From positions 1,302,001 through 1,366,000 of the forward strand of contig NZ_CP080377.1 of the NCBI RefSeq assembly GCF_019443505.1: a stretch of DNA of 64,000 bases, read 5' to 3'. Shown in pieces: positions 1 to 64,000 of this stretch. The stretch comes from Janthinobacterium sp. PAMC25594. Its GTDB lineage: Bacteria > Pseudomonadota > Gammaproteobacteria > Burkholderiales > Burkholderiaceae_D. The first letter of the stretch is position 1. Each line of letters begins with the position of its first letter. The notes under the pieces are model-generated. The model was not told the DNA's origin. It saw nothing but the letters and a program-made list of their open reading frames with translations, and did no database searches. The position numbers and the translations under genes are program-made.

Positions 1-119
1 AGCGTTCGCTGCGCCTGGCCCAGGAAGCGAATAAAGAGCCGAAAAAGATCGCCAAGCTGGAAGGCAAGCTGGAAAAAGCCAGGGCGGAACTGGCCGCCCT
101 GCAGGCGCAGCAGCCCTGA
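1..119 (+). CDS. C-terminal end of an unidentified protein
   Basis: The third forward frame is open from the left edge of the window and ends at a TGA at 117-119. The visible 38 residues are rich in Lys, Glu, Ala and Leu with a heptad-like spacing, which suggests a C-terminal coiled coil. The start and most of the gene lie outside the window, so no function can be assigned. It converges on the SWIM gene with a 13-base gap that holds no obvious terminator. Confidence 0.5.
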   Translation, partial: RSLRLAQEANKEPKKIAKLEGKLEKARAELAALQAQQP

Positions 120-132
120 CGACAAGCGGCGG

Positions 133-2163
133 CTACCCTGCCGCCTCCAGCGCGAGGCACGTCGTGCAGACGTACGCCAGGCGCAAGGCTTGCGCCGCGC
201 GCGGCGTGCCGACGTAGGCCCCCAGCAGGCCGGCCGGCAAATCCAGGCCCAGCGCGCGCAAGGTGGCGCCGTGTCGCGCCAGTTCGCCGGCCAGTTCGGC
301 TTCCAGCCGTGGCCGGCCGCTACGCGCCTGCAGTGCGAGAAGGTCGAGCACCTGGGCCAGCACCCGCGCTGCCGCCGAGGTTTGCTGCGGCACCGATGAC
401 GCCAGGCTGGCGCCCCCCAGGCTCTTGAAAAAACGCGCCAGCGCCGACGGCAGCTTGCCTGCGTCGATCTCGAAATCGAGCGACACCACGCGCAGCTTGC
501 CATCCTTGGCGATGAGCAGCGCCACCGGCTGCCAGCCACCTGGCTCGCCACGCGCGCGGCTGGCCAGCACGGCACGGATATCGGCGCCATCGGCCACGGC
601 CGCCTGCAGCCGCGTGATGCGCGGACGCAGCGCCGGCAGTGCCGGAATCTGCAAGTCCAGGGCGGCGCCGCAGGTGTCGAACACTTGCCAATCGAGCCGC
701 TGCCCCACTTCGTCGAGCTGCGGCCGCGCCACGGCCACCGGACGCAGCACCACGCAATCGACGGGCTCCGGCGTCAAGCCGACGTTACCGCTCACGAAAG
801 CGGCCAGCGCCGTCCAGTCGCTGAAACCCAGACTCTGCCAGCGCGCATCGTCGAGCGCCCACAGCGGCGCCGCACTGGCGCGCGCCCGGCTGTCCATGGC
901 AAGGCGCCCATCGTCGGCCAGGGACGCGCCTGCCAACTGCCAGCTCGCCTCGCACATATGCCGGGCGCTGCCGGCACCCGTCCACAGGCTGCCCGCATCC
1001 CATGCCGATTCGCGCGTAAACGAGCGGTCGCTGGCGTCGGGCCGCGCCAGCACCGCCTGCACGATCCGCCCCTCGCCTCCCTCGGCATGCTGCCAGAACG
1101 ACAAGGTCAGGCCATGCGCGCCGCCGCGCGTTTCCCACCAATACGCGCCCAGCGGCAGCAGGTCGAGGGGCGCGTCGCCGGCCGCATCAAAGCTGCGCCG
1201 CGCCTGTCCGCGCAAGCGCCGCAAGAGCGGGCCAGGCGCGTGTTCGAGCGCCGCGCACAAGGCGCTGATGGCCGCCATCTCTTCGAATGCCTGGCGCTCG
1301 CTGGCGTGGTAATCGCGCCGCACGAGCAAGTCCAGCGTACCGCCCAGGCCACGCAACAGGGCGGCAAGACGGGGCAGGTTTTCGCTGCGCGCCGACATGG
1401 TCAGCGCGCGCAGCTGGCCGGCGGCAATCGCGCTGGCATGCGACAGGCCATTGTCGTACAGTTCACCGAGCAGCCGCCGCACCTGTGCCAGGAACACCAG
1501 CTCGGATGTACTCATCCCGGGCGCTGCGGTGACAGGCGCCGTCGCGGCGCCCGCCGGCCAGGCAAACTCCCGTCCATGCTTGCGCCAGACGCAGGCCAGC
1601 GCATACAGGTGCAGCGCCTTGCGCAGGGCGGCCGGGGTATCGGACACCATGGCGTCCACACCGGCGCCGCGCAGATAGCTGCAGCCCAGTTTCAACAAGG
1701 GCAGCTCGATCTGCAGCCTGGCGTTGACGATGGTGACGTCCGCCTGGTCGCCTTCCGCCAGCCAGGCCAGCGCCTGGCGCACCGCCGGCTTGCCCGCCTG
1801 CTTGCAGACGGTCGCGCTGTCGAGCGCCAGCACCTCCTCCAGCACACCGGCCGGCGGCGCCTCCTGCGCACCGTCCTGTCCACTGTCTTGTCCACTCTCC
1901 TGCGGCAGTTCGCGCAGCCACACGGCAGCGGCCAGGAGATGCTTGCACATGCCGGGCGCCGGGCAATCGCAGCGGCCCTTCTGCGGTCCTCCCGCATCGA
2001 GCAGCACCCGCTGGCCGTCGGCGACCAGGGCGCCGCCCACGTCATCCCGCCAGCCCACCTTGCCCGCCCCGATATCTTTCAGGGCGCGGCGCAGCAGGCC
2101 CGCGTTGGCCAGCGTCGCCAGGCTGTCGTCGTCAAAGCTGCGGTACAGGGCGTGCCAGCTCAT
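133..2163 (-). CDS. SWIM zinc finger protein (YehQ-like)
   Basis: A 676-residue protein that carries a SWIM zinc finger near its N-terminus: Cys65-x-Cys67, then Cys73-x-His75, the CxCxnCxH pattern of the family. SWIM fingers bind DNA or protein partners; the rest of the protein, rich in Ala, Leu and Arg, is not recognised. The ATG at 2163 is chosen because it overlaps the stop of the VWA gene by four bases (ATGA), which implies translational coupling. A longer reading frame to 2184 would overlap more. It is the last gene of the five-gene operon and corresponds by domain and order to E. coli YehQ. Its role is unknown; a part in a MoxR/VWA-dependent complex is inference from context. Confidence 0.85.
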   Translation of the reverse strand: MSWHALYRSFDDDSLATLANAGLLRRALKDIGAGKVGWRDDVGGALVADGQRVLLDAGGPQKGRCDCPAPGMCKHLLAAAVWLRELPQESGQDSGQDGAQEAPPAGVLEEVLALDSATVCKQAGKPAVRQALAWLAEGDQADVTIVNARLQIELPLLKLGCSYLRGAGVDAMVSDTPAALRKALHLYALACVWRKHGREFAWPAGAATAPVTAAPGMSTSELVFLAQVRRLLGELYDNGLSHASAIAAGQLRALTMSARSENLPRLAALLRGLGGTLDLLVRRDYHASERQAFEEMAAISALCAALEHAPGPLLRRLRGQARRSFDAAGDAPLDLLPLGAYWWETRGGAHGLTLSFWQHAEGGEGRIVQAVLARPDASDRSFTRESAWDAGSLWTGAGSARHMCEASWQLAGASLADDGRLAMDSRARASAAPLWALDDARWQSLGFSDWTALAAFVSGNVGLTPEPVDCVVLRPVAVARPQLDEVGQRLDWQVFDTCGAALDLQIPALPALRPRITRLQAAVADGADIRAVLASRARGEPGGWQPVALLIAKDGKLRVVSLDFEIDAGKLPSALARFFKSLGGASLASSVPQQTSAAARVLAQVLDLLALQARSGRPRLEAELAGELARHGATLRALGLDLPAGLLGAYVGTPRAAQALRLAYVCTTCLALEAAG

Positions 2164-3293
2164 CCCATCACCCCGGCCAGCCATTCGGCAAAGTGCTGCG
2201 GCGTCAGTGCCGCCACGTGCATGCCCTGATCCGCCAGGCGCTGCGCCATGCCGTGGTCATACACGGGCTGCGCGCGCGCGTCGAGCGCGGCCAGGCCCAG
2301 CAGCGTGACGCGCGACTCGGCCATGCGCTTGAGCGCCGCCAGCAGCGGCCCTGGCGGCGCGCCTTCCTCGAAATCGCTGATCAGGGCCAGTACCGTGCGC
2401 TGCGGATTGCTCACCAGCTGCTCGCAGTACTGCACCGCGCGGCCGATATTCGTGCCGCCGCCCAGCTGCACCGTCAGCAGCACCTCGACCGGGTCGGCGG
2501 CCAGGTGCGTCAGGTCCACCACGCTGGTGTCGAACACCACCAGCCGCACATTCACGGCCGGCAGGCCGGACAGGATGCCTGCCACCACGGCCGCATAGAT
2601 CACCGAATCCATCATCGAGGCGCTCTGGTCGACGCACAGGATGACGTCCCACGGCAGGCTGCGCTTGACGCGCGCGTTGAAGACGGGCCGCGCCATCAGC
2701 AGGCGGCGGCTGGCCAGATCATAGTGTTTCAGGTTGGCGGCAATGGTGGCGCGCCAGTCGAAGTTCTGCGCGCTCTTCATCTGCGTGCGGCGAAAGCGAT
2801 TGCGCCGCCCCACCACCGCGTTGACGAAATCCTTGCGCAGGCGCTCGGTGATTTCCTCGACCACGTGCCGTATCACGGCGCGCACCGCGTCATGCATGTC
2901 CGCGCCGAGGCGCCCGCGCATGCCGATCAGGGCACGCGCCAGCGCCTGGTTCGGCTCCAGGCTGGCCAGGACAAACGGGTCGCGCAGCAGGCCGCTCAAT
3001 TCATAGCGCTCGATCGCGTGGCCCTGCACGCGCTCGTACACCTCCTGCGGAAACAGCTTGCGCGCCTGCGCCAGCCAGTCGATGGCGCGCAACTGGCTGG
3101 GGTCCAGCGAACCGCCACCGCCGGCGCGCAACATGCCCTTGCGCTCATACTCGCGGCCATACAAGTAATCGAGGCTGGCATCGAGCCGGCCATCGTTGGC
3201 GGACCAGGCTTCCGTTTGCAGCGGCTGCGCGTAGCGTCCCAGCATCAGGCGCCAGCGGCGCAGCATTTCCTGATGATGCAGATTCTCAGCCAT
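2160..3293 (-). CDS. VWA domain protein (YehP-like)
   Basis: A 377-residue protein with a C-terminal von Willebrand factor A domain from about residue 215. The metal-ion-dependent adhesion site reads Asp222-Gln-Ser224-Ala-Ser226, followed by a GGGTNIG segment and an ISDFEEG segment that supply the later MIDAS residues. No signal peptide is visible, so it is probably cytosolic. VWA proteins paired with MoxR ATPases usually act as their substrate-binding or target partner. The ATG at 3293 overlaps the end of the DUF5682 gene by eight bases and is preferred over an upstream start at 3335. The length is very close to that of E. coli YehP. Confidence 0.9.
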   Translation of the reverse strand: MAENLHHQEMLRRWRLMLGRYAQPLQTEAWSANDGRLDASLDYLYGREYERKGMLRAGGGGSLDPSQLRAIDWLAQARKLFPQEVYERVQGHAIERYELSGLLRDPFVLASLEPNQALARALIGMRGRLGADMHDAVRAVIRHVVEEITERLRKDFVNAVVGRRNRFRRTQMKSAQNFDWRATIAANLKHYDLASRRLLMARPVFNARVKRSLPWDVILCVDQSASMMDSVIYAAVVAGILSGLPAVNVRLVVFDTSVVDLTHLAADPVEVLLTVQLGGGTNIGRAVQYCEQLVSNPQRTVLALISDFEEGAPPGPLLAALKRMAESRVTLLGLAALDARAQPVYDHGMAQRLADQGMHVAALTPQHFAEWLAGVMG

Positions 3294-5778
3294 GCGGCTT
3301 CTCCGTTGAAAGATCCAGCCAGACAGACAGCGCATCGCGCTCCAGGCAGGCGGCCAGCGCCGCGTTCAGGCGGCCGCCCGCCAGCATCACATCTTCGCTG
3401 ACGTCGTAGTGAAATTCGACCTGCAAGGCGTCCGGCGCGGCGCCGTTGAGCACCGCCAGCGCCTCGGTCAGGTCGCTCGTCTCCTGCGGCTTCAGGCCAG
3501 TGAAGGCCAGCCGCAAATCGGGCAGATACCGGATGAAACTGGCCTCGTCCCAGCTGCCGACCAGGGTATTGAAGCTGCGCCGCAGTCCCGGCTGCGTCAG
3601 CAGCAATTCAGGCGCGGCGGCCATCAGGCCCGACAGGAAGCGCACGGCATCCTGCGGCGTGGCGCCGGCGCCGAAGCGCTGTTCCAGCAAGCGCGACAAA
3701 TCCTGTTCATCCCAGGCGCCATCGAGGAACAGCAGCGCGGCGGCAGCGCCGCAGATGCCGGGCGCGCAGGCGCGCGTCGCCGTCAGGGCCTGCAGGCGCC
3801 GGTGCAGGTCGCCGGCTTCGAAAGCCAGGCCAGCCTCCCGCACCGGCAAGGCGCTGCGTGCGGCACGGCCAAATTCGCGCAATGCCAGCAACTGTCCCAC
3901 TTGCGCGCCGTCCCCATCCATCCCCGTATCGGCCAGCCCGGGCAGCAGGAACAGCGCGGCAGGCCAGACACGCCGCATCAGCGCCAGCACGCCCGGATGC
4001 TCGCGCACGCCCAGCGGCTCGCGCGCGCGCCACAGGGTCACCAGCGCATGGCCGCAGCCGACGACGGAGGCAAAATCGGCATCGTCATCGAGATGGCGCG
4101 ACAACAGCGACAACAGATCGGGCAAACGCTCATGCAAGCCCACCAGGCAGGCACGCACCAGCAGGGCCGCGGCGCTGCCGGCCGAACGGGCCCGGCCCGC
4201 GGCGCCCAGCGCCTGCTCTTCGCGCAGCAGCCGCGCCAGCGCCACCTCGCCCAGGGTGGCGCCATCGGCGGCCAATTCGATCAGGCGCGCTTCGACCAGC
4301 GGCGTCCACGCATACGTCCATTCCTCGAACAGCAGTTCCAGCCGGCTGCCGGCCATGAAATCGGGGCCGCCCTGCCAGCGCGCCAGGTCCGTGTCCAGAT
4401 ACTGCATCAGATGAAAGAAGCGGCTGCGCCGGCGGTGGCGTTCCTTGCGGTACAGGTCCAGCCGCGCCAGCCGCTTGTCGCCGTCGTCGAGGCGCAAGCC
4501 GTGGCGATGCGCAGCCGCGCGCGCGTCTTGCACCAGCGGCGGCGAACCGGCCGATGGCGGCACGTCGCCCAGCCGGCTGCCCGTCATCTGGCGCCGCACG
4601 TCGTCGAACAGGCCTTGCATGCCATCGTCGATGGCGCCCTTGACGAAGCAGGAGCGCATGGCGTCGAGCACATCCTGGCGGCCTGGCCCCGCATGGCCGC
4701 GCAAGGCCGCGAGCCTGGCCGCCTGCAGCACGGCCGCCTGTACCTGCGCCGTGGAAATGCGCTCGTGCACGCCGCGCGCACGGCTATCCTGGGCCAGCCT
4801 GGTCAACTGGTCCACGGCGACGGCAAGCTGATGCTCGCCAGGCGCCGGCGACTGCAGGGCGTCCCAGACGGCCTGGTAGTAGGCGGGCGCCGGCATGCCG
4901 GCGCCATAGCCATTCAGGGCATCGAACCGCTCAAAGCTGTAGCGTATCAGCCAGCTGGCGCCAGCGGCGGCCGGCGCGGCAGGTGCGGCAGGTACGGGAT
5001 TCGCGTCAAGCAGTTCGATCAGCACGCTCGTGTGAAAGCCGCCGGTGACCACCACCACGGGGCCATCGACCTGTTTGCGCCAGCGGGCGATATGCGCCGC
5101 CATGTGGCGTTCGCGCGGCAGGCTGCCCTCCGCTTCCAGCACGGCCGGCTCGTAATCGAGACGGGCCATGGCGCAGTATGAAAACACGTCGCCAAACACG
5201 CTGCGCCAGTCCGCCAGCGCCGCGCGCGAGCGCGCCTCGAACAGGTGATCCCACAGTTCATCCTGGTCGCGGCAGCCGGCGCGCGCGGCCAGGGCGTTCA
5301 GATAGCTGCTGTGGGCCAGGTAGCGCTCGGCCATCAGGCTGCGCGCCTCGGCATCGGGCTGCGCGTCGGCCGTGCCCGCGCGCGCCTGCCACGGCAGGTC
5401 GATGAAGGCCAGCTGCGCCTGCACGGCCGCCCCCTCGCGCAGCGCCACCCATTCGGGGCTGTAATCGCAAAACGGGAAAAACGCCGATTGCGCGCGCGTG
5501 CCCTCCGCGCCTGCCGCCGGCGTCTGGCACAACAGCGCCACGGGCGGGCGCGTGCGTTCGTCCAGCAGCAGGGGCAGCATGTCCGTAAAACCTTCCGGTC
5601 CCTCGATCAGCACGGCGGCCGGGCGCAATTCGCGCAACATGGCCTGCAAGGCATGCGCGCATGCCGGGCTGTGGTGGCGTACCGGCGCAAAGTACACGCC
5701 CTGCCCGAACAGCCTGGCGCGCGCGGCGGCCACGCCGGCCGGCAAGTCCGGCGACAAGTCCGGCGGCACTACAGCCAT
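3286..5778 (-). CDS. DUF5682 family protein (YehM-like)
   Basis: An 830-residue protein whose N-terminus carries the recognisable DUF5682 signature, with a GVYFAPVRHHSPAC segment at the start and an IEGPEGF motif soon after. These features recall TraB/ChaN-like folds that use conserved His and Glu residues, but the catalytic activity is not known. The chosen ATG (5778) lies inside a ten-base overlap with the end of the MoxR gene; an earlier in-frame start at 5811 would overlap by 43 bases. It lies between the ATPase and VWA genes in the same order as E. coli yehM. No membrane segments are evident. Confidence 0.85.
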   Translation of the reverse strand: MAVVPPDLSPDLPAGVAAARARLFGQGVYFAPVRHHSPACAHALQAMLRELRPAAVLIEGPEGFTDMLPLLLDERTRPPVALLCQTPAAGAEGTRAQSAFFPFCDYSPEWVALREGAAVQAQLAFIDLPWQARAGTADAQPDAEARSLMAERYLAHSSYLNALAARAGCRDQDELWDHLFEARSRAALADWRSVFGDVFSYCAMARLDYEPAVLEAEGSLPRERHMAAHIARWRKQVDGPVVVVTGGFHTSVLIELLDANPVPAAPAAPAAAGASWLIRYSFERFDALNGYGAGMPAPAYYQAVWDALQSPAPGEHQLAVAVDQLTRLAQDSRARGVHERISTAQVQAAVLQAARLAALRGHAGPGRQDVLDAMRSCFVKGAIDDGMQGLFDDVRRQMTGSRLGDVPPSAGSPPLVQDARAAAHRHGLRLDDGDKRLARLDLYRKERHRRRSRFFHLMQYLDTDLARWQGGPDFMAGSRLELLFEEWTYAWTPLVEARLIELAADGATLGEVALARLLREEQALGAAGRARSAGSAAALLVRACLVGLHERLPDLLSLLSRHLDDDADFASVVGCGHALVTLWRAREPLGVREHPGVLALMRRVWPAALFLLPGLADTGMDGDGAQVGQLLALREFGRAARSALPVREAGLAFEAGDLHRRLQALTATRACAPGICGAAAALLFLDGAWDEQDLSRLLEQRFGAGATPQDAVRFLSGLMAAAPELLLTQPGLRRSFNTLVGSWDEASFIRYLPDLRLAFTGLKPQETSDLTEALAVLNGAAPDALQVEFHYDVSEDVMLAGGRLNAALAACLERDALSVWLDLSTEKPHG

Positions 5779-6872
5779 AGCTGGCGCGCCGCGTCGCCGA
5801 AGCTTTTCCACAAATCGTCGCGGCGGCCACGTTCGCGCACCACGGTGTCGAAATAATGGCGCACGCGCTTGAGGTCATCGGCGTTGTCCTTCAGGACCAC
5901 TCCCTGCAACTGGTTGGCCAGTTCGCGCGGGCGCAAGGTGCCGTCGCCGAAATGCAGCGCCTCCAGCGAGGCCGCATAGACCAGGTTGACCGCCTCGGCG
6001 CTCGACATCACCGCCTCCGGCGTCTTGATGGCCGTGCCTTCGCGGGTCTGGCCGGCGCGCAGTTCCTGGAACGTGGTTACCAGCAGTTCGACCACGTCGC
6101 GCCTGACGATGACGGCGGCGCCGATGGCATCGAGTTCGCGCCGCAGCTGCTGCATCACCAGTTCGACTTCGAAGCCATGGTCGCGGATCGGCTTGACGGT
6201 TTCGAAGTTGAAGCGGCGTTTCAGCGCCGACGACATTTCATGCACGCCGCGGTCGCGCAAGTTGGCGCTGGCGATGATATTGAAGCCGCGCCGCGCATGC
6301 ACGCGCGCGTCGCCGCCCAGTTCGGGAATCATCAGCTGCTTTTCCGACATCAGTGAAATGAGCACGTCCTGCATCTCGGGCGCGCAGCGCGTGATTTCCT
6401 CGAAGCGCACCAGCTTGCCCGCTTCCATGGCCTGGAACAAGGGCGACGGCACCAGTGCGCGCCGGCTCGGCCCTTCGGCCAGCAGCAAGGCATAGTTCCA
6501 CGAATACTTGATATGGTCTTCAGTGGTGCCGGCCGTGCCCTGTATCGCCAGCGCGGAGTCGCCGCTGATGGCCGCGGCCAGCAATTCGGACAGCAGCGAC
6601 TTGGCCGTACCCGGCTCGCCCACCAGCATCAGCCCCTGGTGCCCCATCAGGGTGACGATGGCGCGGTCGACCAGCGGATCGTCGCCATAGAATTTGCGGC
6701 TCACTTGCAGCGCCGCGTCGCCCAGGATGAAGCGGCGCACCGCGCGCGGCGACAGCAGCCAGCCCTGCGGGCGCGGATCGGTATCGGCCGCCTTCAGACG
6801 TTCCAGCTCGCTCGCGTAGCGCTGTTCGGCGCTGCGCCGCACCACCTGATTATCGTTATGTTGTTCCGTCAT
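5769..6872 (-). CDS. MoxR family AAA+ ATPase (YehL-like)
   Basis: A 367-residue AAA+ ATPase of the MoxR group. The Walker A loop GEPGTAKS is at about residues 85-92, and the Walker B region contains LVRFEEI. The sensor and lid regions follow, as usual in MoxR proteins. MoxR ATPases remodel or activate partner proteins and are typically encoded next to a VWA protein, as here. The ATG at 6872 has a purine-rich AAGAAAG upstream; an alternative GTG at 6896 overlaps the DUF4132 stop codon. Its 3' end overlaps the DUF5682 start by ten bases. It is likely cotranscribed with all four companions. Confidence 0.92.
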   Translation of the reverse strand: MTEQHNDNQVVRRSAEQRYASELERLKAADTDPRPQGWLLSPRAVRRFILGDAALQVSRKFYGDDPLVDRAIVTLMGHQGLMLVGEPGTAKSLLSELLAAAISGDSALAIQGTAGTTEDHIKYSWNYALLLAEGPSRRALVPSPLFQAMEAGKLVRFEEITRCAPEMQDVLISLMSEKQLMIPELGGDARVHARRGFNIIASANLRDRGVHEMSSALKRRFNFETVKPIRDHGFEVELVMQQLRRELDAIGAAVIVRRDVVELLVTTFQELRAGQTREGTAIKTPEAVMSSAEAVNLVYAASLEALHFGDGTLRPRELANQLQGVVLKDNADDLKRVRHYFDTVVRERGRRDDLWKSFGDAARQLWL

Positions 6873-6889
6873 GATTTTGCTTTCTTTGC

Positions 6890-9800
6890 TTACCACGGCA
6901 TTTTACTTTCCCATTGCGCATCATAGCCGCCGCACGCCTTCGACACCGCCAGATAATCGGCATAGGTTTCGGCCAGCAGCACGGACGGCACGTCGGCCAG
7001 CGGCACCGCCTCGTCGCGCCAGGAGCGCGGCAAGGGATAGAATTGCAGCGTTTTCAGGGCGGCCGCCATCAATTCCTCGGGCAGGCTGCTGCCGGAAAAT
7101 TCGATCACCGCGCGCAGGCCGGCGCTGACGAAATCCTTGTGATACTCGGTGAAGACGCCGCCATCCTCGGCCTGGCCGCGCTGATAGCCGTGCTTGCCGA
7201 AGGCGCCGCGCAAGCCGAAGGTGTCGCCCACCCAGCCTTCGCGGTCCGCGATGTGCCGGCCCGCCATCAGCGCGGCGTCGGGCAACTGGTGCGCCAGCTG
7301 CTCGAACAGGGGCTTGACCTTGTAATCCTTGAAATGGCGCTGCCAGGCGGCGATCTGCGGCGCGTCCAGCAGCGAGGCGTGCGCCAGGCGCAGCCGGCTG
7401 CCTTCGGGCAGCGCGACTTCCTCGTCGTCCGCGTCGAGCAGGCTGCCATCGTCGCTGGGGCGCAGCAGGGTGCGCCCTGCGTCGTCCTCCCTGATCCACA
7501 GCAGCGCCTGCACCAGGCGGCCCGCGATCGGATGGCCGAGCAGGTAATCGCGCCACTCCTGCGCCGGCCAGACACGTCCCGCGCACATGGCTTCGTACAG
7601 GCGCGCCGTCTGCATGGTGATGACTTGCTTGAGTTCTTTCTTGCACACGGATAGCTGCTGTTTGGCTTCCTTGGCCAGTTCGGGCGCTTCGTCCTGGCGC
7701 GGCTCGGGCAAGGCCTTGATCTCCTTGCCGTCGGGGTTGTGCAGGCGCGGCTTCATGGCGCCGTCCAAGGTCACATGGAAGACCCGCTCGCCATACGACA
7801 GGTCGAGGCGGCCGCTGTCGTCGAAGCCGCCGGTCGGGATGGTGCGGTCGCCCAGCTGGTCCTGGCTCCAGCCCTTGCCTTGCGCGATGCGCTCGACCAG
7901 CAGACGCGCCTTTTCCTGCACCGAGGCCGTGCGGTAGCGCCGCGCAATGCCCAGCAATAACTGGATGACGGCCGGATCGTAGCCGTCAGCGAGGCCGTCG
8001 AGCATCGCTTCGATCTGCGCGCGGCGCGGGTAATGGTCGCGCATATACGCTTGCAGCAGGCTGATCGCCACATGGCCAGGCGTATGCGCGGCCAGTGCCA
8101 GGATGCCCTTCTCGCCGATGGCGCTGCCCAGGTATTCGGCCATCTTGTTGCGGCGGATCTGGTCGAACACCTGCTCTTCGCTCATCTTGCCCTGCGCGCC
8201 ATAATACTCGGGATAGCGCCTGGCCTGGTCCTGGTAGCTCTGGTAGGTCTGCGGCGCACGCGCCTGCGCTTCGGCGGTCGCCACTTCCAGGCTCGGGCCG
8301 CGCAGATCCTCGGTGATGAACAGGCGCAGCACCGTCTCGCCCAAGGCGGCGCGGCCTGCCTCGTCGAGCAGGCCCAGATAGCGCAGCAGCAAGGCGTTAC
8401 CGCCCGGCTCCTTCAATTTGCAGGCCAGTACCACCCACCAGCGGATAATGTCGGCGTCGACCGGCGTGCCGTCCTGCCAGCGGCAGGCGGGCAGCGCCTC
8501 GAAGACGAACCAGGCCAGGCCGACGGGCGCCTTGCCCTTCAAGCCCTTGCGCGCGGCGGCCAGCAGGATCTCGGGCGAGAGGCGCGAACTCAGGTCCTCA
8601 CCCAGTTTTTCCAGCGCCGTCATCAGCGCGGCGATCACGGTCTCGCGCGTCTCCTTGTCCAGCGCCTGGTACAGCGCCGGGACGGCCGCGCGGTAATCGA
8701 GGTCACCCAGCCAGCGCGCGGCGCCGATGCGCATGTCCTGCTTGCCCGATCCCAGCGCCTCGGCCACGCGCTTGCCGATATCGGGCAGGCTGGCCAGCAC
8801 CTGCTGCGCGCTGGCACGGTGCTGCTTGCCCTCGCCCAGCGCGATCTCCATCACGCGCGGCAGCCATTGCGCCGGCAGCACCGGAAAGGTGGCCAGCACT
8901 TCCAGGGTGGGACCCAGCTCGGGCGCCACGCCCTGGCGCCTTTCGACGGCGCGCAAGCCCAGGCCCTGCTCGATCAGTTCGGGGCGTTCCGCGAACAGCG
9001 GCCAGACCATGTCAGCCGCCAGCACCTGCTGCGGCTTGGCGCCCCACCAGTTGCTGCCCATGCAGGCCATGGCCACGCTGTCATGCTCGTCGCCGGCCTC
9101 GCGCATGGCGCGCGCCAGCAGGCGCAGGTCGAAGGTGGACAGGTCCTGCCGCGCCAGCCATTGCTGGAAAAAGTCATCGTGCCAGAAGTGAAGACTGTTG
9201 CGCTGCGAAGTCATCAGCCAGCGCGCCATGTGCGCCACGCCAAAATCCGGCAAGGCAGCCAGTTTTCCCTGAAACTGGACCGGTTCGCGCATCATGTTGT
9301 TTTTCAGGAGCTGCGCCTCGCCCTTCGACGCCTCGCCATTGAACACGCGGATGGCCGCTTCCATGTAGGCAGGCTTGATCGCCTCAAAGCGTTTCAGGCG
9401 CTCCTGATGCCACTCGTACTTGTGCTTGGCGTGCTGGTTGTCTTCGCGCTCCCGCCGTGCTTCGGCGCGGCTTTTTTCCAGCAGCGCCGCATGATTGGCC
9501 TGCAGCAGCTGCAGCGCGGCGTCGCCCAGGCGCGTCGCCGGCGGCGCGGGCGGCAGCGGCGGCACGGGCAGTTCCGCCGCGCCCGCATCGCTGGCCGCGC
9601 CCAGCCACGACAAGGCATTGCGGATGGCCGCCTGCACCGGCTTGCTCGTCTCCTGCGCCAGCGCCTGTTCCAGCAGCGCAGCCTGCTGCGGCCCCAGGCT
9701 GCGGCCCAGCAGCTCGGCCGCCTGCACGCGCTCTTCCGTCTTGCCCGTCAACAGGCACTGCTGCAGCAAGACGGCCCTGCGTTCCACGGGAATGGCGGCC

Positions 9801-10639
9801 AGATGCGGAGCCGCTTCGATGCGCACGCTCTTGCCGCCATCGACGGCCAGGCGCACCAGGATGGCGGCATAGGCGTCGGCCAGCGCCGGCGCGGCGCCCA
9901 CACGCCTGGCCAGCTGCGCCTTGCCGCTGGCCGACAACAGCGTTGGCAATTGCTCCACCTGCGCGGCATGCGCGAGCATGTAAGCGTCGAGCGCGCCCGG
10001 CGCCAGCAGGCGCTGCAGGCTGTTATCGCGCACGTACTCGTTCAATTCGCGCCGCTCGAACACCAGTTGCAGCGCGCCTTCTTCCGCCTCGCCATCGGCA
10101 GCCAGCAGGCGCGCCAGCAGCGCCACGTCCCAGCCGCGCCGGTTGACCGTGGTCGCCTGCGCGCGGGTCTCGGAAAAACTGGCGAACAACGCATCGCCGA
10201 GCAGGTAGTCGAGCCACTGCGGCACTGGGGCGCCCGTGCGTTCCAGCGTATCGCCCCCGTCGGCGGCCTGCAGCAGCTTGCCCAGGCGCACCAGCAGCGC
10301 CGCGTCCAGCGTCGCCGCGTCGGATTGGGCGTAGAACTGGTGCCGGTGGCGCAGGCTTTCATTGGCCAGCGCGCCATCCTTGTTACCCAGGTTATGGGTA
10401 TAAAAATGCGAGTACAGGCGCCCGGGCTTGCCCAGCAAGGTGCCGCCGCGCGGCGCCGCCGCCTGCACATCGAGCAGCACGCCTTCCTCGCGCCCTTCGC
10501 AGACAAACTCGCAGGCGCGCTCCCACAGCGCAGGCGAGATCTGCGCCAGACCGCGCAAGCCCTTCTTCAACTGCGCATGCTCATCCAGGCCTGCCAGACC
10601 CACTACGCCCTGCGCCAGTTCCAGTATTTTTTTAAACAT
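6890..10639 (-). CDS. DUF4132 domain protein (YehI/MolR-like)
   Basis: A 1249-residue protein with Ala- and Leu-rich helical repeats, resembling HEAT repeats, over much of its length, and a C-terminal DUF4132 region from roughly residue 950, as in E. coli YehI and MolR. The function of the domain is unknown. The ATG at 10639 is preceded by AGGAAAGA. It is the first gene of the five-gene operon; the next gene begins at or just beyond its stop codon. About 170 bases upstream, between this start and the mmsB terminator, must hold the operon promoter, but I could not identify convincing -35 and -10 boxes. No signal peptide or membrane segment is apparent. Confidence 0.88.
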   Translation of the reverse strand: MFKKILELAQGVVGLAGLDEHAQLKKGLRGLAQISPALWERACEFVCEGREEGVLLDVQAAAPRGGTLLGKPGRLYSHFYTHNLGNKDGALANESLRHRHQFYAQSDAATLDAALLVRLGKLLQAADGGDTLERTGAPVPQWLDYLLGDALFASFSETRAQATTVNRRGWDVALLARLLAADGEAEEGALQLVFERRELNEYVRDNSLQRLLAPGALDAYMLAHAAQVEQLPTLLSASGKAQLARRVGAAPALADAYAAILVRLAVDGGKSVRIEAAPHLAAIPVERRAVLLQQCLLTGKTEERVQAAELLGRSLGPQQAALLEQALAQETSKPVQAAIRNALSWLGAASDAGAAELPVPPLPPAPPATRLGDAALQLLQANHAALLEKSRAEARREREDNQHAKHKYEWHQERLKRFEAIKPAYMEAAIRVFNGEASKGEAQLLKNNMMREPVQFQGKLAALPDFGVAHMARWLMTSQRNSLHFWHDDFFQQWLARQDLSTFDLRLLARAMREAGDEHDSVAMACMGSNWWGAKPQQVLAADMVWPLFAERPELIEQGLGLRAVERRQGVAPELGPTLEVLATFPVLPAQWLPRVMEIALGEGKQHRASAQQVLASLPDIGKRVAEALGSGKQDMRIGAARWLGDLDYRAAVPALYQALDKETRETVIAALMTALEKLGEDLSSRLSPEILLAAARKGLKGKAPVGLAWFVFEALPACRWQDGTPVDADIIRWWVVLACKLKEPGGNALLLRYLGLLDEAGRAALGETVLRLFITEDLRGPSLEVATAEAQARAPQTYQSYQDQARRYPEYYGAQGKMSEEQVFDQIRRNKMAEYLGSAIGEKGILALAAHTPGHVAISLLQAYMRDHYPRRAQIEAMLDGLADGYDPAVIQLLLGIARRYRTASVQEKARLLVERIAQGKGWSQDQLGDRTIPTGGFDDSGRLDLSYGERVFHVTLDGAMKPRLHNPDGKEIKALPEPRQDEAPELAKEAKQQLSVCKKELKQVITMQTARLYEAMCAGRVWPAQEWRDYLLGHPIAGRLVQALLWIREDDAGRTLLRPSDDGSLLDADDEEVALPEGSRLRLAHASLLDAPQIAAWQRHFKDYKVKPLFEQLAHQLPDAALMAGRHIADREGWVGDTFGLRGAFGKHGYQRGQAEDGGVFTEYHKDFVSAGLRAVIEFSGSSLPEELMAAALKTLQFYPLPRSWRDEAVPLADVPSVLLAETYADYLAVSKACGGYDAQWESKMPW

Positions 10640-10807
10640 CGGGTGATCCGTCTTTCCTGTTCATCAAGGCCCTTGCCGGGCGTGTTTTCTTTTCGCAATC
10701 GGCGTCCGTATCGGCGGCATGCATCGTGCATCGAACTTGTATCCAATCAAGTTGCTGATTGTATATTCTTACCCTCCTGACAGCATGCACGTTTGCATGA
10801 CGATCAA

Positions 10808-10836
10808 CAAAAAAAAAGCGCTCCCGCAGGAGCGCC
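10808..10836 (-). terminator. Rho-independent terminator after mmsB
   Basis: On the minus strand an 8-base stem, GCGCTCC(T/C) type, closes a short loop at 10818-10835 and is followed by a run of nine T residues (10809-10817). It lies just beyond the mmsB stop and separates the mms operon from the DUF4132 operon. Confidence 0.85.
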
Positions 10837-10854
10837 ATCGCCACGACCGCTGCC

Positions 10855-11748
10855 TTATGCCGGCGTATCCTGCAGCCGGTAGATGCTGGAGAAATCGAGC
10901 CCGCCCGATCCTGCCTTGCTGTGCATGTCATACAGCGTGCGCGCCAGGGCGCCCAGCGGCACGCTGGCGCCCGACGCCTCGGCGCTTTCCATGGCCAGTC
11001 CCAGGTCTTTGAGCATCAGGTCGACGCCGAAGCCGCCCGTGTAGCCGCGCGACGCGGGCACGTTCTCGGCCACGCCCGGGCACGGGTTGTACACCTCCAG
11101 GGTCCAGTTGCGGCCCGAGCTTTGCGCCATCACGTCCGACACCACTTTTGGATCGAGGCCATTGGCCACGCCCAGGCGTATCGCTTCGCTGGTGCCGATC
11201 ATCAAAATCCCCAGCAGCATGTTGTTGCAGATCTTGACCGTCTGGCCGCAACCCGCGCCGCCCGCGTGGAAAATCGCCTTGCCCATGACGTCCAGGTAGG
11301 GCCGCGCCGCCGCCAGCGCCGCTTCTTCGCCGCCCACCATGAAGGTCAAGGTGCCGTTGGTGGCGCCCGCCGTGCCGCCCGACACGGGCGCATCCAGCAT
11401 GGGCATGCCCTTTTCCTCGGCCGCGCGGCCCACCTGGCGCGCCGCCTCGGTGGAAATCGTCGAACAGTCGATCAGCAGGGTGCCGGGCCGCGCCTGCGCC
11501 AGGATGCCAGCCTCACCGAGGTAGGCGCCCAGCACGTGGCGGCTGGCCGGCAGCATGGTGATGACGATGTCGGCCGCGCCTATCGCCGCGCCCTGGTCGT
11601 CGGAGACCAGGCCGCCGCCGTCGGCAAACTGCCGCACGCTGGCCGGCAGCAAGTCAAAACCCGTCACCGCATGGCCGGCCCGCACGAGGTTTTGCGCCAT
11701 GGGCAAGCCCATGTTGCCCAGGCCGATGAAAACGATATTGGTGCTCAT
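10855..11748 (-). CDS. mmsB: 3-hydroxyisobutyrate dehydrogenase
   Basis: A 297-residue NAD-dependent dehydrogenase that oxidises 3-hydroxyisobutyrate to methylmalonate semialdehyde in valine degradation. The N-terminal Rossmann motif FIGLGNMG is at residues 7-14. The substrate-binding segment DAPVSGGTAGA lies near residue 120, and the catalytic-Lys region GCGQTVKICNN follows near 170, both typical of the beta-hydroxyacid dehydrogenase family. The ATG at 11748 has a strong AAGGAGG six bases upstream. It follows mmsA by ten bases, so the two form an operon, and a terminator lies downstream at 10808-10836. The protein length is normal for the family. Confidence 0.95.
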   Translation of the reverse strand: MSTNIVFIGLGNMGLPMAQNLVRAGHAVTGFDLLPASVRQFADGGGLVSDDQGAAIGAADIVITMLPASRHVLGAYLGEAGILAQARPGTLLIDCSTISTEAARQVGRAAEEKGMPMLDAPVSGGTAGATNGTLTFMVGGEEAALAAARPYLDVMGKAIFHAGGAGCGQTVKICNNMLLGILMIGTSEAIRLGVANGLDPKVVSDVMAQSSGRNWTLEVYNPCPGVAENVPASRGYTGGFGVDLMLKDLGLAMESAEASGASVPLGALARTLYDMHSKAGSGGLDFSSIYRLQDTPA

Positions 11749-11758
11749 CGCCGCCTCC

Positions 11759-13273
11759 TTATTTCATCGAGATGGTGGTATTGACGCCGCTGCCGCCGTC
11801 GTCCGGGGCAAACCAGCGCGCCGTGACGGTCTTGGTCTGCGTCCAGAAGTACAAGGCCTGCTTGCCGTTCGGGCCCAGATCTCCCAGTTTCGAGGCGCGC
11901 GAACCGGTAAAACTGAAATAGGCGACGGGCACGGGAATGGCCACGTTGATGCCCACCTGCCCCACGTCGATCTCGTTCTGGAACTTGCGCCCCGCCCAGC
12001 CGGACGAGGTGAAGATCGAGGTGCCGTTGCCGTTCGGGTTGGCGTTGATGAAAGCGATGGCCTGGTCCAGCGTATCCGTCTCGACCACGCACATGGCGGG
12101 GCCGAAGATTTCCTGCGTATAGACGGAGTTCGACGCCGCTACCTGCGAGAAAATCGTCGGCCCCATGAAGTTGCCGCCCTCGTAGCCGGCCACCTTGAGG
12201 CCACGGCCGTCGAGCAGCAGCTGCGCGCCCTCGTCCACGCCCGCCTGGATCAGCTTTTCCGCCCGCTGCATGGCGGCCCTGGAGACCATCGGACCCAGGT
12301 CGGCCGTGCGGTCGCTACCCGGCCCCACTTTCAGCGCTTGCGAGCGGGCGACGATTTCCGGCAGCCAGGAACGCGCCTCGCCCACCAGCACGACGACGGA
12401 ATTGGCCATGCAGCGCTGACCGGCCGCACCGAACGCGGCGCCGATCAGGTTATTGATCGCCTGCTCCTTGTTGGCGTCGGCCAGCACCACGCAATGGTTT
12501 TTCGCGCCCATCATCGATTGCGCGCGCTTGCCCGATTCGCTGGCGCGGCGGTACACATGCGTGCCCACATGGGTGGAGCCGATAAAGGAGACGGCCTTGA
12601 TGTCGGGATGGTCGCACAGCATGTTGACGACGTCGGCGCCGCCATGCACGACATTCAATACGCCGGCCGGCAAGCCCGCCTGGTACATCAGTTCGACCAG
12701 GTACATGCTCGATGACGGGTCCTGCTCCGACGGTTTCAATACAAACGTATTGCCGCAGGCGATAGCAATCGGGAACATGAAGCACGGCAGCATGACGGGA
12801 AAATTGAAGGCCGTGATGCCGGCACCCACGCCCAGCGGCTGATAGATATTGTAGACATCGACGCCCGTGGCCGCGTTTTCCGCGATCTCGCCCAGCTGCA
12901 GGGTGGCGATCGAGCACGCGTGCTCCACCACTTCCAGGCCGCGCATGACTTCCCCTTCCGCGTCGGGCAGCGTCTTGCCGTGTTCGCGCGTGATCAGTTC
13001 GGCCAAAGCACCAATGTTTTCGCGGATCAGGTGCTGGTACTTGAGCATGATGCGCATGCGCGCCGCCAGCGGGGTATTCCGCCAGGTTTTAAAGGCTTCC
13101 TTGGCCGTGGCGACGGCCAGCTTGACTTCGTCCGGCGTGGAAAACGGCACCCTGGCGACGATTTCCTGCGTGGCCGGGTTGACGACGTCGCGCCACTCGG
13201 TGCTGGTCGAGGCGTGATGTTTGCCGGCTATGTGCAGGGGGATGGAAGGGATTTGGGTGAGGGCTTGGTTCAT
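11759..13273 (-). CDS. mmsA: Methylmalonate-semialdehyde dehydrogenase (CoA-acylating)
   Basis: A 504-residue aldehyde dehydrogenase that converts methylmalonate semialdehyde, CoA and NAD to propionyl-CoA and CO2. The catalytic cysteine is in the family motif GAAGQRCMANS, where the following residues distinguish MMSDH from other aldehyde dehydrogenases. The segment PLGVGAGITAFNFPVM near residue 150 forms part of the nucleotide site. The start at 13273 has a GGAG eight bases upstream. It precedes mmsB and makes the product that MmsB's reaction feeds into it. Together with the nearby substrate-binding protein it points to branched-chain amino-acid use. Confidence 0.95.
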   Translation of the reverse strand: MNQALTQIPSIPLHIAGKHHASTSTEWRDVVNPATQEIVARVPFSTPDEVKLAVATAKEAFKTWRNTPLAARMRIMLKYQHLIRENIGALAELITREHGKTLPDAEGEVMRGLEVVEHACSIATLQLGEIAENAATGVDVYNIYQPLGVGAGITAFNFPVMLPCFMFPIAIACGNTFVLKPSEQDPSSSMYLVELMYQAGLPAGVLNVVHGGADVVNMLCDHPDIKAVSFIGSTHVGTHVYRRASESGKRAQSMMGAKNHCVVLADANKEQAINNLIGAAFGAAGQRCMANSVVVLVGEARSWLPEIVARSQALKVGPGSDRTADLGPMVSRAAMQRAEKLIQAGVDEGAQLLLDGRGLKVAGYEGGNFMGPTIFSQVAASNSVYTQEIFGPAMCVVETDTLDQAIAFINANPNGNGTSIFTSSGWAGRKFQNEIDVGQVGINVAIPVPVAYFSFTGSRASKLGDLGPNGKQALYFWTQTKTVTARWFAPDDGGSGVNTTISMK

Positions 13274-13308
13274 GGTTGAGGCTCCGGGTGTGCGATGTTC
13301 ATAGGACT

Positions 13309-13375
13309 CGACGGAGCAGCGGAGTACTGGGGTCAGACCCGGCGGGTCTGACCCCGGCTTTCTGCTGTTCCGTCG
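13309..13375. repeat. Long interrupted palindrome with GGGGTCAGACCC arms
   Basis: A perfect 12-base inverted repeat (13329-13340 and 13344-13355, loop GGC) is nested in an imperfect outer repeat of 15 bases (13309-13323 and 13361-13375, two mismatches). It sits between the start of mmsA and the end of the binding-protein gene. I recall similar GGGGTCAGACCC palindromes as dispersed elements in Oxalobacteraceae genomes. It may also terminate transcription of the binding-protein gene, although no T-run follows. Confidence 0.75.
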
Positions 13376-13386
13376 ATAGACTAAAA

Positions 13387-14604
13387 TTATTTTTTAACGA
13401 GATTGCACGCCGCCCCATCCATCGGCTTGAACGCCTGGTCGGCGGGGATGGTGGACAGCACTTTCAGGTAGTCCCACGCGCCTTTCGATTCGGCCGGGGT
13501 TTTGACCTGCACCAGGTACATGTCGTGGATCACGCGGCCGTCGGGGCGGATCGAAGCGTTGTTCATGACGGCATCCTTGATGGGCAGCTCGCGCATCTTC
13601 TGGGCGACGATCTTCGAGTCATCGCTCTTCGCCGCCGCCACCGATTTCAGGTAGTGGTAGACGCTCGAATACACGCCCGCCTGCACCATGGTCGGTTTGG
13701 CGCCCTTGTTGAGCGCCTCGAAGCGCTTGGCAAACGCGCGGCTGCGGTCATCGTAATCCCAGTAAAAACCGTCCGCGTAGACCAGGCCCTGGGCCGTTTC
13801 CAGGCCCAGCGCATGCACGTCGGACAGGAACACCAGCAAGGCGGCCAGGCGCTGGTCCGTGCCGCTGCCGATACGGAATTCGCGCGCCTGCTTGATGGCC
13901 GAGACCACGTCGGCGCCACCGTTGGCCAGGCCGATCACCTGCGCCTTCGAGCCTTGCGCCTGCACCAGGAAGGACGAGAAATCGGACGCGTTCAGAGGAT
14001 GGCGCACGGCGCCCAGCACCGTGCCGCCATTGCGCTTGACGACTTCGCTGGCATCTTTTTCCAGCGAATGGCCGAACGCGTAATCGACGGTGACGAAATA
14101 CCACGATTTCTGCCCCAGTTTCGTCAGCGCCGCCGCCGTGCCGGCCGCCTGCGAATACGTGTCGAACATCCAGTGGAAGCCGTTCGGCGAGCAGTCTTCA
14201 TTGGTCAGGCGCGTGGTGGCCGGGCCGCTGAACATGGCGATGCCGCCCTTCTCTTTCATCAGCTTTTGCACGGACAGGGCCACCGAGGAATTGGTCAGGT
14301 CGGCGATGGCGTCGACCTTGTCGCGGTCTATCCACTCGCGCGCCTTGGAGGCGGCGATGTCGGCCTTGTTCAAGTGGTCGGCCGACAGGATTTCGATCTT
14401 CATGCCCTTGCATTCGGCTTTCAGACAATCCTCGACGGCCATCTGGCTGGCGACGACGGAGCCGCGCCCGCCCATGGCCGAATACGGGCCGGACATGTCG
14501 GTGAGGATGCCGATCTTGACGACGCCATCGGAAATCTGCGCGTGCGCGCCGCCAAAGGAAAGGGTGAGCGCCAGCGCGCCCATGGCCAGAACGGTTTTTT
14601 TCAT
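13387..14604 (-). CDS. Branched-chain amino acid-type ABC transporter substrate-binding protein
   Basis: A 405-residue periplasmic binding protein of the leucine/isoleucine/valine (type I) family. A signal peptide is visible at residues 1-22, ending AHA before QISDG. The mature start KIGILTDMSGPYS is the family hallmark. The ATG at 14604 is preceded by GGAG; a much longer upstream frame overlapping the divergent LysR gene is not credible. No permease or ATPase genes are adjacent, so this is an orphan binding protein. Its ligand may be a branched-chain or aromatic organic acid. It is divergent from a LysR gene that probably controls it. Confidence 0.9.
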   Translation of the reverse strand: MKKTVLAMGALALTLSFGGAHAQISDGVVKIGILTDMSGPYSAMGGRGSVVASQMAVEDCLKAECKGMKIEILSADHLNKADIAASKAREWIDRDKVDAIADLTNSSVALSVQKLMKEKGGIAMFSGPATTRLTNEDCSPNGFHWMFDTYSQAAGTAAALTKLGQKSWYFVTVDYAFGHSLEKDASEVVKRNGGTVLGAVRHPLNASDFSSFLVQAQGSKAQVIGLANGGADVVSAIKQAREFRIGSGTDQRLAALLVFLSDVHALGLETAQGLVYADGFYWDYDDRSRAFAKRFEALNKGAKPTMVQAGVYSSVYHYLKSVAAAKSDDSKIVAQKMRELPIKDAVMNNASIRPDGRVIHDMYLVQVKTPAESKGAWDYLKVLSTIPADQAFKPMDGAACNLVKK

Positions 14605-14725
14605 GCGTGTCTCCAGGTGGATGGGTTTTCTTATATGTTTAGATGCATTCTGCATGTGTAAAAATATGCGCTCAAGTGAAATTAATGCATAATTCCTTTG
14701 CAAAAATGCACAGAGAGGGATTGCC
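14605..14725. promoter_or_regulatory. Divergent LysR control region
   Basis: The 121 bases between the binding-protein and LysR genes contain an interrupted palindrome ATGCA-TTC-TGCAT at 14643-14655 and further ATGCA copies at 14685-14690 and 14706-14710. The spaced repeats in a divergent LysR promoter fit a regulator site, but binding is inferred only. Confidence 0.4.
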
Positions 14726-15643
14726 ATGCTCGATTGGGACAATGTACGGGTCTTCCTGGAACTGACGCGCAGCGCGGGACTCGTCGATGCGGCGAAAAAG
14801 CTGGGCATCGACCATTCCACCGTGTCGCGGCGCATGCGCAAGTTCGAGGAACAGGTGGGCACGCAGCTGTTCGACCGCAATTACGTGGGCTACCAGCTGA
14901 CGCCCGAGGGCCACCGCCTGATGGAATACGCGGAAACGATGGAAAGCACGGTGTTTGCCGCCACCGAGGAGCTGGGCGAACACAACCGCCTGCTGTCGGG
15001 CCAGGTGCGCCTGGGCGCCACCGAGGGCTTCGGTGCCATCGTGCTGGCACCCCACCTGGCGCAGTTTTGCGGCCGCTATCCGCACATCAGCGTGGACCTG
15101 ATCGCCGTGCCCCGTTTCGTCAGCCTGTCCAAGCGTGAGGCGGACGTGGCCATTTCCATCGAGCGGCCCCTGTCCGGCCCGTACGTGGTGACGAAATTGT
15201 CCGACTACCGCCTGAAACTGTACGCCACGCCAGCCTACCTGGCGCGCCACGCGCCGATCACCAGCGTGGCGCAACTGGCGCGGCACCCGATCATCGGCTA
15301 CGTGGACGACCTGGTCTTCAGTTCGGAGCTGCGCTACATGGACAACGTGGCGCCCGATTCCCTGCGCGCATTCCGCAGCACCAGCGTGATCGCCCAGTAC
15401 CACGCGGCGCGCGCGGGCCAGGCGCTGGCGATTTTGCCCTGCTTCGTGGCGCAGCAGTCGAACGAGCTGGTGCCCGTGCTCGACGGCGAGATCGACCTGC
15501 TGCGCGCCTTCTGGATGATTTCGCCCAGCGAGCGGCGCAACATCGCCCGCGTCAGCGCCCTGTGGAATTACCTGCGTGCCGCCATCGACCTCAATCACGC
15601 CTACCTGATGGGCGAAACGGCCGTGCCCAGCTGGCCAAGCTGA
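14726..15643 (+). CDS. LysR family transcriptional regulator
   Basis: A 305-residue LysR-type regulator. The N-terminal winged helix-turn-helix covers residues 1-60 (MLDWDNVRVFLELTRSAG and the recognition segment DHSTVSRRMRKFE). The C-terminal effector domain starts near residue 90. The ATG at 14726 has a GAGAGGGA ribosome site. It is divergent from the substrate-binding protein gene, so autoregulation and control of that gene are likely. The variant HTH, with His-Ser-Thr-Val-Ser in place of the more common pattern, is typical of a LysR subgroup in which the first residues are LDWD. The effector is unknown. Confidence 0.9.
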   Translation: MLDWDNVRVFLELTRSAGLVDAAKKLGIDHSTVSRRMRKFEEQVGTQLFDRNYVGYQLTPEGHRLMEYAETMESTVFAATEELGEHNRLLSGQVRLGATEGFGAIVLAPHLAQFCGRYPHISVDLIAVPRFVSLSKREADVAISIERPLSGPYVVTKLSDYRLKLYATPAYLARHAPITSVAQLARHPIIGYVDDLVFSSELRYMDNVAPDSLRAFRSTSVIAQYHAARAGQALAILPCFVAQQSNELVPVLDGEIDLLRAFWMISPSERRNIARVSALWNYLRAAIDLNHAYLMGETAVPSWPS

Positions 15644-15684
15644 GCGCGCTACACTGTCGCCACATATGAATAAGGGAGAACGCC

Positions 15685-16215
15685 ATGCTGATGGATGCGA
15701 ACCAGGCTGCACTGGTCATTGTCGACCTGCAAGGCCGTTTGATGCCGGCCATCCACGACGCCGGCCTGGTGCTGGCGCAAAACCTGCGCCTGGCGAAGAT
15801 CGCCCGCCTGCTCGACGTGCCCGTGCTGGGCACGGAACAGAACCGCCAGGGACTGGGGCCGAACGTGGAGGAAATCGCAGCGCTGTGCGAACGGACCTTG
15901 CACAAGACGCATTTCGGCGCCTGCTTTGATGGCTTGCAGGACATGCTGCCCGCCGGGCGCAAACAGATCGTCGTCACGGGTTGCGAAGCCCATGTGTGCA
16001 TGCTGCAGACGGCCATCGGCCTGCTGCAGCTGGGGTATGAAGTCATCATCGCCATCGATGCCGTCGGCTCGCGCCAGGCCACCAGCCGCGACGCGGCGCT
16101 GGCCCGTCTGGACAAGCTGGGCGCCCATCTGGTGACGGTGGAAATGCTGGCCTTCGAGTGGTTGCGTGACTGCAAGCACCCACGCTTCCGCGAGGTATTG
16201 GCGCTGATCAAATAG
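15685..16215 (+). CDS. Isochorismatase family cysteine hydrolase
   Basis: A 176-residue alpha/beta hydrolase of the isochorismatase/nicotinamidase superfamily. The catalytic triad is visible as Asp in VIVDLQ (about residue 15), Lys in LHKTHF (about 73) and Cys in TGCEAHVCM (about 105). The size fits the small YcaC/ribonuclease-like group whose substrate is often unknown. The start at 15685 has GGGAGA six bases upstream. It follows the LysR gene by 41 bases on the same strand and may be cotranscribed with it. It is cytoplasmic by sequence. The substrate cannot be read from the sequence. Confidence 0.85.
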   Translation: MLMDANQAALVIVDLQGRLMPAIHDAGLVLAQNLRLAKIARLLDVPVLGTEQNRQGLGPNVEEIAALCERTLHKTHFGACFDGLQDMLPAGRKQIVVTGCEAHVCMLQTAIGLLQLGYEVIIAIDAVGSRQATSRDAALARLDKLGAHLVTVEMLAFEWLRDCKHPRFREVLALIK

Positions 16216-16321
16216 CCACTCCTTTACGCAGGATCAAGCCCGAAGACTGTTCATTTGCTAACTTGGTAACAGCGCCGCCATTCTGAGCGGTACAACTGTC
16301 CAACTGAGCTGGAGAACCATC

Positions 16322-18193
16322 ATGGCCTATATCCTGCGGGGCAAACTGTGCGGCTTGATCTGTGCCGAGTGTCCTGAAGCCTTGTCGCACGTCATCGTGC
16401 GCCTGTACCGCCCGCGCGACACGCAAAACGTCACGGCGCTGGCCGTGGCCAGCGCCAAGGAAACCTTCGCCATCCTCACTGACGAGGAAGTGCAGGCCAA
16501 AGCGCCGTTCCTGCTGGCCGAAGCGCGCACGGACGAGGACGGCAACTACAGCTTTACCCTGGAAGGCGATTACCAGGGTGAGGCCGTCGAGGTCGATATC
16601 CTGTGCCCCACCGTGCCGCAGTTGAAGCCAGGCCCGAAAGACCCCGTGCCGCTGCAATTTTCCATCACCACCATCCAGCCCCGCTGGCGCCAGGTCGACA
16701 ACGATTTCCTCGCCATCTGGGATTACTGCCTGCCGCAACGCTTCTGGTGCCTGATGCGTGCCCGCTTCGGCGCCTGGACCATCTGCGGCCGGCTGCGCAC
16801 CTGCGATGCGCCCCACACGCCGATCGCCGGCGCCACCGTGCGCGCCTTCGACGCGGACTGGCTGCAGGACGATGCGCTGGGCGTGGCCGTCACCGATGCC
16901 ACGGGGCGCTTCCGCATCGATTACCTGACGTCGGATTTCACGCTCACGCCGTTCTCGCCGTTCATCAACGTGGAATTCACCAGCGGCCCCGACGTGTATT
17001 TCACGGCGCAGCTGGGCAGCGTGACCATCCTGTCGGAAACGCAAGCGAACGGCCGTCAGCCGGGACGCGAAAACGTGGGCCACTGTTTCTGTGTGGAACT
17101 GTGCTCGAAAGACGTCTTGCCGCCCGACGTGGAAGGCGTGCCCCACTGGCAGCAGGTGGAAGTGTTCGACATCCACCCGTTCCCCTCGCTGGCCGGCTTT
17201 TCCGCGCAAGGCTATGCGGGCGGCGCCGGCGCATCGTATGTGTTCGCCGGCGGCGTCACTCTGAAAGGCAATTGCCCGCTGCGCAACAGCGCCATCCCCG
17301 CCAATCCGCTCGAATACCGCTTCCTGATCGGCGAATGGTCCTGGCCGGGCGGCAACGACGACCCGACAGCCTTGCCGACGGTGGCGCCGGCCAGCCTGGT
17401 GCCTTTGACGCAAGTGCTCGGCACCCTCGTCGGCTATGTGTTTTATACGAATGGACTGGGCCTCGCCGACTCGGCACAGGTGATCGTCGATGCGAGCGAT
17501 CTGAAACCGGGTGGCTGGATACGGGTGGACGGCAAGCAAGTCACTGTGGACATGCGCGATGGCACGACGGCCATCGTCATCGTGCAGCAGAATATCTTCC
17601 TGCGCACCTTCGATTTGCTCACCGTCAATACGCCCGCCATCACCAGCCTGCATCCGGCCAAGCTGCCGGGCGGCTTGCCGATACTCGACGCGGGCCGCAG
17701 CCTGACGGCGGCCGAAAGCGAACCGATACGTCGCTACCGCCTGGGCTTCGAGGTGCGCGACGGCAACACCCTGGCCATCGTGGCCACGGATGGGCTCGAT
17801 TCCATCGTCTTCGACAACTCGCCCGTCATCGTGGCGCTGGATCTGGAAGAGTTGCGCAGCAATGCCTGCAACCCCATCGCGGGCGGCCTCGTGCATATCC
17901 TGTACACGATCGACCACCCGCATTTGCGCTTTTTCAATATCACGATTTCCAACAACAACGGCATCGCGCACCCGCCGCCACCGCTGCCGGCCGCCAGTTT
18001 CACGCCGCCGCCACCGCCCAGCAATTATCTGTTCCGCGGCGGCGCGGGCGGACCGCATCTGTCGGGCAACAATGGCGGTTTTCCCGTCAACGTGGCGCTC
18101 GACCCGCCGTGCGCCTACCGCGTGGCCATCGAATGGCAGACGCGGCATTACCTGGCATCCAGCCACAGCATAGACCGACTCTACTGTAAATAA
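16322..18193 (+). CDS. Uncharacterised protein with transthyretin-like modules
   Basis: A 623-residue protein I do not recognise. Two stretches look like carboxypeptidase-regulatory or transthyretin-like beta-sandwich modules: one near residues 60-85 (RTDEDGNYSF) and one near 170-205 (TPIAGATVRAF, then TDATGRFRIDY). There are several Cys-rich patches, such as CGLICAEC at the N-terminus and HCFCVELCSKD near 260, and a proline-rich segment of PPPP runs near residue 545. There is no signal peptide, so it is cytoplasmic or exported by an uncommon route. The ATG at 16322 follows a GGAG. It stands alone between a hydrolase and a convergent LysR gene. Confidence 0.8.
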   Translation: MAYILRGKLCGLICAECPEALSHVIVRLYRPRDTQNVTALAVASAKETFAILTDEEVQAKAPFLLAEARTDEDGNYSFTLEGDYQGEAVEVDILCPTVPQLKPGPKDPVPLQFSITTIQPRWRQVDNDFLAIWDYCLPQRFWCLMRARFGAWTICGRLRTCDAPHTPIAGATVRAFDADWLQDDALGVAVTDATGRFRIDYLTSDFTLTPFSPFINVEFTSGPDVYFTAQLGSVTILSETQANGRQPGRENVGHCFCVELCSKDVLPPDVEGVPHWQQVEVFDIHPFPSLAGFSAQGYAGGAGASYVFAGGVTLKGNCPLRNSAIPANPLEYRFLIGEWSWPGGNDDPTALPTVAPASLVPLTQVLGTLVGYVFYTNGLGLADSAQVIVDASDLKPGGWIRVDGKQVTVDMRDGTTAIVIVQQNIFLRTFDLLTVNTPAITSLHPAKLPGGLPILDAGRSLTAAESEPIRRYRLGFEVRDGNTLAIVATDGLDSIVFDNSPVIVALDLEELRSNACNPIAGGLVHILYTIDHPHLRFFNITISNNNGIAHPPPPLPAASFTPPPPPSNYLFRGGAGGPHLSGNNGGFPVNVALDPPCAYRVAIEWQTRHYLASSHSIDRLYCK

Positions 18194-18366
18194 GCCATAA
18201 AAAGCTGCGGCGCGTCGCTCAGCAGGTGGCTGGCGCCCGTGGCCGAGAGGCGGCGGTAATGCCGGCGTTCGGCACTGACGGTGACAACATCAGCGGACGG
18301 CGGTAAAACATGGAATTGCTGACTAGAGAGGAAATCCATGCACCAGTCTTGTATTGCAATTGACAA

Positions 18367-19278
18367 TTAGTTCCCACTAAAACCTTCCCGAAAAACCTGC
18401 GCCAGAAAGTCCACGAACGCTTGCACCTTGGCGGCGCGCAGCTGGCGCGGGTGGAACAGCGCCCACAGGTCCGGTCCCCGCGTGCGGAACGGTTGCAGCA
18501 CGGGCACCAGAGTCCCCTCGCGCAGCGGCTGCAGCACGGAAACGGACAGCGCCTGCACGATGCCGCAACCGGCCTGGGCGGCGGCGATCATCGATTCGAT
18601 ATGGTCGAAAGCCAGCGCGGCTGGCGGCGTGTGGGCATACGGCTCGCCCGCGTCCCCGTCCTGGAACAGCCAGGGCCGCACCTGGCGCGCTTTCGGATAC
18701 AGGAAATGCAGGCAAGCAAATTGATCGAGTTCCTGCGGCGACGACGGCAGGCCATGCCGGGCGACAAAAGCGGGAGAAGCGCAGCACAGGTAATCCATGC
18801 TCAGCAGGCTGCGCGCCACCAGCGACGAATCCTGCGGTTCGCCGATGCGCAGCATGACGTCGATGCCCTCTTCCACCATGTCGATCAGGCGGTCGCTGAC
18901 CGTCAGGCGCAGGGAAATATCGGGATAGGCGGCGATAAAGCGGGGCAAGGCGGGCGCCACCAGGTTACGGCTGATGCTGCTGGGCATATCCACGCGCAGG
19001 CTGCCCGAGGGTTTCCCTGCCGCCTGCAGCAGGCTCGTTTCCAGCGCGGCCATATCGGCCAGCACCTGGCGCGCCTGCGCATGGCACTGCCGGCCTTCGG
19101 CCGTCAGTGACATGCTGCGCGTGGTGCGCTGCAAGAGGCGCACGCCGAAATGCTTTTCCAGCGCCGCTACCTGGTTCGTCACGGAAGACGTGGAAATGCC
19201 CAGGCGCTGCGCCGCCTTGCTGAAACCGCCCGCCTCGACCACGGCGCAAAACACCTGCATTGCTGCCAGCCTGTCCAT
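18367..19278 (-). CDS. LysR family transcriptional regulator
   Basis: A 303-residue LysR regulator. The winged helix-turn-helix (MDRLAAMQVFCAVVEAGGF, then the recognition segment STSSVTNQVAALE) covers residues 1-60, and the substrate-binding domain follows. The ATG at 19278 has an AGGAGAGGAAAG ribosome site; a seven-residue upstream extension is less likely. It is divergent from the quinone oxidoreductase gene (start 19399), a very common pairing in which the LysR protein controls a stress-induced oxidoreductase. It belongs to the large group with the DRLxAMxVFxxVVE N-terminus. The inducer is unknown. Confidence 0.92.
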   Translation of the reverse strand: MDRLAAMQVFCAVVEAGGFSKAAQRLGISTSSVTNQVAALEKHFGVRLLQRTTRSMSLTAEGRQCHAQARQVLADMAALETSLLQAAGKPSGSLRVDMPSSISRNLVAPALPRFIAAYPDISLRLTVSDRLIDMVEEGIDVMLRIGEPQDSSLVARSLLSMDYLCCASPAFVARHGLPSSPQELDQFACLHFLYPKARQVRPWLFQDGDAGEPYAHTPPAALAFDHIESMIAAAQAGCGIVQALSVSVLQPLREGTLVPVLQPFRTRGPDLWALFHPRQLRAAKVQAFVDFLAQVFREGFSGN

Positions 19279-19398
19279 GCTTTCCTCTCCTGTTTTCAAT
19301 GATTATCCACGAAACTGAAATAGTGCATCGGGCCGCGCCCCGTTTTTCTTTGCACGCCGTCAGCCTAGACTGGCCGCATCAACCCAACGGAGAACACC

Positions 19399-20385
19399 AT
19401 GCAAGCCCTCGTCCTGACTACCTTTGCCGCCCCCATGAGCATTGAGCACCTGCCCGTGCCGCAGCCCGGCCCCGGGCAAGTCCTCGTGCGCATCGCCGCC
19501 AGCGGCGTCAATCCGCTCGACACGAAAATCGCCGCCGGTGCCGCGCCGCACGCCCGGCCCCGCCTGCCCGCCATCCTCGGCATGGACGTGGCCGGCACGG
19601 TGGCGGCCGTGGGTGATGGCGTGACAACTTTTCACGTTGGAGCAACAGTGTATGGCATGGCGGGCGGCATCGGCGGCGTCCAGGGCTCGCTGGCCGAATA
19701 CGGCGTCTTCGACGCCGCCCTGCTGGCGCCCGTGCCGCCAGGACTGAGTTTGCGCGAAGCGGCCGCCCTGCCCCTCGTCTTCATCACGGCCTGGGAAGGG
19801 CTGGTGGACCGCGCCCACGTGCAGGCGGGCGACAGCGTGCTCGTGCATGGCGGCGCGGGCGGCGTGGGCCACATGGCCGTGCAGCTGGCCGCCGCCCTTG
19901 GCGCCAGAGTGTATGCCACGGGCAGCGCCGCCAGCCGCGCTGTCATCGAGGCGCTGGGCGCGCGCTTCATCGATTACCGCACCAGCACGGTGGATGACTA
20001 CGTGGCCGAGCATACGGGTGGCGTGGGTTTCGACATCGTCTACGATACGGTGGGCGGCGCCACCCTGGACGCCAGTTTCAAGGCGGCACGCATCTACGGC
20101 GGCCACGTCGTCAGCTGCCTGGGCTGGGGCACGTTCGCCCTGAGCCCGCTGACGGCGCGCGCGGCGACTTACTCGGGCGTGTTCACCCTGCTGCCCCTGT
20201 TGAGCGGTGAGCATCACGCGCGCCATGGCGCCATCCTGCGCGAAGCCAACAAGCTGATCGACGCTGGCAAGTTAAATGTACGGCTCGATCCGCGCCGCTT
20301 TACTCTGCACACGGCACACGAGGCGCATATGGCGCAGATGGACGGCAGCGCGCGCGGCAAGCTGGTGGTGGAGGTGCAGGACTGA
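19399..20385 (+). CDS. Zinc-type alcohol dehydrogenase-like / NADPH:quinone oxidoreductase
   Basis: A 328-residue member of the medium-chain dehydrogenase/reductase superfamily, quinone oxidoreductase branch. The N-terminal GroES-like domain contains GVNPLDTKI and GMDVAGTV. The NADP-binding loop HGGAGGVGHMAVQLA is at about residues 149-163. No structural or catalytic zinc cysteines are visible, which favours the zinc-free quinone reductase branch. The ATG at 19399 follows GGAG. It is divergent from the LysR gene at 19278 and probably induced through it. The true substrate, such as an electrophilic enone or quinone, is not defined. Confidence 0.9.
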   Translation: MQALVLTTFAAPMSIEHLPVPQPGPGQVLVRIAASGVNPLDTKIAAGAAPHARPRLPAILGMDVAGTVAAVGDGVTTFHVGATVYGMAGGIGGVQGSLAEYGVFDAALLAPVPPGLSLREAAALPLVFITAWEGLVDRAHVQAGDSVLVHGGAGGVGHMAVQLAAALGARVYATGSAASRAVIEALGARFIDYRTSTVDDYVAEHTGGVGFDIVYDTVGGATLDASFKAARIYGGHVVSCLGWGTFALSPLTARAATYSGVFTLLPLLSGEHHARHGAILREANKLIDAGKLNVRLDPRRFTLHTAHEAHMAQMDGSARGKLVVEVQD

Positions 20386-20458
20386 ATACGGGCTTGTTTC
20401 CCGCGCACTGAAGCGTTAATATGCAAGAATATACTTGCATATCAAGATGAGGCCGGCA

Positions 20459-20782
20459 ATGCGTGAAAAACTGGAAAAACTGCTGGCGCAGGGACGCGAC
20501 AGCGCCCTGCTGCGCTTTGGCCTGGGAGATGCCTGCCTGAAAGACAATGACGCCGAGCAAGCGGCCATCCACCTGGCGCAGGCGACGCAACAGCAAAAAA
20601 GCTATTCCGCCGCCTGGAAACTGCTGGGCAAGGCCCTGCACCAGCTGGGGCGGCTGGACGAAGCGCAGGCCGCCTGGACGACGGGCGTGACGGTGGCCCA
20701 GCAGCAAGGCGACCTGCAAGCCGTCAAGGAAATGACGGTGTTCCTGAAACGCCTGCAAAAACAGCGGCAGGCGGCCGAGTAA
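20459..20782 (+). CDS. Small TPR-repeat protein
   Basis: A 107-residue cytoplasmic protein with about two tetratricopeptide repeats: one around residues 13-45 and a second around 48-78, where AWKLLGKALHQLGRLDEAQAAW is split by the usual small-residue positions. TPR proteins act as protein-binding scaffolds. The ATG at 20459 is favoured because an AGG-containing site lies six bases upstream; an ATG at 20447 and a TTG at 20435 are alternatives. The gene converges on the metallo-beta-lactamase gene with only six bases between stop codons. No partner is evident. Confidence 0.75.
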   Translation: MREKLEKLLAQGRDSALLRFGLGDACLKDNDAEQAAIHLAQATQQQKSYSAAWKLLGKALHQLGRLDEAQAAWTTGVTVAQQQGDLQAVKEMTVFLKRLQKQRQAAE

Positions 20783-20788
20783 AACCGT

Positions 20789-21712
20789 TTAAGGCGCGTG
20801 CGCCGCGCCCCGCTCTTTCGCCAGACGCTTGGCCAGCAAGCCGCCCGCTTCGGCCGCATAGGCGCGGCAGGCATTCGCGTCGATCAGGGGATTGTCCGTA
20901 CCACTGCGCCTGGCGGCCTTGCCCAGCACGTCCGTCGTGCCCGGATGCACGGGGATGATGATGTCGCACGGCAAGGCAGCCACCTTGGCGATGCTCGCTT
21001 CGAACGAGGCCGAAATGTCCGGCGTCTTGCCTTTGCCAATGTAAGTAAAATCGCCGCTCGCATACGGGTTCAGGCTGTCCGCGTACACCACCTCCAGGCA
21101 GCGCTGGCCTTCGCACGAGGTCCAGGTCCACGTCGTGCCGCCGGGCGTGTGGCCCGGCGTCATGTGGGCCGTCAATACCAATGGGCCCACCTTGACGGTA
21201 TCGCCCTCGCCCACCGCCTTGACCTTGGCCACTTTGGCCACATGCACGACGGGATCAGCCTGGTATTGCGGGTCATCCTTGCCATTCGTGCCGCTTTGCA
21301 GCACGGGGGCGGCCGCTGCGCTGGCCACCACGGTGGCGCCGCTGGCCCTTTGCAGCGCGGCGATGCCGCCCGCATGGTCCCAGTGCGCATGCGAATTGAG
21401 GATATATTTCACATCCTCGATGCGAAAGCCCAGCGCCTTGATGTTTTCCACGATCAGGGGAGCCGATTGCGGCAGCGCGCCGTCGAGCAGGATGTGGCCC
21501 TGCGGGCTCGTCACCAGCACGGCGGACAGGCCGGCCGTGCCCACATACCAGCTATTGCCATAGATATTGAATGGCTTGACGGGCGCATTCCATTCCTTGC
21601 AATTGTCGCAATTAACCGGTTTATCCTGCAGCGGTGCGGGGGTCTTCGCCTGCACCGTGCCTGCCGCCATGGTCGCAACCGTAGCCAGCATCAACTTCGC
21701 CAATAGTGTCAT
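20789..21712 (-). CDS. Subclass B3 metallo-beta-lactamase (THIN-B-like)
   Basis: A 307-residue periplasmic zinc beta-lactamase. The signal peptide is residues 1-22 (ending TVQA). The zinc ligands of the B3 subclass are all visible: His108, His110, Asp112 and His113 in the HAHWDH motif, His188 in MTPGHTPG, and His256 in PVHPG; ADS at 211-213 fits the B3 serine that coordinates water. B3 enzymes hydrolyse penicillins, cephalosporins and carbapenems; J. lividum is known to carry the chromosomal B3 enzyme THIN-B, which this resembles. The second ATG (21712) is chosen because GGAG lies seven bases upstream; the first ATG (21718) touches that site. It lies just downstream of the BlaI/M56 pair. Confidence 0.93.
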   Translation of the reverse strand: MTLLAKLMLATVATMAAGTVQAKTPAPLQDKPVNCDNCKEWNAPVKPFNIYGNSWYVGTAGLSAVLVTSPQGHILLDGALPQSAPLIVENIKALGFRIEDVKYILNSHAHWDHAGGIAALQRASGATVVASAAAAPVLQSGTNGKDDPQYQADPVVHVAKVAKVKAVGEGDTVKVGPLVLTAHMTPGHTPGGTTWTWTSCEGQRCLEVVYADSLNPYASGDFTYIGKGKTPDISASFEASIAKVAALPCDIIIPVHPGTTDVLGKAARRSGTDNPLIDANACRAYAAEAGGLLAKRLAKERGAAHAP

Positions 21713-21729
21713 CTTCATCTCCAGAGTGT

Positions 21730-21759
21730 AAAAAGAAGGGCGCCCGCACTGGCGCGCCC
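21730..21759 (-). terminator. Terminator-like hairpin between the sensor and lactamase genes
   Basis: On the minus strand a GC-rich stem of about eight pairs with one bulge (21738-21745 with 21751-21759, five-base loop) is followed by TTCTTTTT (21730-21737). It lies in the 56-base gap between the M56-fusion stop and the lactamase start. It would attenuate read-through or mark a separate promoter for the lactamase. Confidence 0.65.
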
Positions 21760-21768
21760 GGGGGGGTA

Positions 21769-23532
21769 TCAATGCATGGGGCCAGTCCTGTCGGCCAGGG
21801 TGTCGCGGATGTGGCCGGCGTCGAGCGAGCGCCGCTGCGCGCCGTCGGCGTCCAGCAGCACCACGGTGACGTGCTTGCCGCCGCTGCGCATGCGCATTGT
21901 CAGGCAGCTGCCCGCCGCGTGGCTGCTGCCCGTCTTCGACAGCAAGATGTCCCAGCCTTGGCCGCCCACCAGCGGGTTCGTGTTGTGCAAGGTGCGGACC
22001 TTGCCATTGACGGCCACGCTCGCTTGCGGGTGGCTGGTGATGTTCGCGATGTCGGGATAGCGCGCGGCCGCCGCGACGATCTTCGCCACCTCGCTGGCCG
22101 TGGACGTATTCGCCGGCGAACTGCCGACGGGGTCCGTCAGGGTGGTGCGCGTCAAGCCCAGGCTGCGGATCTTCGCTTGCAATGCCTGATGAAATGCCAC
22201 GCTGCCGCCGGGATAGGTGCGCGCCAGCGCGGCGGCGGCGCGGTTTTCGGACGGCAGCAGCGCCAGTTGCAACAGCGCGCCGCGCGACACGGCCACGCCC
22301 TCGGCCAGCAGGCTGTTGCGCTGCATTGAAGCGTCGGCATCGGCGCGCACGATGCGCAGCTGTTCGTCGGGGGCCAGGCCCGCGTCGAGCACCACCATGG
22401 CCGTCATCAGCTTGGTGATCGAGGCGATGGGCACGACGGCGTCCGCATCTTTCGCCATCAGCACCTGGCCCGTGCTATCGTCAAATACCAGCATGTGTTT
22501 TGCGCTGACGGGCAAGTCCAGCATCGCGACGGCGGCCTCGGCCAGGGTCGCTCCATTCACCTCGGGCTTGCCCTGCACCTGCAGCAGCAAGGTGGCGCAG
22601 GCCAGCAGCAAGGCGGGCACGGCCAGTTTCCAGCCGCCCGTGTCGGGGCCGGGCGCCATCAGCCGTTCTATGCGCGTCAGCAACGCCCCGCCGCGGGCCG
22701 ACATCAGCAAACCGGAGTGCTGCGGCACAGCCGTGTGCAGGGACAAGGCATGCAGCGCCGTGGCCAGCTGCTGCGGGTCTTGCAGCGCTTGCGCAGCCAG
22801 CGCGTCGGCCACCTGTTCCCGTTCGACCCGCATGCGCGCCGACAGCCACCAGACGACGGGGTGAAAGAACAGCAGCGCCTCGGCCACGCTTTGCAACAGG
22901 TTGACCAGGTAATCCCAGCGCCGCACGTGCGCCAGTTCATGCGCCAGCAGCGCTTCGAGCAAGGCGACGGGCATGCCGCTCAGCAAGACGGCCGGCAGCA
23001 GGATGACGGGGCGCCAGAAACCCACCGTGACGGGGCTGGACAATCCCCCATGCAGCTTCAGCGGCACTTGCCGACTGCGGCGCAAGCCCATGTGCAAGGC
23101 CAGCGCATCGAGGCGCGCCTGCCAGATGGCTGGCGCGGCCACTGCCTGGCGGCGCAGCCTGCCGACCCAGGCCAGGCCCAGGCACAGGCGCAAGCTCATC
23201 AAGCCGACACCGGCGCTCCAGGCCAGCACCAGGGCCGGCATCCACGCTTGCAGCGCGGCGCGCCAGGCGGGCGGCGCCGCCACCGGCAGCTGGGCCGGAG
23301 ATATGCCAGACAGCAGAGAAAGCAGGTGGATGGCGGGAATGCACAGGCACAGCAGCAGCGCCAGCGCGCAGACGGCATAGCGCCAGCGCGCGCTGGCGTG
23401 GCGCAGCAGCCGGAGCAGGACTGCGGAGACGGCGCCGACGATCACGCCCTGCCAGACAAAATACAGCAAGACCCAGCCCAGCGCAGGGACAAGGTTGCCC
23501 AATTCGATGCCCAGGCGCATGTCCAGGTTCAT
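21769..23532 (-). CDS. BlaR1-like M56 metallopeptidase fused to a PBP7-like D,D-peptidase domain
   Basis: A 587-residue membrane protein. Residues 1-320 form a BlaR1/MecR1-type M56 peptidase: transmembrane segments near 15-40, 50-73, 97-120 and 302-320, with the zinc motif HELAH at 198-202 and a conserved EREQVAD downstream. Residues 340-580 are not the usual class D-like sensor but a penicillin-binding domain of the S11 peptidase group, like PBP7 (PbpG): the catalytic SITK at 371-374, SEN at 428-430 and KTG at 533-535. The topology places this domain in the periplasm. The start overlaps the blaI stop by four bases. The likely job is to sense beta-lactams and trigger cleavage of BlaI; residual D,D-endopeptidase activity is possible. 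Confidence 0.85.
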   Translation of the reverse strand: MNLDMRLGIELGNLVPALGWVLLYFVWQGVIVGAVSAVLLRLLRHASARWRYAVCALALLLCLCIPAIHLLSLLSGISPAQLPVAAPPAWRAALQAWMPALVLAWSAGVGLMSLRLCLGLAWVGRLRRQAVAAPAIWQARLDALALHMGLRRSRQVPLKLHGGLSSPVTVGFWRPVILLPAVLLSGMPVALLEALLAHELAHVRRWDYLVNLLQSVAEALLFFHPVVWWLSARMRVEREQVADALAAQALQDPQQLATALHALSLHTAVPQHSGLLMSARGGALLTRIERLMAPGPDTGGWKLAVPALLLACATLLLQVQGKPEVNGATLAEAAVAMLDLPVSAKHMLVFDDSTGQVLMAKDADAVVPIASITKLMTAMVVLDAGLAPDEQLRIVRADADASMQRNSLLAEGVAVSRGALLQLALLPSENRAAAALARTYPGGSVAFHQALQAKIRSLGLTRTTLTDPVGSSPANTSTASEVAKIVAAAARYPDIANITSHPQASVAVNGKVRTLHNTNPLVGGQGWDILLSKTGSSHAAGSCLTMRMRSGGKHVTVVLLDADGAQRRSLDAGHIRDTLADRTGPMH

Positions 23533-23921
23533 GGCGCCTTGCCATCCTTGCTGCGCAGGATCTTTTCAATTTCCAGCCGTTCCGCGTCGCTCACGTGTTC
23601 GCGCAGCGCCGTCAGCACCAGCGCCTTGCCGGAACCGGAAAACACCTTGCCGATCAAGTCCTTGAGCAGACTCGTTTGCAGCTTTTCCTGCGCCTCGACG
23701 GCTGCATACAGCTGCGGCCGCTGGCTTTCGTCGCGGCTCAGCAAGCCCTTGCCATGCATCAGCTGCAACTGGCGCAGCACGGTGGCGTAGCTGGCGTCGG
23801 CACGCTCGACCGCCAGCGCGTCATACACGGCGCGCGCGTCGGACGGACCGCGTTGCCACAGGATGCGCAGCAGGTCCAGTTCGGCGGCCGTGGGATGGGG
23901 AGTGGAGGTATTTTTTAACAT
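23529..23921 (-). CDS. blaI: BlaI/MecI/CopY family transcriptional repressor
   Basis: A 130-residue repressor with an N-terminal winged helix-turn-helix (PTAAELDLLRILWQRGP, then the recognition helix ASYATVLRQLQLMHGKG at about residues 43-60) and a C-terminal dimerisation region (VSDAERLEIEKIL). In Gram-positive bacteria such proteins repress beta-lactamase genes until cleaved by BlaR1. Here the gene overlaps the M56-fusion gene by ATGA, giving a two-gene translationally coupled unit, with the B3 lactamase next. The start ATG at 23921 lies 18 bases from the first TCTAGA palindrome, so it is probably autoregulated. The symbol follows family and context. Confidence 0.9.
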   Translation of the reverse strand: MLKNTSTPHPTAAELDLLRILWQRGPSDARAVYDALAVERADASYATVLRQLQLMHGKGLLSRDESQRPQLYAAVEAQEKLQTSLLKDLIGKVFSGSGKALVLTALREHVSDAERLEIEKILRSKDGKAP

Positions 23922-23938
23922 GACGCCAGAATACCGAT

Positions 23939-23972
23939 TCTAGAACGCCTTGTCTAGAACTTTTTTTCTAGT
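23939..23972. promoter_or_regulatory. Three phased TCTAGA sites, candidate BlaI operator
   Basis: TCTAGA occurs at 23939-23944 and 23953-23958, and TCTAGT at 23967-23972; each copy is followed by AAC or TC and the period is exactly 14 bases. The first two are perfect palindromes. The array lies 18-51 bases upstream of the blaI start. It differs from the Gram-positive TACA/TGTA box, so recognition by this BlaI is an inference from position and symmetry. Confidence 0.55.
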
Positions 23973-23982
23973 TCATGCCTGA

Positions 23983-25080
23983 CTAAAAATCGCGCAGGCA
24001 GTCGAACAAGGCATACAGCGCCGCAACATCCGGCAGCGGCACCTGCATCAGCACCTGCTCCAGCGCCACGTAGATTTCATCGCGCTCCACCGTCTCGATG
24101 ATGCTGGAACGCCGCTCGATCTGGTTGAACACGCTGACATAGGCAGTGACCATCTCCTGCGCCATGGCTTGCGCAGTCTCGGCATCGCTCACCCCGTCAA
24201 GCGTGCGCGCCGTGGCCAGCAGCTTTTTATACGCCTGCGCGGCCTTTTTGGCATATGCCGCCGAAATATGTGCGCGGCCATCCCAGTCGCGGAAGGCGTT
24301 GTGCAGGTTTTCCGCCAGCCATTCCGGCTTGCGCGGCCGCGTCACCGACAGGTCCAGGCCCAGCGCCGCCGCCTTCTTGTACTTGGCCTTGATGGCTTTG
24401 GCGGCGTCGGCCGGCAGGCTGGTCAGGCACAGGCTGGACAAGGCCGGCAACTGCGCCGGCGCGGGGAAGTCATCGGGACCGTAGCCGAACAGTTCATCCG
24501 CAGTGAAATCCTGCAAGCGGGTCAATTTGGCGATGCTGGTCACGTTCGACGCCAGCCCCGGCTTGCCCCACACGGTCAAGTCAGTCAACGCAGGGAAACG
24601 CTGTGCCACCACATCGAAATCGACGGCCGGCATGGCGCTCAGCGACAGGCGCGCCAGCTGATCGAGACCATGGAATGGCGCCAGGGCGCCGGACAACTGC
24701 AGGCGCAGGAAGCGGCCAGCATGCGGGTCGTCGATGTGCAGCGATGGCGACGGCGCGCCATTCAGTATCAGGGATGCCAGGCCCTCGTTCAGGCGCAGCG
24801 TCTGCAAGCCTTCGGCATGCACGATGAGGCGGCTGACATTGCTGTTGCGCAAGTCGAGCTCCTGGACCGTCGAGGACTGCCAGTGCACTTCATTGATGAT
24901 GGGGTTGCCGTTGATGTAGGCGGCCAGCGCCGCGCTGCCTTGGCGCGTCTCGATGCTCGTCAAACAAGGCAGCTGATCCAGTTCGGACAGGTCGCCGAGC
25001 GCCTGCAGGATGCCATCGTCGATGCGGCTCGTCTTCTGGCGCAAGGCCTGGCCGCCGACGATCACTTGCTCGCTGGACAC
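23983..25080 (-). CDS. Leucine-rich-repeat-like protein of unknown function
   Basis: About 365 residues. The central part has repeated leucine-rich strands such as VQELDLRNSNVSRLIV, LQTLRLNEGLASLIL and LARLSLSAMPAVDF, which resemble LRR units; the C-terminal 130 residues are helical (KKAAALGLDL, then AYAKKAAQAYKKLL). There is no ATG in the N-terminal part of the open frame. GTG at 25080 or 25059 could be the start, but neither has a good ribosome site, and the open frame continues upstream into the end of the DUF3422 gene. The 5' end may therefore have been lost or may use a coupled start. It reads towards blaI. No function is assigned. Confidence 0.6.
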   Translation of the reverse strand: MSSEQVIVGGQALRQKTSRIDDGILQALGDLSELDQLPCLTSIETRQGSAALAAYINGNPIINEVHWQSSTVQELDLRNSNVSRLIVHAEGLQTLRLNEGLASLILNGAPSPSLHIDDPHAGRFLRLQLSGALAPFHGLDQLARLSLSAMPAVDFDVVAQRFPALTDLTVWGKPGLASNVTSIAKLTRLQDFTADELFGYGPDDFPAPAQLPALSSLCLTSLPADAAKAIKAKYKKAAALGLDLSVTRPRKPEWLAENLHNAFRDWDGRAHISAAYAKKAAQAYKKLLATARTLDGVSDAETAQAMAQEMVTAYVSVFNQIERRSSIIETVERDEIYVALEQVLMQVPLPDVAALYALFDCLRDF

Positions 25081-25126
25081 GGATTGGCGGCGCGCGACGT
25101 ACGCGCCGCCAAGGTATTTACCCTGC

Positions 25127-26473
25127 TCAGTCCGCGTGCAGCTTGTGATGCATGCGGCGCAGCCCCAGCCACACGCCGGCCGCCACAAACGGCACGAGGG
25201 CGCCGACGAGGATTTCCGGATTCACGGGTAAACCCAGCACCTTGGCCGCCTTGCCCGTGTAGCTGAACAGGCCGATCACGTAATACGAGATCGCCGCCAC
25301 GGACAAGCCTTCCACCGCCTGCTGCAAGCGCAGCTGCTGCGCCGCGCGCGCGTTCATCGATTGCAGGATTTGCCGGTTTTGCAATTCCTGCACGATGCCC
25401 ACGCGCGTGCGCAGCAAGTCGTTGGTGTTGGCGATGCGCTGGGCCATCGCTTCCTGGCGGCTGGCCATCGCTTCGCAGGTATTCATGGCGGGCGTCAAAC
25501 GGCGATCCATGAATTCCTCGACCGTGGGAATACCCTCGATGCGCTCTTCGCGCAACTCCTCGATGCGCGCCTTGACGAGGCCCATGTAGGCTTTCGAGGC
25601 GGAAAAACGGTAGCTATTGTCGAGTGACAGCTTTTCAATGCGGGCTGCCAGGCGCGTGATGCGGTCAAGCAAGGCTTGCTCGGCGACGCCCTCGTCGGCC
25701 TTGGCCAGGCCCGGCGCGTCATCCGTATCGACCATGGCGGCGGCCAGGGTCGCCAGTTCGTTTTCGATGGCGTTCAACGATGGTGCCGCCTGCATGGCGT
25801 AAGGCAAGCCCAGCAAGGCCATCATGCGGTAGGTTTCGATTTCCAGCACGCGCTGCACCAAACGGCCCGACTGCTGCGAGTGCATGCCCGCATCGCGGAT
25901 GACGAAACGGCTGAAGCCGTCGGACTGGATCGTAAAATCCGTCCACAATTCGCCGCCCTGCAACACCTTGCTGCCGGCCAGGGTATTGCCCTCGAACACG
26001 CGCGACAAGCCCTGCATGAAGATCTCGGCCGGCTCGGTCGCCTGCTGCAGCACCACGTGCGCGGCCACCATCAGCTTGCCCTTCAAACCCGCCAGCCACT
26101 GCTGCGGCAACTGTTCCAGGGGCATGCGCTCGAACGCCTGTTCCAGGGGCAAGGCGGCGCCCGGATGTTCGGCAAAGGTAAACGTGGCAAATTCCGTGTG
26201 GCATTCCCATTTCAGGCGGAAGCGGCCAAAGTCGTAATAAAAATACTTGGCTTCGGCGGCGGGCGGCGTGACGCCGAAATGCGTGCACAGGGCCGCCAGG
26301 GTGGCGTGCTGGGCCGCCATATTCGACGCACCGGGCGCCGCGCTGTCATCCTTGTACACGGCCAGATGGGTGATCAGCTCGGGGGCATCGAGCTGCAAGA
26401 ATGGCCGCGAGTGGATTTCCGCAGCCAGCGGCACGCGCAAGGCGTGGTTCAAACTGGAGTTAATCAAGTGCAT
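25127..26473 (-). CDS. DUF3422 family membrane protein
   Basis: A 448-residue protein of the DUF3422 family, widespread in proteobacteria. The N-terminus reads NHALRVPLAAEIHSRPF, the family signature. Most of the chain is soluble and helical, and the C-terminal 60 residues contain two transmembrane segments (around AISYYVIGLFSYTG and LVGALVPFVAAGVWLGL) ending in a basic tail. The function is unknown. The ATG at 26473 is preferred over TTG at 26482; the ribosome site is weak. It is on the same strand as the LRR-like gene, which begins near its 3' end. Confidence 0.9.
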   Translation of the reverse strand: MHLINSSLNHALRVPLAAEIHSRPFLQLDAPELITHLAVYKDDSAAPGASNMAAQHATLAALCTHFGVTPPAAEAKYFYYDFGRFRLKWECHTEFATFTFAEHPGAALPLEQAFERMPLEQLPQQWLAGLKGKLMVAAHVVLQQATEPAEIFMQGLSRVFEGNTLAGSKVLQGGELWTDFTIQSDGFSRFVIRDAGMHSQQSGRLVQRVLEIETYRMMALLGLPYAMQAAPSLNAIENELATLAAAMVDTDDAPGLAKADEGVAEQALLDRITRLAARIEKLSLDNSYRFSASKAYMGLVKARIEELREERIEGIPTVEEFMDRRLTPAMNTCEAMASRQEAMAQRIANTNDLLRTRVGIVQELQNRQILQSMNARAAQQLRLQQAVEGLSVAAISYYVIGLFSYTGKAAKVLGLPVNPEILVGALVPFVAAGVWLGLRRMHHKLHAD

Positions 26474-26595
26474 GATAGCCAAAGGTAAAGTTGCAAAACT
26501 GCTTAGACCCGCGCGCGTGCTGTGGCGCCCGCGGCACGGGTCTGATTGTCACAGTGTAACAAAGCAGAATGCATGCCATCTATTTCCAGGGCTGG

Positions 26596-27804
26596 TCATG
26601 TTGTTTCAATAACCCCCGTCACGCCCTGCCCCACCCCTTGGCGGCTGCCCAGCCACCAGAATACGGCGGCCAGCACGACGGCCGACGCCTGTCCCAGCGC
26701 CAGCTTGAATGCGCTGTCGAACAGCAATGGTGCGACAAAACCGGACACCAGCGCAAACACCAGCATTTGCACGAAGTTTTGCAAGGACGCGGCCAGGCCC
26801 CGCATCTGCGGGAAAATGTCGAGCGTCGACATGGTCATGCCCGGCAAGGCCAGCGACATGCCAAACGCGTACAGCATCACGGGCACGACGGCGAACGGGA
26901 TGCTGGCCACGAACCAGTGGTTGTAAACAATGTTAATCGCCCCCGTGGCCGCCATGGCCAGCAAGCCCCAGCGCACCAGCACGGTGCTTTTTACCGCATG
27001 GGCCAGCTTGCCCGACAGCGCCGAACCCAGCACCAGACCGGCCACCATGGGGATGAACATCCAGCCAAACGCCGTTTCCGGCAGGCGCAGCAATTCCAGA
27101 ATGAAATGCGGGGCCGAGGAGATGTACAGGGCGAAGCCGCCAAAGGCGAAGGCCACGGCCAGCGAACGCAAGAGGAACGCCCGGTGGCGCAAGGCCAGCC
27201 AGTAATTGCGCGCGATGTTGCCGGGGTGGAAGGGTTGGCGTTGCTCGACGGCTAAACTTTCCGGCAAACCTTTCAGGCAGGCAAGCGCCAGCAACACCGT
27301 GACGGCAAACGTGAAGACGAACGTCGATTGCCAGCCGTAGGCCACGTGCAGCCAGCCGCCGATGATGGGGGCGATGGCGGGTGCGATGCCGAATACCATC
27401 ATGATATTGGCCAGCATCTTTTGCGCGGCCGCGCCCGACAGGGTGTCGCGCACGATGGCTTGCCCGATGACCCTGCCCGCTCCCGCCGAGGCGCCCTGCA
27501 TGCCGCGGAAGAACAGCAGCCAGCCAAAGCTGGGCGCGAAGGCGGCGCCGATGGAGCCGACGGCAAAGATCAGCAGGGAAGCGAGAATCACGGGACGGCG
27601 GCCGAACGAGTCGGACAAGGTGCCATAGAACAAGGTCATGAAGGCGTAGGCGGCCAGGTAGACGCTCAGGGTCTGCTGCACCAGCACGCTGCTGACGTCG
27701 AAATGCGTGCCGATCGCGGGAAACGACGGCAAGAAGGTATCGGTGGCGAACGGGCCCAGCATGGCCAGCCCGGCCAGCACCAGGGTCAGGTTGCGCGCCT
27801 TCAT
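26596..27804 (-). CDS. Bcr/CflA family multidrug efflux MFS transporter
   Basis: A 402-residue inner-membrane drug:proton antiporter of the major facilitator superfamily with twelve predicted transmembrane segments. Typical family landmarks are the GPFATDTFLPSFP start, the loop-2 motif GTLSDSFGRRPV, and RGMQGASAGAGRVIGQAIVR in helix 4-5. Bcr/CflA proteins export chloramphenicol-, bicyclomycin- or sulfonamide-type compounds in other bacteria; the substrate here is not known. Its ATG overlaps the TetR stop by four bases, so regulator and pump are one operon on the minus strand, and the regulator probably represses it. Confidence 0.92.
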   Translation of the reverse strand: MKARNLTLVLAGLAMLGPFATDTFLPSFPAIGTHFDVSSVLVQQTLSVYLAAYAFMTLFYGTLSDSFGRRPVILASLLIFAVGSIGAAFAPSFGWLLFFRGMQGASAGAGRVIGQAIVRDTLSGAAAQKMLANIMMVFGIAPAIAPIIGGWLHVAYGWQSTFVFTFAVTVLLALACLKGLPESLAVEQRQPFHPGNIARNYWLALRHRAFLLRSLAVAFAFGGFALYISSAPHFILELLRLPETAFGWMFIPMVAGLVLGSALSGKLAHAVKSTVLVRWGLLAMAATGAINIVYNHWFVASIPFAVVPVMLYAFGMSLALPGMTMSTLDIFPQMRGLAASLQNFVQMLVFALVSGFVAPLLFDSAFKLALGQASAVVLAAVFWWLGSRQGVGQGVTGVIETT

Positions 27805-28469
27805 GCGCCCGCCTGCTCGGCATATTGGCGGCGCATGCCATCGAGGGCCGCCAGCGAGAATTGCGACACATGCTGCGCAATGCTGGCGATGCCCGCCTCG
27901 TCATAGGTGATCTCCGGCGCCACCAGTTCATGCACGATGCGTGAGCGGGCATAGAACACGGCCTGGCCAATCACGCTGAACACGCATTTCTGCACCACCT
28001 CAATCGGCATGGCCGGCCCCACCACGCCACGGATCAAGCCCGTGAACAGGGCGTGCTGCGGGCGCACATTGCGTTCGGCCAGCTTGTGGATGGCGGCCGT
28101 CGGCTCGATCAGTTCGCGCGCCACCAGGCGGCTGAACAGCGATGCCGGCCCCGAGCGCAGCATGTCGGACACGAGCGCCTCGATGGCCAGGCGCAACTGT
28201 TCCACTGCCGGCAACTGCGCCCGCGCACTGGCGGCCGCCACGTCGGCGGCCGAGGCCCGCGCCAATTCGCGCGCATGGTCGAAGGCGGCCAGATGCAGCT
28301 CTTCCTTGCTATGAAAATAGTAATTGACCATCGCCACGTTGACGTGGGCCGCTTCGCATATGCGGCGCACGGACGCGGCCTTGTAGCCCTCGTCGGCAAA
28401 CAGGTCCGCCGCCGCCTGCAGGATGCGCGCGCGCGCCGGTTCACTTTCGTTTTGTATTTCTTCCGTCAT
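27801..28469 (-). CDS. TetR family regulator with CerR-type C-terminal domain
   Basis: A 222-residue TetR repressor. The helix-turn-helix covers residues 13-60 (ARILQAAADLFADEGYKAAS, then INVAMVNYYFHSKEEL-like recognition). The C-terminal half resembles the DUF1956/CerR ligand domain. The ATG at 28469 gives the normal TetR length; an upstream frame reaching 28520 would cover the operator region. It is cotranscribed with the downstream efflux pump through a four-base overlap. Two AAAC-N4-GTTT palindromes lie just upstream, so it most likely represses its own operon until a toxic ligand binds. Confidence 0.92.
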   Translation of the reverse strand: MTEEIQNESEPARARILQAAADLFADEGYKAASVRRICEAAHVNVAMVNYYFHSKEELHLAAFDHARELARASAADVAAASARAQLPAVEQLRLAIEALVSDMLRSGPASLFSRLVARELIEPTAAIHKLAERNVRPQHALFTGLIRGVVGPAMPIEVVQKCVFSVIGQAVFYARSRIVHELVAPEITYDEAGIASIAQHVSQFSLAALDGMRRQYAEQAGA

Positions 28470-28483
28470 GCCTATCCCATCAT

Positions 28484-28530
28484 TTAAACAACCGTTTAAT
28501 ATTGTCCGATATTGTATCAAACGGGCGTTT
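28484..28530. promoter_or_regulatory. Two AAAC-N4-GTTT palindromes, candidate TetR operators
   Basis: TTAAAC-AACC-GTTTAA lies at 28484-28499 and AAAC-GGGC-GTTT at 28519-28530. Their centres are 33 bases apart, three helical turns, placing both on one face of the DNA. They lie upstream of the TetR start at 28469. This matches the form of operators known for this TetR subgroup. Confidence 0.65.
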
Positions 28531-28547
28531 AACTTTCAAACAGGCAC

Positions 28548-28573
28548 AAAAAAGCCCGGCGTACCGGGCTTTT
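28548..28573 (-). terminator. Terminator after the PCuAC gene (possibly bidirectional)
   Basis: A seven-base stem AGCCCGG/CCGGGCT (28553-28559 and 28564-28570) with a four-base loop is flanked by A residues on one side and T residues on the other. On the minus strand it follows the copper chaperone stop at 28593 and precedes the TetR operators. Confidence 0.85.
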
Positions 28574-28592
28574 CAAGGAGGTAGCGGGAAGC

Positions 28593-29063
28593 TTAGTGCT
28601 TCATCGCCGGCATCGGGGCCGAGGCGGCGCCCAGCGGACGGGCCACGGCGGTCACTTCGATGGTTTCACGGTGCTTGTCCTCGCCTTCGAGCACCAGGGT
28701 CAGCGGGATCTTGTCGCCCGCCTTCACCTGGCCTTTCAGGTCCAGCAGCATGACGTGGTAGCCGCCCGGCTTCAGTTCCACGGCTTTGCCGGCTGGCAAG
28801 GCGATTTCCTTGACCTGGCGCATGCGCATCATATTGTCCGTCATGCTCATTTCATGGATTTCCGCCACGCCCGCCACGGGCGAGCGCACTTCCAGCAGGC
28901 GCATGGCTTTCGGCGCCGTGATCTGCATGAAGGCGCCCGTGGCTTTTTGCTGCGGCACGGTGGCGCGCACCCACGGGTCGGTAATCTGCACGGAAGTCTG
29001 GGCAGCGGCGGAGAAGGACAGCACGGTCAGGGCCGTGGCCAGCAGGGTTTTCAGATGGGTCAT
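28593..29063 (-). CDS. Periplasmic copper chaperone PCu(A)C
   Basis: A 156-residue periplasmic protein with a signal peptide at residues 1-21 (cleavage after SAAA). The copper-binding Met/His motif of the family is visible as EIHEMSM, then MMRMR, and GYHVMLLDL near residue 105. PCu(A)C delivers Cu(I) to cytochrome c oxidase, usually with SCO. The ATG at 29063 lies seven bases after GAGG and is preferred over 29069. It follows the SCO gene by 18 bases on the same strand, so the two act together in oxidase copper-site assembly. Confidence 0.93.
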   Translation of the reverse strand: MTHLKTLLATALTVLSFSAAAQTSVQITDPWVRATVPQQKATGAFMQITAPKAMRLLEVRSPVAGVAEIHEMSMTDNMMRMRQVKEIALPAGKAVELKPGGYHVMLLDLKGQVKAGDKIPLTLVLEGEDKHRETIEVTAVARPLGAASAPMPAMKH

Positions 29064-29081
29064 GATCATTCCTCGGTGTGG

Positions 29082-29678
29082 TTATAAGGTGTATTTCGAT
29101 TTCATCAGGGTCTTGATGTCCTGCACGCACTCGTCGCCCGTCAACTGGTGTTTCAGGCCCAGGCGCATGCGCCCTTCCGTATCGAGCACATAGCTGATGG
29201 CCGTGTGGTCCATCGTGTACGAGCTGCCGCTCGGCACGCGGCGGTAGAAGACCTTGTAATTGAAGGCCGTCTGCGCCGTGTTCTTCGGATCCGTGCGCAA
29301 GCCCAGGAAGCTGGGGTCGAAGGCGCGCATGTATTCGCCCAGCAGCTCGGGCGTATCGCGCTCGGGATCGATGCTGATGAAGATCACCTGCAGTTTATCC
29401 CCATCGGCGCCCAGTTTCTGGCGGATTTCCAGCGCGCGCGACAAGGCTGTCGGGCAGACGTCCGGGCATTGCGTGAAGCCAAAGAAGACCATCACATACT
29501 TGCCCTTGAAGTCGGCCAGGGTGTAGACCTTGCCGTCGGGGCCGCTCAACTTGAAGTCGGGCTTGTAATCGCCTCCCGTCAGGTCGAGGCCGTTGTAATG
29601 GGGTTTCGGTGCTTGTTCGCAAGCGGCAAGCGTAAGCAATCCCGCCGTGCCGGCGAGAAGGAAAAGACGACGTTTCAT
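29082..29678 (-). CDS. SCO family copper-dependent cytochrome oxidase assembly protein
   Basis: A 198-residue thioredoxin-like lipoprotein. The N-terminal signal ends LLTLAAC, giving a lipobox with the lipidated Cys near residue 20. The redox and copper-binding Cys pair is in TQCPDVCPTA and the distal His in YTMDHTAISY, the full SCO metal site. SCO proteins load or reduce the CuA site of cytochrome oxidase. It lies between DUF2946 and PCu(A)C genes on one strand. Length is normal for the family. No cytochrome oxidase genes are in the window apart from copper-free cytochrome bd. Confidence 0.94.
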   Translation of the reverse strand: MKRRLFLLAGTAGLLTLAACEQAPKPHYNGLDLTGGDYKPDFKLSGPDGKVYTLADFKGKYVMVFFGFTQCPDVCPTALSRALEIRQKLGADGDKLQVIFISIDPERDTPELLGEYMRAFDPSFLGLRTDPKNTAQTAFNYKVFYRRVPSGSSYTMDHTAISYVLDTEGRMRLGLKHQLTGDECVQDIKTLMKSKYTL

Positions 29679-29742
29679 GGTAATTCCGGCCCGATGGGCG
29701 TAGTTGAGACAAGTTGGGACGTGGAAGGCGTGACTGTTGCGT

Positions 29743-30141
29743 TCAGGCAGTCAAAGGCGGGCCGCGCGGGCTGGCGCCCAGCCACGCGAACGGTACTCGC
29801 GGTGCCTGGCAGAACAATGGCGGATAGTGGTCGTGGCCCGTGATGACGGCCAGCGGAGACAAGGTCGGCGGCGGCAGGGCCGCGCTGCCCGCATGGCTCA
29901 TGCAGAACGGGCAATGCTCGATGTGGTGCAGTACGGAATCGGTGGTGGATTTGACGGCCGGCGCCAGGTCCGCTTGCGTGTAGACGGCGCCGCTGGCCGA
30001 GCAGATCTCGACGGCGGCATTGTTCGCGTTTGCGTGCAGCGCGGAAAACGCATACGACAGGGACGGCGACAGCGCATTGAGCAGTATCGCCAGGCAGGCG
30101 AACCACATGTGCCACTGTTTGCGTTTCAATAAAGATCCCAT
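29743..30141 (-). CDS. DUF2946 family protein
   Basis: A 132-residue protein of the DUF2946 family, often found near copper and TonB genes. An N-terminal hydrophobic segment (residues 11-31, WFACLAILLNALSPSLSYAF) acts as signal or anchor. Further on, HHIEHCPFCMSHAG gives the conserved His and Cys residues likely to bind metal, and GHDHYPPLF follows. The start at 30141 is the first in-frame methionine. It is 64 bases upstream of SCO on the same strand, and the association suggests periplasmic copper handling. The exact role of the family is not known. Confidence 0.85.
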   Translation of the reverse strand: MGSLLKRKQWHMWFACLAILLNALSPSLSYAFSALHANANNAAVEICSASGAVYTQADLAPAVKSTTDSVLHHIEHCPFCMSHAGSAALPPPTLSPLAVITGHDHYPPLFCQAPRVPFAWLGASPRGPPLTA

Positions 30142-30165
30142 GGCCCCGATTATAGCGGAGTCCGG

Positions 30166-30759
30166 CTATCCGGGCGCCTGGCCACGCAGGAACAGGCTGG
30201 GGCGCACGCCGGCCACGTCCACGCAGGCGTCGCAAAACGCGGGGATCGAGGCAAAGCCGGAGCCGGCCGCCACTTGCGCCAGGTCGCGCTCGCCTCCTTC
30301 GCCATCGGCGCCCGCTTGCGCCGCCGTGTGCAGCGCATGCGCCAGGCGCTGCTCGCGCACCAGACTGAGCAATGCTTCGCCCTCGGCAAACAGGCGCGCG
30401 CGCGCCTTGTGCGGCGTCACTTGCCACAGGGTCGCCAGCCGGGCCGCCGTCCATTTTCCTTGCGGCGTATCAAAGATGTGCTGCGCCAACGCCTGACTCC
30501 AGCGCTTGCCGCCGCCGTGGCCGCCCTCCGCCTCATCATCTTCCAGCGCCAGCGTGAACACGGCCGGCTTGCCCCGTCCCGGCATCACGTCGCAGGCGAA
30601 GCGCAGAAAAGCGGGCACGACAAAACTGTCGCCGCTGCCCAGTTTCTTGGTGGTGATTTCATTATGCAAGGTGACAAAACCCTGGCGCACGGTGACGCGC
30701 AGCCTGAGCGGAAAGCGCAGGCCCAGCAAGTGCAAGGGATGATCGGAAACGAGGGCCAT
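30166..30759 (-). CDS. Small AraC-like transcriptional regulator
   Basis: A 197-residue protein. The C-terminal 95 residues resemble an AraC/XylS DNA-binding domain: a first helix-turn-helix around TAARLATLWQVTPHKARARLF and a second around DLAQVAAGSGFASIPAFCDA, ending in the usual GVRPSLFLRG. The N-terminal 100 residues are short for an AraC effector domain and contain a basic, beta-rich part. It may control the adjacent copper genes, but it ends 25 bases before the DUF2946 start on the same strand, so it could also be cotranscribed. The ligand is unknown. Confidence 0.65.
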   Translation of the reverse strand: MALVSDHPLHLLGLRFPLRLRVTVRQGFVTLHNEITTKKLGSGDSFVVPAFLRFACDVMPGRGKPAVFTLALEDDEAEGGHGGGKRWSQALAQHIFDTPQGKWTAARLATLWQVTPHKARARLFAEGEALLSLVREQRLAHALHTAAQAGADGEGGERDLAQVAAGSGFASIPAFCDACVDVAGVRPSLFLRGQAPG

Positions 30760-30821
30760 GCGTCAGGTCAATGTGGTGAACGAGCCATAAGCATGCCACA
30801 CATCGCGCAAGCAGTCTGTCA

Positions 30822-31523
30822 TCACAGCGACGCCACGCCATAGCGGCGCAAGCCATCGAGGTCCACCACGCGAATCGATTGGTAGGCGATGCTGATCAGT
30901 TTCAATTCGGCCAGGCGACCCAGGGCCAGGTTCACCCGCTGGCGCGAAATGCCGGTCAGCAAGCCGATTTCTTCCTGCGACAGCTCAAGCACGCTGGAGG
31001 TGCGCGGGTATAGCATGGGGTGGAACAGCTGCGCGATCGCTTGCGCCACTTGCGCGTCGACGGCCAGCAGGCGCTGGTTCTGGATGGTGGCGATGAATTG
31101 CCCCATGCGTTCGTTCAGCTGGCGGATGACGAAGGCATTGAAGGAAAGGCTCTCGGCCAGCAGCAGATGAAACAGCTCCACCGGCACCAGGATAATGTTC
31201 GCGGCGCGCACGGCCACCACGTCGTAGCGGCGCAATTCGCGCTTGAGCACGCTGCCCTCGCCGCACCAGCCGCCGGCCGGCACGCCGGAAAACGTGGCGC
31301 CGCGCCCATCGGCGTTGTAGACGGCCAGCTTGATCAAGCCCGTATGCACGCCGATCCAGTGCGCCGACGGTTCGCCGCGCCGCGTGATGAAGGCACCCGC
31401 CTCGTAATGCCGGAGCACGCTGCCGGTGCGCAACAAGGTCTGATGCCGCGCGTCGAGGGCCGTGAACCAGTCATGGCTGTCGAGTTCCGGCACGGCACGC
31501 TCTACACTATCATTGCTATTCAT
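30822..31523 (-). CDS. Crp/Fnr family transcriptional regulator
   Basis: A 233-residue regulator with an N-terminal cyclic-nucleotide-binding-type beta-roll (residues 20-140, containing FITRRGEPSAHWIGVHTGLI and GEGSVLKRE) and a C-terminal winged helix-turn-helix (LSQEEIGLLTGISRQRVN at about 180-197). No Cys cluster is visible in the N-terminus, so it is not an Fe-S FNR protein. It is divergent from the acyl-CoA synthetase gene at 31649, and a TGTCA-N6-TGACA dyad lies between them, so it is a strong candidate to control that gene and itself. The signal is unknown. Confidence 0.92.
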   Translation of the reverse strand: MNSNDSVERAVPELDSHDWFTALDARHQTLLRTGSVLRHYEAGAFITRRGEPSAHWIGVHTGLIKLAVYNADGRGATFSGVPAGGWCGEGSVLKRELRRYDVVAVRAANIILVPVELFHLLLAESLSFNAFVIRQLNERMGQFIATIQNQRLLAVDAQVAQAIAQLFHPMLYPRTSSVLELSQEEIGLLTGISRQRVNLALGRLAELKLISIAYQSIRVVDLDGLRRYGVASL

Positions 31524-31536
31524 TCCATCCTTCAGT

Positions 31537-31552
31537 TGTCACTAAGATGACA
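31537..31552. promoter_or_regulatory. TGTCA-N6-TGACA dyad, candidate Crp/Fnr-family site
   Basis: TGTCA at 31537-31541 and TGACA at 31548-31552 are perfect inverted arms with a six-base spacer, matching the layout of Crp-family boxes. It lies 14 bases upstream of the regulator start and 97 bases before the acyl-CoA synthetase start. Confidence 0.5.
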
Positions 31553-31648
31553 GTGATTTTCCAGCACCGGTGCTATGCTGGCCGGTATCAATCCCGAAAC
31601 AGGGAGCTACAGAATTCCAGTACCAATATTATTTACCAGGAGACAAGC

Positions 31649-33283
31649 ATGACTGCTGATTTCAACACCGGCCTCGGCAAAAACAGCGCCAACTACGCCG
31701 CCCTCACCCCGCTCGACTATATCGCCAGGGCAGCGGCAGTATATGGCAATCGACTGGCAATTGCACATGGCGCCGTGCGGCAGACGTGGCAACAAACCTA
31801 TGCGCGCACGCGCCGCCTCGCCTCCGGCCTGATCAAACTGGGCGTGGGCACGGGCGACACGGTGGCCGTGATGCTGCCGAACACGCCCGCCATGGTGGAA
31901 GCGAGTTTTGGCGTGCCCATGGCCGGCGCCGTCCTCAACGCCCTGAATATCCGCCTCGACCTGGCGGCGCTGACCTTCATGCTGCGCCATGGCCACGCGA
32001 AAGTCTTGCTGGCCGATACGGAATTTGCCGAGCTGGCGCGCCAGATGGCGGCGCAGATCCCGGGGCTGCGCGTGATCCAGGTCAATGACGTGCTGGGACC
32101 GGAAGTGGAGGCTTTTTCCGACCTCGACTACGAAAGCTTGCTGGCCAGCGGTGACCCCGATTACGACTGGCAGCCGCCAGCGGACGAGTGGGACGCCATC
32201 GCCCTCAACTACACGTCCGGCACCACGGGCGACCCGAAAGGCGTGGTCTACCACCACCGGGGCGCGGCCCTGAACGCCCTGTCGAACATATTAGAGTGGG
32301 ACATGCCCAAGCATGCCGTGTATTTATGGACATTACCGATGTTCCACTGCAATGGCTGGTGCTTCCCGTGGACCATCGCCGCGCGCGCCGGCGTCAACGT
32401 GTGCCTGCGCAAGTTCGAACCGAAACTGGTGTTCGACCTGATGCGCGAATTGCGCATCACCCACTATTGCGCGGCGCCCATCGTGCATGCGGCGCTAGCC
32501 AATGCACCCGCCAGCTGGCGCGAGGGAATCGACTGGACCGTGCGCGGCATGGTAGCCGGCGCGCCGCCGCCGGCCGCCATGGTGGCAAAGATCGAAGCCA
32601 TGGGCTTTGACTTGATCCACTCGTATGGCTTGACGGAAGTGTACGGCCCCGCCGCCATCTGCGCCGAGCAGGATGAGTGGGCGGCCCTGAGCCAGGAAGA
32701 GCGCGCCGTATTGAAGTCGCGCCAGGGCGTGCGCTACCATTTGCAAAGCGCCGTCGCCGTGATCGACCCGGAAACCATGCAGCACGTGGCGGCCGATGGC
32801 GAACAGATCGGCGAGATCATGTTCCGCGGCAATATCTGCATGAAGGGTTACCTGAAGAATGAAAGGGCGACGCAGGAAGCCTTCGCCGGTGGCTGGTTCC
32901 ACACGGGCGACCTGGGCGTGATGTATCCGGATGGCTATATCAAGCTGAAGGACCGCAGCAAGGACATCATCATTTCCGGTGGCGAGAATATTTCCAGCGT
33001 GGAAGTGGAAGATGCGCTATACCACCACCCGCAGGTGCTGGCCGCCGCCGTCATCGCCCAGCCGGACGAAAAATGGGGCGAGACGCCATGCGCCTTCGTC
33101 GAACTGCGCGAAGGGGCCAGCGTGACGGAAGCGGAATTGATCGCCTTCTGCAAGAACAACCTGGCCGGATTCAAGGTGCCGAAAGCCATTTATTTCGGTC
33201 CCCTGCCCCGCACGTCGACGGGCAAGATCCAGAAGTTTGAATTGCGCAAGCGCATGCAGTCGGACAAGGCCATCGACGTTTAA
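31649..33283 (+). CDS. AMP-forming acyl-CoA synthetase
   Basis: A 544-residue acid:CoA ligase. The AMP-binding P-loop is YTSGTTGDPKGV at about residues 188-199. The A5 motif YGLTEVYGP, the A7/A8 hinge region (WFHTGDLGV, then DRSKDIIISGGENISS) and the catalytic Lys in STGKIQKFELR at the C-terminus are all present. The subgroup resembles medium-chain and 3-methylmercaptopropionyl-CoA ligases, but the substrate cannot be assigned. The ATG at 31649 has AGGAGA upstream; an open frame from 31547 has no ribosome site. It is divergent from the Crp/Fnr-type gene. Confidence 0.92.
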   Translation: MTADFNTGLGKNSANYAALTPLDYIARAAAVYGNRLAIAHGAVRQTWQQTYARTRRLASGLIKLGVGTGDTVAVMLPNTPAMVEASFGVPMAGAVLNALNIRLDLAALTFMLRHGHAKVLLADTEFAELARQMAAQIPGLRVIQVNDVLGPEVEAFSDLDYESLLASGDPDYDWQPPADEWDAIALNYTSGTTGDPKGVVYHHRGAALNALSNILEWDMPKHAVYLWTLPMFHCNGWCFPWTIAARAGVNVCLRKFEPKLVFDLMRELRITHYCAAPIVHAALANAPASWREGIDWTVRGMVAGAPPPAAMVAKIEAMGFDLIHSYGLTEVYGPAAICAEQDEWAALSQEERAVLKSRQGVRYHLQSAVAVIDPETMQHVAADGEQIGEIMFRGNICMKGYLKNERATQEAFAGGWFHTGDLGVMYPDGYIKLKDRSKDIIISGGENISSVEVEDALYHHPQVLAAAVIAQPDEKWGETPCAFVELREGASVTEAELIAFCKNNLAGFKVPKAIYFGPLPRTSTGKIQKFELRKRMQSDKAIDV

Positions 33284-33293
33284 GCGATAGCAG

Positions 33294-34709
33294 TCAGTCG
33301 CGCTTGCCGGCCTGCCACGCCGGCTGCGCCACCACCAGGCGCGAAAAACTGGCGATGCTGGCCACGGCGGCAAACCCTGCCGCCAGGCACAGCGCATACG
33401 TCGTGCCCCTGGCGGCGGAAACGGTGAAGCAGTAGGCGACCAGCGCGGCGCCCGTCGCCTGGCCGATCAGGCGCGAGGTGGCCACCACGCCGCTGGCGCC
33501 GCCTGCCCGCTCGGGCGGCGCGCTGCCCATGATGGCTTTCAGATTGGGTGCCTGGAAAAAGCCGAAACCGATGCCGCACAAGGCCATGCGCCAGCCGATA
33601 TCAAACGCGCTGGGATGCACCGGTATCCACACCAGTGTCAGCAAGCCGCCGGCCAGCGCCGCCAGGCCGATGCCGCCCAGCACGCCCGGCGAGTAACGGT
33701 CGCTCAAACGCCCGGCCACGGGCGCCATCACGGCCACCAGCACGGCCCACGGCGTCATCAAAAAACCCGTCTCGACGGGCGAACGGCCCAGCGTGACTTC
33801 AAAATAGAATGGTAGCGAGACGAACGCCAGTCCCTGCGCGGCAAACGTGCAGATGGCCGTCAGCGACGACAGCAAAAACAATGGACGGCGGAACAGGTCG
33901 ATCGGCAGCATCGGCGCCGCATGTCCCGCCTGGCGGCGCAGCAGCAAGGCAAAGAACACGGCCACGGCCACCAGTTCCGCCAGCAGGACGGCGCCGGACG
34001 CGTGATGGGCCGCGTCGCCGAACAGCAAAATGAGCAAGCCGAAGGCGCCCACGTTGTACAGCGCCGTGCGCGCATCCAGGGTGTGGCCAGACAGTTTGGT
34101 GGCCGGCAGCATGCGGCTAGCGAGGAAAAAGCCGGCCACGCCCAGCGGCACGTTGATCGCGAACAGCCACGGCCACGACGCCGTCGCCAGGATCAGCGAG
34201 GCGGCCGTGGGGCCGATGGCGAACGCGACGGCCACCACCAGCGCATTGTTGCCGAACGCGCGGCCCAGCAAGTGTTTCGGATACAGGGCGCGCAGCAGCG
34301 CCGTGTTGACGCTCATCATGGCGCTGGCGCCGACGCCTTGAAACAGCCTTGCCACCACCAGCGACGGCAGAGACCAGGCCAGCGCACAGGCGAGCGACGC
34401 CAGGGTAAATAACAGCATGCCGGAGATAAATACGCGCCGGTAGCCGGCGATTTCACCGAGGGCGGAAAACGGCAGCAGGGTCGCCACCATGGCCAGTTGA
34501 TAGACGTTGACGATCCAGACGGAAGCGGCCGGCGTCGTGTGCAACTCGCTGGCGATGGCGGGCAAGGCCGTGTTGGCGATCGCCGTATCGAGCGAGGCCA
34601 TGCCCACGCCGATGGCCAGCGCCAGCATGGCCCATAAACGGGCGCCGGGCGGCAAGCCGTCCTCGCCCACCATGACGGGTTGCGTTTGCCGCTGCATAAA
34701 CTGCTGCAT
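33294..34709 (-). CDS. DHA2-family (EmrB/QacA-type) MFS efflux transporter
   Basis: A 471-residue inner-membrane drug antiporter with about fourteen transmembrane segments. The first helix contains MASLDTAIANTALPAIA, where the DTAIANTALP pattern is the DHA2 hallmark; motif A appears as GEIAGYRRVF and motif C region as GVGASAMMSVNTALLRALY. It exports hydrophobic toxic compounds or dyes in relatives; the substrate here is unknown. The 3' end lies ten bases from the convergent acyl-CoA synthetase stop. No regulator is adjacent, and no terminator is seen between the converging genes. Confidence 0.92.
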   Translation of the reverse strand: MQQFMQRQTQPVMVGEDGLPPGARLWAMLALAIGVGMASLDTAIANTALPAIASELHTTPAASVWIVNVYQLAMVATLLPFSALGEIAGYRRVFISGMLLFTLASLACALAWSLPSLVVARLFQGVGASAMMSVNTALLRALYPKHLLGRAFGNNALVVAVAFAIGPTAASLILATASWPWLFAINVPLGVAGFFLASRMLPATKLSGHTLDARTALYNVGAFGLLILLFGDAAHHASGAVLLAELVAVAVFFALLLRRQAGHAAPMLPIDLFRRPLFLLSSLTAICTFAAQGLAFVSLPFYFEVTLGRSPVETGFLMTPWAVLVAVMAPVAGRLSDRYSPGVLGGIGLAALAGGLLTLVWIPVHPSAFDIGWRMALCGIGFGFFQAPNLKAIMGSAPPERAGGASGVVATSRLIGQATGAALVAYCFTVSAARGTTYALCLAAGFAAVASIASFSRLVVAQPAWQAGKRD

Positions 34710-34786
34710 AAATACACTACCTGTTCATCTTGCTGATCCGGGCAATACACTAGCATGTATGAAAGAAAGCTGCAGGAGCGGCAAGC

Positions 34787-35503
34787 TTACTTCTGGCAGT
34801 CGATCACTTTAAACTCTTTCGAATAACAGATGCGCAACTCGCCCGAGTGCTTTTCATAGCCGAGCCAACGCCCCTTCAGCTGCGGGTTGTGCTGCTTCAT
34901 CCACTGGAACAGTTCGTTTTTCGGCATGGTGGAATCCGGCAATTTCAAGGCCTGGAACAGTTCGCGTTCCTTCTCGAAATACTGCTTGGCCGTATCGAAA
35001 TCGCAGGCGCCATGCTTTTCCCATTCGCCCTGCAGCAAGGCTTCACCGGGCTGCATGCACATGTACGGCAGGATCTCCGATGGCGCCAGCTTCGGCAAAT
35101 TGCCCTTGCAATAGCGCGGGTGCATGTCCGTCTTGCGCGGCGGCGTCACGGAAATGTCTTCGCAGGTGGCGGGATTGGCCGACTGCGCCCACAGGCCATG
35201 CACGATCCAGCCGAAGTGGTTGCTCTCGGCGCACTGGAAGGCGGCCTTTTTCGACACTTCGCCACGGCGGCGCTGGCTGTCGCAAAAGCCTGGCGACCAC
35301 GACAGCGCCAGCATGAAGTAATCGGTGGGCACGTTCGTGCTTTGCTTGTAGCAGGTGTTTTTCTCGTCCGATGGCTTGACGTCGTAATCGACATAGCTGA
35401 CGTTGCGCGGAATGGCGCAACTGGCGTCGGCCGCGTGGACGGCACCGGCGGACAGGCTGAGGAAAACGGCGGCCAGGGCGGGCAAGACAGAGCGAATTTT
35501 CAT
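34787..35503 (-). CDS. Ribonuclease T2 family protein
   Basis: A 238-residue secreted or periplasmic endoribonuclease. The signal peptide covers residues 1-23 (ending AVHAA). The two conserved active-site segments are visible as WIVHGLWAQ (CAS I) and GEWEKHGAC (CAS II), each with the catalytic His and the Glu-Lys-His group of the second. Cysteines near both segments suggest disulfides, as in E. coli RNase I. It cleaves single-stranded RNA without base specificity to scavenge phosphate or nucleotides. The ATG at 35503 has GAAGGA upstream; the longer frame to 35536 overlaps the ilvE terminator. Confidence 0.93.
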   Translation of the reverse strand: MKIRSVLPALAAVFLSLSAGAVHAADASCAIPRNVSYVDYDVKPSDEKNTCYKQSTNVPTDYFMLALSWSPGFCDSQRRRGEVSKKAAFQCAESNHFGWIVHGLWAQSANPATCEDISVTPPRKTDMHPRYCKGNLPKLAPSEILPYMCMQPGEALLQGEWEKHGACDFDTAKQYFEKERELFQALKLPDSTMPKNELFQWMKQHNPQLKGRWLGYEKHSGELRICYSKEFKVIDCQK

Positions 35504-35520
35504 CGTAATTCCTTCAAGAT

Positions 35521-35549
35521 ATAAAAACGCCGGCAACTGAGTGCCGGCG
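35521..35549 (-). terminator. Rho-independent terminator after ilvE
   Basis: On the minus strand CGCCGGCA (35549-35542) pairs with TGCCGGCG (35535-35528) around a six-base loop, followed by TTTTTAT. It lies 22 bases beyond the ilvE stop and upstream of the RNase T2 start. Confidence 0.88.
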
Positions 35550-35571
35550 CGGTATCAATCAGACAAGCTGA

Positions 35572-36672
35572 TCAGCAAACCTTGTGCATCCAGTTATGCG
35601 TGTCCGGTGCCGTGCCATGCTGCAAGCCCAGCAGCGCTTCGCGCAGGGCCAGGGTGACGGCGCCGTTTTCATTGTTGTTGATGGTCATTTCAAAGCCGTT
35701 GGCCTTGGCCACGCCAACGGGCGTGATAACGGCGGCCGTGCCGCAGGCGAACACTTCGGTCATGCGGCCCGAGGCGATGTCGTCGCGCCATTGCTGGACG
35801 GACAATTTACGTTCTTCCGTCGCATAGCCGAGGTCTTTCGCCATTTCCAGCAAGCTGCGGCGGGTGATGCCTGGCAGCAAGGTGCCCGTCAATTCCGGCG
35901 TCACGACGGTGACCTTTTCGCCATCCTTGTACACGAAGAACAAATTCATGCCGCCCATTTCCTCGATGAATTCACGGTGCACGGCATCGAGCCAGACGAC
36001 CTGGTCGCAGCCCTTTTCCTGTGCTTGCGACTGGGCCATCAGGCTGGCCGCGTAGTTGCCCGCGCACTTGGCTTCACCGGTGCCACCGGGCGCGGCGCGC
36101 ACGAAGTCTTCGCTGATCCACACGGTGACGGGTTTCACGCCTTGCGGGAAGTAGGCGCCGGCCGGCGAGGCGAACAGCACGAACAGGTATTCTTCCGATG
36201 GACGCACGCCCAGGTAAGGGTCGGTGGCGATCATCAGCGGACGCATGTACAGGCTTTCGCCCGTTTTCTTCGGCACCCAGTTGCGGTCTTGCGCAATCAG
36301 CGCGTCACCCGCTTCCAGGAACAGCTCGACAGGGATGGCCGGCATGGCCAGGCGCGCGGCGCTACGGTTGAAGCGCTCGGCATTTTGTTCTGGACGGAAA
36401 GTCTTGATGCTGCCATCGGGCTGGGCAAACGCTTTATAGCCTTCGAAGATGGCCTGGCCGTAGTGCAGCGACGAAGCGGACGGGTCCAGCGTCAAAGGGC
36501 CGTAAGCCTTCAGTTCACCCTGCTGCCACTTGCCGTCACGGTAAGGAATCACCACCATGTGGTCCGTGAAGATGCGGCCGAAGGCGGGGTTGACCATGCG
36601 CGCGGCGCGCTCGGCGTCGGACAAGGGGTGGGCGGACGGGGTGACGACGAGATTCGGTGTGGAAGTGGTCAT
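35572..36672 (-). CDS. ilvE: Branched-chain amino acid aminotransferase
   Basis: A 366-residue fold-type IV pyridoxal-phosphate enzyme that catalyses the last step of leucine, isoleucine and valine synthesis and the first step of their degradation. The catalytic Lys lies in GEAKCAGNYAAS near residue 207, and the phosphate-binding GTAAVITPVG segment near 313 is conserved. The length fits the longer BCAT type (about 360 residues) of many proteobacteria. The gene ends at a terminator (35521-35549). The Fur-like inverted repeat region begins 60 bases upstream of its start, but belongs more plausibly to the divergent PepSY gene. Confidence 0.95.
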   Translation of the reverse strand: MTTSTPNLVVTPSAHPLSDAERAARMVNPAFGRIFTDHMVVIPYRDGKWQQGELKAYGPLTLDPSASSLHYGQAIFEGYKAFAQPDGSIKTFRPEQNAERFNRSAARLAMPAIPVELFLEAGDALIAQDRNWVPKKTGESLYMRPLMIATDPYLGVRPSEEYLFVLFASPAGAYFPQGVKPVTVWISEDFVRAAPGGTGEAKCAGNYAASLMAQSQAQEKGCDQVVWLDAVHREFIEEMGGMNLFFVYKDGEKVTVVTPELTGTLLPGITRRSLLEMAKDLGYATEERKLSVQQWRDDIASGRMTEVFACGTAAVITPVGVAKANGFEMTINNNENGAVTLALREALLGLQHGTAPDTHNWMHKVC

Positions 36673-36731
36673 GGCGGCAATGGAAACTAGTGAACAGTAT
36701 CCCTATTGTAGCGCCTATGGCGACCAATCAG

Positions 36732-36797
36732 GCAAACGAGAATGGCCTCCGCCACGCGAAAACAGGGTGCCATAATTTGCGAATGATTCTCGTTTGC
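36732..36797. promoter_or_regulatory. Paired Fur-like sites upstream of the PepSY reductase gene
   Basis: GCAAACGAGAAT at 36732-36743 and its exact reverse complement ATTCTCGTTTGC at 36786-36797 form a 12-base inverted repeat 42 bases apart. Extended to 36779, the second copy is GCGAATGATTCTCGTTTGC, which matches the 19-base Fur box at 12 positions. Iron control of the PepSY reductase gene is inferred. Confidence 0.6.
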
Positions 36798-36866
36798 GTT
36801 AAAATGTCAGCCTTCCTTCTTCCCGCCATGCCTGATATCTGCATGGCGGCGCTATCGAAAGCCGCC

Positions 36867-39395
36867 ATGACCACCTCCTCCCTCCCCCAGTTGCGTGCCA
36901 GCAGCACCGACGCCGCGTCCGCAGTGCGCCAGCCAAGCGCCGCCCCGCAACAGCGGCGCTGGCACTGGAGTTGGAAGCAGGTCTGGTTTCAATTGCACTG
37001 GTTTATCGGCATCACGGCCGGCACGGTGCTGGTGATCATCGGCCTGAGCGGCGCCACGCTGGCCTTCAAGGATGAACTACTCGATGTCATGAACCCCGGC
37101 GTGCGCCATGTGCCCGTGGAAACACGCGCGCCGCTGACGCCGGCCCAGCTGAGCAACATTGCCGCAGCCGAACACGGCCAGCGCGTCGCTTCCATCACCA
37201 TGTATGCAGAAGCGGGCGCGGCGCCCCGTTTATTCTTCGCGCCGAAGAACGGCCAGCGGCGCGGCGAATCGATTTATGTGCACCCATACACGGGCGCGAC
37301 CCAGCCGGCGCTGGAGGGGGCGGAATTTTTCGAGTGGACGGAGTCATTGCACCGCTGGCTGCTGCTGCCACGCGATCCGGGCCGGCAAGTGGCGGGCGCG
37401 CTGGCCTTGTGCCTGCTGGGCTTGGCCCTGTCCGGCCTGTATCTGCGCTGGCCCCGCCGTCCGCTGGACTGGCGCACGTGGCTGACCTTCGATCCTGCAT
37501 TAAAAGGCCGCTCGTTTTTGTGGAATTTGCACGCCGTGGCCGGCACCTGGTGCCTGGTGGTGTACGTGGCGCTGACCCTGACGGGCATTTACTGGAGCTA
37601 TGACGTGGTGCGCGACAATATCGATGCCTGGGCCGGCAAGCCCCCAAGGATGGCACAGGCGCCCATGAAAAAGGGGACGGGCAAGGAGAAGGAGGCGCCG
37701 GCCGTCGACATCGGCCTGGCCTGGAGCAGCTTCCAGCAACACGCCCCCGGCTGGACCCTGGCCACGCTGCGCCTGCCCGCGCGCCCCGGCGACGCCGTGC
37801 AATTCACCTGGCTGGCCAGCGACGCCCCGCACGAGCGGGCGCGCAGCCGCATGAGCATTTTGCCGGCCGACGGCACGCTCACGGAAAACGCGCCGTACAG
37901 CCAGCAAGCGCTCGGTTCGCGCCTCGTCAACATCATTTATCCGCTGCACATGGGCACGTATTTCGGCTTGCCCGGCCGCATCATCGTCACCCTGGCCAGC
38001 CTGGGCCTGCCCCTGTTCGCCATCACGGGCTGGATGTTGTACCTGGGCCGCCGCAAGGCAAAACGGGCCGTGCAGGCGCAACGCACCCTGCTGGGCAGCG
38101 GCGCGCCGGGCCAGGCGGAGACAGGCTTGCCCACCCTGGTGGCCTACGCCAGCCAGTCGGGCCAGGCCGAACGCCTGGCCCTGGAAAGCGCGCGCGCCCT
38201 GCTGCAGGCGGGCGTGGCCGTCGACGTGTAGTCGCTGGACCGCTTTGATCCCGCGCAATTGCGCCAGTACGCGCGGGCCCTGATCGTCGCCAGCACCTTT
38301 GGCGAAGGCGAGGCGCCGGACGGCACGCGCCGCTTCGCGCGCCTGCTGCGGCAAACGTCGGGCACGCCGCTGGCCGGCCTGGAAGTGGGCATGCTGGCCC
38401 TGGGCGACCGCCATTACAGCGACTTCTGCGGCTTCGGCCATGCGCTGGAGCGGCAATTGCGCGCGCTGGGCGCCACGCCATTGTTCCCGCTGATCGAAGT
38501 GGACAAGCACGACCCCGCTGCCCTGGCCGACTGGTCGCAAGCGCTGGCCCGTTGCAGCGGCAGCGCCATCGACGCCATCGGCGTGCAGGAAGAAGCGTCA
38601 TACGCCGAGTGGCGCCTCGCGCGCCGCGTGCTGCTGAACCCTGGCAGCCTGGGCGGAGAGCTGCATGAAATCACCTTGACGGGCCCGGCCGGCGCCACCT
38701 GGGAAGCGGGGGCGCTGGCGGAAATCATCGCTTGCAACGCGGACGGCAGCGAGGGTGACGCGCAGGGTGAGCATAAAGTCCAGCATGCGCCGCGCAGCTA
38801 CTCGCTCGCTTCACTGCCGTCCGATGGCGAACTGCAGTTGCTGGTGCGCCAGGAACGCCATGCGGGCGAGGAAAACGACGGGTACGGCATCTGTTCCGGC
38901 TGGCTTACGCGTTTCGCGCCGCTGGATAGCACCATCCGCCTGCGCCTGCAAGCCAATCCCGCCTTCGCGCCCGCCCTGGTCGACGTACCCTGCATTTATA
39001 TCGGCAATGGTTCCGGCCTGGCCGGCCTGCGTGCGCACCTGCGCGCGCGCCAGCGGGCGGGGCTGGCCCGTAACTGGCTGCTGTTTGGCGAACGGCAGCA
39101 AGCTTTTGACAGCGTCTGCGGCGCAGAGTTGCAAGGCTGGCTCGACGCTGGCCACCTGGCGCGACTGGACCGTGTCTTTTCGCGCGATGGTGAAACACGA
39201 CAATACGTGCAGGACCGCCTGCGCGCCAGCGCGGACGAACTGCGCGACTGGCTGGCGCACGGCGCCATCGTCTACGTGTGCGGCAGCCTGCAAGGCATGG
39301 CGGCAGGAATCGATGCTGTGCTGCAAGAAGTCCTGGGCCAGGAAGGCCTCGACGCCCTGCTGGCGGCGGGACGCTACCGCCGCGATGTGTATTGA
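36867..39395 (+). pseudogene. PepSY-flavodoxin-FNR reductase gene with an in-frame amber stop
   Basis: One open frame runs from 36867 to 39395 apart from a TAG at 38229-38231. The first part (454 codons) has transmembrane helices and PepSY segments (QLHWFIGITAGTVLVIIGL, then NLHAVAGTWCLVVYVALTLT). The flavodoxin start LVAYASQSGQAERLAL lies just before the stop. After it, the same frame continues the flavodoxin (VASTFGEGEAPDG), then an FAD-binding PRSYSLAS, GICSGWLTRF, and NADPH-binding YIGNGSGLAGL and YVCGSLQGMA segments. Intact homologues are sulfite-reductase-flavoprotein-like proteins that use NADPH for iron or sulfur reduction. TAG could derive from a Tyr codon by one change. Read-through or a base-call error are alternatives. 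Confidence 0.85.
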
Positions 39396-39530
39396 TCTGC
39401 CTCAGCACATGGTCAGCGCCGCCCGGCTATGTGGGCGGGCGCACAGTCAGCGCCAGCCATCGGACTAGAGTGGGGACATCGCGGCATGGCGCCCTGCCCG
39501 CCGCGCCACCCACTGTCTGCGAGGCTAGCC

Positions 39531-39716
39531 ATGAAAAACCCCTGGATGAGCATGTACCTGAGCGCCGCCAACCGCATCGCCAACACGGCGCGCGGCCACG
39601 CCACGGCCGCCGTCAAGCGCGAAGCGGCGAAAAATACGCGGCAGTTGACGCAAGTGTGGTTCGATTCCTTCCTGCCCCCGGCAGGCAAGCCGCGGCGCAG
39701 CCGCAAGGCCAAATAA
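39531..39716 (+). CDS. Small basic hypothetical protein
   Basis: A 61-residue protein starting at the ATG at 39531, with GAGG six bases upstream. It reads MKNPWMSMYLSAANRIAN at the start and ends in a basic tail GKPRRSRKAK; Ala-rich helix lies between. It resembles short conserved proteins of Oxalobacteraceae that are sometimes linked to polyhydroxyalkanoate granules, but no function is established. A longer frame from 39429 would add 34 unlikely residues. It lies 135 bases after the reductase pseudogene. Confidence 0.6.
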   Translation: MKNPWMSMYLSAANRIANTARGHATAAVKREAAKNTRQLTQVWFDSFLPPAGKPRRSRKAK

Positions 39717-39866
39717 GCCCCTGGCAACAGGCGAACTGGTGCGGTGCGTCACAGCAATTAGTTGAAGTTTCAATCAGATGAACTAAACTGCAAGCATGGT
39801 AGTACATAGGAAGTGACCGGCAGGCGCCGCATCCCCGCGCCGCCACCGGGACACCGGGAGACGACC

Positions 39867-40022
39867 ATGTTGACGCTCAAAGTGCTGGCCTGCCTTGCCC
39901 TGTCGGCCTTGCTGCTCGTGCCCCTCGTACTGCGCGACGCGATGCAGACGTCGGCCGGGCAGCAGATGCAGGTGCCGAATGTTGATGCCCATGCCATGTG
40001 GAGCCATTGGCCTCGGCAATAA
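39867..40022 (+). CDS. Small single-pass membrane protein
   Basis: A 51-residue open frame with an ATG at 39867 preceded by GGGAG seven bases upstream. The first 22 residues are hydrophobic (MLTLKVLACLALSALLLVPL), which suggests a signal anchor or signal peptide, followed by a short polar tail with no recognisable motif. Coding status rests on the ribosome site and residue composition only. The stop lies 15 bases before a large dispersed-type hairpin at 40037. Confidence 0.45.
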   Translation: MLTLKVLACLALSALLLVPLVLRDAMQTSAGQQMQVPNVDAHAMWSHWPRQ

Positions 40023-40036
40023 GACGCGCGGCTGAC

Positions 40037-40114
40037 AAAACACCGCTGACTGCGTTGCTTTGACTTGCCGTACTAGCGTACTGTCTGCGTCAAAGACGCC
40101 TTGCCAGCGGCGTT
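40037..40114. repeat. Dispersed-type imperfect hairpin repeat
   Basis: The core has perfect arms CTTTGAC (40058-40064) and GTCAAAG (40089-40095) around the inner GTAC-TAGC-GTAC. Outer arms AACACCGCTG (about 40040-40049) and CAGCGGCGTT (40105-40114) pair with one mismatch. It recalls GTACTAGCGTACTG-type elements that I have seen repeated in Oxalobacteraceae. The rest of the 300-base stretch 40023-40322 shows no gene. Confidence 0.6.
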
Positions 40115-40322
40115 TTTCAGCGGCGCTCGCTAGTGGTGCTCAGCTTTAAGAGCCGCTTCATTGCGGGTGGGGAATTGTTCCCTTCTCCCATTTGTTTTTG
40201 TCTCGTTTTCCTCATCCCCTCTTCACCATAATTTTGATCCAGGTCATGGATTTCCCCCTTCGCTGCGTCCACACTGGAACAGTCCGCTTCGCATCGCGAC
40301 GGACTTAACCGGGAGCATCGGC

Positions 40323-40721
40323 ATGGGTATATCGGCTTGGAAAGACGAGATGGCGCTGGGCGTTCCCGCCATCGACGAGGCGCATGAGGCGCTGTTTCAG
40401 GAGCTGGCGCGGCTGGGGCAGTTGAGCGACCAGCATTTCAGCGTGGCGTTTCGTGAACTGATTGCGGCCGTCGAGCGCGATTTCCGCGAGGAAGAGGATT
40501 TGATGGAACAAATCGGTTTCCCCTCGCTGGCGAATCACCGGGAACAGCATGCGCGCGTGCTCAGCGGCTTGCACCATGCGTGGGCCGCCGTCGATGAAGG
40601 CGACCTGGAACAGGGACGCCATGCGCTGTCGCTCCTGCCGCAATGGCTGATCTTCCACCAGGCCACCATGGACCTGGCCCTGGCGGCGGCCCTGGAGCTG
40701 GTGCAGCGCCAGCCCAACTAG
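40323..40721 (+). CDS. Bacteriohemerythrin
   Basis: A 132-residue four-helix protein with the non-heme di-iron ligands of hemerythrin: His and Glu in DEAHEALF (about residue 22), EEEDLMEQ (about 59), HREQHARVLSGLHH (about 72-86) and FHQATMD near 115. The N-terminal WKDEMALGVPAIDEAH is the family start. The ATG at 40323 has GGGAG eight bases upstream; an open frame to 40161 is not credible. Bacterial single-domain hemerythrins store or sense oxygen. It is followed by a convergent gene three bases away. Confidence 0.9.
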   Translation: MGISAWKDEMALGVPAIDEAHEALFQELARLGQLSDQHFSVAFRELIAAVERDFREEEDLMEQIGFPSLANHREQHARVLSGLHHAWAAVDEGDLEQGRHALSLLPQWLIFHQATMDLALAAALELVQRQPN

Positions 40722-40723
40722 AT

Positions 40724-41545
40724 CTACAGCAGCAGCACTGTGGCCTGCTCGGGCAGGACGACGCGGTAGTGTCCCGGGTATTTGTCTTCGCCGTCGAAAA
40801 TCTTGCAAAACACGGGCTGATTGATGTCGTTGACGGCCGGCTCATTCATGGGCAAGGTGGCGATCATTTGCTCGCCATCCATCAGCTGCAAGGCACTGCC
40901 CCGCTCGGTCGCGCAAAAGGCCAGCGATTGCACATCGCTGGCGAACGGCCGCTTGTACCACGGCGTGATGGCCCGCACGGCGCGACGGGCGTCGCGCAAG
41001 ACTTGCCCCACGCGCGTGACATTCCACGCATCGCGCGCCACGGACGGCTGGAGCACGATATTTGCCGTCAGCTCGCCCCTGCCCTTGTTCACCAGGAAAA
41101 TGCCATCCTGCGCGGCGATGTCGTCGTTGAGCGGCACGACAAACACGCCGCCGGCGGATACCTTGATCGGCACGGGAGCGCCATTGCCTTGCAGGGCCAC
41201 GCGCACATCGTCGATGGTGGCGCTGAGCTTGGCGGGAATCAGGCGCAGGGCCATGACCACGCTGCCGCTCGACACTTGCCACACTTTCCTGGCCGTCAGA
41301 TAACTCTCGCGGTACGCCGTGAAACGGATGCGCGGCGCCTTGGCGTCGCTGTTGGCCGTGACCGTCACCGTTTGCGGGGGCAAGGCGTCCTCCGCTGGCG
41401 CAACGGGCGGCGGCACGGCATCGGTAACAGGCGGCACGCTGGCGCTCTGCAGCGGCGCGGGAACAGCCGGCGGCGGCGCGTGTTCCTGGGCCTGGCCCAG
41501 CGACACGACACACAACCATCCGGCACAAGCGATCCATGTACGCAT
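40724..41545 (-). CDS. Secreted protein of unknown function with a proline-rich linker
   Basis: A 273-residue protein with an N-terminal signal peptide (residues 1-19, ending SLGQA) followed by a Pro/Ala-rich linker (residues 20-58). The C-terminal part has alternating beta-strand segments and cysteines near residues 205 and 250, suggesting a periplasmic domain with a disulfide. I do not recognise the family. It converges on the hemerythrin gene and is upstream of the iron-controlled receptor region. Exact substrate or partner cannot be named. Confidence 0.7.
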   Translation of the reverse strand: MRTWIACAGWLCVVSLGQAQEHAPPPAVPAPLQSASVPPVTDAVPPPVAPAEDALPPQTVTVTANSDAKAPRIRFTAYRESYLTARKVWQVSSGSVVMALRLIPAKLSATIDDVRVALQGNGAPVPIKVSAGGVFVVPLNDDIAAQDGIFLVNKGRGELTANIVLQPSVARDAWNVTRVGQVLRDARRAVRAITPWYKRPFASDVQSLAFCATERGSALQLMDGEQMIATLPMNEPAVNDINQPVFCKIFDGEDKYPGHYRVVLPEQATVLLL

Positions 41546-41865
41546 GCATTTCTTTCAATGAGGAAAATATTTTGTCAGCCCCGACATTATCGCAGAAGCC
41601 AGCCTGCGCGTCGCTCCGGGTCCGCCGCACTCTGTGGCGCACACGCTTGATTATTTGGCAAATACCACCTATATTGATAATGATTCTTATTCACGAAAGT
41701 GAGTGGAATCGCGCGCCTTTCTTTTCCACTGCCCGACCGCGCCGGGCCTTGCGGTGGAACTGCTATCCAAGCCAGACCACGGGCCAGCGTCATGCCATCC
41801 CCCCAGCTACTGCGCACCTCGCCAGACGAGATAGGAACACACACGACTAAAAATACTCCAGGAAA
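41546..41865 (+). promoter_or_regulatory. Upstream region of the siderophore receptor with a Fur box
   Basis: GATAATGATTCTTATTCAC at 41676-41694 matches the 19-base Fur consensus at about 15 positions. It lies 172 bases before the receptor start. The rest of this 320-base stretch contains no convincing gene. Repression by iron-loaded Fur is inferred. Confidence 0.75.
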
Positions 41866-44103
41866 ATGATGCAATCGACCACCGCCTTCCCTTCTTCGCG
41901 CCAGCCCGCCTTGCGCCCCCTGCCCCGTTTATTACACATCAGCCTGCTTAGCCTTGCCGCTGGCGTGGCCCTGCCGGCACAGGCCGCCGATGCCGCCGCG
42001 GCCGACGTGACCATGCCGGCCGTCACCGTGACAGGCCAGTCGACAGCGACGACGGAAGGCACGCAATCGTACACGGCAGGCGAAACGCGCAGCGCCACGC
42101 GCATGGACCTGTCCCTGCGCGAAACGCCGCAATCGGTCAGCGTGATCACGCGCCAGCTGCTCGACGACCTGGGCGCCGTGCGCCTGGACCAGGCGCTGGC
42201 GCAGACGACGGGCATCCAGGTGAACCAGAACGACACGGAACGCACGACGTTTAGTGCGCGCGGCTTCGGCATCAACAATATCCATATCGATGGCATGGCG
42301 CGCGGCGGCAATGCGCCATTGCAAGACACCATCCTGTACGACCGCATCGAGGTCGTGCGCGGCGCCACCGGCCTGATGGGCGGCAAAGGCGACCCGTCGG
42401 CCACCATCAACATGATACGCAAGCGGCCGACGAAGGAATTCCAGGCCAGCGCCGGCCTCATCATGGGCCGCTGGGATGACCAGCGCGTCGAAGCCGACCT
42501 CTCCACGCCGCTGAACGCGCAGGGCAGCGTGCGCGCACGCACGGCCCTGGCCTGGCAAAAACGCGATTCCTACCTGGACATGTACCACGAACGCAAGACG
42601 GTCGGCATGCTCATCCTTGAGGCGGACTTGCGTCCCGGCACCCTGCTGACGGCCGGCGTCGACTTCCAGGACAACCAGCCCACAGGCGCCACCTGGGGCG
42701 CCGTGCCCTACTGGAACGCGGACGGCAGCCTGGCCAACTTGCCGCGCAACACCAGCTGGACGGCGCCATGGAGCACCTGGGCCAACAAGCAGCACACGGT
42801 ATTCACGTCGCTGGACCAGCGCCTGCCCGGCAACTGGAATCTGCACCTCGGCTATGCGCGCACGGAAAGCACGAACCACACCACCGTTCTCTATGCGGGC
42901 AAAGGTTATCCCGATCCCGCCACCGGCAAAGGCATGGAACTGTGGACGGGCGCCTGGGGTGCAGGCAAAAAGAACAGCGACAATTTCGACATTTACGCCA
43001 GCGGGCCGTTTACCTTGCTGGGACGCAAGCATACAGCCATCGTCGGCTGGAATGGCAATAACGCCCAGGACAATTCGATAGGCGGCAAGGCGAAAATCAA
43101 TTATGAACCTTTGGTCCCTGATTACCGCAGCTGGACGGGCAACATTCCCCGCCCCGTGTTCCACCCGGACGGCTCGCACACGGAAACCGTGACGCGCCTG
43201 GCGGGCGGCTATGTGGCCACGCGTTTGAGCCTGGCCGACCCGCTGCATGTGATCATCGGCGCGCGCAGCAGTACTTACCGCACGGAAAGGCGCAACTACA
43301 ACACGCAAGGCGTGCACACGAACAGCAGTAACTTTGTGGAAACGCGCAATGAAGTCACGCCGTACGTGGGCGCCGTGTTCGACATCAACAAGCAGTATTC
43401 GGCCTACGCCAGCTTCACGCAGCTGTTCAATCCGCAATCGAGCAAGGACCGCAACAACCAGTTCCTGGCGCCGGAAACGGGCGACAATGCGGAACTGGGC
43501 ATCAAGGGCGAATTCTATGAAGGCAAGCTGAACGCGTCGGCCGCCCTGTTCCACACGAAGAAAAAGAACCTGGCGGAACTGGACCGCACGGTACCGCCCG
43601 GCTTTCTGCTGCCCGACGGTGGCCAGGCCATGGTGGCCAATGGCGCCGGCGTGACGGCCAAGGGCGTCGAGTTCGACGTTTCCGGCCAGTTATCTCCCGG
43701 CTGGGAAGCGAGCGGCGGCTATACCTATCTGCACGCGGCCGAGGCTGATGGCCGCCGCGCCGCCACCACGCAGCCGCGCCATTTGCTGCGCCTGGCTACC
43801 AGCTACCGCTTCGACGGCCGCCTGGCAGGGCTGAAAGCGGGCGCCAGCATGACGGCGCAAAGCGCCATCTACAGCGAATCGTGGTACGGCCACCCGCCAT
43901 CGGGCGAGATGACGAATATCCCGCAAGCGGGCTATGCACTGGTCAACGCCATGGCCAGCTATGCCATCAACCGCCACGCCAGCGTGCAGCTGAACGTGAA
44001 TAACTTGCTCGATAAGAAATACTACCGCACCATAGGCTTCTACGACAGCGTGTTCTGGGGCGAACCGCGCAACATCAGCCTGGCCGTGCGCACGGCGTTT
44101 TAA
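41866..44103 (+). CDS. TonB-dependent siderophore receptor
   Basis: A 745-residue outer-membrane receptor. The signal peptide ends near residue 36 (ALPAQA). The plug domain is next, with MPAVTVTGQ as the likely TonB box and RETPQSVSVITRQLLDDLG as the classic plug start. The beta-barrel fills the rest, ending RNISLAVRTAF with a terminal Phe. The fold belongs to the ferric-siderophore (FhuA/FpvA-like) group. ATGATG at 41866 gives two possible starts, the second (41869) having better spacing from CCAGGA. A Fur box lies at 41676-41694. The siderophore is not known, and no periplasmic or ABC uptake genes are adjacent. Confidence 0.93.
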   Translation: MMQSTTAFPSSRQPALRPLPRLLHISLLSLAAGVALPAQAADAAAADVTMPAVTVTGQSTATTEGTQSYTAGETRSATRMDLSLRETPQSVSVITRQLLDDLGAVRLDQALAQTTGIQVNQNDTERTTFSARGFGINNIHIDGMARGGNAPLQDTILYDRIEVVRGATGLMGGKGDPSATINMIRKRPTKEFQASAGLIMGRWDDQRVEADLSTPLNAQGSVRARTALAWQKRDSYLDMYHERKTVGMLILEADLRPGTLLTAGVDFQDNQPTGATWGAVPYWNADGSLANLPRNTSWTAPWSTWANKQHTVFTSLDQRLPGNWNLHLGYARTESTNHTTVLYAGKGYPDPATGKGMELWTGAWGAGKKNSDNFDIYASGPFTLLGRKHTAIVGWNGNNAQDNSIGGKAKINYEPLVPDYRSWTGNIPRPVFHPDGSHTETVTRLAGGYVATRLSLADPLHVIIGARSSTYRTERRNYNTQGVHTNSSNFVETRNEVTPYVGAVFDINKQYSAYASFTQLFNPQSSKDRNNQFLAPETGDNAELGIKGEFYEGKLNASAALFHTKKKNLAELDRTVPPGFLLPDGGQAMVANGAGVTAKGVEFDVSGQLSPGWEASGGYTYLHAAEADGRRAATTQPRHLLRLATSYRFDGRLAGLKAGASMTAQSAIYSESWYGHPPSGEMTNIPQAGYALVNAMASYAINRHASVQLNVNNLLDKKYYRTIGFYDSVFWGEPRNISLAVRTAF

Positions 44104-44849
44104 GCACGCCAGTGCGCGGGTGCCGGCAAGGTAAAGCCATGCAGCAAGGGCCCGCCCGCGGGCGCCAGCACGGCGGCGGTGACGTGTTCGAACGCGCGCT
44201 GGCCCGCCGGCAAATCGCTGGCGAGCAGGCGCAAGGCCCCGTCCAGTTGCCCGGCGATGGCCGCGTCAAATGCCTGCAGGCGACGGAACAGATGCTTGCC
44301 GCCGCCGCTCCATTCGCCGGCCGCGCGCAGGTGCAGGTCGGCCAGCGCTTCGTACAGCTGGCAAGCGACGGCCAGCGCCTCGCCCGGGTGCCGGCTGTCG
44401 ACCAGGTCTTCCAGCGCGGTGGTGATGGCGTAGCGCCGGCGCTGCAGGTTCTCCGCGTCGAGCAAGGGCGGCCCGGCCGTGTTGATGGCGTGCGCCAGCG
44501 CGTGCAGCCGGGTGCAGGCGTCGCTGGCAGCGACGATGTTTTCCCCTTCCACCACCATCCTCGCCAGCGGCACCGAGCCTCCCGGTGCATCCATTTCCTT
44601 GCAAAAATACGTGAATGTGGCCAGGTCGTGCGCGAACAGTTCCACCGTGCGTCCTTCGGCCACGATGGTCGAGCGCCAGGCGCAGTCGACGTGTTCGAAC
44701 AGCAGCAGCAAATCGATATCGGAAGTGGGCGTCTGCCGGCCCGTGGCAAACGAGCCGCCGATGATGGCCGCCACAGCCGTGGGATAGTGTTCCTGCACCA
44801 GCCGCACGGCGATCGCGCGGATAGCGTCATAGGTGGGGATCGTCGTCAA
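44100..44849 (-). CDS. Nucleotidyltransferase domain protein
   Basis: A 249-residue protein with a pol-beta-type nucleotidyltransferase motif: GGSFATGRQTPTSDIDLLLL at about residues 31-50, where GGS and the DxD pair bind the nucleotide and metal. The C-terminal part is helical. Many such proteins are toxins (MNT), antibiotic-modifying enzymes or uncharacterised. It overlaps the receptor stop by four bases in convergent orientation. A HEPN partner gene is not seen. The ATG at 44849 is the first credible start. Confidence 0.8.
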   Translation of the reverse strand: MTTIPTYDAIRAIAVRLVQEHYPTAVAAIIGGSFATGRQTPTSDIDLLLLFEHVDCAWRSTIVAEGRTVELFAHDLATFTYFCKEMDAPGGSVPLARMVVEGENIVAASDACTRLHALAHAINTAGPPLLDAENLQRRRYAITTALEDLVDSRHPGEALAVACQLYEALADLHLRAAGEWSGGGKHLFRRLQAFDAAIAGQLDGALRLLASDLPAGQRAFEHVTAAVLAPAGGPLLHGFTLPAPAHWRA

Positions 44850-44943
44850 AGCCAGTGCTCCATGCCGAAAAACGCTATCCTACCTGCAATATGCATGCGG
44901 CCGCCAGCCTGCTACACTGGCGCTCTCCGATCAAGGAACCAAC

Positions 44944-45510
44944 ATGGAATACGACTGCATCGTGGTGCCCTCGCCCGTGGGCGAGCTGACGCTGGTGGCG
45001 CGCGGCGCGGCGCTGGCCGCGATTTTGTGGGAAAACGACAAGCCCAACCGCGTGCGCCTGGGCGCGATGCGCGTCGATGACGGTTGCGCCGTGCTGCTGG
45101 AAACGGCGCGCCAGCTGGTGGAATATTTCGCCGGCACGCGCCAGCAATTCGACGTGCCGCTCGATTTTGCCGGCACGCCATTCCAGCAGGAAGTCTGGCG
45201 CGCGCTGCTGACGATACCGTACGGCCAGACGCGCAGCTATGGCGAGATCGCGCGCCAGATCGGCCGCCCCGCCGCCGTGCGCGCCGTGGGCGCCGCCAAC
45301 GGCAAGAATCCCATTTCCATCATCGCCCCCTGCCACCGCGTCATCGGCGCCACGGGCGAGTTGACGGGCTTTGCGGGCGGCCTGCATGCGAAGGAAACGT
45401 TATTGGCGCTGGAAGGTATTTCCTTGTCCAGCGACCGCGAAGCGCTGAAAACGGGCCACGCCCGCCGCCGCGCCGTGCACATCGATACGGCGCAAGGCTG
45501 TTTATTTTAG
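44944..45510 (+). CDS. ogt: Methylated-DNA-[protein]-cysteine S-methyltransferase
   Basis: A 188-residue DNA repair protein that removes alkyl groups from O6-alkylguanine onto its own cysteine. The active-site motif PCHRVIG is near residue 135, and the DNA-binding region around TRSYGEIARQIGRPAAVRAVG precedes it. The ATG at 44944 follows AAGGA; an open frame to 44833 is an overrun. The size matches the Ogt form without the AdaA/AdaC domains. It is divergent from the nucleotidyltransferase gene and reads toward DUF1294. Extra C-terminal residues after ALEGI are a little longer than usual. Confidence 0.93.
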   Translation: MEYDCIVVPSPVGELTLVARGAALAAILWENDKPNRVRLGAMRVDDGCAVLLETARQLVEYFAGTRQQFDVPLDFAGTPFQQEVWRALLTIPYGQTRSYGEIARQIGRPAAVRAVGAANGKNPISIIAPCHRVIGATGELTGFAGGLHAKETLLALEGISLSSDREALKTGHARRRAVHIDTAQGCLF

Positions 45511-45568
45511 GCGGCGGCATCATTCCCCGTGTGGGATACTCACGCCCTCGCTCAAAACCACACATCCT

Positions 45569-45943
45569 ATGCCCTACCTTGTCATCCTGTTCTTTGTCGT
45601 ACTGTATTTACTGGCCACGTTCTTTTTCCACATCCCCGTCCTGGTCGCCCTCGTGTATGGCGTGCTGAGCCTGAGCTGCTTCGTTGCCTATGCGATCGAC
45701 AAGTCGGCCGCCAAACAGGGACGCTGGCGCACCTCGGAACGCACCTTGCTGCTGTTGGGACTGCTATGCGGCTGGCCGGGCGCCGTGCTGGCGCAGCAAT
45801 GGCTGCGCCACAAGTCCAGCAAGCGTTCGTTCCGCGTGCTGTTCTGGATCACGGTCGCCCTCAATATCGGCGCTTTCGTATATTTCAGCATGCATTACGC
45901 GGCGCCCGATATCGGCACGGACGTCGCGCCGATCGAGCTGTAA
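45569..45943 (+). CDS. DUF1294 family membrane protein
   Basis: A 124-residue inner-membrane protein with four hydrophobic segments (around residues 5-21, 25-42, 62-78 and 91-107). The segment between, with AYAIDKSAAKQGRWRTSERTL and GLLCGWPGAVLAQQ, is the DUF1294 signature. The function is unknown. It starts 58 bases after ogt on the same strand and may be cotranscribed. In other bacteria this domain is sometimes fused to a cold-shock domain; here it stands alone. Confidence 0.88.
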   Translation: MPYLVILFFVVLYLLATFFFHIPVLVALVYGVLSLSCFVAYAIDKSAAKQGRWRTSERTLLLLGLLCGWPGAVLAQQWLRHKSSKRSFRVLFWITVALNIGAFVYFSMHYAAPDIGTDVAPIEL

Positions 45944-45958
45944 AAACTGTCCTGCCCT

Positions 45959-46687
45959 TCACTCGCCCAGCAGGCGCAGCGACTCCAGCCAGTCCGCCTT
46001 CCATTCGCGCAGCAACGGTTGCGTGGCGAACGCCTTCTTCAGGTGCGCCATCGGCACGCGATGCACGTCGTGCAAGCCGAACGCCAGGGTCACCGGATGC
46101 CACAGGTGGCTGTTCTTGCCGCCGCGTGAATTCTTGCGCACGCGCGCGCCATCGTCGCCAAAGATGCCCACGCCGCTGGCCATGCCCTTGTCCAGGTCGA
46201 CCTTGCCCACGCCGGCAAAGGCAAGCAAAATCTGCTCGCGTCCCAGGCCCTTCAGGGCGCTGGGCAAGACAAACGGCGCTGCCTTGTCAGCTCCGGCTTC
46301 CGGCTCGGCCGGCTGCGGGTGCTGCAACTCCTTGAGCAAGCGCAACAGATCGCGCTCCTGGAAGTGCAAGCCGTCCAGCGGCACGCGCAAGCCCTGCCCT
46401 TTCAGTTCGATGGGAAGATTGCCCGAATCGCGCGTAAAACGCAGCCACACGTCGTCCGCGCCCGAAGCCAGGTGCTGCTTGTCCTCGATAAACACGACGG
46501 GCGCCGCATAGCGCGTCACGCCATCATGGAACAGCTCGGCCCAGGCGTCGCTGTAATCGAGCCAGACATATGGCAAGCCGCCCTGCTCGAGCAGGCGCGC
46601 CAGGGTCCACGGCGTGCCCGTCTGTTGTGCCAGCCAGGCACAGGCGTCAAAGGCGGTGGCGCGGTACGGCAAAGGAAGGGAAGTCAT
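45959..46687 (-). CDS. Conserved hypothetical protein
   Basis: A 242-residue cytosolic protein I do not recognise. The N-terminal 100 residues include ACAWLAQQTGTPWTLARLLE and GGLPYVWLDYSD, which may be a helix-turn-helix-like module, and the C-terminal part contains a Gly-rich basic stretch RKNSRGGKNSHLWHP. The ATG at 46687 is preferred; a longer frame to 46936 would cover the small gene at 46847 and lacks a ribosome site. It converges on DUF1294 with 15 bases between. No function is suggested. Confidence 0.65.
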   Translation of the reverse strand: MTSLPLPYRATAFDACAWLAQQTGTPWTLARLLEQGGLPYVWLDYSDAWAELFHDGVTRYAAPVVFIEDKQHLASGADDVWLRFTRDSGNLPIELKGQGLRVPLDGLHFQERDLLRLLKELQHPQPAEPEAGADKAAPFVLPSALKGLGREQILLAFAGVGKVDLDKGMASGVGIFGDDGARVRKNSRGGKNSHLWHPVTLAFGLHDVHRVPMAHLKKAFATQPLLREWKADWLESLRLLGE

Positions 46688-46846
46688 GGCGGTTCCGTCG
46701 ATAAAAGTGGAGCGCAGTGTAGCAGACGCCGCCATCCTCCCCTTGGGCAGGCGCAGCGGGCGCGCTGCGCGATGTGCTAGGATGGAAACATCAGCACGTG
46801 CCACGACCATTCCGGCCGGGTGGCACACCACCGCAAGGGGATGACC

Positions 46847-47029
46847 ATGCATTCGAGCACCAACGCCGCCACCACGCCCGCCCCGCCACCGGAGCGCGAT
46901 TCGCCCACGCCGGCCAGCGAAAGCCATGCCGAGCAAGCGCTGGATGAAGCGCTGAAGGAAAGCTTTCCGGCCAGCGATCCGATTGCCATTGCCATCCCCA
47001 AGCCGGTCAGCAAGACGCCAGCAGTTTAA
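46847..47029 (+). CDS. Small conserved protein with a [13 protein letters not shown] motif
   Basis: A 60-residue protein; the C-terminal half carries [17 protein letters not shown], a motif shared by many short proteobacterial proteins of unknown function. The first half is disordered and rich in Ala, Pro and Ser. AAGGGG lies six bases before the ATG at 46847; an ATG at 46841 abuts the ribosome site. Its 3' end overlaps the chemoreceptor gene by 23 bases in convergent orientation. Confidence 0.7.
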
Positions 47030-48571
47030 ACACGCGCACGTCCTGCATCATACTGTTCGCCTGCTCCTGCATGCTGGCCGCTGCCGCCGCTGCCTGCTCG
47101 ACCAGGGCGGCATTCTGCTGGGTCACAGCATCCATCTGACTGATGGCCTGATTCACCTGTTTGATGCCGTCGCTTTGTTCGTGGCTGGCGACGGCGATTT
47201 CCCCCATGATGCCCGCCACCTGCTGCACAGAGGAGACGATTTTCTGCATCGTGCCGCCCGCTTCATCGGCCAGATTACTGCCAAGCTCGACTTTTTCGAC
47301 CGACTCGGCAATCAGCTGCTTGATCTCTTTGGCGGCGCTGGCGGAACGCTGCGCCAGGGCGCGCACCTCCGATGCGACGACGGCAAAACCGCGCCCCAGT
47401 TCACCGGCGCGCGCCGCTTCGACAGCCGCGTTCAGGGCCAGAATATTGGTCTGAAACGCTATGCCATCGATCACGGAAATGATCTCGACGATACGCTTCG
47501 AGCATCCTTGATCGATACCATGGTCGCGACGACACGCTCAACCACTTTCCCGCCCTGCAGCGCGACCGCTGACGCCGACAAAACCAGTTGATTGGCTTGC
47601 TGGGCGCTTTCGGCATTCTGCTGGACGGTGCTGGTTAACTGCTGCATCGCCGACGACGTTTGCTCCAGTGCACCGGCCTGTGCCTCCGTTCTGGCCGAGA
47701 GGTCCATATTTCCTGCAGCAATTTCCTGCGAGGCAGTCGAAATGGTTTCAGTCCCGCCACGCACACGCCCCACCGTATGACGCAGGCTCTCCGTCATGCT
47801 TTTCAGAGCACTCATCAATTCGCCTGGCTCGTCGCGATAGTCGGTCGCGATTTGGCTGCGCAGGTCACCGGAAGCGACAATGCGGGCCACCTTCACGGCA
47901 TCCTGCAGTGGCCTGGTAATACTCTTGCTAATGAGCACAGCCACCGCAATCCCAATGCCCAGCGAGAGCAGCAGTATCGCCAACAGCAAGCTGCTCGCCA
48001 CCGTGATGCGCGCGCCCGACTCCGCTTCGGTCGCCGACGCGCGTTGGGTGGTCACCTCTACCAGTTGCTTGATGGCCTGCAGATGCTGGGTGTAACTGAT
48101 CGTCATTTCTTTCATCGCAGCAGTAGCGCCAGCCTTATCCTGCGCCTCTATTGCGGGGATGAACTGTTGCAGTGCCGTCGTATAGAAGGCCTGTGCCGGC
48201 GCATGCGCCTTGTTCAGCAACAGCCCGGCGATATCGGCATCCAGTGTCGCGCCCTTCCAGAATGCATGGCGCTCATCGTAATCATGTTTGAGCGTTTTAA
48301 ATTGTGCGATCAACTGCGCCTGTTCGGCACGATCCTCGGTCGCCAGCAGCTGAAAACTGACCAGATAGGATTCCAGTATGTACTCCGGCGGTGGCAACAC
48401 GTCCGCAATCAGATCCTTGCTTTGCACAATTTTCTGATAGACCGGACCGTTCACTTTCCATTCTTGCAGAGTCTTGAACGACCATAGGCCATAGAGGATG
48501 AAGCCGGCTGAAAAGATCACAATCAGCACAGCTAAACGGTGCGATAGTTTGAGTACTCGTAACATATTCAT
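47007..48571 (-). pseudogene. Methyl-accepting chemotaxis protein gene with a one-base frameshift
   Basis: The 5' part (48571 to about 47503) encodes a transmembrane segment at residues 12-30, a periplasmic four-helix ligand domain, a second transmembrane segment near 190-212, a HAMP region and the start of the signalling domain. The frame then runs into a TGA at 47471. In the next frame the signalling domain continues at once as [19 protein letters not shown] and goes to 47007. One base is missing near 47503, where GAT-GC-TCG would be GAT-NGC-TCG. Restoring it gives a full-length chemoreceptor of about 520 residues. The start at 48571 has AAGGAAAC. A sequencing error is possible. Confidence 0.88.
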
Positions 48572-48907
48572 GATGTTTCCTTATATTAGCTGTGCTTGCA
48601 TCTGGTTCAGCTACGGAGTAACACTGCTCGCGCATGTATGGCAGGCGATCATTCGAAGTCCGATATATGATTAAAACGGTATTTAATTTTTATAAGAGGC
48701 AACTTATTTTACATCGAATTTATGCAAATTCAACGAAAAATTAATTAAATTAACAAAAACAACAAAAATAAAACAAAATACATAAATTTATGTCGTGAAT
48801 CTCTACCCGCATGGCGACGAGTTCTATGTTGCTTGCACAACAAAGCGATCCTTTCTTCAGCGCATTCTTATTGCTGTGATTGCTTTCCGGACATCCGTGA
48901 ACAAGCA
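48572..48907. other. AT-rich intergenic region upstream of the chemoreceptor gene
   Basis: This 336-base stretch holds no credible gene. Its centre (about 48660-48790) is much richer in A and T than the surrounding sequence and contains runs of A and several ATTAATT-type elements, a likely promoter or bend region for the chemoreceptor. Confidence 0.5.
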
Positions 48908-48909
48908 TA

Positions 48910-48960
48910 AAAAAACCCCGCCGGGCAGCGATGGTAAAACCATCGCGCCGGGCGGGGCCA
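48910..48960 (-). terminator. Terminator of the cyd operon
   Basis: On the minus strand a long GC stem (CCCCGCC and GGCGGGG outer arms, GCGATGG and CCATCGC inner arms, four- or five-base loop) is followed by a run of seven T residues. It lies 18 bases beyond the cydX stop and ends the operon. Confidence 0.88.
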
Positions 48961-48977
48961 GTCAAGCCGACACGCGC

Positions 48978-49103
48978 CTACTTCGGCGTGTCACGGTATT
49001 GCTCCGGCGTCGTGTCGCCGTCGGCAATTTCATACCACATCGCATTGAGCACGGCGAACGTCGCCGCCAGCGGAAGACCCAGTATCCAGGCGAAATACCA
49101 CAT
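48978..49103 (-). CDS. cydX: Cytochrome bd oxidase small subunit CydX
   Basis: A 41-residue membrane peptide starting MWYFAWILGLPLAATFAVLN, with one transmembrane segment and a short acidic C-terminus. The MWYFxWILG start and the YE pair after the helix are the CydX/CbdX signature. It binds CydA and stabilises heme b595/d in the oxidase. The ATG at 49103 follows AAGGAAAGGAAC. It lies 22 bases after cydB and before a strong terminator, so it is the last gene of the operon. Confidence 0.9.
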   Translation of the reverse strand: MWYFAWILGLPLAATFAVLNAMWYEIADGDTTPEQYRDTPK

Positions 49104-49125
49104 AGTTAGTTCCTTTCCTTAATTC

Positions 49126-50280
49126 TTAGTAAGCGTGACCGCTGTCGTCCTGGATGGCTTTTGCATCAACCTTGCCCCACAGTACTTTATATACCCAGGT
49201 CGTGTACGCCACGATGAGGGGAATGAAGACGGCCGTGACGACCAGCATGATGAACAGGGTCATGTGGCTGGACGAGGAATCCCACACCGTCAGGCTGGCG
49301 CGCGGGTCGATCGACGAGGGCAGAATGAACGGGAACATGGCCGCGCCCACGCCGAGGATGATGCCGGCGATACTGGCCGCGCTGGCCAGCAAGGCAGGCA
49401 CTTCGCGGCGCGCGCGCAGGAAGGCGAACGCCAGCAAGGGACCCAGCAAGCCTATCGCAGGGGCGATCCAGGTCCACGGATGGGCGGCAAAGTTGAGGAA
49501 CCAGGCGCCCACGTGCACTTCTGCCGTTTTCAGCATGGGGTTCGACGGACCGTCGACCACCACCGTGCTGCTGATGCGGTAGCCATCGACCCACAGCCAC
49601 AGGGCCACGCCGGCCAGCGCATACAGCACGACTGTCGCGATCGCCGCCACGCTGCCGTAGCGGCGCGCACGGTCAGCCACGGCACCATCCGTTTTCAGCT
49701 GCAGCCAGGTGGCGCCGTGCATCACCAGCATGGCCACCGAGACGAGGCCGCACAGCAGGGCGAACGGGTTGAGCAGCGCAAAGAAGGTGCCGTCATAGAA
49801 GATGTGCATGTCTGGCGAGAAACGGAACGGCACGCCTTGCAGCACGTTGCCGATCGCCACGCCGCAGATCAGGGCCGGCACGAAGCCGCCCACGAACAGG
49901 GCCGCATCCCAGCGGGCGCGCCAGCGCGGATCTTCGCGCTTGCTGCGGAACTTGAACGCCACGGGACGCACGATCAGCGCCACCAGGATGACGAACATGG
50001 CCAGGTAAAAGCCCGAGAACGAGACGGCGTACAGCTGCGGCCAGGCGGCAAAGATGGCGCCGCCACCGAGGATCAGCCACACCTGGTTGCCTTCCCACAC
50101 GGGACCGATACTGTTGATGACGACGCGACGTTCCAGGTCCGTCTTGCCGACAAAGGGCAGCAGGATGCCCGTGCCCAGGTCGAAGCCGTCCGTGATGGCA
50201 AAGCCCACCAGCAAGATGCCGATCAGCAGCCACCAGATCAGGCGCAGTGTTTCGTAAGAAATCATTTCATGCAAAATCAT
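49126..50280 (-). CDS. cydB: Cytochrome bd ubiquinol oxidase subunit II
   Basis: A 384-residue inner-membrane subunit of the oxygen-scavenging bd-type quinol oxidase, with about nine transmembrane segments. The segment YETLRLIWWLLIGILLVGF and the NSIGPVWEGNQVWLI loop are the family landmarks. The ATG at 50280 has GGAGG eight bases upstream; an internal ATG at 50265 would match the E. coli N-terminus and cannot be excluded. It follows cydA by 13 bases and precedes cydX. The oxidase pumps no protons but sustains respiration at low oxygen or under copper or nitric oxide stress. Confidence 0.96.
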   Translation of the reverse strand: MILHEMISYETLRLIWWLLIGILLVGFAITDGFDLGTGILLPFVGKTDLERRVVINSIGPVWEGNQVWLILGGGAIFAAWPQLYAVSFSGFYLAMFVILVALIVRPVAFKFRSKREDPRWRARWDAALFVGGFVPALICGVAIGNVLQGVPFRFSPDMHIFYDGTFFALLNPFALLCGLVSVAMLVMHGATWLQLKTDGAVADRARRYGSVAAIATVVLYALAGVALWLWVDGYRISSTVVVDGPSNPMLKTAEVHVGAWFLNFAAHPWTWIAPAIGLLGPLLAFAFLRARREVPALLASAASIAGIILGVGAAMFPFILPSSIDPRASLTVWDSSSSHMTLFIMLVVTAVFIPLIVAYTTWVYKVLWGKVDAKAIQDDSGHAY

Positions 50281-50293
50281 GGTCTGGCCCTCC

Positions 50294-51871
50294 TTAGGCG
50301 CGTTGAGTATGAATGGCTGCGGGGGCTGGCACGGGGGCCGGCGCCGTCTCTTCCGGCCCCTTGCGGATGGCCTTGAGCATCAGCTTCATTTCGATAATCA
50401 ACAGCACGGTGTAGATGGCGGCAAAGCCGGCAATGGTAATCAGCAGTGTCGTCGCGCCCAGGTTGGAGACCGCCACGGCCGTCGGCAGCACGCCTTCGAT
50501 GACCCACGGCTGGCGGCCCACTTCGGCCACGATCCAGCCCGCTTCAATCGCCACCCACGGCAGCGGGATGGCGAATACGGCCAGCTTCAGCAGCCAGCGG
50601 TGCTTGTCCAGGGTGCGGCGCGTCGACAGGATGAAGAACGTGCCGGTGAGCAAGATAAAGAACATGCCCAGGCCCACCATCACGCGGAAGGACCAGAACA
50701 AGGGCCCCACGGGCGGCACGGTGTCGAGCGCTGCCTTGCGGATCTGCTCGGGCGTGGCCTGGCGCGGATCGTCGACGTAGCGCTTCAGCAGCAAGGCATA
50801 GCCCAGGGACTGGCCTTTCGACTCGAACATATCCTTCGCCTCTTGCGGCACGGGCGCGCCCGGCGCCACGCCGCGGATGGTTTGCAGCGCGTCGTACGCC
50901 TTGATGCCATCCTGGATCAGCAGTTCGCCGCGGTCGACCAGCTGCTCGATGCCGGGGATTTCCGTCGTCAGCGAACGCGTGCCGATCAGGCCCATCACCA
51001 TCGGAATGTGCACGGCGTAATGCGTCTCGCGCGCTTTCGCGTCAGGAAAACCGAAGGCCGTGAAGGCGGCGGGCGCCGGCTCCGTGGTCCACATGGCCTC
51101 AATCGCGGCCAGCTTCATCTTTTGATGTTCCGACGACAGGTAGCCGCTTTCATCGCCGAGCACCACCACCGACAGGCTGGCGGCCAGGCCGAACGAGGCG
51201 GCCACCGTCATCGAGCGCTTGGCCAGCTGCACGTGGCGGCCCTTCAGCAGATACCAGGCGGAAATACCCAGCACGAAAATCGACGCGGCCGTATAGCCGG
51301 CCGACACCGTGTGCACGAATTTCGCCTGTGCCACGGGATTCGTCAGCACGGCGCCGAAATCCGTGATTTCCATGCGCATGGTCTGCGGATTGAAGGCCGC
51401 GCCGACGGGATTTTGCATCCAGCCGTTGGCGATCAGAATCCACAGGGCCGAGAAGTTCGAGCCGATGGCCACCAGCCAGGTGGTGACCAGGTGGCCGCGC
51501 TTCGACAGCTTGTCCCAGCCGAAGAAGAACAGGCCGACGAAGGTCGCTTCCAGGAAGAAGGCCATCAAACCCTCGATGGCCAGCGGCGCGCCGAAAATGT
51601 CGCCCACATAATGGCTGTAATAGCTCCAGTTCATGCCGAACTGGAATTCCATGACGATGCCCGTCGCCACGCCCATGGCGAAGTTGATGCCGAACAAGAC
51701 ACCCCAGAACTTGGTCATGTCGCGCCAGATGGGGCGGTTCGTCATCACGTAAACCGTCTCCATGATGGCGAGGATCACTGACAGGCCGATCGTCAGCGGA
51801 ACGAATATAAAGTGGTACAGAGCTGTCAGCGCGAACTGCAGTCTGGATAAAGCGACAATATCGAAGTCCAT
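50294..51871 (-). CDS. cydA: Cytochrome bd ubiquinol oxidase subunit I
   Basis: A 525-residue subunit that carries all hemes. LQFALTALYHFIFVPLT near residue 10 contains the heme d/b595 His19. The Q-loop region follows, and GRQPWVIEGVLPTA near residue 440 is the quinol-site signature. The ATG at 51871 has AAGGA upstream and gives MDFDIVALSRLQF; an open frame to 51952 adds 27 unlikely residues. It follows cydC by 121 bases and precedes cydB. The length of the Q-loop suggests the standard form. Confidence 0.97.
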   Translation of the reverse strand: MDFDIVALSRLQFALTALYHFIFVPLTIGLSVILAIMETVYVMTNRPIWRDMTKFWGVLFGINFAMGVATGIVMEFQFGMNWSYYSHYVGDIFGAPLAIEGLMAFFLEATFVGLFFFGWDKLSKRGHLVTTWLVAIGSNFSALWILIANGWMQNPVGAAFNPQTMRMEITDFGAVLTNPVAQAKFVHTVSAGYTAASIFVLGISAWYLLKGRHVQLAKRSMTVAASFGLAASLSVVVLGDESGYLSSEHQKMKLAAIEAMWTTEPAPAAFTAFGFPDAKARETHYAVHIPMVMGLIGTRSLTTEIPGIEQLVDRGELLIQDGIKAYDALQTIRGVAPGAPVPQEAKDMFESKGQSLGYALLLKRYVDDPRQATPEQIRKAALDTVPPVGPLFWSFRVMVGLGMFFILLTGTFFILSTRRTLDKHRWLLKLAVFAIPLPWVAIEAGWIVAEVGRQPWVIEGVLPTAVAVSNLGATTLLITIAGFAAIYTVLLIIEMKLMLKAIRKGPEETAPAPVPAPAAIHTQRA

Positions 51872-51992
51872 ATGATTTCCTTGGTGTTTCCCTACTGTAA
51901 TTGTAAACTTGGTATCAATCTGATGCTGTTTCGCTTGGCGCCGTTGTGGCAAAGCTGTCAGGCAGCGCCGCCTGTGTCTCTCCTATTGTTCT

Positions 51993-53675
51993 TCAATCGC
52001 CGCGCAAGCCGGCCAGCGCCGCCTCGAAGGCGGGTGTGCCACGGCGCGCGTCACCGACGATGCGGCCATCGCTCAGGCTGACCAGCCGGTCCGCCAGCGT
52101 CGCTTCGCGCCGCAAGTGGGTTGCGATCAGCAAGCTGCGTCCTTCGCTGCGCGCGCGCAGGCGCTGCAGGACGTCGATCGCCACCTGCGCATTCAGCGCT
52201 TCCGTCGCTTCGTCCAGCAGCCACAAGGTCGATGCGTGCAGGAACAGCCGCGCCAGCGCCAGCCGGCGCGCCTGCCCGCCCGACAAGCCCAGGCCGCCCT
52301 CGCCCAGCATGGTGTCCAGGCCGCCCGCCAAGGCCCGCACTTCCTCATCCAGGCCGGCCGATTGCAGCGCCGCCCACAGCTGCGCATCGCTGGCGGACGG
52401 GTCGGCCAGGCGCAGGTTGTCGCGCAGGCTGTCCTGGAACAATTCCGTCTTCTGCGTGAACAAACAGGCGCGACCCGCGTGCACCGTGCCCGACAGGGGC
52501 GCCAGCTCGCGCGCGGCGATGGCCAGCAAGGTGGACTTGCCCGCACCGCTGGGGCCGATCAAGGCCACGCGCTCGCCATCGGCGATATGCAGGGAAATAT
52601 CGTGCAAGATGGCATTATTGCTGCCCGCATGCGCGGCGCTGACGTGTTCCAGGCGCAAGCCCGGTGCGGCGTCGACGGGCGGCGGAGGTACATCTTCTCC
52701 ATCGAGGCGCGGCGCCAGGCGGCGCATGGCCAGCAGCATGCGGCCCGCTTCCAGCGCACCACGGCGCAAGCCCGCAAACGGTTCCACGGCCGTCAGGGCG
52801 ATCAGCAAGGCCAGCGCCGCCAGCGGCACGTTCAGCACCTGCTGCTGCACCAGCGCCGCCACGGCCAGCAGCACCCCTGCCAGGGTCGCGCTGCCAGCCA
52901 CGCCATACGCGGCGCCGGCCGCCGTCTCCAGGCGCAGCAGGGCGAAATCGGCTTGCGCCAGCGAGCGGTCGATATGCCCCAGCGCGGCGCACTGGGCATC
53001 GATGCGGCCTGCCATCACCAAATCCGTCTGGCCAGCCACCAGGTCGATGGTGCCGGAACGCAATTTTTCGATGGCGCGCGAGCGCACGATGGCGGGACGG
53101 CGGGCACGCTGCGCCACGAGCCAGCTGATGCCGCCACCGGCGACCAGCAGCCACGCGGCCAGGCCCAGGCCCAGCTGCCACTGCATCACGCCCAGCGCCA
53201 AGCCGGCCAGCAGGGCCGCGCACAGCGCCGTGAAGGCAGGCACCAGCAGGCGCAAATACAGCGCTTCGAGCGCGTCGATATCGGCCGTCAGGCGAAACAG
53301 CAGCTTGGCGGGCTGGCGCAGCAGGCGGCTGGCCGCTTCCGGGCGCGTCCAGCCGCGGAACAGTTGCACGCGGATGCTGGCCAGCGCAGCGAACGTGGCG
53401 TCGTGCGTGACGAGCCGCTCCGCATAGCGCGAGCCCGTGCGGCCGATGGCCAGCAGGCGGATGCCGGCCGACGGGCCGAACACGTCGAACAGCACGGCCG
53501 TGGAGGCATGCAGGCCGGCAATCGAGGTGGCGGTAATAAACCAGCCGGACAAGCCCAACAAGGCCATGCCGGCCACCGCCGTCAGGGCCGCCAGCAAGGC
53601 GCCCCCGATCAGCTTGCCGGGTTGCGCCAGCAGCAATTGCCGCAGGACGGTGTTCGATATGAGGGAAGTTTTCAT
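51993..53675 (-). CDS. cydC: Thiol reductant ABC exporter subunit CydC
   Basis: A 560-residue half-transporter. The N-terminal membrane domain (residues 1-310) has about six helices, and the ATPase domain has Walker A GPSGAGKST near residue 370, the signature LSGGQARRLALAR near 472 and Walker B LWLLDEATEAL. With CydD it exports glutathione or cysteine, which is needed to assemble cytochrome bd hemes. The start overlaps the cydD stop by four bases. The ordering cydD-cydC-cydA fits the betaproteobacterial operon. Confidence 0.95.
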   Translation of the reverse strand: MKTSLISNTVLRQLLLAQPGKLIGGALLAALTAVAGMALLGLSGWFITATSIAGLHASTAVLFDVFGPSAGIRLLAIGRTGSRYAERLVTHDATFAALASIRVQLFRGWTRPEAASRLLRQPAKLLFRLTADIDALEALYLRLLVPAFTALCAALLAGLALGVMQWQLGLGLAAWLLVAGGGISWLVAQRARRPAIVRSRAIEKLRSGTIDLVAGQTDLVMAGRIDAQCAALGHIDRSLAQADFALLRLETAAGAAYGVAGSATLAGVLLAVAALVQQQVLNVPLAALALLIALTAVEPFAGLRRGALEAGRMLLAMRRLAPRLDGEDVPPPPVDAAPGLRLEHVSAAHAGSNNAILHDISLHIADGERVALIGPSGAGKSTLLAIAARELAPLSGTVHAGRACLFTQKTELFQDSLRDNLRLADPSASDAQLWAALQSAGLDEEVRALAGGLDTMLGEGGLGLSGGQARRLALARLFLHASTLWLLDEATEALNAQVAIDVLQRLRARSEGRSLLIATHLRREATLADRLVSLSDGRIVGDARRGTPAFEAALAGLRGD

Positions 53676-55366
53676 GCCGGCTGTTCCTGTTCGTGCTCCT
53701 GCGCCCGGACATCGACCTGCACCGTGCGCTGCAGCCGGCCAGCCAGCACGGGGTCATGCGTGGCGACGAGCATCGTCTTGCCCTTGGCCAGTGCCAGCAA
53801 GGCGTCCGTCACGCGCGCCGCCGTTTCGCTGTCCAGGTGGGCCGTCGGTTCATCGACCAGCAGCAAATCGGCATGCGGGTGCAGGGCCACGCGGGCCAAG
53901 GCCAGGCGCACGGCTTCGCCGCCGGACAAGCCCTGGCCGCCATCGCTGAGCATGATGGCCGGCTGCGCCTGCGCCACGCTAGCCAGGTCGGCCAGGTGCA
54001 GCGCCTGCGTCACCTGCGCCGCGTTCGCACCGAGGCGGCCCAGGGTCACATTCTGGCGGACGGACGCGGCAAACACGTGGGGACGCTGGCCCATCCACGC
54101 CATGCGCTGGCGCAAGGTATTGACGCTGCTGTCGGTCAGGCGCACGCCGCCGATGCGGATCTCGCCATCGCTGGCGGGCAGCAAGCCGGCCAGCAAGGAT
54201 AGCAAGGTGGTCTTGCCGGCGCCGCTGGCGCCCAGCAGGGCCACGTGTTCGCCGGCGCGCACGCTCAAGTCAAAGCCGTCGAACACGGGCGCTTCGCCGG
54301 GATGGGCAAAGCGCAGTTCACGGATGTCGATGGCGGGCGGCGCTGCCACCGCCATGGCGGCGGCGGAAACGGCGGCAACTTCCACGCCGGCACCAGGCAG
54401 GGCGACGCCCTCGCCCGCCAGGTCATGCAGGCCGGCCAGGCCCGCTTCGCCGGCCGCCTTGTCGTGCCAGACGGCGGCCAGTTCGCGCAAGGGTTCAAAA
54501 AACGCGGGCGCCAGCAGCAGGATGAACAAGCCCTGCCCCAGCGTCAGTTCGCGGCCCCAGGTGCCGAAATTGATGCTGCCCAGCAAGGAGAACCCGATAA
54601 ACGCCGCCACCATGGCCACCCCCAGCGCGGAAAACAGTTCCAGCACGGCGGACGACAAAAAGGCGATGCGCAGCACCACCATCGTGCGCCGGCGCACGGA
54701 TTGCGACGAGGCGTCCAGGCGTTCCGCCGTGGCGTCGACGGCGTCGAGCGCGCGCAGGGTGGCCAGGCCGCGCAGGCGGTCCAATAGAAAGGCGTTCATG
54801 CTGCCCATTTCCACCATCTGCGCGCGGCTGGCCACTTGCGCGCCCATGCCCACCAGGGCCATGAAGACGGGAATCAGGGGCGCGGCGATGAGCAGGATCA
54901 AGGCGGCGATCCACGACAGCGGCGTTACGACGGCGAGGATCACGAGCGGCACGGTGAGCACTTTCCAGCGCGCCGGCCTGTAGCGCACCAGATACGGCAC
55001 GATGGCTTCGGCCTGTTCGGCGATGACGCTGGCCGCCTGACCCGACTGCGCGCGCTGGCGGTCCAGCGGCGAACGCTGCGCCAGCGCTTGCGCCACCTGG
55101 GCGCGCAAGGTGCTCAGATGGGCGCGCGCCGCCGCGTACATGCGCCGCGCGCCCCACGCTTCGCAGCCGGCGCGCAGCACGCCCAGCAGCAGCACGCCAG
55201 CGGCCGGCAACAGGGCCGCGCGCCACGGTGCACCATCGAGCATGGCTTGCACGGCCCAGGCCAGCAAGGCCGCTTGTGGCAGCCACAACAAGGCGGCGCC
55301 GCCTTGCGCCAGGCTGGCGGCGCGGGGGAGGATAAAGCGGGGCAAAGACAGTGGCGTGGTCGGCAT
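53672..55366 (-). CDS. cydD: Thiol reductant ABC exporter subunit CydD
   Basis: A 564-residue half-transporter, the first gene of the cyd operon. The membrane domain includes WLPQAALLAWAVQAML near the N-terminus, and the ATPase domain has Walker A GASGAGKTT, the signature LSGGEAVRLALAR and Walker B LLLVDEPTAHLD. It pairs with CydC for glutathione/cysteine export to the periplasm. The ATG at 55366 was chosen because upstream sequence contains a promoter and dyads; the open frame to 55645 would overlap the divergent regulator. The ribosome site is weak (TAGAG). Confidence 0.93.
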   Translation of the reverse strand: MPTTPLSLPRFILPRAASLAQGGAALLWLPQAALLAWAVQAMLDGAPWRAALLPAAGVLLLGVLRAGCEAWGARRMYAAARAHLSTLRAQVAQALAQRSPLDRQRAQSGQAASVIAEQAEAIVPYLVRYRPARWKVLTVPLVILAVVTPLSWIAALILLIAAPLIPVFMALVGMGAQVASRAQMVEMGSMNAFLLDRLRGLATLRALDAVDATAERLDASSQSVRRRTMVVLRIAFLSSAVLELFSALGVAMVAAFIGFSLLGSINFGTWGRELTLGQGLFILLLAPAFFEPLRELAAVWHDKAAGEAGLAGLHDLAGEGVALPGAGVEVAAVSAAAMAVAAPPAIDIRELRFAHPGEAPVFDGFDLSVRAGEHVALLGASGAGKTTLLSLLAGLLPASDGEIRIGGVRLTDSSVNTLRQRMAWMGQRPHVFAASVRQNVTLGRLGANAAQVTQALHLADLASVAQAQPAIMLSDGGQGLSGGEAVRLALARVALHPHADLLLVDEPTAHLDSETAARVTDALLALAKGKTMLVATHDPVLAGRLQRTVQVDVRAQEHEQEQPA

Positions 55367-55375
55367 CTCTATACT

Positions 55376-55497
55376 TTTTGAGTTTTCAGAATTTTCTGTA
55401 AATTCGATTTTTTGTATAATACTGCGAAACATGACATATATCAATTGACCCTGCGGGTGTGGCGTGAAAAAATTCAGATAATTATGAAAACTCAAAA
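55376..55497. promoter_or_regulatory. Divergent cyd/GbsR control region with a promoter and dyads
   Basis: For the cyd operon (minus strand) a -35 TTGATA (55439-55444) and -10 TATTAT (55416-55421) are separated by exactly 17 bases. The dyad CAGAA-TT-TTCTG (55387-55398) lies just downstream of the start. TTTTGAGTTTTC (55376-55387) and its exact complement GAAAACTCAAAA (55486-55497) bracket the region; a TATAAT at 55415-55420 could serve the regulator. These are candidate GbsR-type sites. Confidence 0.6.
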
Positions 55498-56056
55498 TAT
55501 CCACATGACGCCGCTGATCCTGACCTTTGTCAGCCATTTCGGCGAGATGGGCAGCCGCTGGGGCTTTAACCGTACGGTGGGACAAGTGTACGCCTTGTTG
55601 TTTGTCGCGGAGCATCCTTTGCACGCGGACGAAATCGCGGAACACCTGAGTTTTTCACGCTCGAACGTGAGCATTGGCTTGAAGGAATTGCAGGGCTGGG
55701 GCTTGATCCGCCAGTCGCGCATCCCTGGTGACCGGCGCGAGTATTTTTCGTCCCTGGGCGATGTGTGGCAAATCTTCCGCGTGGTGGCCGCCGAACGCCG
55801 CCGCCGCGAAGTGGCGCCCACCCTGACGGTGCTGCGCGAATCGCTGCTGGCGCCGGCCACGGAACCCGTGGACCAGTATGCGCAGGAGCGCATGCGCGAA
55901 ATGTATGAATTGGTCGACCTGGCCAACACCTGGTTCGACGACTTGCAGCGCCTGTCGCCCGAATCGATGGCGCAGCTGATGAAAATGGGCGCCAAGGTGC
56001 AAAAATTGCTCAACGCCAAGGACCGTCTGTTTGGCGTCAGCAACAACAACGACTGA
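55484..56056 (+). CDS. GbsR/MarR family transcriptional regulator
   Basis: A 190-residue regulator of the GbsR subgroup. The N-terminus has FGEMGSRWGFNRTVGQVYALL, the family start, and the winged helix-turn-helix (ADEIAEHLSFSRSNVSIGLKEL) follows near residues 50-73. It is divergent from the cyd operon, so it probably controls cytochrome bd in response to redox or respiratory state; this is inference. The ATG at 55484 was chosen by family alignment; ATG at 55505 is possible and neither has a strong ribosome site. GbsR proteins usually respond to choline or unknown metabolites. Confidence 0.88.
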   Translation: MKTQNIHMTPLILTFVSHFGEMGSRWGFNRTVGQVYALLFVAEHPLHADEIAEHLSFSRSNVSIGLKELQGWGLIRQSRIPGDRREYFSSLGDVWQIFRVVAAERRRREVAPTLTVLRESLLAPATEPVDQYAQERMREMYELVDLANTWFDDLQRLSPESMAQLMKMGAKVQKLLNAKDRLFGVSNNND

Positions 56057-56332
56057 ACCCTCCTCCTGCCTCCCCCTCTGGCACCAAGCGGCGTGTCCTC
56101 TCACGCCGTTTCTGATCGCCGCGAGCATTCTCGCTAGCACAGCCATAAATAGGCGTATGCGATATTATCAAATAAATCAATAGAATTATTTAAATTGTAT
56201 TGATTTGCATCGAGACTAAGCTTGCATATGCGTACTCACGCAAAGGCGATCGGGCGACAAAATGACCTCCCTGACAGGATGGCGCGCACCCTGAAGCCGT
56301 GAAATGCCTTCAATAAAATAAAGGGGATTTTG

Positions 56333-56899
56333 ATGAAAAGCATAACAAGCGTTGCCATACAGGCATCCATGCTGGCCGCCCTGACGGCCCTTGGGGGCCT
56401 GGCACAGGCTGCCACATGGATCGACGTGGGTCCGGCCAGCGGTTTCGTCATCGCCAGCAGCACCGTCACGTATTCACCATCGCCGGCACTGCAGGTGAAA
56501 TATTATGACGATAATCTGGTGCCGCAGAGTCCTGCGGCCATCCAGGGTTACATCAATGGCGTGTTCGGCAGCAGCCTGGGCGCCGCCGTCTCGTTTTGCG
56601 ACAACGCCACCTCGGGCTGCACTGCCGGCACCACGGCAGGCTTGAGCGGCGGCGTCAATTCCTATACGAGCGCGGCCGCCTATGACTATCTGGCCATCCA
56701 CTTCGGCCAGGGCGAACTGGTGTTCCACTGGGCCGCACCCGTGGCCGCCGGCGCCACTTTCACGGTGGCGGGCCTGCCCAAGGATCTGAGCAACTACAGG
56801 GCCTTCATTTCCGCCGTGCCGGAACCTGAAACCTATGCCATGCTGCTCGCCGGCTTGGGCATGCTGGGCTTCCTGGCACGCCGCCGCCAGGGAAAGTAA
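56333..56899 (+). CDS. PEP-CTERM sorting domain protein
   Basis: A 188-residue secreted protein. The signal peptide is residues 1-26 (ending GLAQA). The C-terminus carries a PEP-CTERM sorting signal: VPEPETYAMLLAGLG followed by a short hydrophobic stretch and RRR. Such proteins are processed by an exosortase and displayed on the cell surface, often with exopolysaccharide. The middle portion is beta-rich and has a Cys pair (about residues 84 and 91). The ATG at 56333 has AAGGGGA upstream. No exosortase gene is in the window. Confidence 0.9.
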   Translation: MKSITSVAIQASMLAALTALGGLAQAATWIDVGPASGFVIASSTVTYSPSPALQVKYYDDNLVPQSPAAIQGYINGVFGSSLGAAVSFCDNATSGCTAGTTAGLSGGVNSYTSAAAYDYLAIHFGQGELVFHWAAPVAAGATFTVAGLPKDLSNYRAFISAVPEPETYAMLLAGLGMLGFLARRRQGK

Positions 56900-57070
56900 G
56901 CCTCATATTAAGTCTCATCACGGCAGCGGCGCAGCAGCGCCCGCTGCCGCCCTCAATGCCAGCGGCATCTTTACGCCGCGCTTGCGGCGCCAGGCCCACT
57001 GTTTACACCATTTTTAGATCCCCCTCGCTATGCTCGACAGCATCAATCGCTGATCGACAAGGGAGAATTC

Positions 57071-57250
57071 ATGCACGAACAACCGTTTCAGCCACGCGCG
57101 CGCAGCGTGATCCGCCAGCACTTGCCCGTGCGGGAACGGCTGCGTCTGGCCCGACTGGCCAACAGAAAAATCGTTTCGGTATGCTCGGCGCTGCTGTGCG
57201 CGGTGCCGCTGCTGTATTTGCTGAGCATGGTGCTGTTTGCGCAGCCTTAG
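57071..57250 (+). CDS. Small basic single-pass membrane protein
   Basis: A 59-residue protein from the ATG at 57071, preceded by AAGGGAGAA. Residues 1-35 are basic (RARSVIRQHLPVRERLRLA) and residues 36-57 form one hydrophobic helix (SVCSALLCAVPLLYLLSMVLF). The orientation rule puts the N-terminus in the cytoplasm. It is a hypothetical protein; the composition and ribosome site support coding. Confidence 0.65.
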   Translation: MHEQPFQPRARSVIRQHLPVRERLRLARLANRKIVSVCSALLCAVPLLYLLSMVLFAQP

Positions 57251-57320
57251 GGCCGCGCGCTGACAGACAGGAAAGAGAGAAGTTGCGGCCGCATGGCGCA
57301 AGCCGTGGCCAGTATGAAAC

Positions 57321-57396
57321 TGGTCCGCCCAGAGGGAATCGAACCCCCATTCACGGTTTAGAAGACCGTTGTCCTATCCGTTGAACGATGGGCGGA
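57321..57396 (-). tRNA. tRNA-Arg (anticodon TCT)
   Basis: The minus strand folds into a 76-base cloverleaf. The acceptor arms are TCCGCCC and GGGCGGA with a genomically encoded CCA (57321-57323). The anticodon loop CTTCTAA lies in a five-pair stem, and the T arm carries GGTTCGATTCC. Arg(TCT) decodes AGA and AGG. Confidence 0.96.
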
Positions 57397-57449
57397 AAGG
57401 TGCAGTATTTTAATCTATGCGCGCCAGCAATGAAATGCCAGCGCGGAAT

Positions 57450-57480
57450 AGAAAACGGGCTGTCATTTCTGACAGCCCGC
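57450..57480 (-). terminator. Terminator between the tRNA genes
   Basis: CGGGCTGTCA (57456-57465) and TGACAGCCCG (57470-57479) form a perfect ten-base stem with a four-base loop. On the minus strand it is followed by GTTTTC. It lies after tRNA-Pro and before tRNA-Arg, so it may end tRNA-Pro transcription or be bidirectional. Confidence 0.7.
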
Positions 57481-57489
57481 TTATGACTT

Positions 57490-57566
57490 TGGTCGGAGTA
57501 CAAGGATTCGAACCTTGGACCCCCTGGTCCCAAACCAGGTGCGCTACCGGGCTGCGCCACACTCCG
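57490..57566 (-). tRNA. tRNA-Pro (anticodon TGG)
   Basis: The minus strand gives a 77-base cloverleaf with acceptor arms CGGAGTG and TACTCCG and an encoded CCA (57490-57492). The anticodon loop TTTGGGA is in a CCTGG/CCAGG stem, and the T arm reads GGTTCGAATCC. Pro(TGG) reads CCA and other CCN codons. Confidence 0.96.
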
Positions 57567-57648
57567 AAGACAAGATAATAACGCCCCCATCCAATTTCGT
57601 CAATTGCCATAGACGAATTAGATGGAAATAACTATCGGTTCTTGCCTA

Positions 57649-58986
57649 TCACGCCGTAACTTTATCCGCGATGCGGCGCGCCATCGATTCGGCCTGCTCT
57701 TTATCTTTCGCCTCGACCATCACGCGGATCAACGGCTCGGTGCCCGATGCGCGGATCAGCACGCGGCCCGTGTCGCCCAGTTCGGCCTCGACCAATTCTT
57801 TCTCGGCCACCATGGCGGCATTTTTTTGCCAGTCGAAACCGGGCGCCACGCGCAGATTGATCAGGGTTTGCGGGAACAGTACCAGTTCGGCCAGGCATTG
57901 CTGCAGGCTCTGGCCGCTACGCTTGAGCGCGGACAACACCTGCAGCGCGGAGACGATGCCGTCACCCGTCGTATGGCGATCCAGGCACAGCAGATGGCCG
58001 GAGCCCTCGCCGCCCAGTATCCAGCCCTTTTCCTTCATGACTTCCAGCACATAGCGGTCGCCCACCTTGGCACGCGCAAAGCCGATACCCTGCTGCTTGA
58101 ACAGCACTTCCAGCGCCATGTTGGTCATCAGGGTGCCCACGGCGCCCGCCACGGGGCCCGTTGCCAGCCGGTCCTTGACCATGACGTACAACAGCTCGTC
58201 GCCGTTATACAGCCGCCCCGTGGCGTCGCACATGATCAGGCGGTCGGCGTCGCCATCGAGGGCGATGCCGAGGTCGGCACCGTGCTCGACGACGGCTTCG
58301 GCCATCGCTTTGGTTGCCGTGGCGCCGAAGCCCGCATTGATGTTGAAGCCATCGGGCTTGTTGCCGATGGCGATGACTTCCGCCCCCAGCTCATGGAACA
58401 CGTGCGGCGCGATATGGTAGGCGGCGCCATGCGCGCAGTCGACGACGATCTTCAGGCCGCGCAAGTCCAGCTCGTTCGGGAAGGTGCTCTTGCAAAACTC
58501 GATGTAGCGGCCCTGGGCGTCGTCCAGGCGCTTGGCGCGGCCCAGCTTGTCCGACGGCACGCAGGCCATGGGCTCGTCGAGCGCCGCTTCGATTTCCAGT
58601 TCCACGCTGTCGGGCAGCTTGGTGCCCTGACTGGAAAAGAACTTGATGCCATTGTCATGATACGGATTGTGCGAGGCGGAAATGACGACACCAGCCGACA
58701 GGCGCAGCGCCCGCGTCAGGTAGGCGATCGCCGGTGTCGGCATGGGACCGGCCAGCATCACATCCACGCCGGCTGCCGCCATGCCCGCTTCCAGCGCCGC
58801 TTCCAGCATGTAGCCGGAAATGCGCGTGTCCTTGCCGATCAGCACCGTCGGGCGCGCCTTGCCGCCTTGCGACTTGGCCAGCACCTTGCCGGCCGCATAG
58901 CCGAGGCGCATGACGAAATCGGGGGTGATCGGAGCCGTGCCCACCAGGCCGCGGATGCCATCGGTGCCAAAATATTTACGCGTCAT
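57649..58986 (-). CDS. glmM: Phosphoglucosamine mutase
   Basis: A 445-residue enzyme that converts glucosamine-6-phosphate to glucosamine-1-phosphate on the way to UDP-GlcNAc. The N-terminus [14 protein letters not shown], the catalytic phosphoserine in [13 protein letters not shown] (about residue 102), the metal-binding DGDADR loop and the [12 protein letters not shown] phosphate site near the C-terminus all match GlmM. It is 40 bases after folP on the same strand and forms the classic ftsH-folP-glmM cluster. Confidence 0.97.
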
Positions 58987-59026
58987 CGTATTTCTCTTCT
59001 TGTTGTTTATGATAAATCTTACAGGC

Positions 59027-59860
59027 TCAGTGTGCCATGCGCCAGACCTTCAACGCATCGACGGTTTCAGCTACATCATGCACACGGATAATTTCTGCAC
59101 CTTGCGCTACCGCAGCAAGCGCACCGGCAACACTGCCGGCCAGGCGTTGCTCGACGGGACGTCCCGTGACGGCGCCGATCATCGACTTGCGCGACAGGCC
59201 CGCCAGCACGGGCAGGTCCAGCTCGCTGCGCAACTGGCGCGTGGCGCGCAGCAAGGCATAGTTCTGCTCCACCGTCTTGCCGAAACCAAAGCCGGGATCG
59301 ACGCACAGGCGCTCGCGGGCGATGCCGGCCGCCGTCAGGGTGTCGATGCGTTCGCGCAGGAAGTCAGTGACTTCGCGCACCACATCGTCGTACTGGGGCT
59401 GGGCTTGCATGGTTTCTGGCACGTTTTGCATGTGCATGATGCACAGCGCGCAGTCGCTGTCCTGCACGGCCTCGATGGCGCCCGGCGCGCGGAAACCGTT
59501 GATGTCGTTGATCATGTCGGCGCCCGCCAGGATGGCTTCGCGCATCACTTCGGGTTTATACGTGTCGACGGAGAGGGGCTTGCCGCAGTCGCGCAAGGCG
59601 TACAGCACCGGCATGACGCGCGCAAGCTCGTCCTGCAGCGGCAAGGGCGGCGCGCCGGGACGGCTCGATTCGCCGCCGATATCGATGATGTCGACGCCGT
59701 CGACTATCATCTGCTCGGCGCGCGAGAGGGCAAATTCCAGGTGTTGATACTGGCCCGCATCGGAAAACGAGTCGGGCGTGATGTTCAGGATGCCCATCAC
59801 CAGCGCCTGCGTGCCGGACAGGTTGAAGCCGAAACGGCCGAATTGCAAATAGTGTCGCAT
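59027..59860 (-). CDS. folP: Dihydropteroate synthase
   Basis: A 277-residue TIM-barrel enzyme that joins p-aminobenzoate and dihydropterin pyrophosphate in folate synthesis, the target of sulfonamides. The motifs [24 protein letters not shown], and [10 protein letters not shown] are all visible. The first Asn in the NITPDSFSD segment binds magnesium. It lies between ftsH and glmM, with 115 bases upstream to the ftsH stop. Residue variation for resistance cannot be judged here. Confidence 0.97.
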
Positions 59861-59975
59861 GTGAATCTTTGTAGTCGTCAGGGAAAAACTGCTGCGGCAA
59901 CGAAAAAGGGCAAGGATCGCTCCTTACCCTCGTTCTTGCCATGCCATTGCGCGCCGCCCGTCAGGGCAGCCGTTA

Positions 59976-61859
59976 TCAGGCTGGTGCCGTCACGTTTGGC
60001 GAGATGCCGCCCGTGCCGCTGTCACCGCCCGCATTGCGGCGTGGCGGAATGACTTTCGGTGGCCGCGGCTCCAGGCCGGCCATGATGTCATTGATTTGCT
60101 CTGCATCAATGGTTTCCCATTCCAGCAAGGCCTTGGTCATCATTTCGACCTTGTCGCGGTTGCTTTCCAGCAAAGTACGCGCCAAAGCATATTGCTTGTC
60201 GAGAATGTTGCGGATTTCAGCATCGACCTTTTGCTGCGTCGCTTCCGAGATCGTCTTGGTGGCGCCACCGAAGAAACCTTCGTTTTCGCTGTCTTCGTAG
60301 ACCATCACGCCCATGCTGTCGGACATGCCGAAGCGGGTCACCATGGAACGGGCCAGCTTGGTGGCACGCGAAAAGTCATTCGACGCGCCCGTGGACATCT
60401 GTCCCACGAAAATCTCTTCGGCGATGCGGCCACCGAACAGGATGGAAATTTCTTCCAGCATCTTGTCCTTGTAGGCGGACAAGTTATCGTGTTCCGGCAA
60501 CTGCCAGGTCAGGCCCAGGGCCCAGCCGCGCGGCATGATCGTCACTTTGTGCACGGGATCGGCTTTTGGCAACAGCTTGGCCACCACCGCATGACCGGAC
60601 TCATGGTAAGCCGTATTGCGACGCTCTTCCTCGCGGATGATCATCGATTTACGCTCAGGACCCATGTAGATCTTGTCTTTCGCGTCTTCGAAGTCAGCCA
60701 TTTCCACCAGGCGCTTGCTGCGGCGGGCGGCGAACAGGGCTGCCTCGTTGACCAGGTTGGCCAGGTCCGCGCCCGAGAAGCCGGGGGTGCCGCGGGCCAG
60801 GATATCGGCTTTCACGTCGGTACTGATAGGTACTTTACGCATGTGCACGTTCAAGATCTGCTCACGGCCGCGGATATCGGGCAAGCCGACGGAAACCTGG
60901 CGGTCGAAACGACCCGGACGCAACAGCGCTTTATCGAGCACGTCGGCGCGGTTGGTGGCGGCCACGACGATGACGCCGGAGTTCGCTTCAAAACCGTCCA
61001 TCTCGACCAGCAACTGGTTCAAGGTCTGTTCGCGCTCGTCATTGCCGCCGCCCATGCCGGCGCCGCGGTGACGACCGACAGCGTCGATCTCATCGATGAA
61101 GATGATGCATGGCGAATGCTTTTTCGCGTTTTCGAACATGTCGCGCACGCGGGAAGCACCCACGCCGACGAACATTTCCACGAAGTCGGAACCGGAAATC
61201 GAGAAGAACGGCACCTTGGCTTCGCCGGCGATGGCGCGCGCCAGCAGGGTTTTACCCGTGCCCGGAGGACCGACCATCAGCACGCCGCGGGGAATGCGGC
61301 CGCCCAGTTTCTGGAATTTGCTCGGGTCCTTGAGGAAGTCGACCACTTCGTTGACTTCTTCTTTCGCTTCGTCGCAACCGGCGACATCGGCGAAGGTGAC
61401 GGTATTGCTGGCTTCATCCATCATGCGCGCCTTCGACTTGCCGAACGAGAATGCCCCGCCCTTGCCGCCGCCTTGCATCTGACGCATGAAGAAGACCCAG
61501 ACGCCGATCAACAGCAGCATGGGGAACCAGGATACAAAAATAGTTTGCAGGAAAGACGCTTCCTCTGGCGGGCGCACATCGAAGTGCACGCCATTGTCGC
61601 GCAGATCGCCGATCAGGCCCTTGTCGAGGCTGGTGGCGGTGGTACGCACCTTGGTGTCGTCCATCAGCTTGGCGGTGATCGACGAACCTTCGATCACGAC
61701 ATCCTTGACACGCTTGGCTTTGACTTCATCCAGCAAATCGGAATAAGCGATGGCCTTGCTGCCGCCTGTGGCGCCATGACTGTCGAATTGCTTGAACAGC
61801 ATGAACAACAGCAGCAATACGACTACCCAGATGGCAGATTTGGAAAACATGTTATTCAC
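59976..61859 (-). CDS. ftsH: ATP-dependent zinc metalloprotease
   Basis: A 627-residue membrane-anchored AAA+ protease. Two transmembrane segments (about residues 8-22 and 108-124) flank a periplasmic region. The AAA domain has Walker A GPPGTGKT near 199, Walker B IIFIDEID and the second-region-of-homology RPGRFDR. The zinc site HESGH is near residue 422. It degrades misfolded membrane proteins and regulators. The start is a GTG at 61859 with AAGGAG upstream. It follows rlmE on the same strand with a 203-base gap. Heat-shock control is typical but no sigma-32 site was established. Confidence 0.97.
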
Positions 61860-62062
61860 GAAGACTCCTTGGATGCAGTGCGCATCTCTTTACCAATAGC
61901 TAGAAACACGATTTTACTCGCAATAAGCGGGCCGTGCCAAAGCCCGCCGATCCGTGCGCGCGAAAAAACCGCGCTCACGCAAAAAAAATGCAGTATAAAC
62001 AATTTAGGCTTTTATGCCATCAGACGCTACTGCACTTCTCGTTCCCATGTGCGGATTCCTGC

Positions 62063-62746
62063 TTAAATATCAAGGGCGGAATCATCTTCTTGCACGGCAT
62101 TTTTCAGCGGATTCTTGAGACCACGCCCCATCAGGAAGATTTCCGACGATTTATCGCGGCTGGCCTTGGGCTTTTTCTGCACCACGACCTTGAATTCAGC
62201 GCGGAATTTCTCCACGATCTGGCTGAAACCCATGTCTTTGAAACATTTCACCAGCAAGACGCCCGATGGCTTCAAATGCAATTGCGAGAATTCGATGGCC
62301 AGGTCGATCAGATGTTCCATGCGCGCGGCGTCCGCCGTGGCAATGCCCGACAGATTCGGCGCCATGTCCGACAGGACCACGTCAACCTTGCGTCCTTGCA
62401 ACACCACTTCCAGCTGGCGCAGCACGCGCGCTTCGCGGAAGTCGCCCTGGATGAAGTGAAAATCGGCGATCGGCTCCATTTCCAGCATGTCCAGGCCAAT
62501 CAGGGTACCATTGACCCCGCCGCCGTCCTTGCCGGCCAGCTTGCGCCGCAGATACTGGGCCCAGCTGCCAGGAGTGCAACCAAGGTCGACAATTACCTGT
62601 CCATGCTTGATCAGTTTTTCGTCTTCATCGATTTCTTTGAGCTTGTATGCTGCCCGGGCGCGGTAGCCCTCTTTTTGCGCCAACTTCACATAAGGATCAT
62701 TTATGTGGTCGTGCAACCAGTTTTTGTTTAATTTCTTCTTTGCCAT
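62063..62746 (-). CDS. rlmE: 23S rRNA (uridine(2552)-2'-O)-methyltransferase
   Basis: A 227-residue Rossmann methyltransferase. The SAM-binding motif [14 protein letters not shown] is at about residues 53-66; the catalytic K-D-K-E tetrad is represented by Asp in [12 protein letters not shown] and Lys in [10 protein letters not shown]. It methylates U2552 in helix 92 during late 50S assembly. The start at 62746 is divergent from yhbY with 42 bases between. It is part of the rlmE-ftsH order that is conserved in many proteobacteria. Confidence 0.96.
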
Positions 62747-62788
62747 TCGCGTAGAATACTGCTTTTAAGGGAATTACTAAATATTATT

Positions 62789-63259
62789 ATGCTAAAACTT
62801 ACACCCGTAGAGCGCAGCGCACTGCGCGCCGAAGCACACGCGCTGAAGCCTATCGTCATCATTGGCGAAGCGGGCTTGACACCTGCTGTACTCAAAGAGA
62901 TCGACCTTGGCCTGGATTCGCACGGTCTGATTAAAGTCCGCGTGTTCGGCGACGACCGCGAAGCCCGCGTCGGAATGTACGATACGATTTGCGGCAATCT
63001 CGGCGCCGCCCCGGTACAACATATTGGCAAACTGCTGGTAATCTACCGTCCGAAAAAAGAAGTGGTTAAGGAGAAGGTCAGCGCCGGCAAAGGCATGCGC
63101 GAAGTGACCATCGTCAAGGCCAGCGCCAGCGGCACCAAGCGCCCCAGCGTGACGAAAGTCATGATCAAGGGCAATGAGCGCGTTACCGAAGGCGGTTCCA
63201 TCAAGCGTGCCAAGCCACGTCAGAAAAGCGCCAAGAAAAGCGCACTGGGCAGCAAGTAA
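62789..63259 (+). CDS. yhbY: YhbY-type CRM domain RNA-binding protein
   Basis: A 156-residue protein with an N-terminal CRM domain (residues 1-95): LTPVERSALRAEAHALKPIV, then the GxxG loop IGEAGLTPAV. YhbY binds pre-50S particles. The C-terminal 60 residues are a basic, low-complexity tail (KKEVVKEKV, then SIKRAKPRQKSAKKS) that is longer than in E. coli YhbY (97 residues). The start ATG at 62789 has an AAGGGAA that is rather far upstream. It is divergent from rlmE, and both act on large-subunit RNA. Confidence 0.94.
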   Translation: MLKLTPVERSALRAEAHALKPIVIIGEAGLTPAVLKEIDLGLDSHGLIKVRVFGDDREARVGMYDTICGNLGAAPVQHIGKLLVIYRPKKEVVKEKVSAGKGMREVTIVKASASGTKRPSVTKVMIKGNERVTEGGSIKRAKPRQKSAKKSALGSK

Positions 63260-63304
63260 GCCTGTTCACCCGGCAACCGCAAGGCTGCCGGGCTTGAAAC
63301 AAGA

Positions 63305-63340
63305 AGCGGAGCACGGGATATCCCCTGCTCCGCTTTTTTA
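63305..63340 (+). terminator. Rho-independent terminator after yhbY
   Basis: AGCGGAGCA (63305-63313) pairs with TGCTCCGCT (63326-63334) around a 12-base loop, followed by TTTTTT. A second hairpin CCCGGCA/TGCCGGG lies just after the stop, so the pair ends yhbY transcription. Confidence 0.9.
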
Positions 63341-63358
63341 TTGCCGCTGCGGCATTTC

Positions 63359-63442
63359 TCGGATTACGCGTGGCCTGCGGCCTCGCTAATCCGACCTACG
63401 TGTTGCCATGTAGGTCGGATTAGCGCACAGCGCGTAATCCGA
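63359..63442. repeat. Composite palindromic element with CGGATTA arms
   Basis: Outer arms TCGGATTACGCG (63359-63370) and CGCGTAATCCGA (63431-63442) are exact complements. Inner arms CGCTAATCCGACCTAC and GTAGGTCGGATTAGCG (63384-63399 and 63410-63425) are also exact complements, with a short central loop. It sits between the convergent yhbY and DUF4149 genes. Similar TAATCCGAC elements are widespread in bacterial intergenic regions. Confidence 0.85.
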
Positions 63443-63457
63443 CAACACCACAGACGA

Positions 63458-63901
63458 TTACTGCTGTTTCCAGATCAATACGCCCGCCAGCAAGCTCTGC
63501 ACGGCAAAGATCAGGGTCGACACGCCATGCAGCATACCGAAGCGGCTGCGCATGGCCTCGTCCATGATGCCCGAAGGCGCTTGCGCCTTGAGCTCGGCCA
63601 TCAGCGGCGAAATGCCGAAGTGGCTGAGCAGCGCGCACACCAGCATGGACAGCACCAGCGCCCCCAGCAGGCGGCGGCGCTTGAGCTCCAGCGCGCCAGC
63701 GCCCCACTGCAGCAAGGCCAGCAGAATCAGCGCGCAGGCGATCGACAGCCAGGCCTCGGCGCGGAACATGCTGCCGGCGATATTGCCCACCAGCACACGG
63801 TCGCTCAAGGTACCGAACAAGGTGGGCGCCACGATGAAGCCGATGGTCCACAGGCTGCCGGCCCACAGGGTGGCAACGAGGAAGCGCACGCGGGCGAGCA
63901 T
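63458..63901 (-). CDS. DUF4149 family membrane protein
   Basis: A 147-residue inner-membrane protein with four hydrophobic segments (around residues 8-26, 50-70, 80-97 and 122-142). The segment VRFLVATLWAGSLWTIGF and the APTLF motif after it are the DUF4149 (TMEM205-like) landmarks. The function is unknown. Its ATG overlaps the greA stop by one base (TGATG), so it is translationally coupled to greA. This position next to greA is shared by many betaproteobacteria. Confidence 0.92.
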   Translation of the reverse strand: MLARVRFLVATLWAGSLWTIGFIVAPTLFGTLSDRVLVGNIAGSMFRAEAWLSIACALILLALLQWGAGALELKRRRLLGALVLSMLVCALLSHFGISPLMAELKAQAPSGIMDEAMRSRFGMLHGVSTLIFAVQSLLAGVLIWKQQ

Positions 63902-64000
63902 CAGATGTACTGTACTTCCAGGATTTCGTATTCGCGCGGGCCGGACGGCGCCTGCACTTCCACCACGTCGCCGGCGTACTTGCCGATCAGCGCGCGGGCG
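63901..64000 (-). CDS. greA: Transcription elongation factor GreA, C-terminal end
   Basis: The last 32 residues of GreA are visible, reading [17 protein letters not shown] and ending EILEVQYI before a TGA at 63901-63903. This is the characteristic end of the FKBP-like C-terminal domain. GreA stimulates RNA polymerase to cleave backtracked transcripts. The N-terminal coiled-coil lies outside the window. It overlaps the DUF4149 start by one base. Confidence 0.92.

Follow-up and report, generated by a model that had tools for sequence, protein, structure and literature searches.

In this study we identified, on the chromosome of Janthinobacterium sp. PAMC25594 (NZ_CP080377.1), what is probably a beta-lactam-inducible lactamase operon that follows the logic of BlaI/BlaR1 with the sensor domain exchanged. 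Within the window, the whole stretch of 64,000 nucleotides that was analysed, three genes lie in a row, all on the minus strand: blaI (23529..23921), for a BlaI/MecI-family repressor of 130 aa (PF03965, 63.4 bits, cut-off 22.6) whose relatives with solved structures are MecI and BlaI; a gene (21769..23532) for a fusion sensor with a BlaR1-like M56 half (residues about 1-320) and a PBP7-type S11 D,D-peptidase domain (about 340-583); and a gene (20789..21718) for a THIN-like subclass B3 metallo-beta-lactamase of 309 aa. The end of blaI and the start of the fusion overlap by 4 nt (ATGA), and the lactamase ATG at 21718 is separated from the fusion stop by a 50-nt spacer. Re-reading of the sequence gave the genes, their strand, the ATGA overlap and the B3 gene 3' of the fusion as they had originally been described. 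The lactamase, scanned without its first Met, scored 355.8 bits with the subclass B3 profile NF033105 (cut-off 240), and its best named family was blaTHIN (NF000440; 584.4 bits, under its own cut-off of 700); by these profiles the enzyme is THIN-like and is not filed as THIN-B. B3 relatives with solved structures exist for it.

Pfam, NCBIfam, a sequence search of the PDB and the fold all identify the two halves of the sensor as M56 and S11. Pfam gave M56 (PF05569) at 78.2 bits (cut-off 31) and S11 (PF00768) at 151.5 bits (cut-off 27.6; E-value 3.4e-44), and the class D-like PF00905 was absent from the sensor at 1e-3; in contrast, the class D enzyme of locus L114 reaches 163 bits with PF00905. 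The PbpG equivalog PRK11669 scored 203.2, under its cut-off of 294, and the blaR1_generic profile gave 52.7 bits versus a cut-off of 400, with the match confined to residues 101-254; the M56 half matched BlaR1 (8exs) at 46.4 bits in a profile comparison. The motifs HELAH (198-202), SITK (371-374), SEN (428-430) and KTG (533-535) were located at exactly the positions originally given. In the conservation alignment, which covers 26 of the 64 distinct fusion loci with identity down to 38%, residues H198, E199, H202, S371, K374, S428, N430, K533, T534 and G535 are invariant (26/26), and the middle residue of SEN, E429, is variable. The AlphaFold model (pLDDT 80.1, pTM 0.48) places helices at 3-42, 48-75, 89-129 and 304-319 and the S11 domain thereafter; these predicted helices are in keeping with four transmembrane segments followed by a C-terminal sensor domain, the BlaR1 layout of the original prediction. 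In the fold search the BlaR1 chains 8exs and 8exq gave TM 0.33-0.37 with an rmsd of about 30 over the full length, and the absence of a class D lactamase chain among the 50 rows shown is uninformative taken alone. A class D-like sensor domain, which would have refuted the original reading, is rejected on the evidence of Pfam, of NCBIfam and of the structural comparison, the last of which also gives S11, and the reading of the domain as PBP7/PbpG-like holds. PBP7 itself is a cell-wall enzyme and ordinarily a target of penicillins. The architecture is already present in databases: all 120 proteins listed, of 2405 matches, have both M56 and S11, and they are annotated for example as M56 family metallopeptidase or D-alanyl-D-alanine endopeptidase.

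Immediately upstream of blaI lies a putative BlaI operator array (23926..23971, minus strand), composed of TCTAGA at 23939-23944 and 23953-23958, TCTAG at 23967-23971 and a degenerate half-site at 23926-23931, with 14-bp spacing; the pattern has two overlapping matches in the window versus 0.00 expected. A consensus scan placed inside the array a promoter-like TAGACA-N17-TATTCT (23928..23956, minus strand), which ends 6 nt before the blaI ATG. The TCTAGA array with internal promoter precedes blaI in 57/62 fusion loci, the promoter-like spacing is the same in 58/62, and both elements are kept across genera and across downstream outputs; BlaI may bind to the array. A scan of the PAMC25594 genome with up to 3 mismatches found 12 places, versus 25 for a reversed control pattern, and with up to 2 mismatches only 2 places, both upstream of this blaI; a wide regulon under this operator is thus rejected. 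Since many BlaI/M56 pairs that lack a penicillin-binding domain are likewise preceded by TCTAGA-type arrays, the arrays are not evidence for beta-lactam sensing.

The gene order, the identity of the domains and their conserved active sites, the conserved operator with its promoter, and the recurrence beside lactamases are all seen in the sequence, and from them we infer repression, acylation, signal transfer, cleavage of BlaI and its site, and induction as follows. Bound as dimers to the TCTAGA array that covers the promoter, BlaI would hold expression of blaI, sensor and lactamase low. The sensor would cross the inner membrane and expose its PBP7-type S11 domain to the periplasm, where a beta-lactam would acylate S371 and the signal would travel via the helices; the cytosolic M56 site (H198, E199, H202) would then cleave BlaI, probably at T104-A105, and the derepressed operon would supply the B3 enzyme that removes the drug. 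Both putative cleavage points were placed by weak profile alignments: A105 of BlaI is invariant (17/17), and the candidate self-cleavage point S278-A279 of the sensor, ahead of the last predicted transmembrane helix, aligns weakly with the BlaR1 site, its P1' being unlike the wild type. P1' would be Ala at both points (A279 and A105), whereas S. aureus has Phe at both; the Roseateles sensor of locus L107 lacks A279.

The proposed survey of the three-gene order found it in 32/40 Janthinobacterium genomes. The fusion and a close B3 gene are together in these 32, with the B3 gene directly downstream in every one, and both are absent from the other 8, where no B3 match above 50% identity was found (2 of these 8 genomes being less than 90% complete); loci within one genus are non-independent. 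The search ranged over the genus, the order, the class and a plasmid collection. In Burkholderiales there are at least 64 distinct fusion loci, the contig profile scan taking the best 80 loci and giving a lower bound, and a same-strand lactamase gene follows in 45 of the 64: B3 in 33, class C in 7, OXA-114-like class D in 3 and class A in 2. No downstream lactamase was found in the 22 testable BlaI/M56 loci without S11 or in the 54 S11-only rows, and a chance neighbourhood is rejected by the 32/40 genomes of the genus together with the M56-only control. The 19 fusion loci without a recognised downstream lactamase carry a receptor only (10), a DAO-type oxidoreductase (3), an esterase-like gene (3) or nothing recognised (2), or stop at a contig end (1); the sensor module of other genera precedes a TonB-dependent receptor, DAO-type oxidoreductase or esterase-like gene. 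Among 300 genomes of the order one new full fusion was found (G100), and among 369 genomes of the class, where scoring covered the 3 best candidates of each genome, the only full fusion was the window's own.

After removal of 19 close Janthinobacterium loci, trees of the two halves needed 5 label changes for S11 (98 rows) and 6 for M56 (68 rows), and in each tree 4 changes are forced by starred branches, in part because loci that are truncated or broken count as unfused. The fusions cluster in the trees, a pattern compatible with one origin or several. BlaI/BlaR1-type control of the B3 gene, as originally proposed, finds support in the layout, in the operator and in the joint occurrence of fusion and B3 gene within the genus. 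It is not peculiar to one B3 gene, because in Burkholderiales the module stands ahead of lactamase genes from each of the four Ambler classes. The sensor unit is a conserved module and not a single odd circuit.

S11 domains are D,D-peptidases, the natural substrates of which are peptides, and this favours a reading in which the S11 domain senses the cell wall (through peptides that end in D-Ala, muropeptides or the state of cross-linking) and not the drug itself, the lactamase being one output of an envelope-stress response. The receptor, oxidoreductase and esterase-like genes downstream in other genera point the same way, as does the action of a peptidoglycan dipeptide on B. licheniformis BlaI (PMC3305447), but the recurrence of all four lactamase classes in 45/64 loci would not be expected from a wall signal alone, and we consider this reading improbable. 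We give still less credence to the fusion being a membrane-tethered D,D-endopeptidase with its M56 half a relic that does not signal: the S11 domain keeps its full set of catalytic residues and D-alanyl-D-alanine endopeptidase is the protein's name in some databases, but the zinc motif of the M56 half does not vary among the 26 aligned fusions, blaI lies 5' of the sensor wherever the sequence upstream of a fusion is long enough, and the PAMC25594 genome also has separate PBP7-like genes.

Equally slight are the chances that control by BlaI and the sensor is confined to their own genes, the lactamase gene being left to its own promoter, to attenuation or to an AmpR-type route. A GC-rich hairpin with a tract rich in T after it is predicted between sensor and lactamase (21730..21759, minus strand) and in 26/33 B3 loci, in keeping with such separate control, although terminator-like sites in the hairpin region (4 versus 3.0 in shuffles) are not in excess; AmpG-AmpR and BlrAB are, moreover, described as the two major Gram-negative routes (PMC3660660). 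Against it, the spacer of 50 nt here, or 9-17 nt in 5/33 B3 loci, is so short that little or no room is left for an intergenic promoter, though one may lie inside the sensor gene; close operator matches in the genome lie only upstream of blaI, and the fusion and the close B3 gene are jointly present or absent in 40/40 genomes.

The inducible operon that we favour shares with BlaR1/BlaI and MecR1/MecI of S. aureus and B. licheniformis a BlaI-family repressor, a membrane M56 protease with HExxH, a penicillin-binding domain C-terminal to the last transmembrane segment and a lactamase under the shared control region. It differs in the S11/PBP7-type sensor (class D-like there), the putative Ala at P1' (Phe there), the TCTAGA array, the B3 enzyme (class A in BlaR1/BlaI) and the single co-directional operon in place of a divergon (PMC3305447). 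BlaI/M56-TonB_C pairs (L003 in the same genome; L125, L164, L167, L170) belong to the same BlaI and M56 families, and most loci examined have a similar 14-bp-spaced upstream array, L003 being without TCTAGA repeats; they carry a TonB_C tail where the fusion has its penicillin-binding domain, and no same-strand lactamase adjoins them. The PBP7/PbpG D,D-endopeptidase differs in that here the S11 domain follows an M56 membrane half in one fused protein, whose gene stands with blaI. With AmpR-AmpG-AmpC and BlrAB/CreBC the common point is lactamase induction in Gram-negatives, but the present operon has neither a LysR regulator nor a two-component pair, and its sensor would itself bind the drug.

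This bacterial family already has reported examples of BlaR1-like sensors next to lactamases, of which the S11-type sensor is a variant: class D-BlaR1-like proteins adjoin class C-D fusion lactamases in Duganella, Janthinobacterium and Massilia (PMC5967600). They likewise combine BlaR1/MecR1-type domains with a penicillin-binding domain beside a lactamase gene, but the sensor is of class D and the lactamase another, and the accessible text of that paper makes no mention of an S11 domain. Within the open-licence literature covered, neither a description of an M56-S11 sensor nor BlaI control of THIN-B or OXA-114 was found. Derepression in Achromobacter has been attributed to AmpR ligands, OXA-114 expression being unmeasured in the accessible part of that report (PMC8874589), and our reading, if true, gives a concrete hypothesis for the control of OXA-114-like enzymes there. 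It would also mean that two different penicillin-binding domains, one class D-like and one of PBP7 type, have been joined to one metalloprotease frame to make beta-lactam receptors, so that M56/BlaI signalling would be separable from drug binding and could be compared domain by domain. On balance we lean towards a plug-in beta-lactam alarm used throughout Burkholderiales, in which one BlaI/M56-PBP7 unit with its operator would serve lactamases of all four Ambler classes, including the OXA-114-like chromosomal enzymes of Achromobacter, and would provide direct sensing of the drug beside AmpR and BlrAB.

The full fusion of an M56 metalloprotease with a PBP7-type S11 D,D-peptidase domain (the sensor; window 21769..23532, minus strand) was detected in 32 of the 40 Janthinobacterium genomes at 69-100% identity, and in all 32 the gene for the B3 lactamase (THIN-like; 20789..21718, minus strand, in the window) lies directly downstream, as read from the loci for 30 genomes and from coordinates plus later loci for two. 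Among the 8 fusion-free genomes of the genus, 2 of which are less than 90% complete, B3 matches of at most 50% identity were found in 5, and none at 1e-40 in 3. Two further B3-like genes of the window's own genome (L045 and L046, near 1453 and 3406 kb; 49 and 47% identity) have neither a BlaI match nor a sensor match within about 5 kb.

A family scan of 392 genomes, including these 40, gave a strong match in 51, of which 19 are outside the genus, and among the matches listed in the genome-contig scan were extra loci in Pelomonas/Roseateles, Paraburkholderia, Achromobacter, a Bordetella genomospecies and Burkholderiales MAGs. After removal of duplicates (L035-L044, L071, L077-L081, L085, L097-L102 and L109-L111), at least 64 distinct fusion loci were counted (32 in Janthinobacterium, 20 found by scanning the family and the order, at least 12 by the genome-contig scan), with retention of three imperfect ones: L048, cut by a contig end, L113, partial, and L052 (genome G283), in which a stop codon breaks the fusion gene while the adjoining blaI and receptor genes are still present.

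A lactamase gene follows on the same strand in 45 of the 64 fusion loci: class B3 in 33, class A in 2 (L058, L108), class C behind a TonB-dependent receptor in 7 (L050, L053, L054, L057, L059, L060, L062) and class D in 3 (L114-L116). Examples scored against NCBIfam profiles underlie the labels (class C, 510.8 against a cut-off of 415; class D, 355.2 against 280; class A, 285.2 and 270.4 against 200), and the remaining members were placed by tblastn against these examples. The other 19 loci carry a receptor without class C (10, with L070 seen over just 1.5 kb downstream), a DAO-type oxidoreductase (3; L106 by PF01266 score, L104 and L105 by similarity), an esterase-like gene (3; L113 and L118 by PF00756 score, L107 by similar sequence), no recognised downstream gene (2; L103, L112) or a contig end (L048). 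Outside the 64, a Paraburkholderia caribensis plasmid is annotated as encoding, in this order, a BlaI regulator, an M56 metallopeptidase and a class A lactamase. The DAO-type FAD oxidoreductase stands right after the S11 sensor in Pelomonas and a Rhodoferax MAG (L104-L106 and L120, the last also scored by PF01266 and cut by the contig start), and possibly acts on D-amino acids. Joint control of uptake and lactamase at the receptor-class C loci would be odd.

As controls, 22 of the 25 listed M56 rows without S11 were testable (L003 and L076 are one locus; L126 and L174 have less than 100 nt downstream), and none of the 22 has a same-strand lactamase, with only about the first gene visible (1.5-1.7 kb) in 7; L167 gave a class C-like match on the opposite strand. 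No lactamase match was obtained for 54 S11-only rows, duplicates included. Each class was represented in the search by a single reference (E 1e-8), and other lactamase kinds would escape it in every group. A TonB_C tail was found in 5 of 6 M56-only proteins scanned. The second BlaI-M56 pair of the window's own genome (L003, about 3174.6-3176.2 kb) encodes an M56 protein with a C-terminal TonB_C domain and has no adjoining lactamase.

Upstream of blaI (23529..23921, minus strand), a TCTAGA array with 14-bp spacing recurs across genera, independent of output; TCTAGA-N8-TCTAGA was present in 57 of the 62 fusion loci with upstream sequence (2 of the 64 lack it) and in none of 200 mononucleotide shuffles. 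A TAGACA-N17-TATTCT-like promoter, also returned by a plain promoter scan of the window, was found in 58 of these 62 (shuffles: mean 0.2, maximum 4). Since similar arrays precede many BlaI/M56 pairs without S11 (L003 of the window's own genome is not among them), the array is a sign of BlaI control, not of beta-lactam sensing as such. The -10 hexamer ends 6 nt 5′ of the blaI ATG (window 23922-23933), and the distance to the predicted start is 6-7 nt in 32 of 33 B3 loci, so that translation of blaI may start on a leaderless mRNA. Between sensor and lactamase, a GC-rich hairpin with a T-rich tract (window 21730-21759), a candidate attenuator or mRNA stabiliser, is predicted in 26 of 33 B3 loci; the spacer is just 9-17 nt in 5, and 2 fall outside the measurement. 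The perfect dyad ATGCAAG-N6-CTTGCAT (window 20421-20440), just ahead of a small TPR-repeat ORF (20447-20782), is a possible operator for some repressor; counted alone and with varied centre, it was found in 17 of 30 genus loci read.

In S. aureus, BlaR1 is described as cutting itself at S283-F284 and BlaI as being cut at N101-F102 (PMC9834060). In profile alignments, to a BlaR1 chain carrying F284A and, for BlaI, to MecI, these points correspond to S278-A279 in the sensor and T104-A105 in BlaI, the putative cleavage sites. All 17 BlaI rows have A105, and A279 is present in at least 90% of 18 M56 rows (Ser in L107); one protease specificity would be expected to produce such a matched change at the two points.

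Published descriptions give BlaR1 a class D-like sensor (PMC7593790; PMC9045261), whereas the sensor domain of the fusion is of S11 type; a class D sensor domain was tested for and not found, and we therefore place the fusion within the BlaR1/BlaI kind yet do not call it BlaR1. BlaR1-like control in Gram-negatives was already proposed, as class D-domain BlaR1-type proteins adjoining lactamases are reported in the bacterial family of Janthinobacterium (PMC5967600), and Legionella proteins named M56 family metallopeptidase, tabulated in 2026 as related to a penicillin-binding protein clone (PMC12915585), suggest that further M56-PBP combinations may exist. Searches of an open-licence literature library gave no S11-type sensor that is coupled to lactamases of all four classes.

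The main rival explanation, that the sensor reads a cell-wall signal, is favoured by the non-lactamase partners of the module; the association with lactamases of four classes points to beta-lactams as its likely signal. The module is most economically read as following BlaI/BlaR1 logic, with a receptor of PBP7 type, in which putative repression, acylation, signalling and cleavage would lead to induction.
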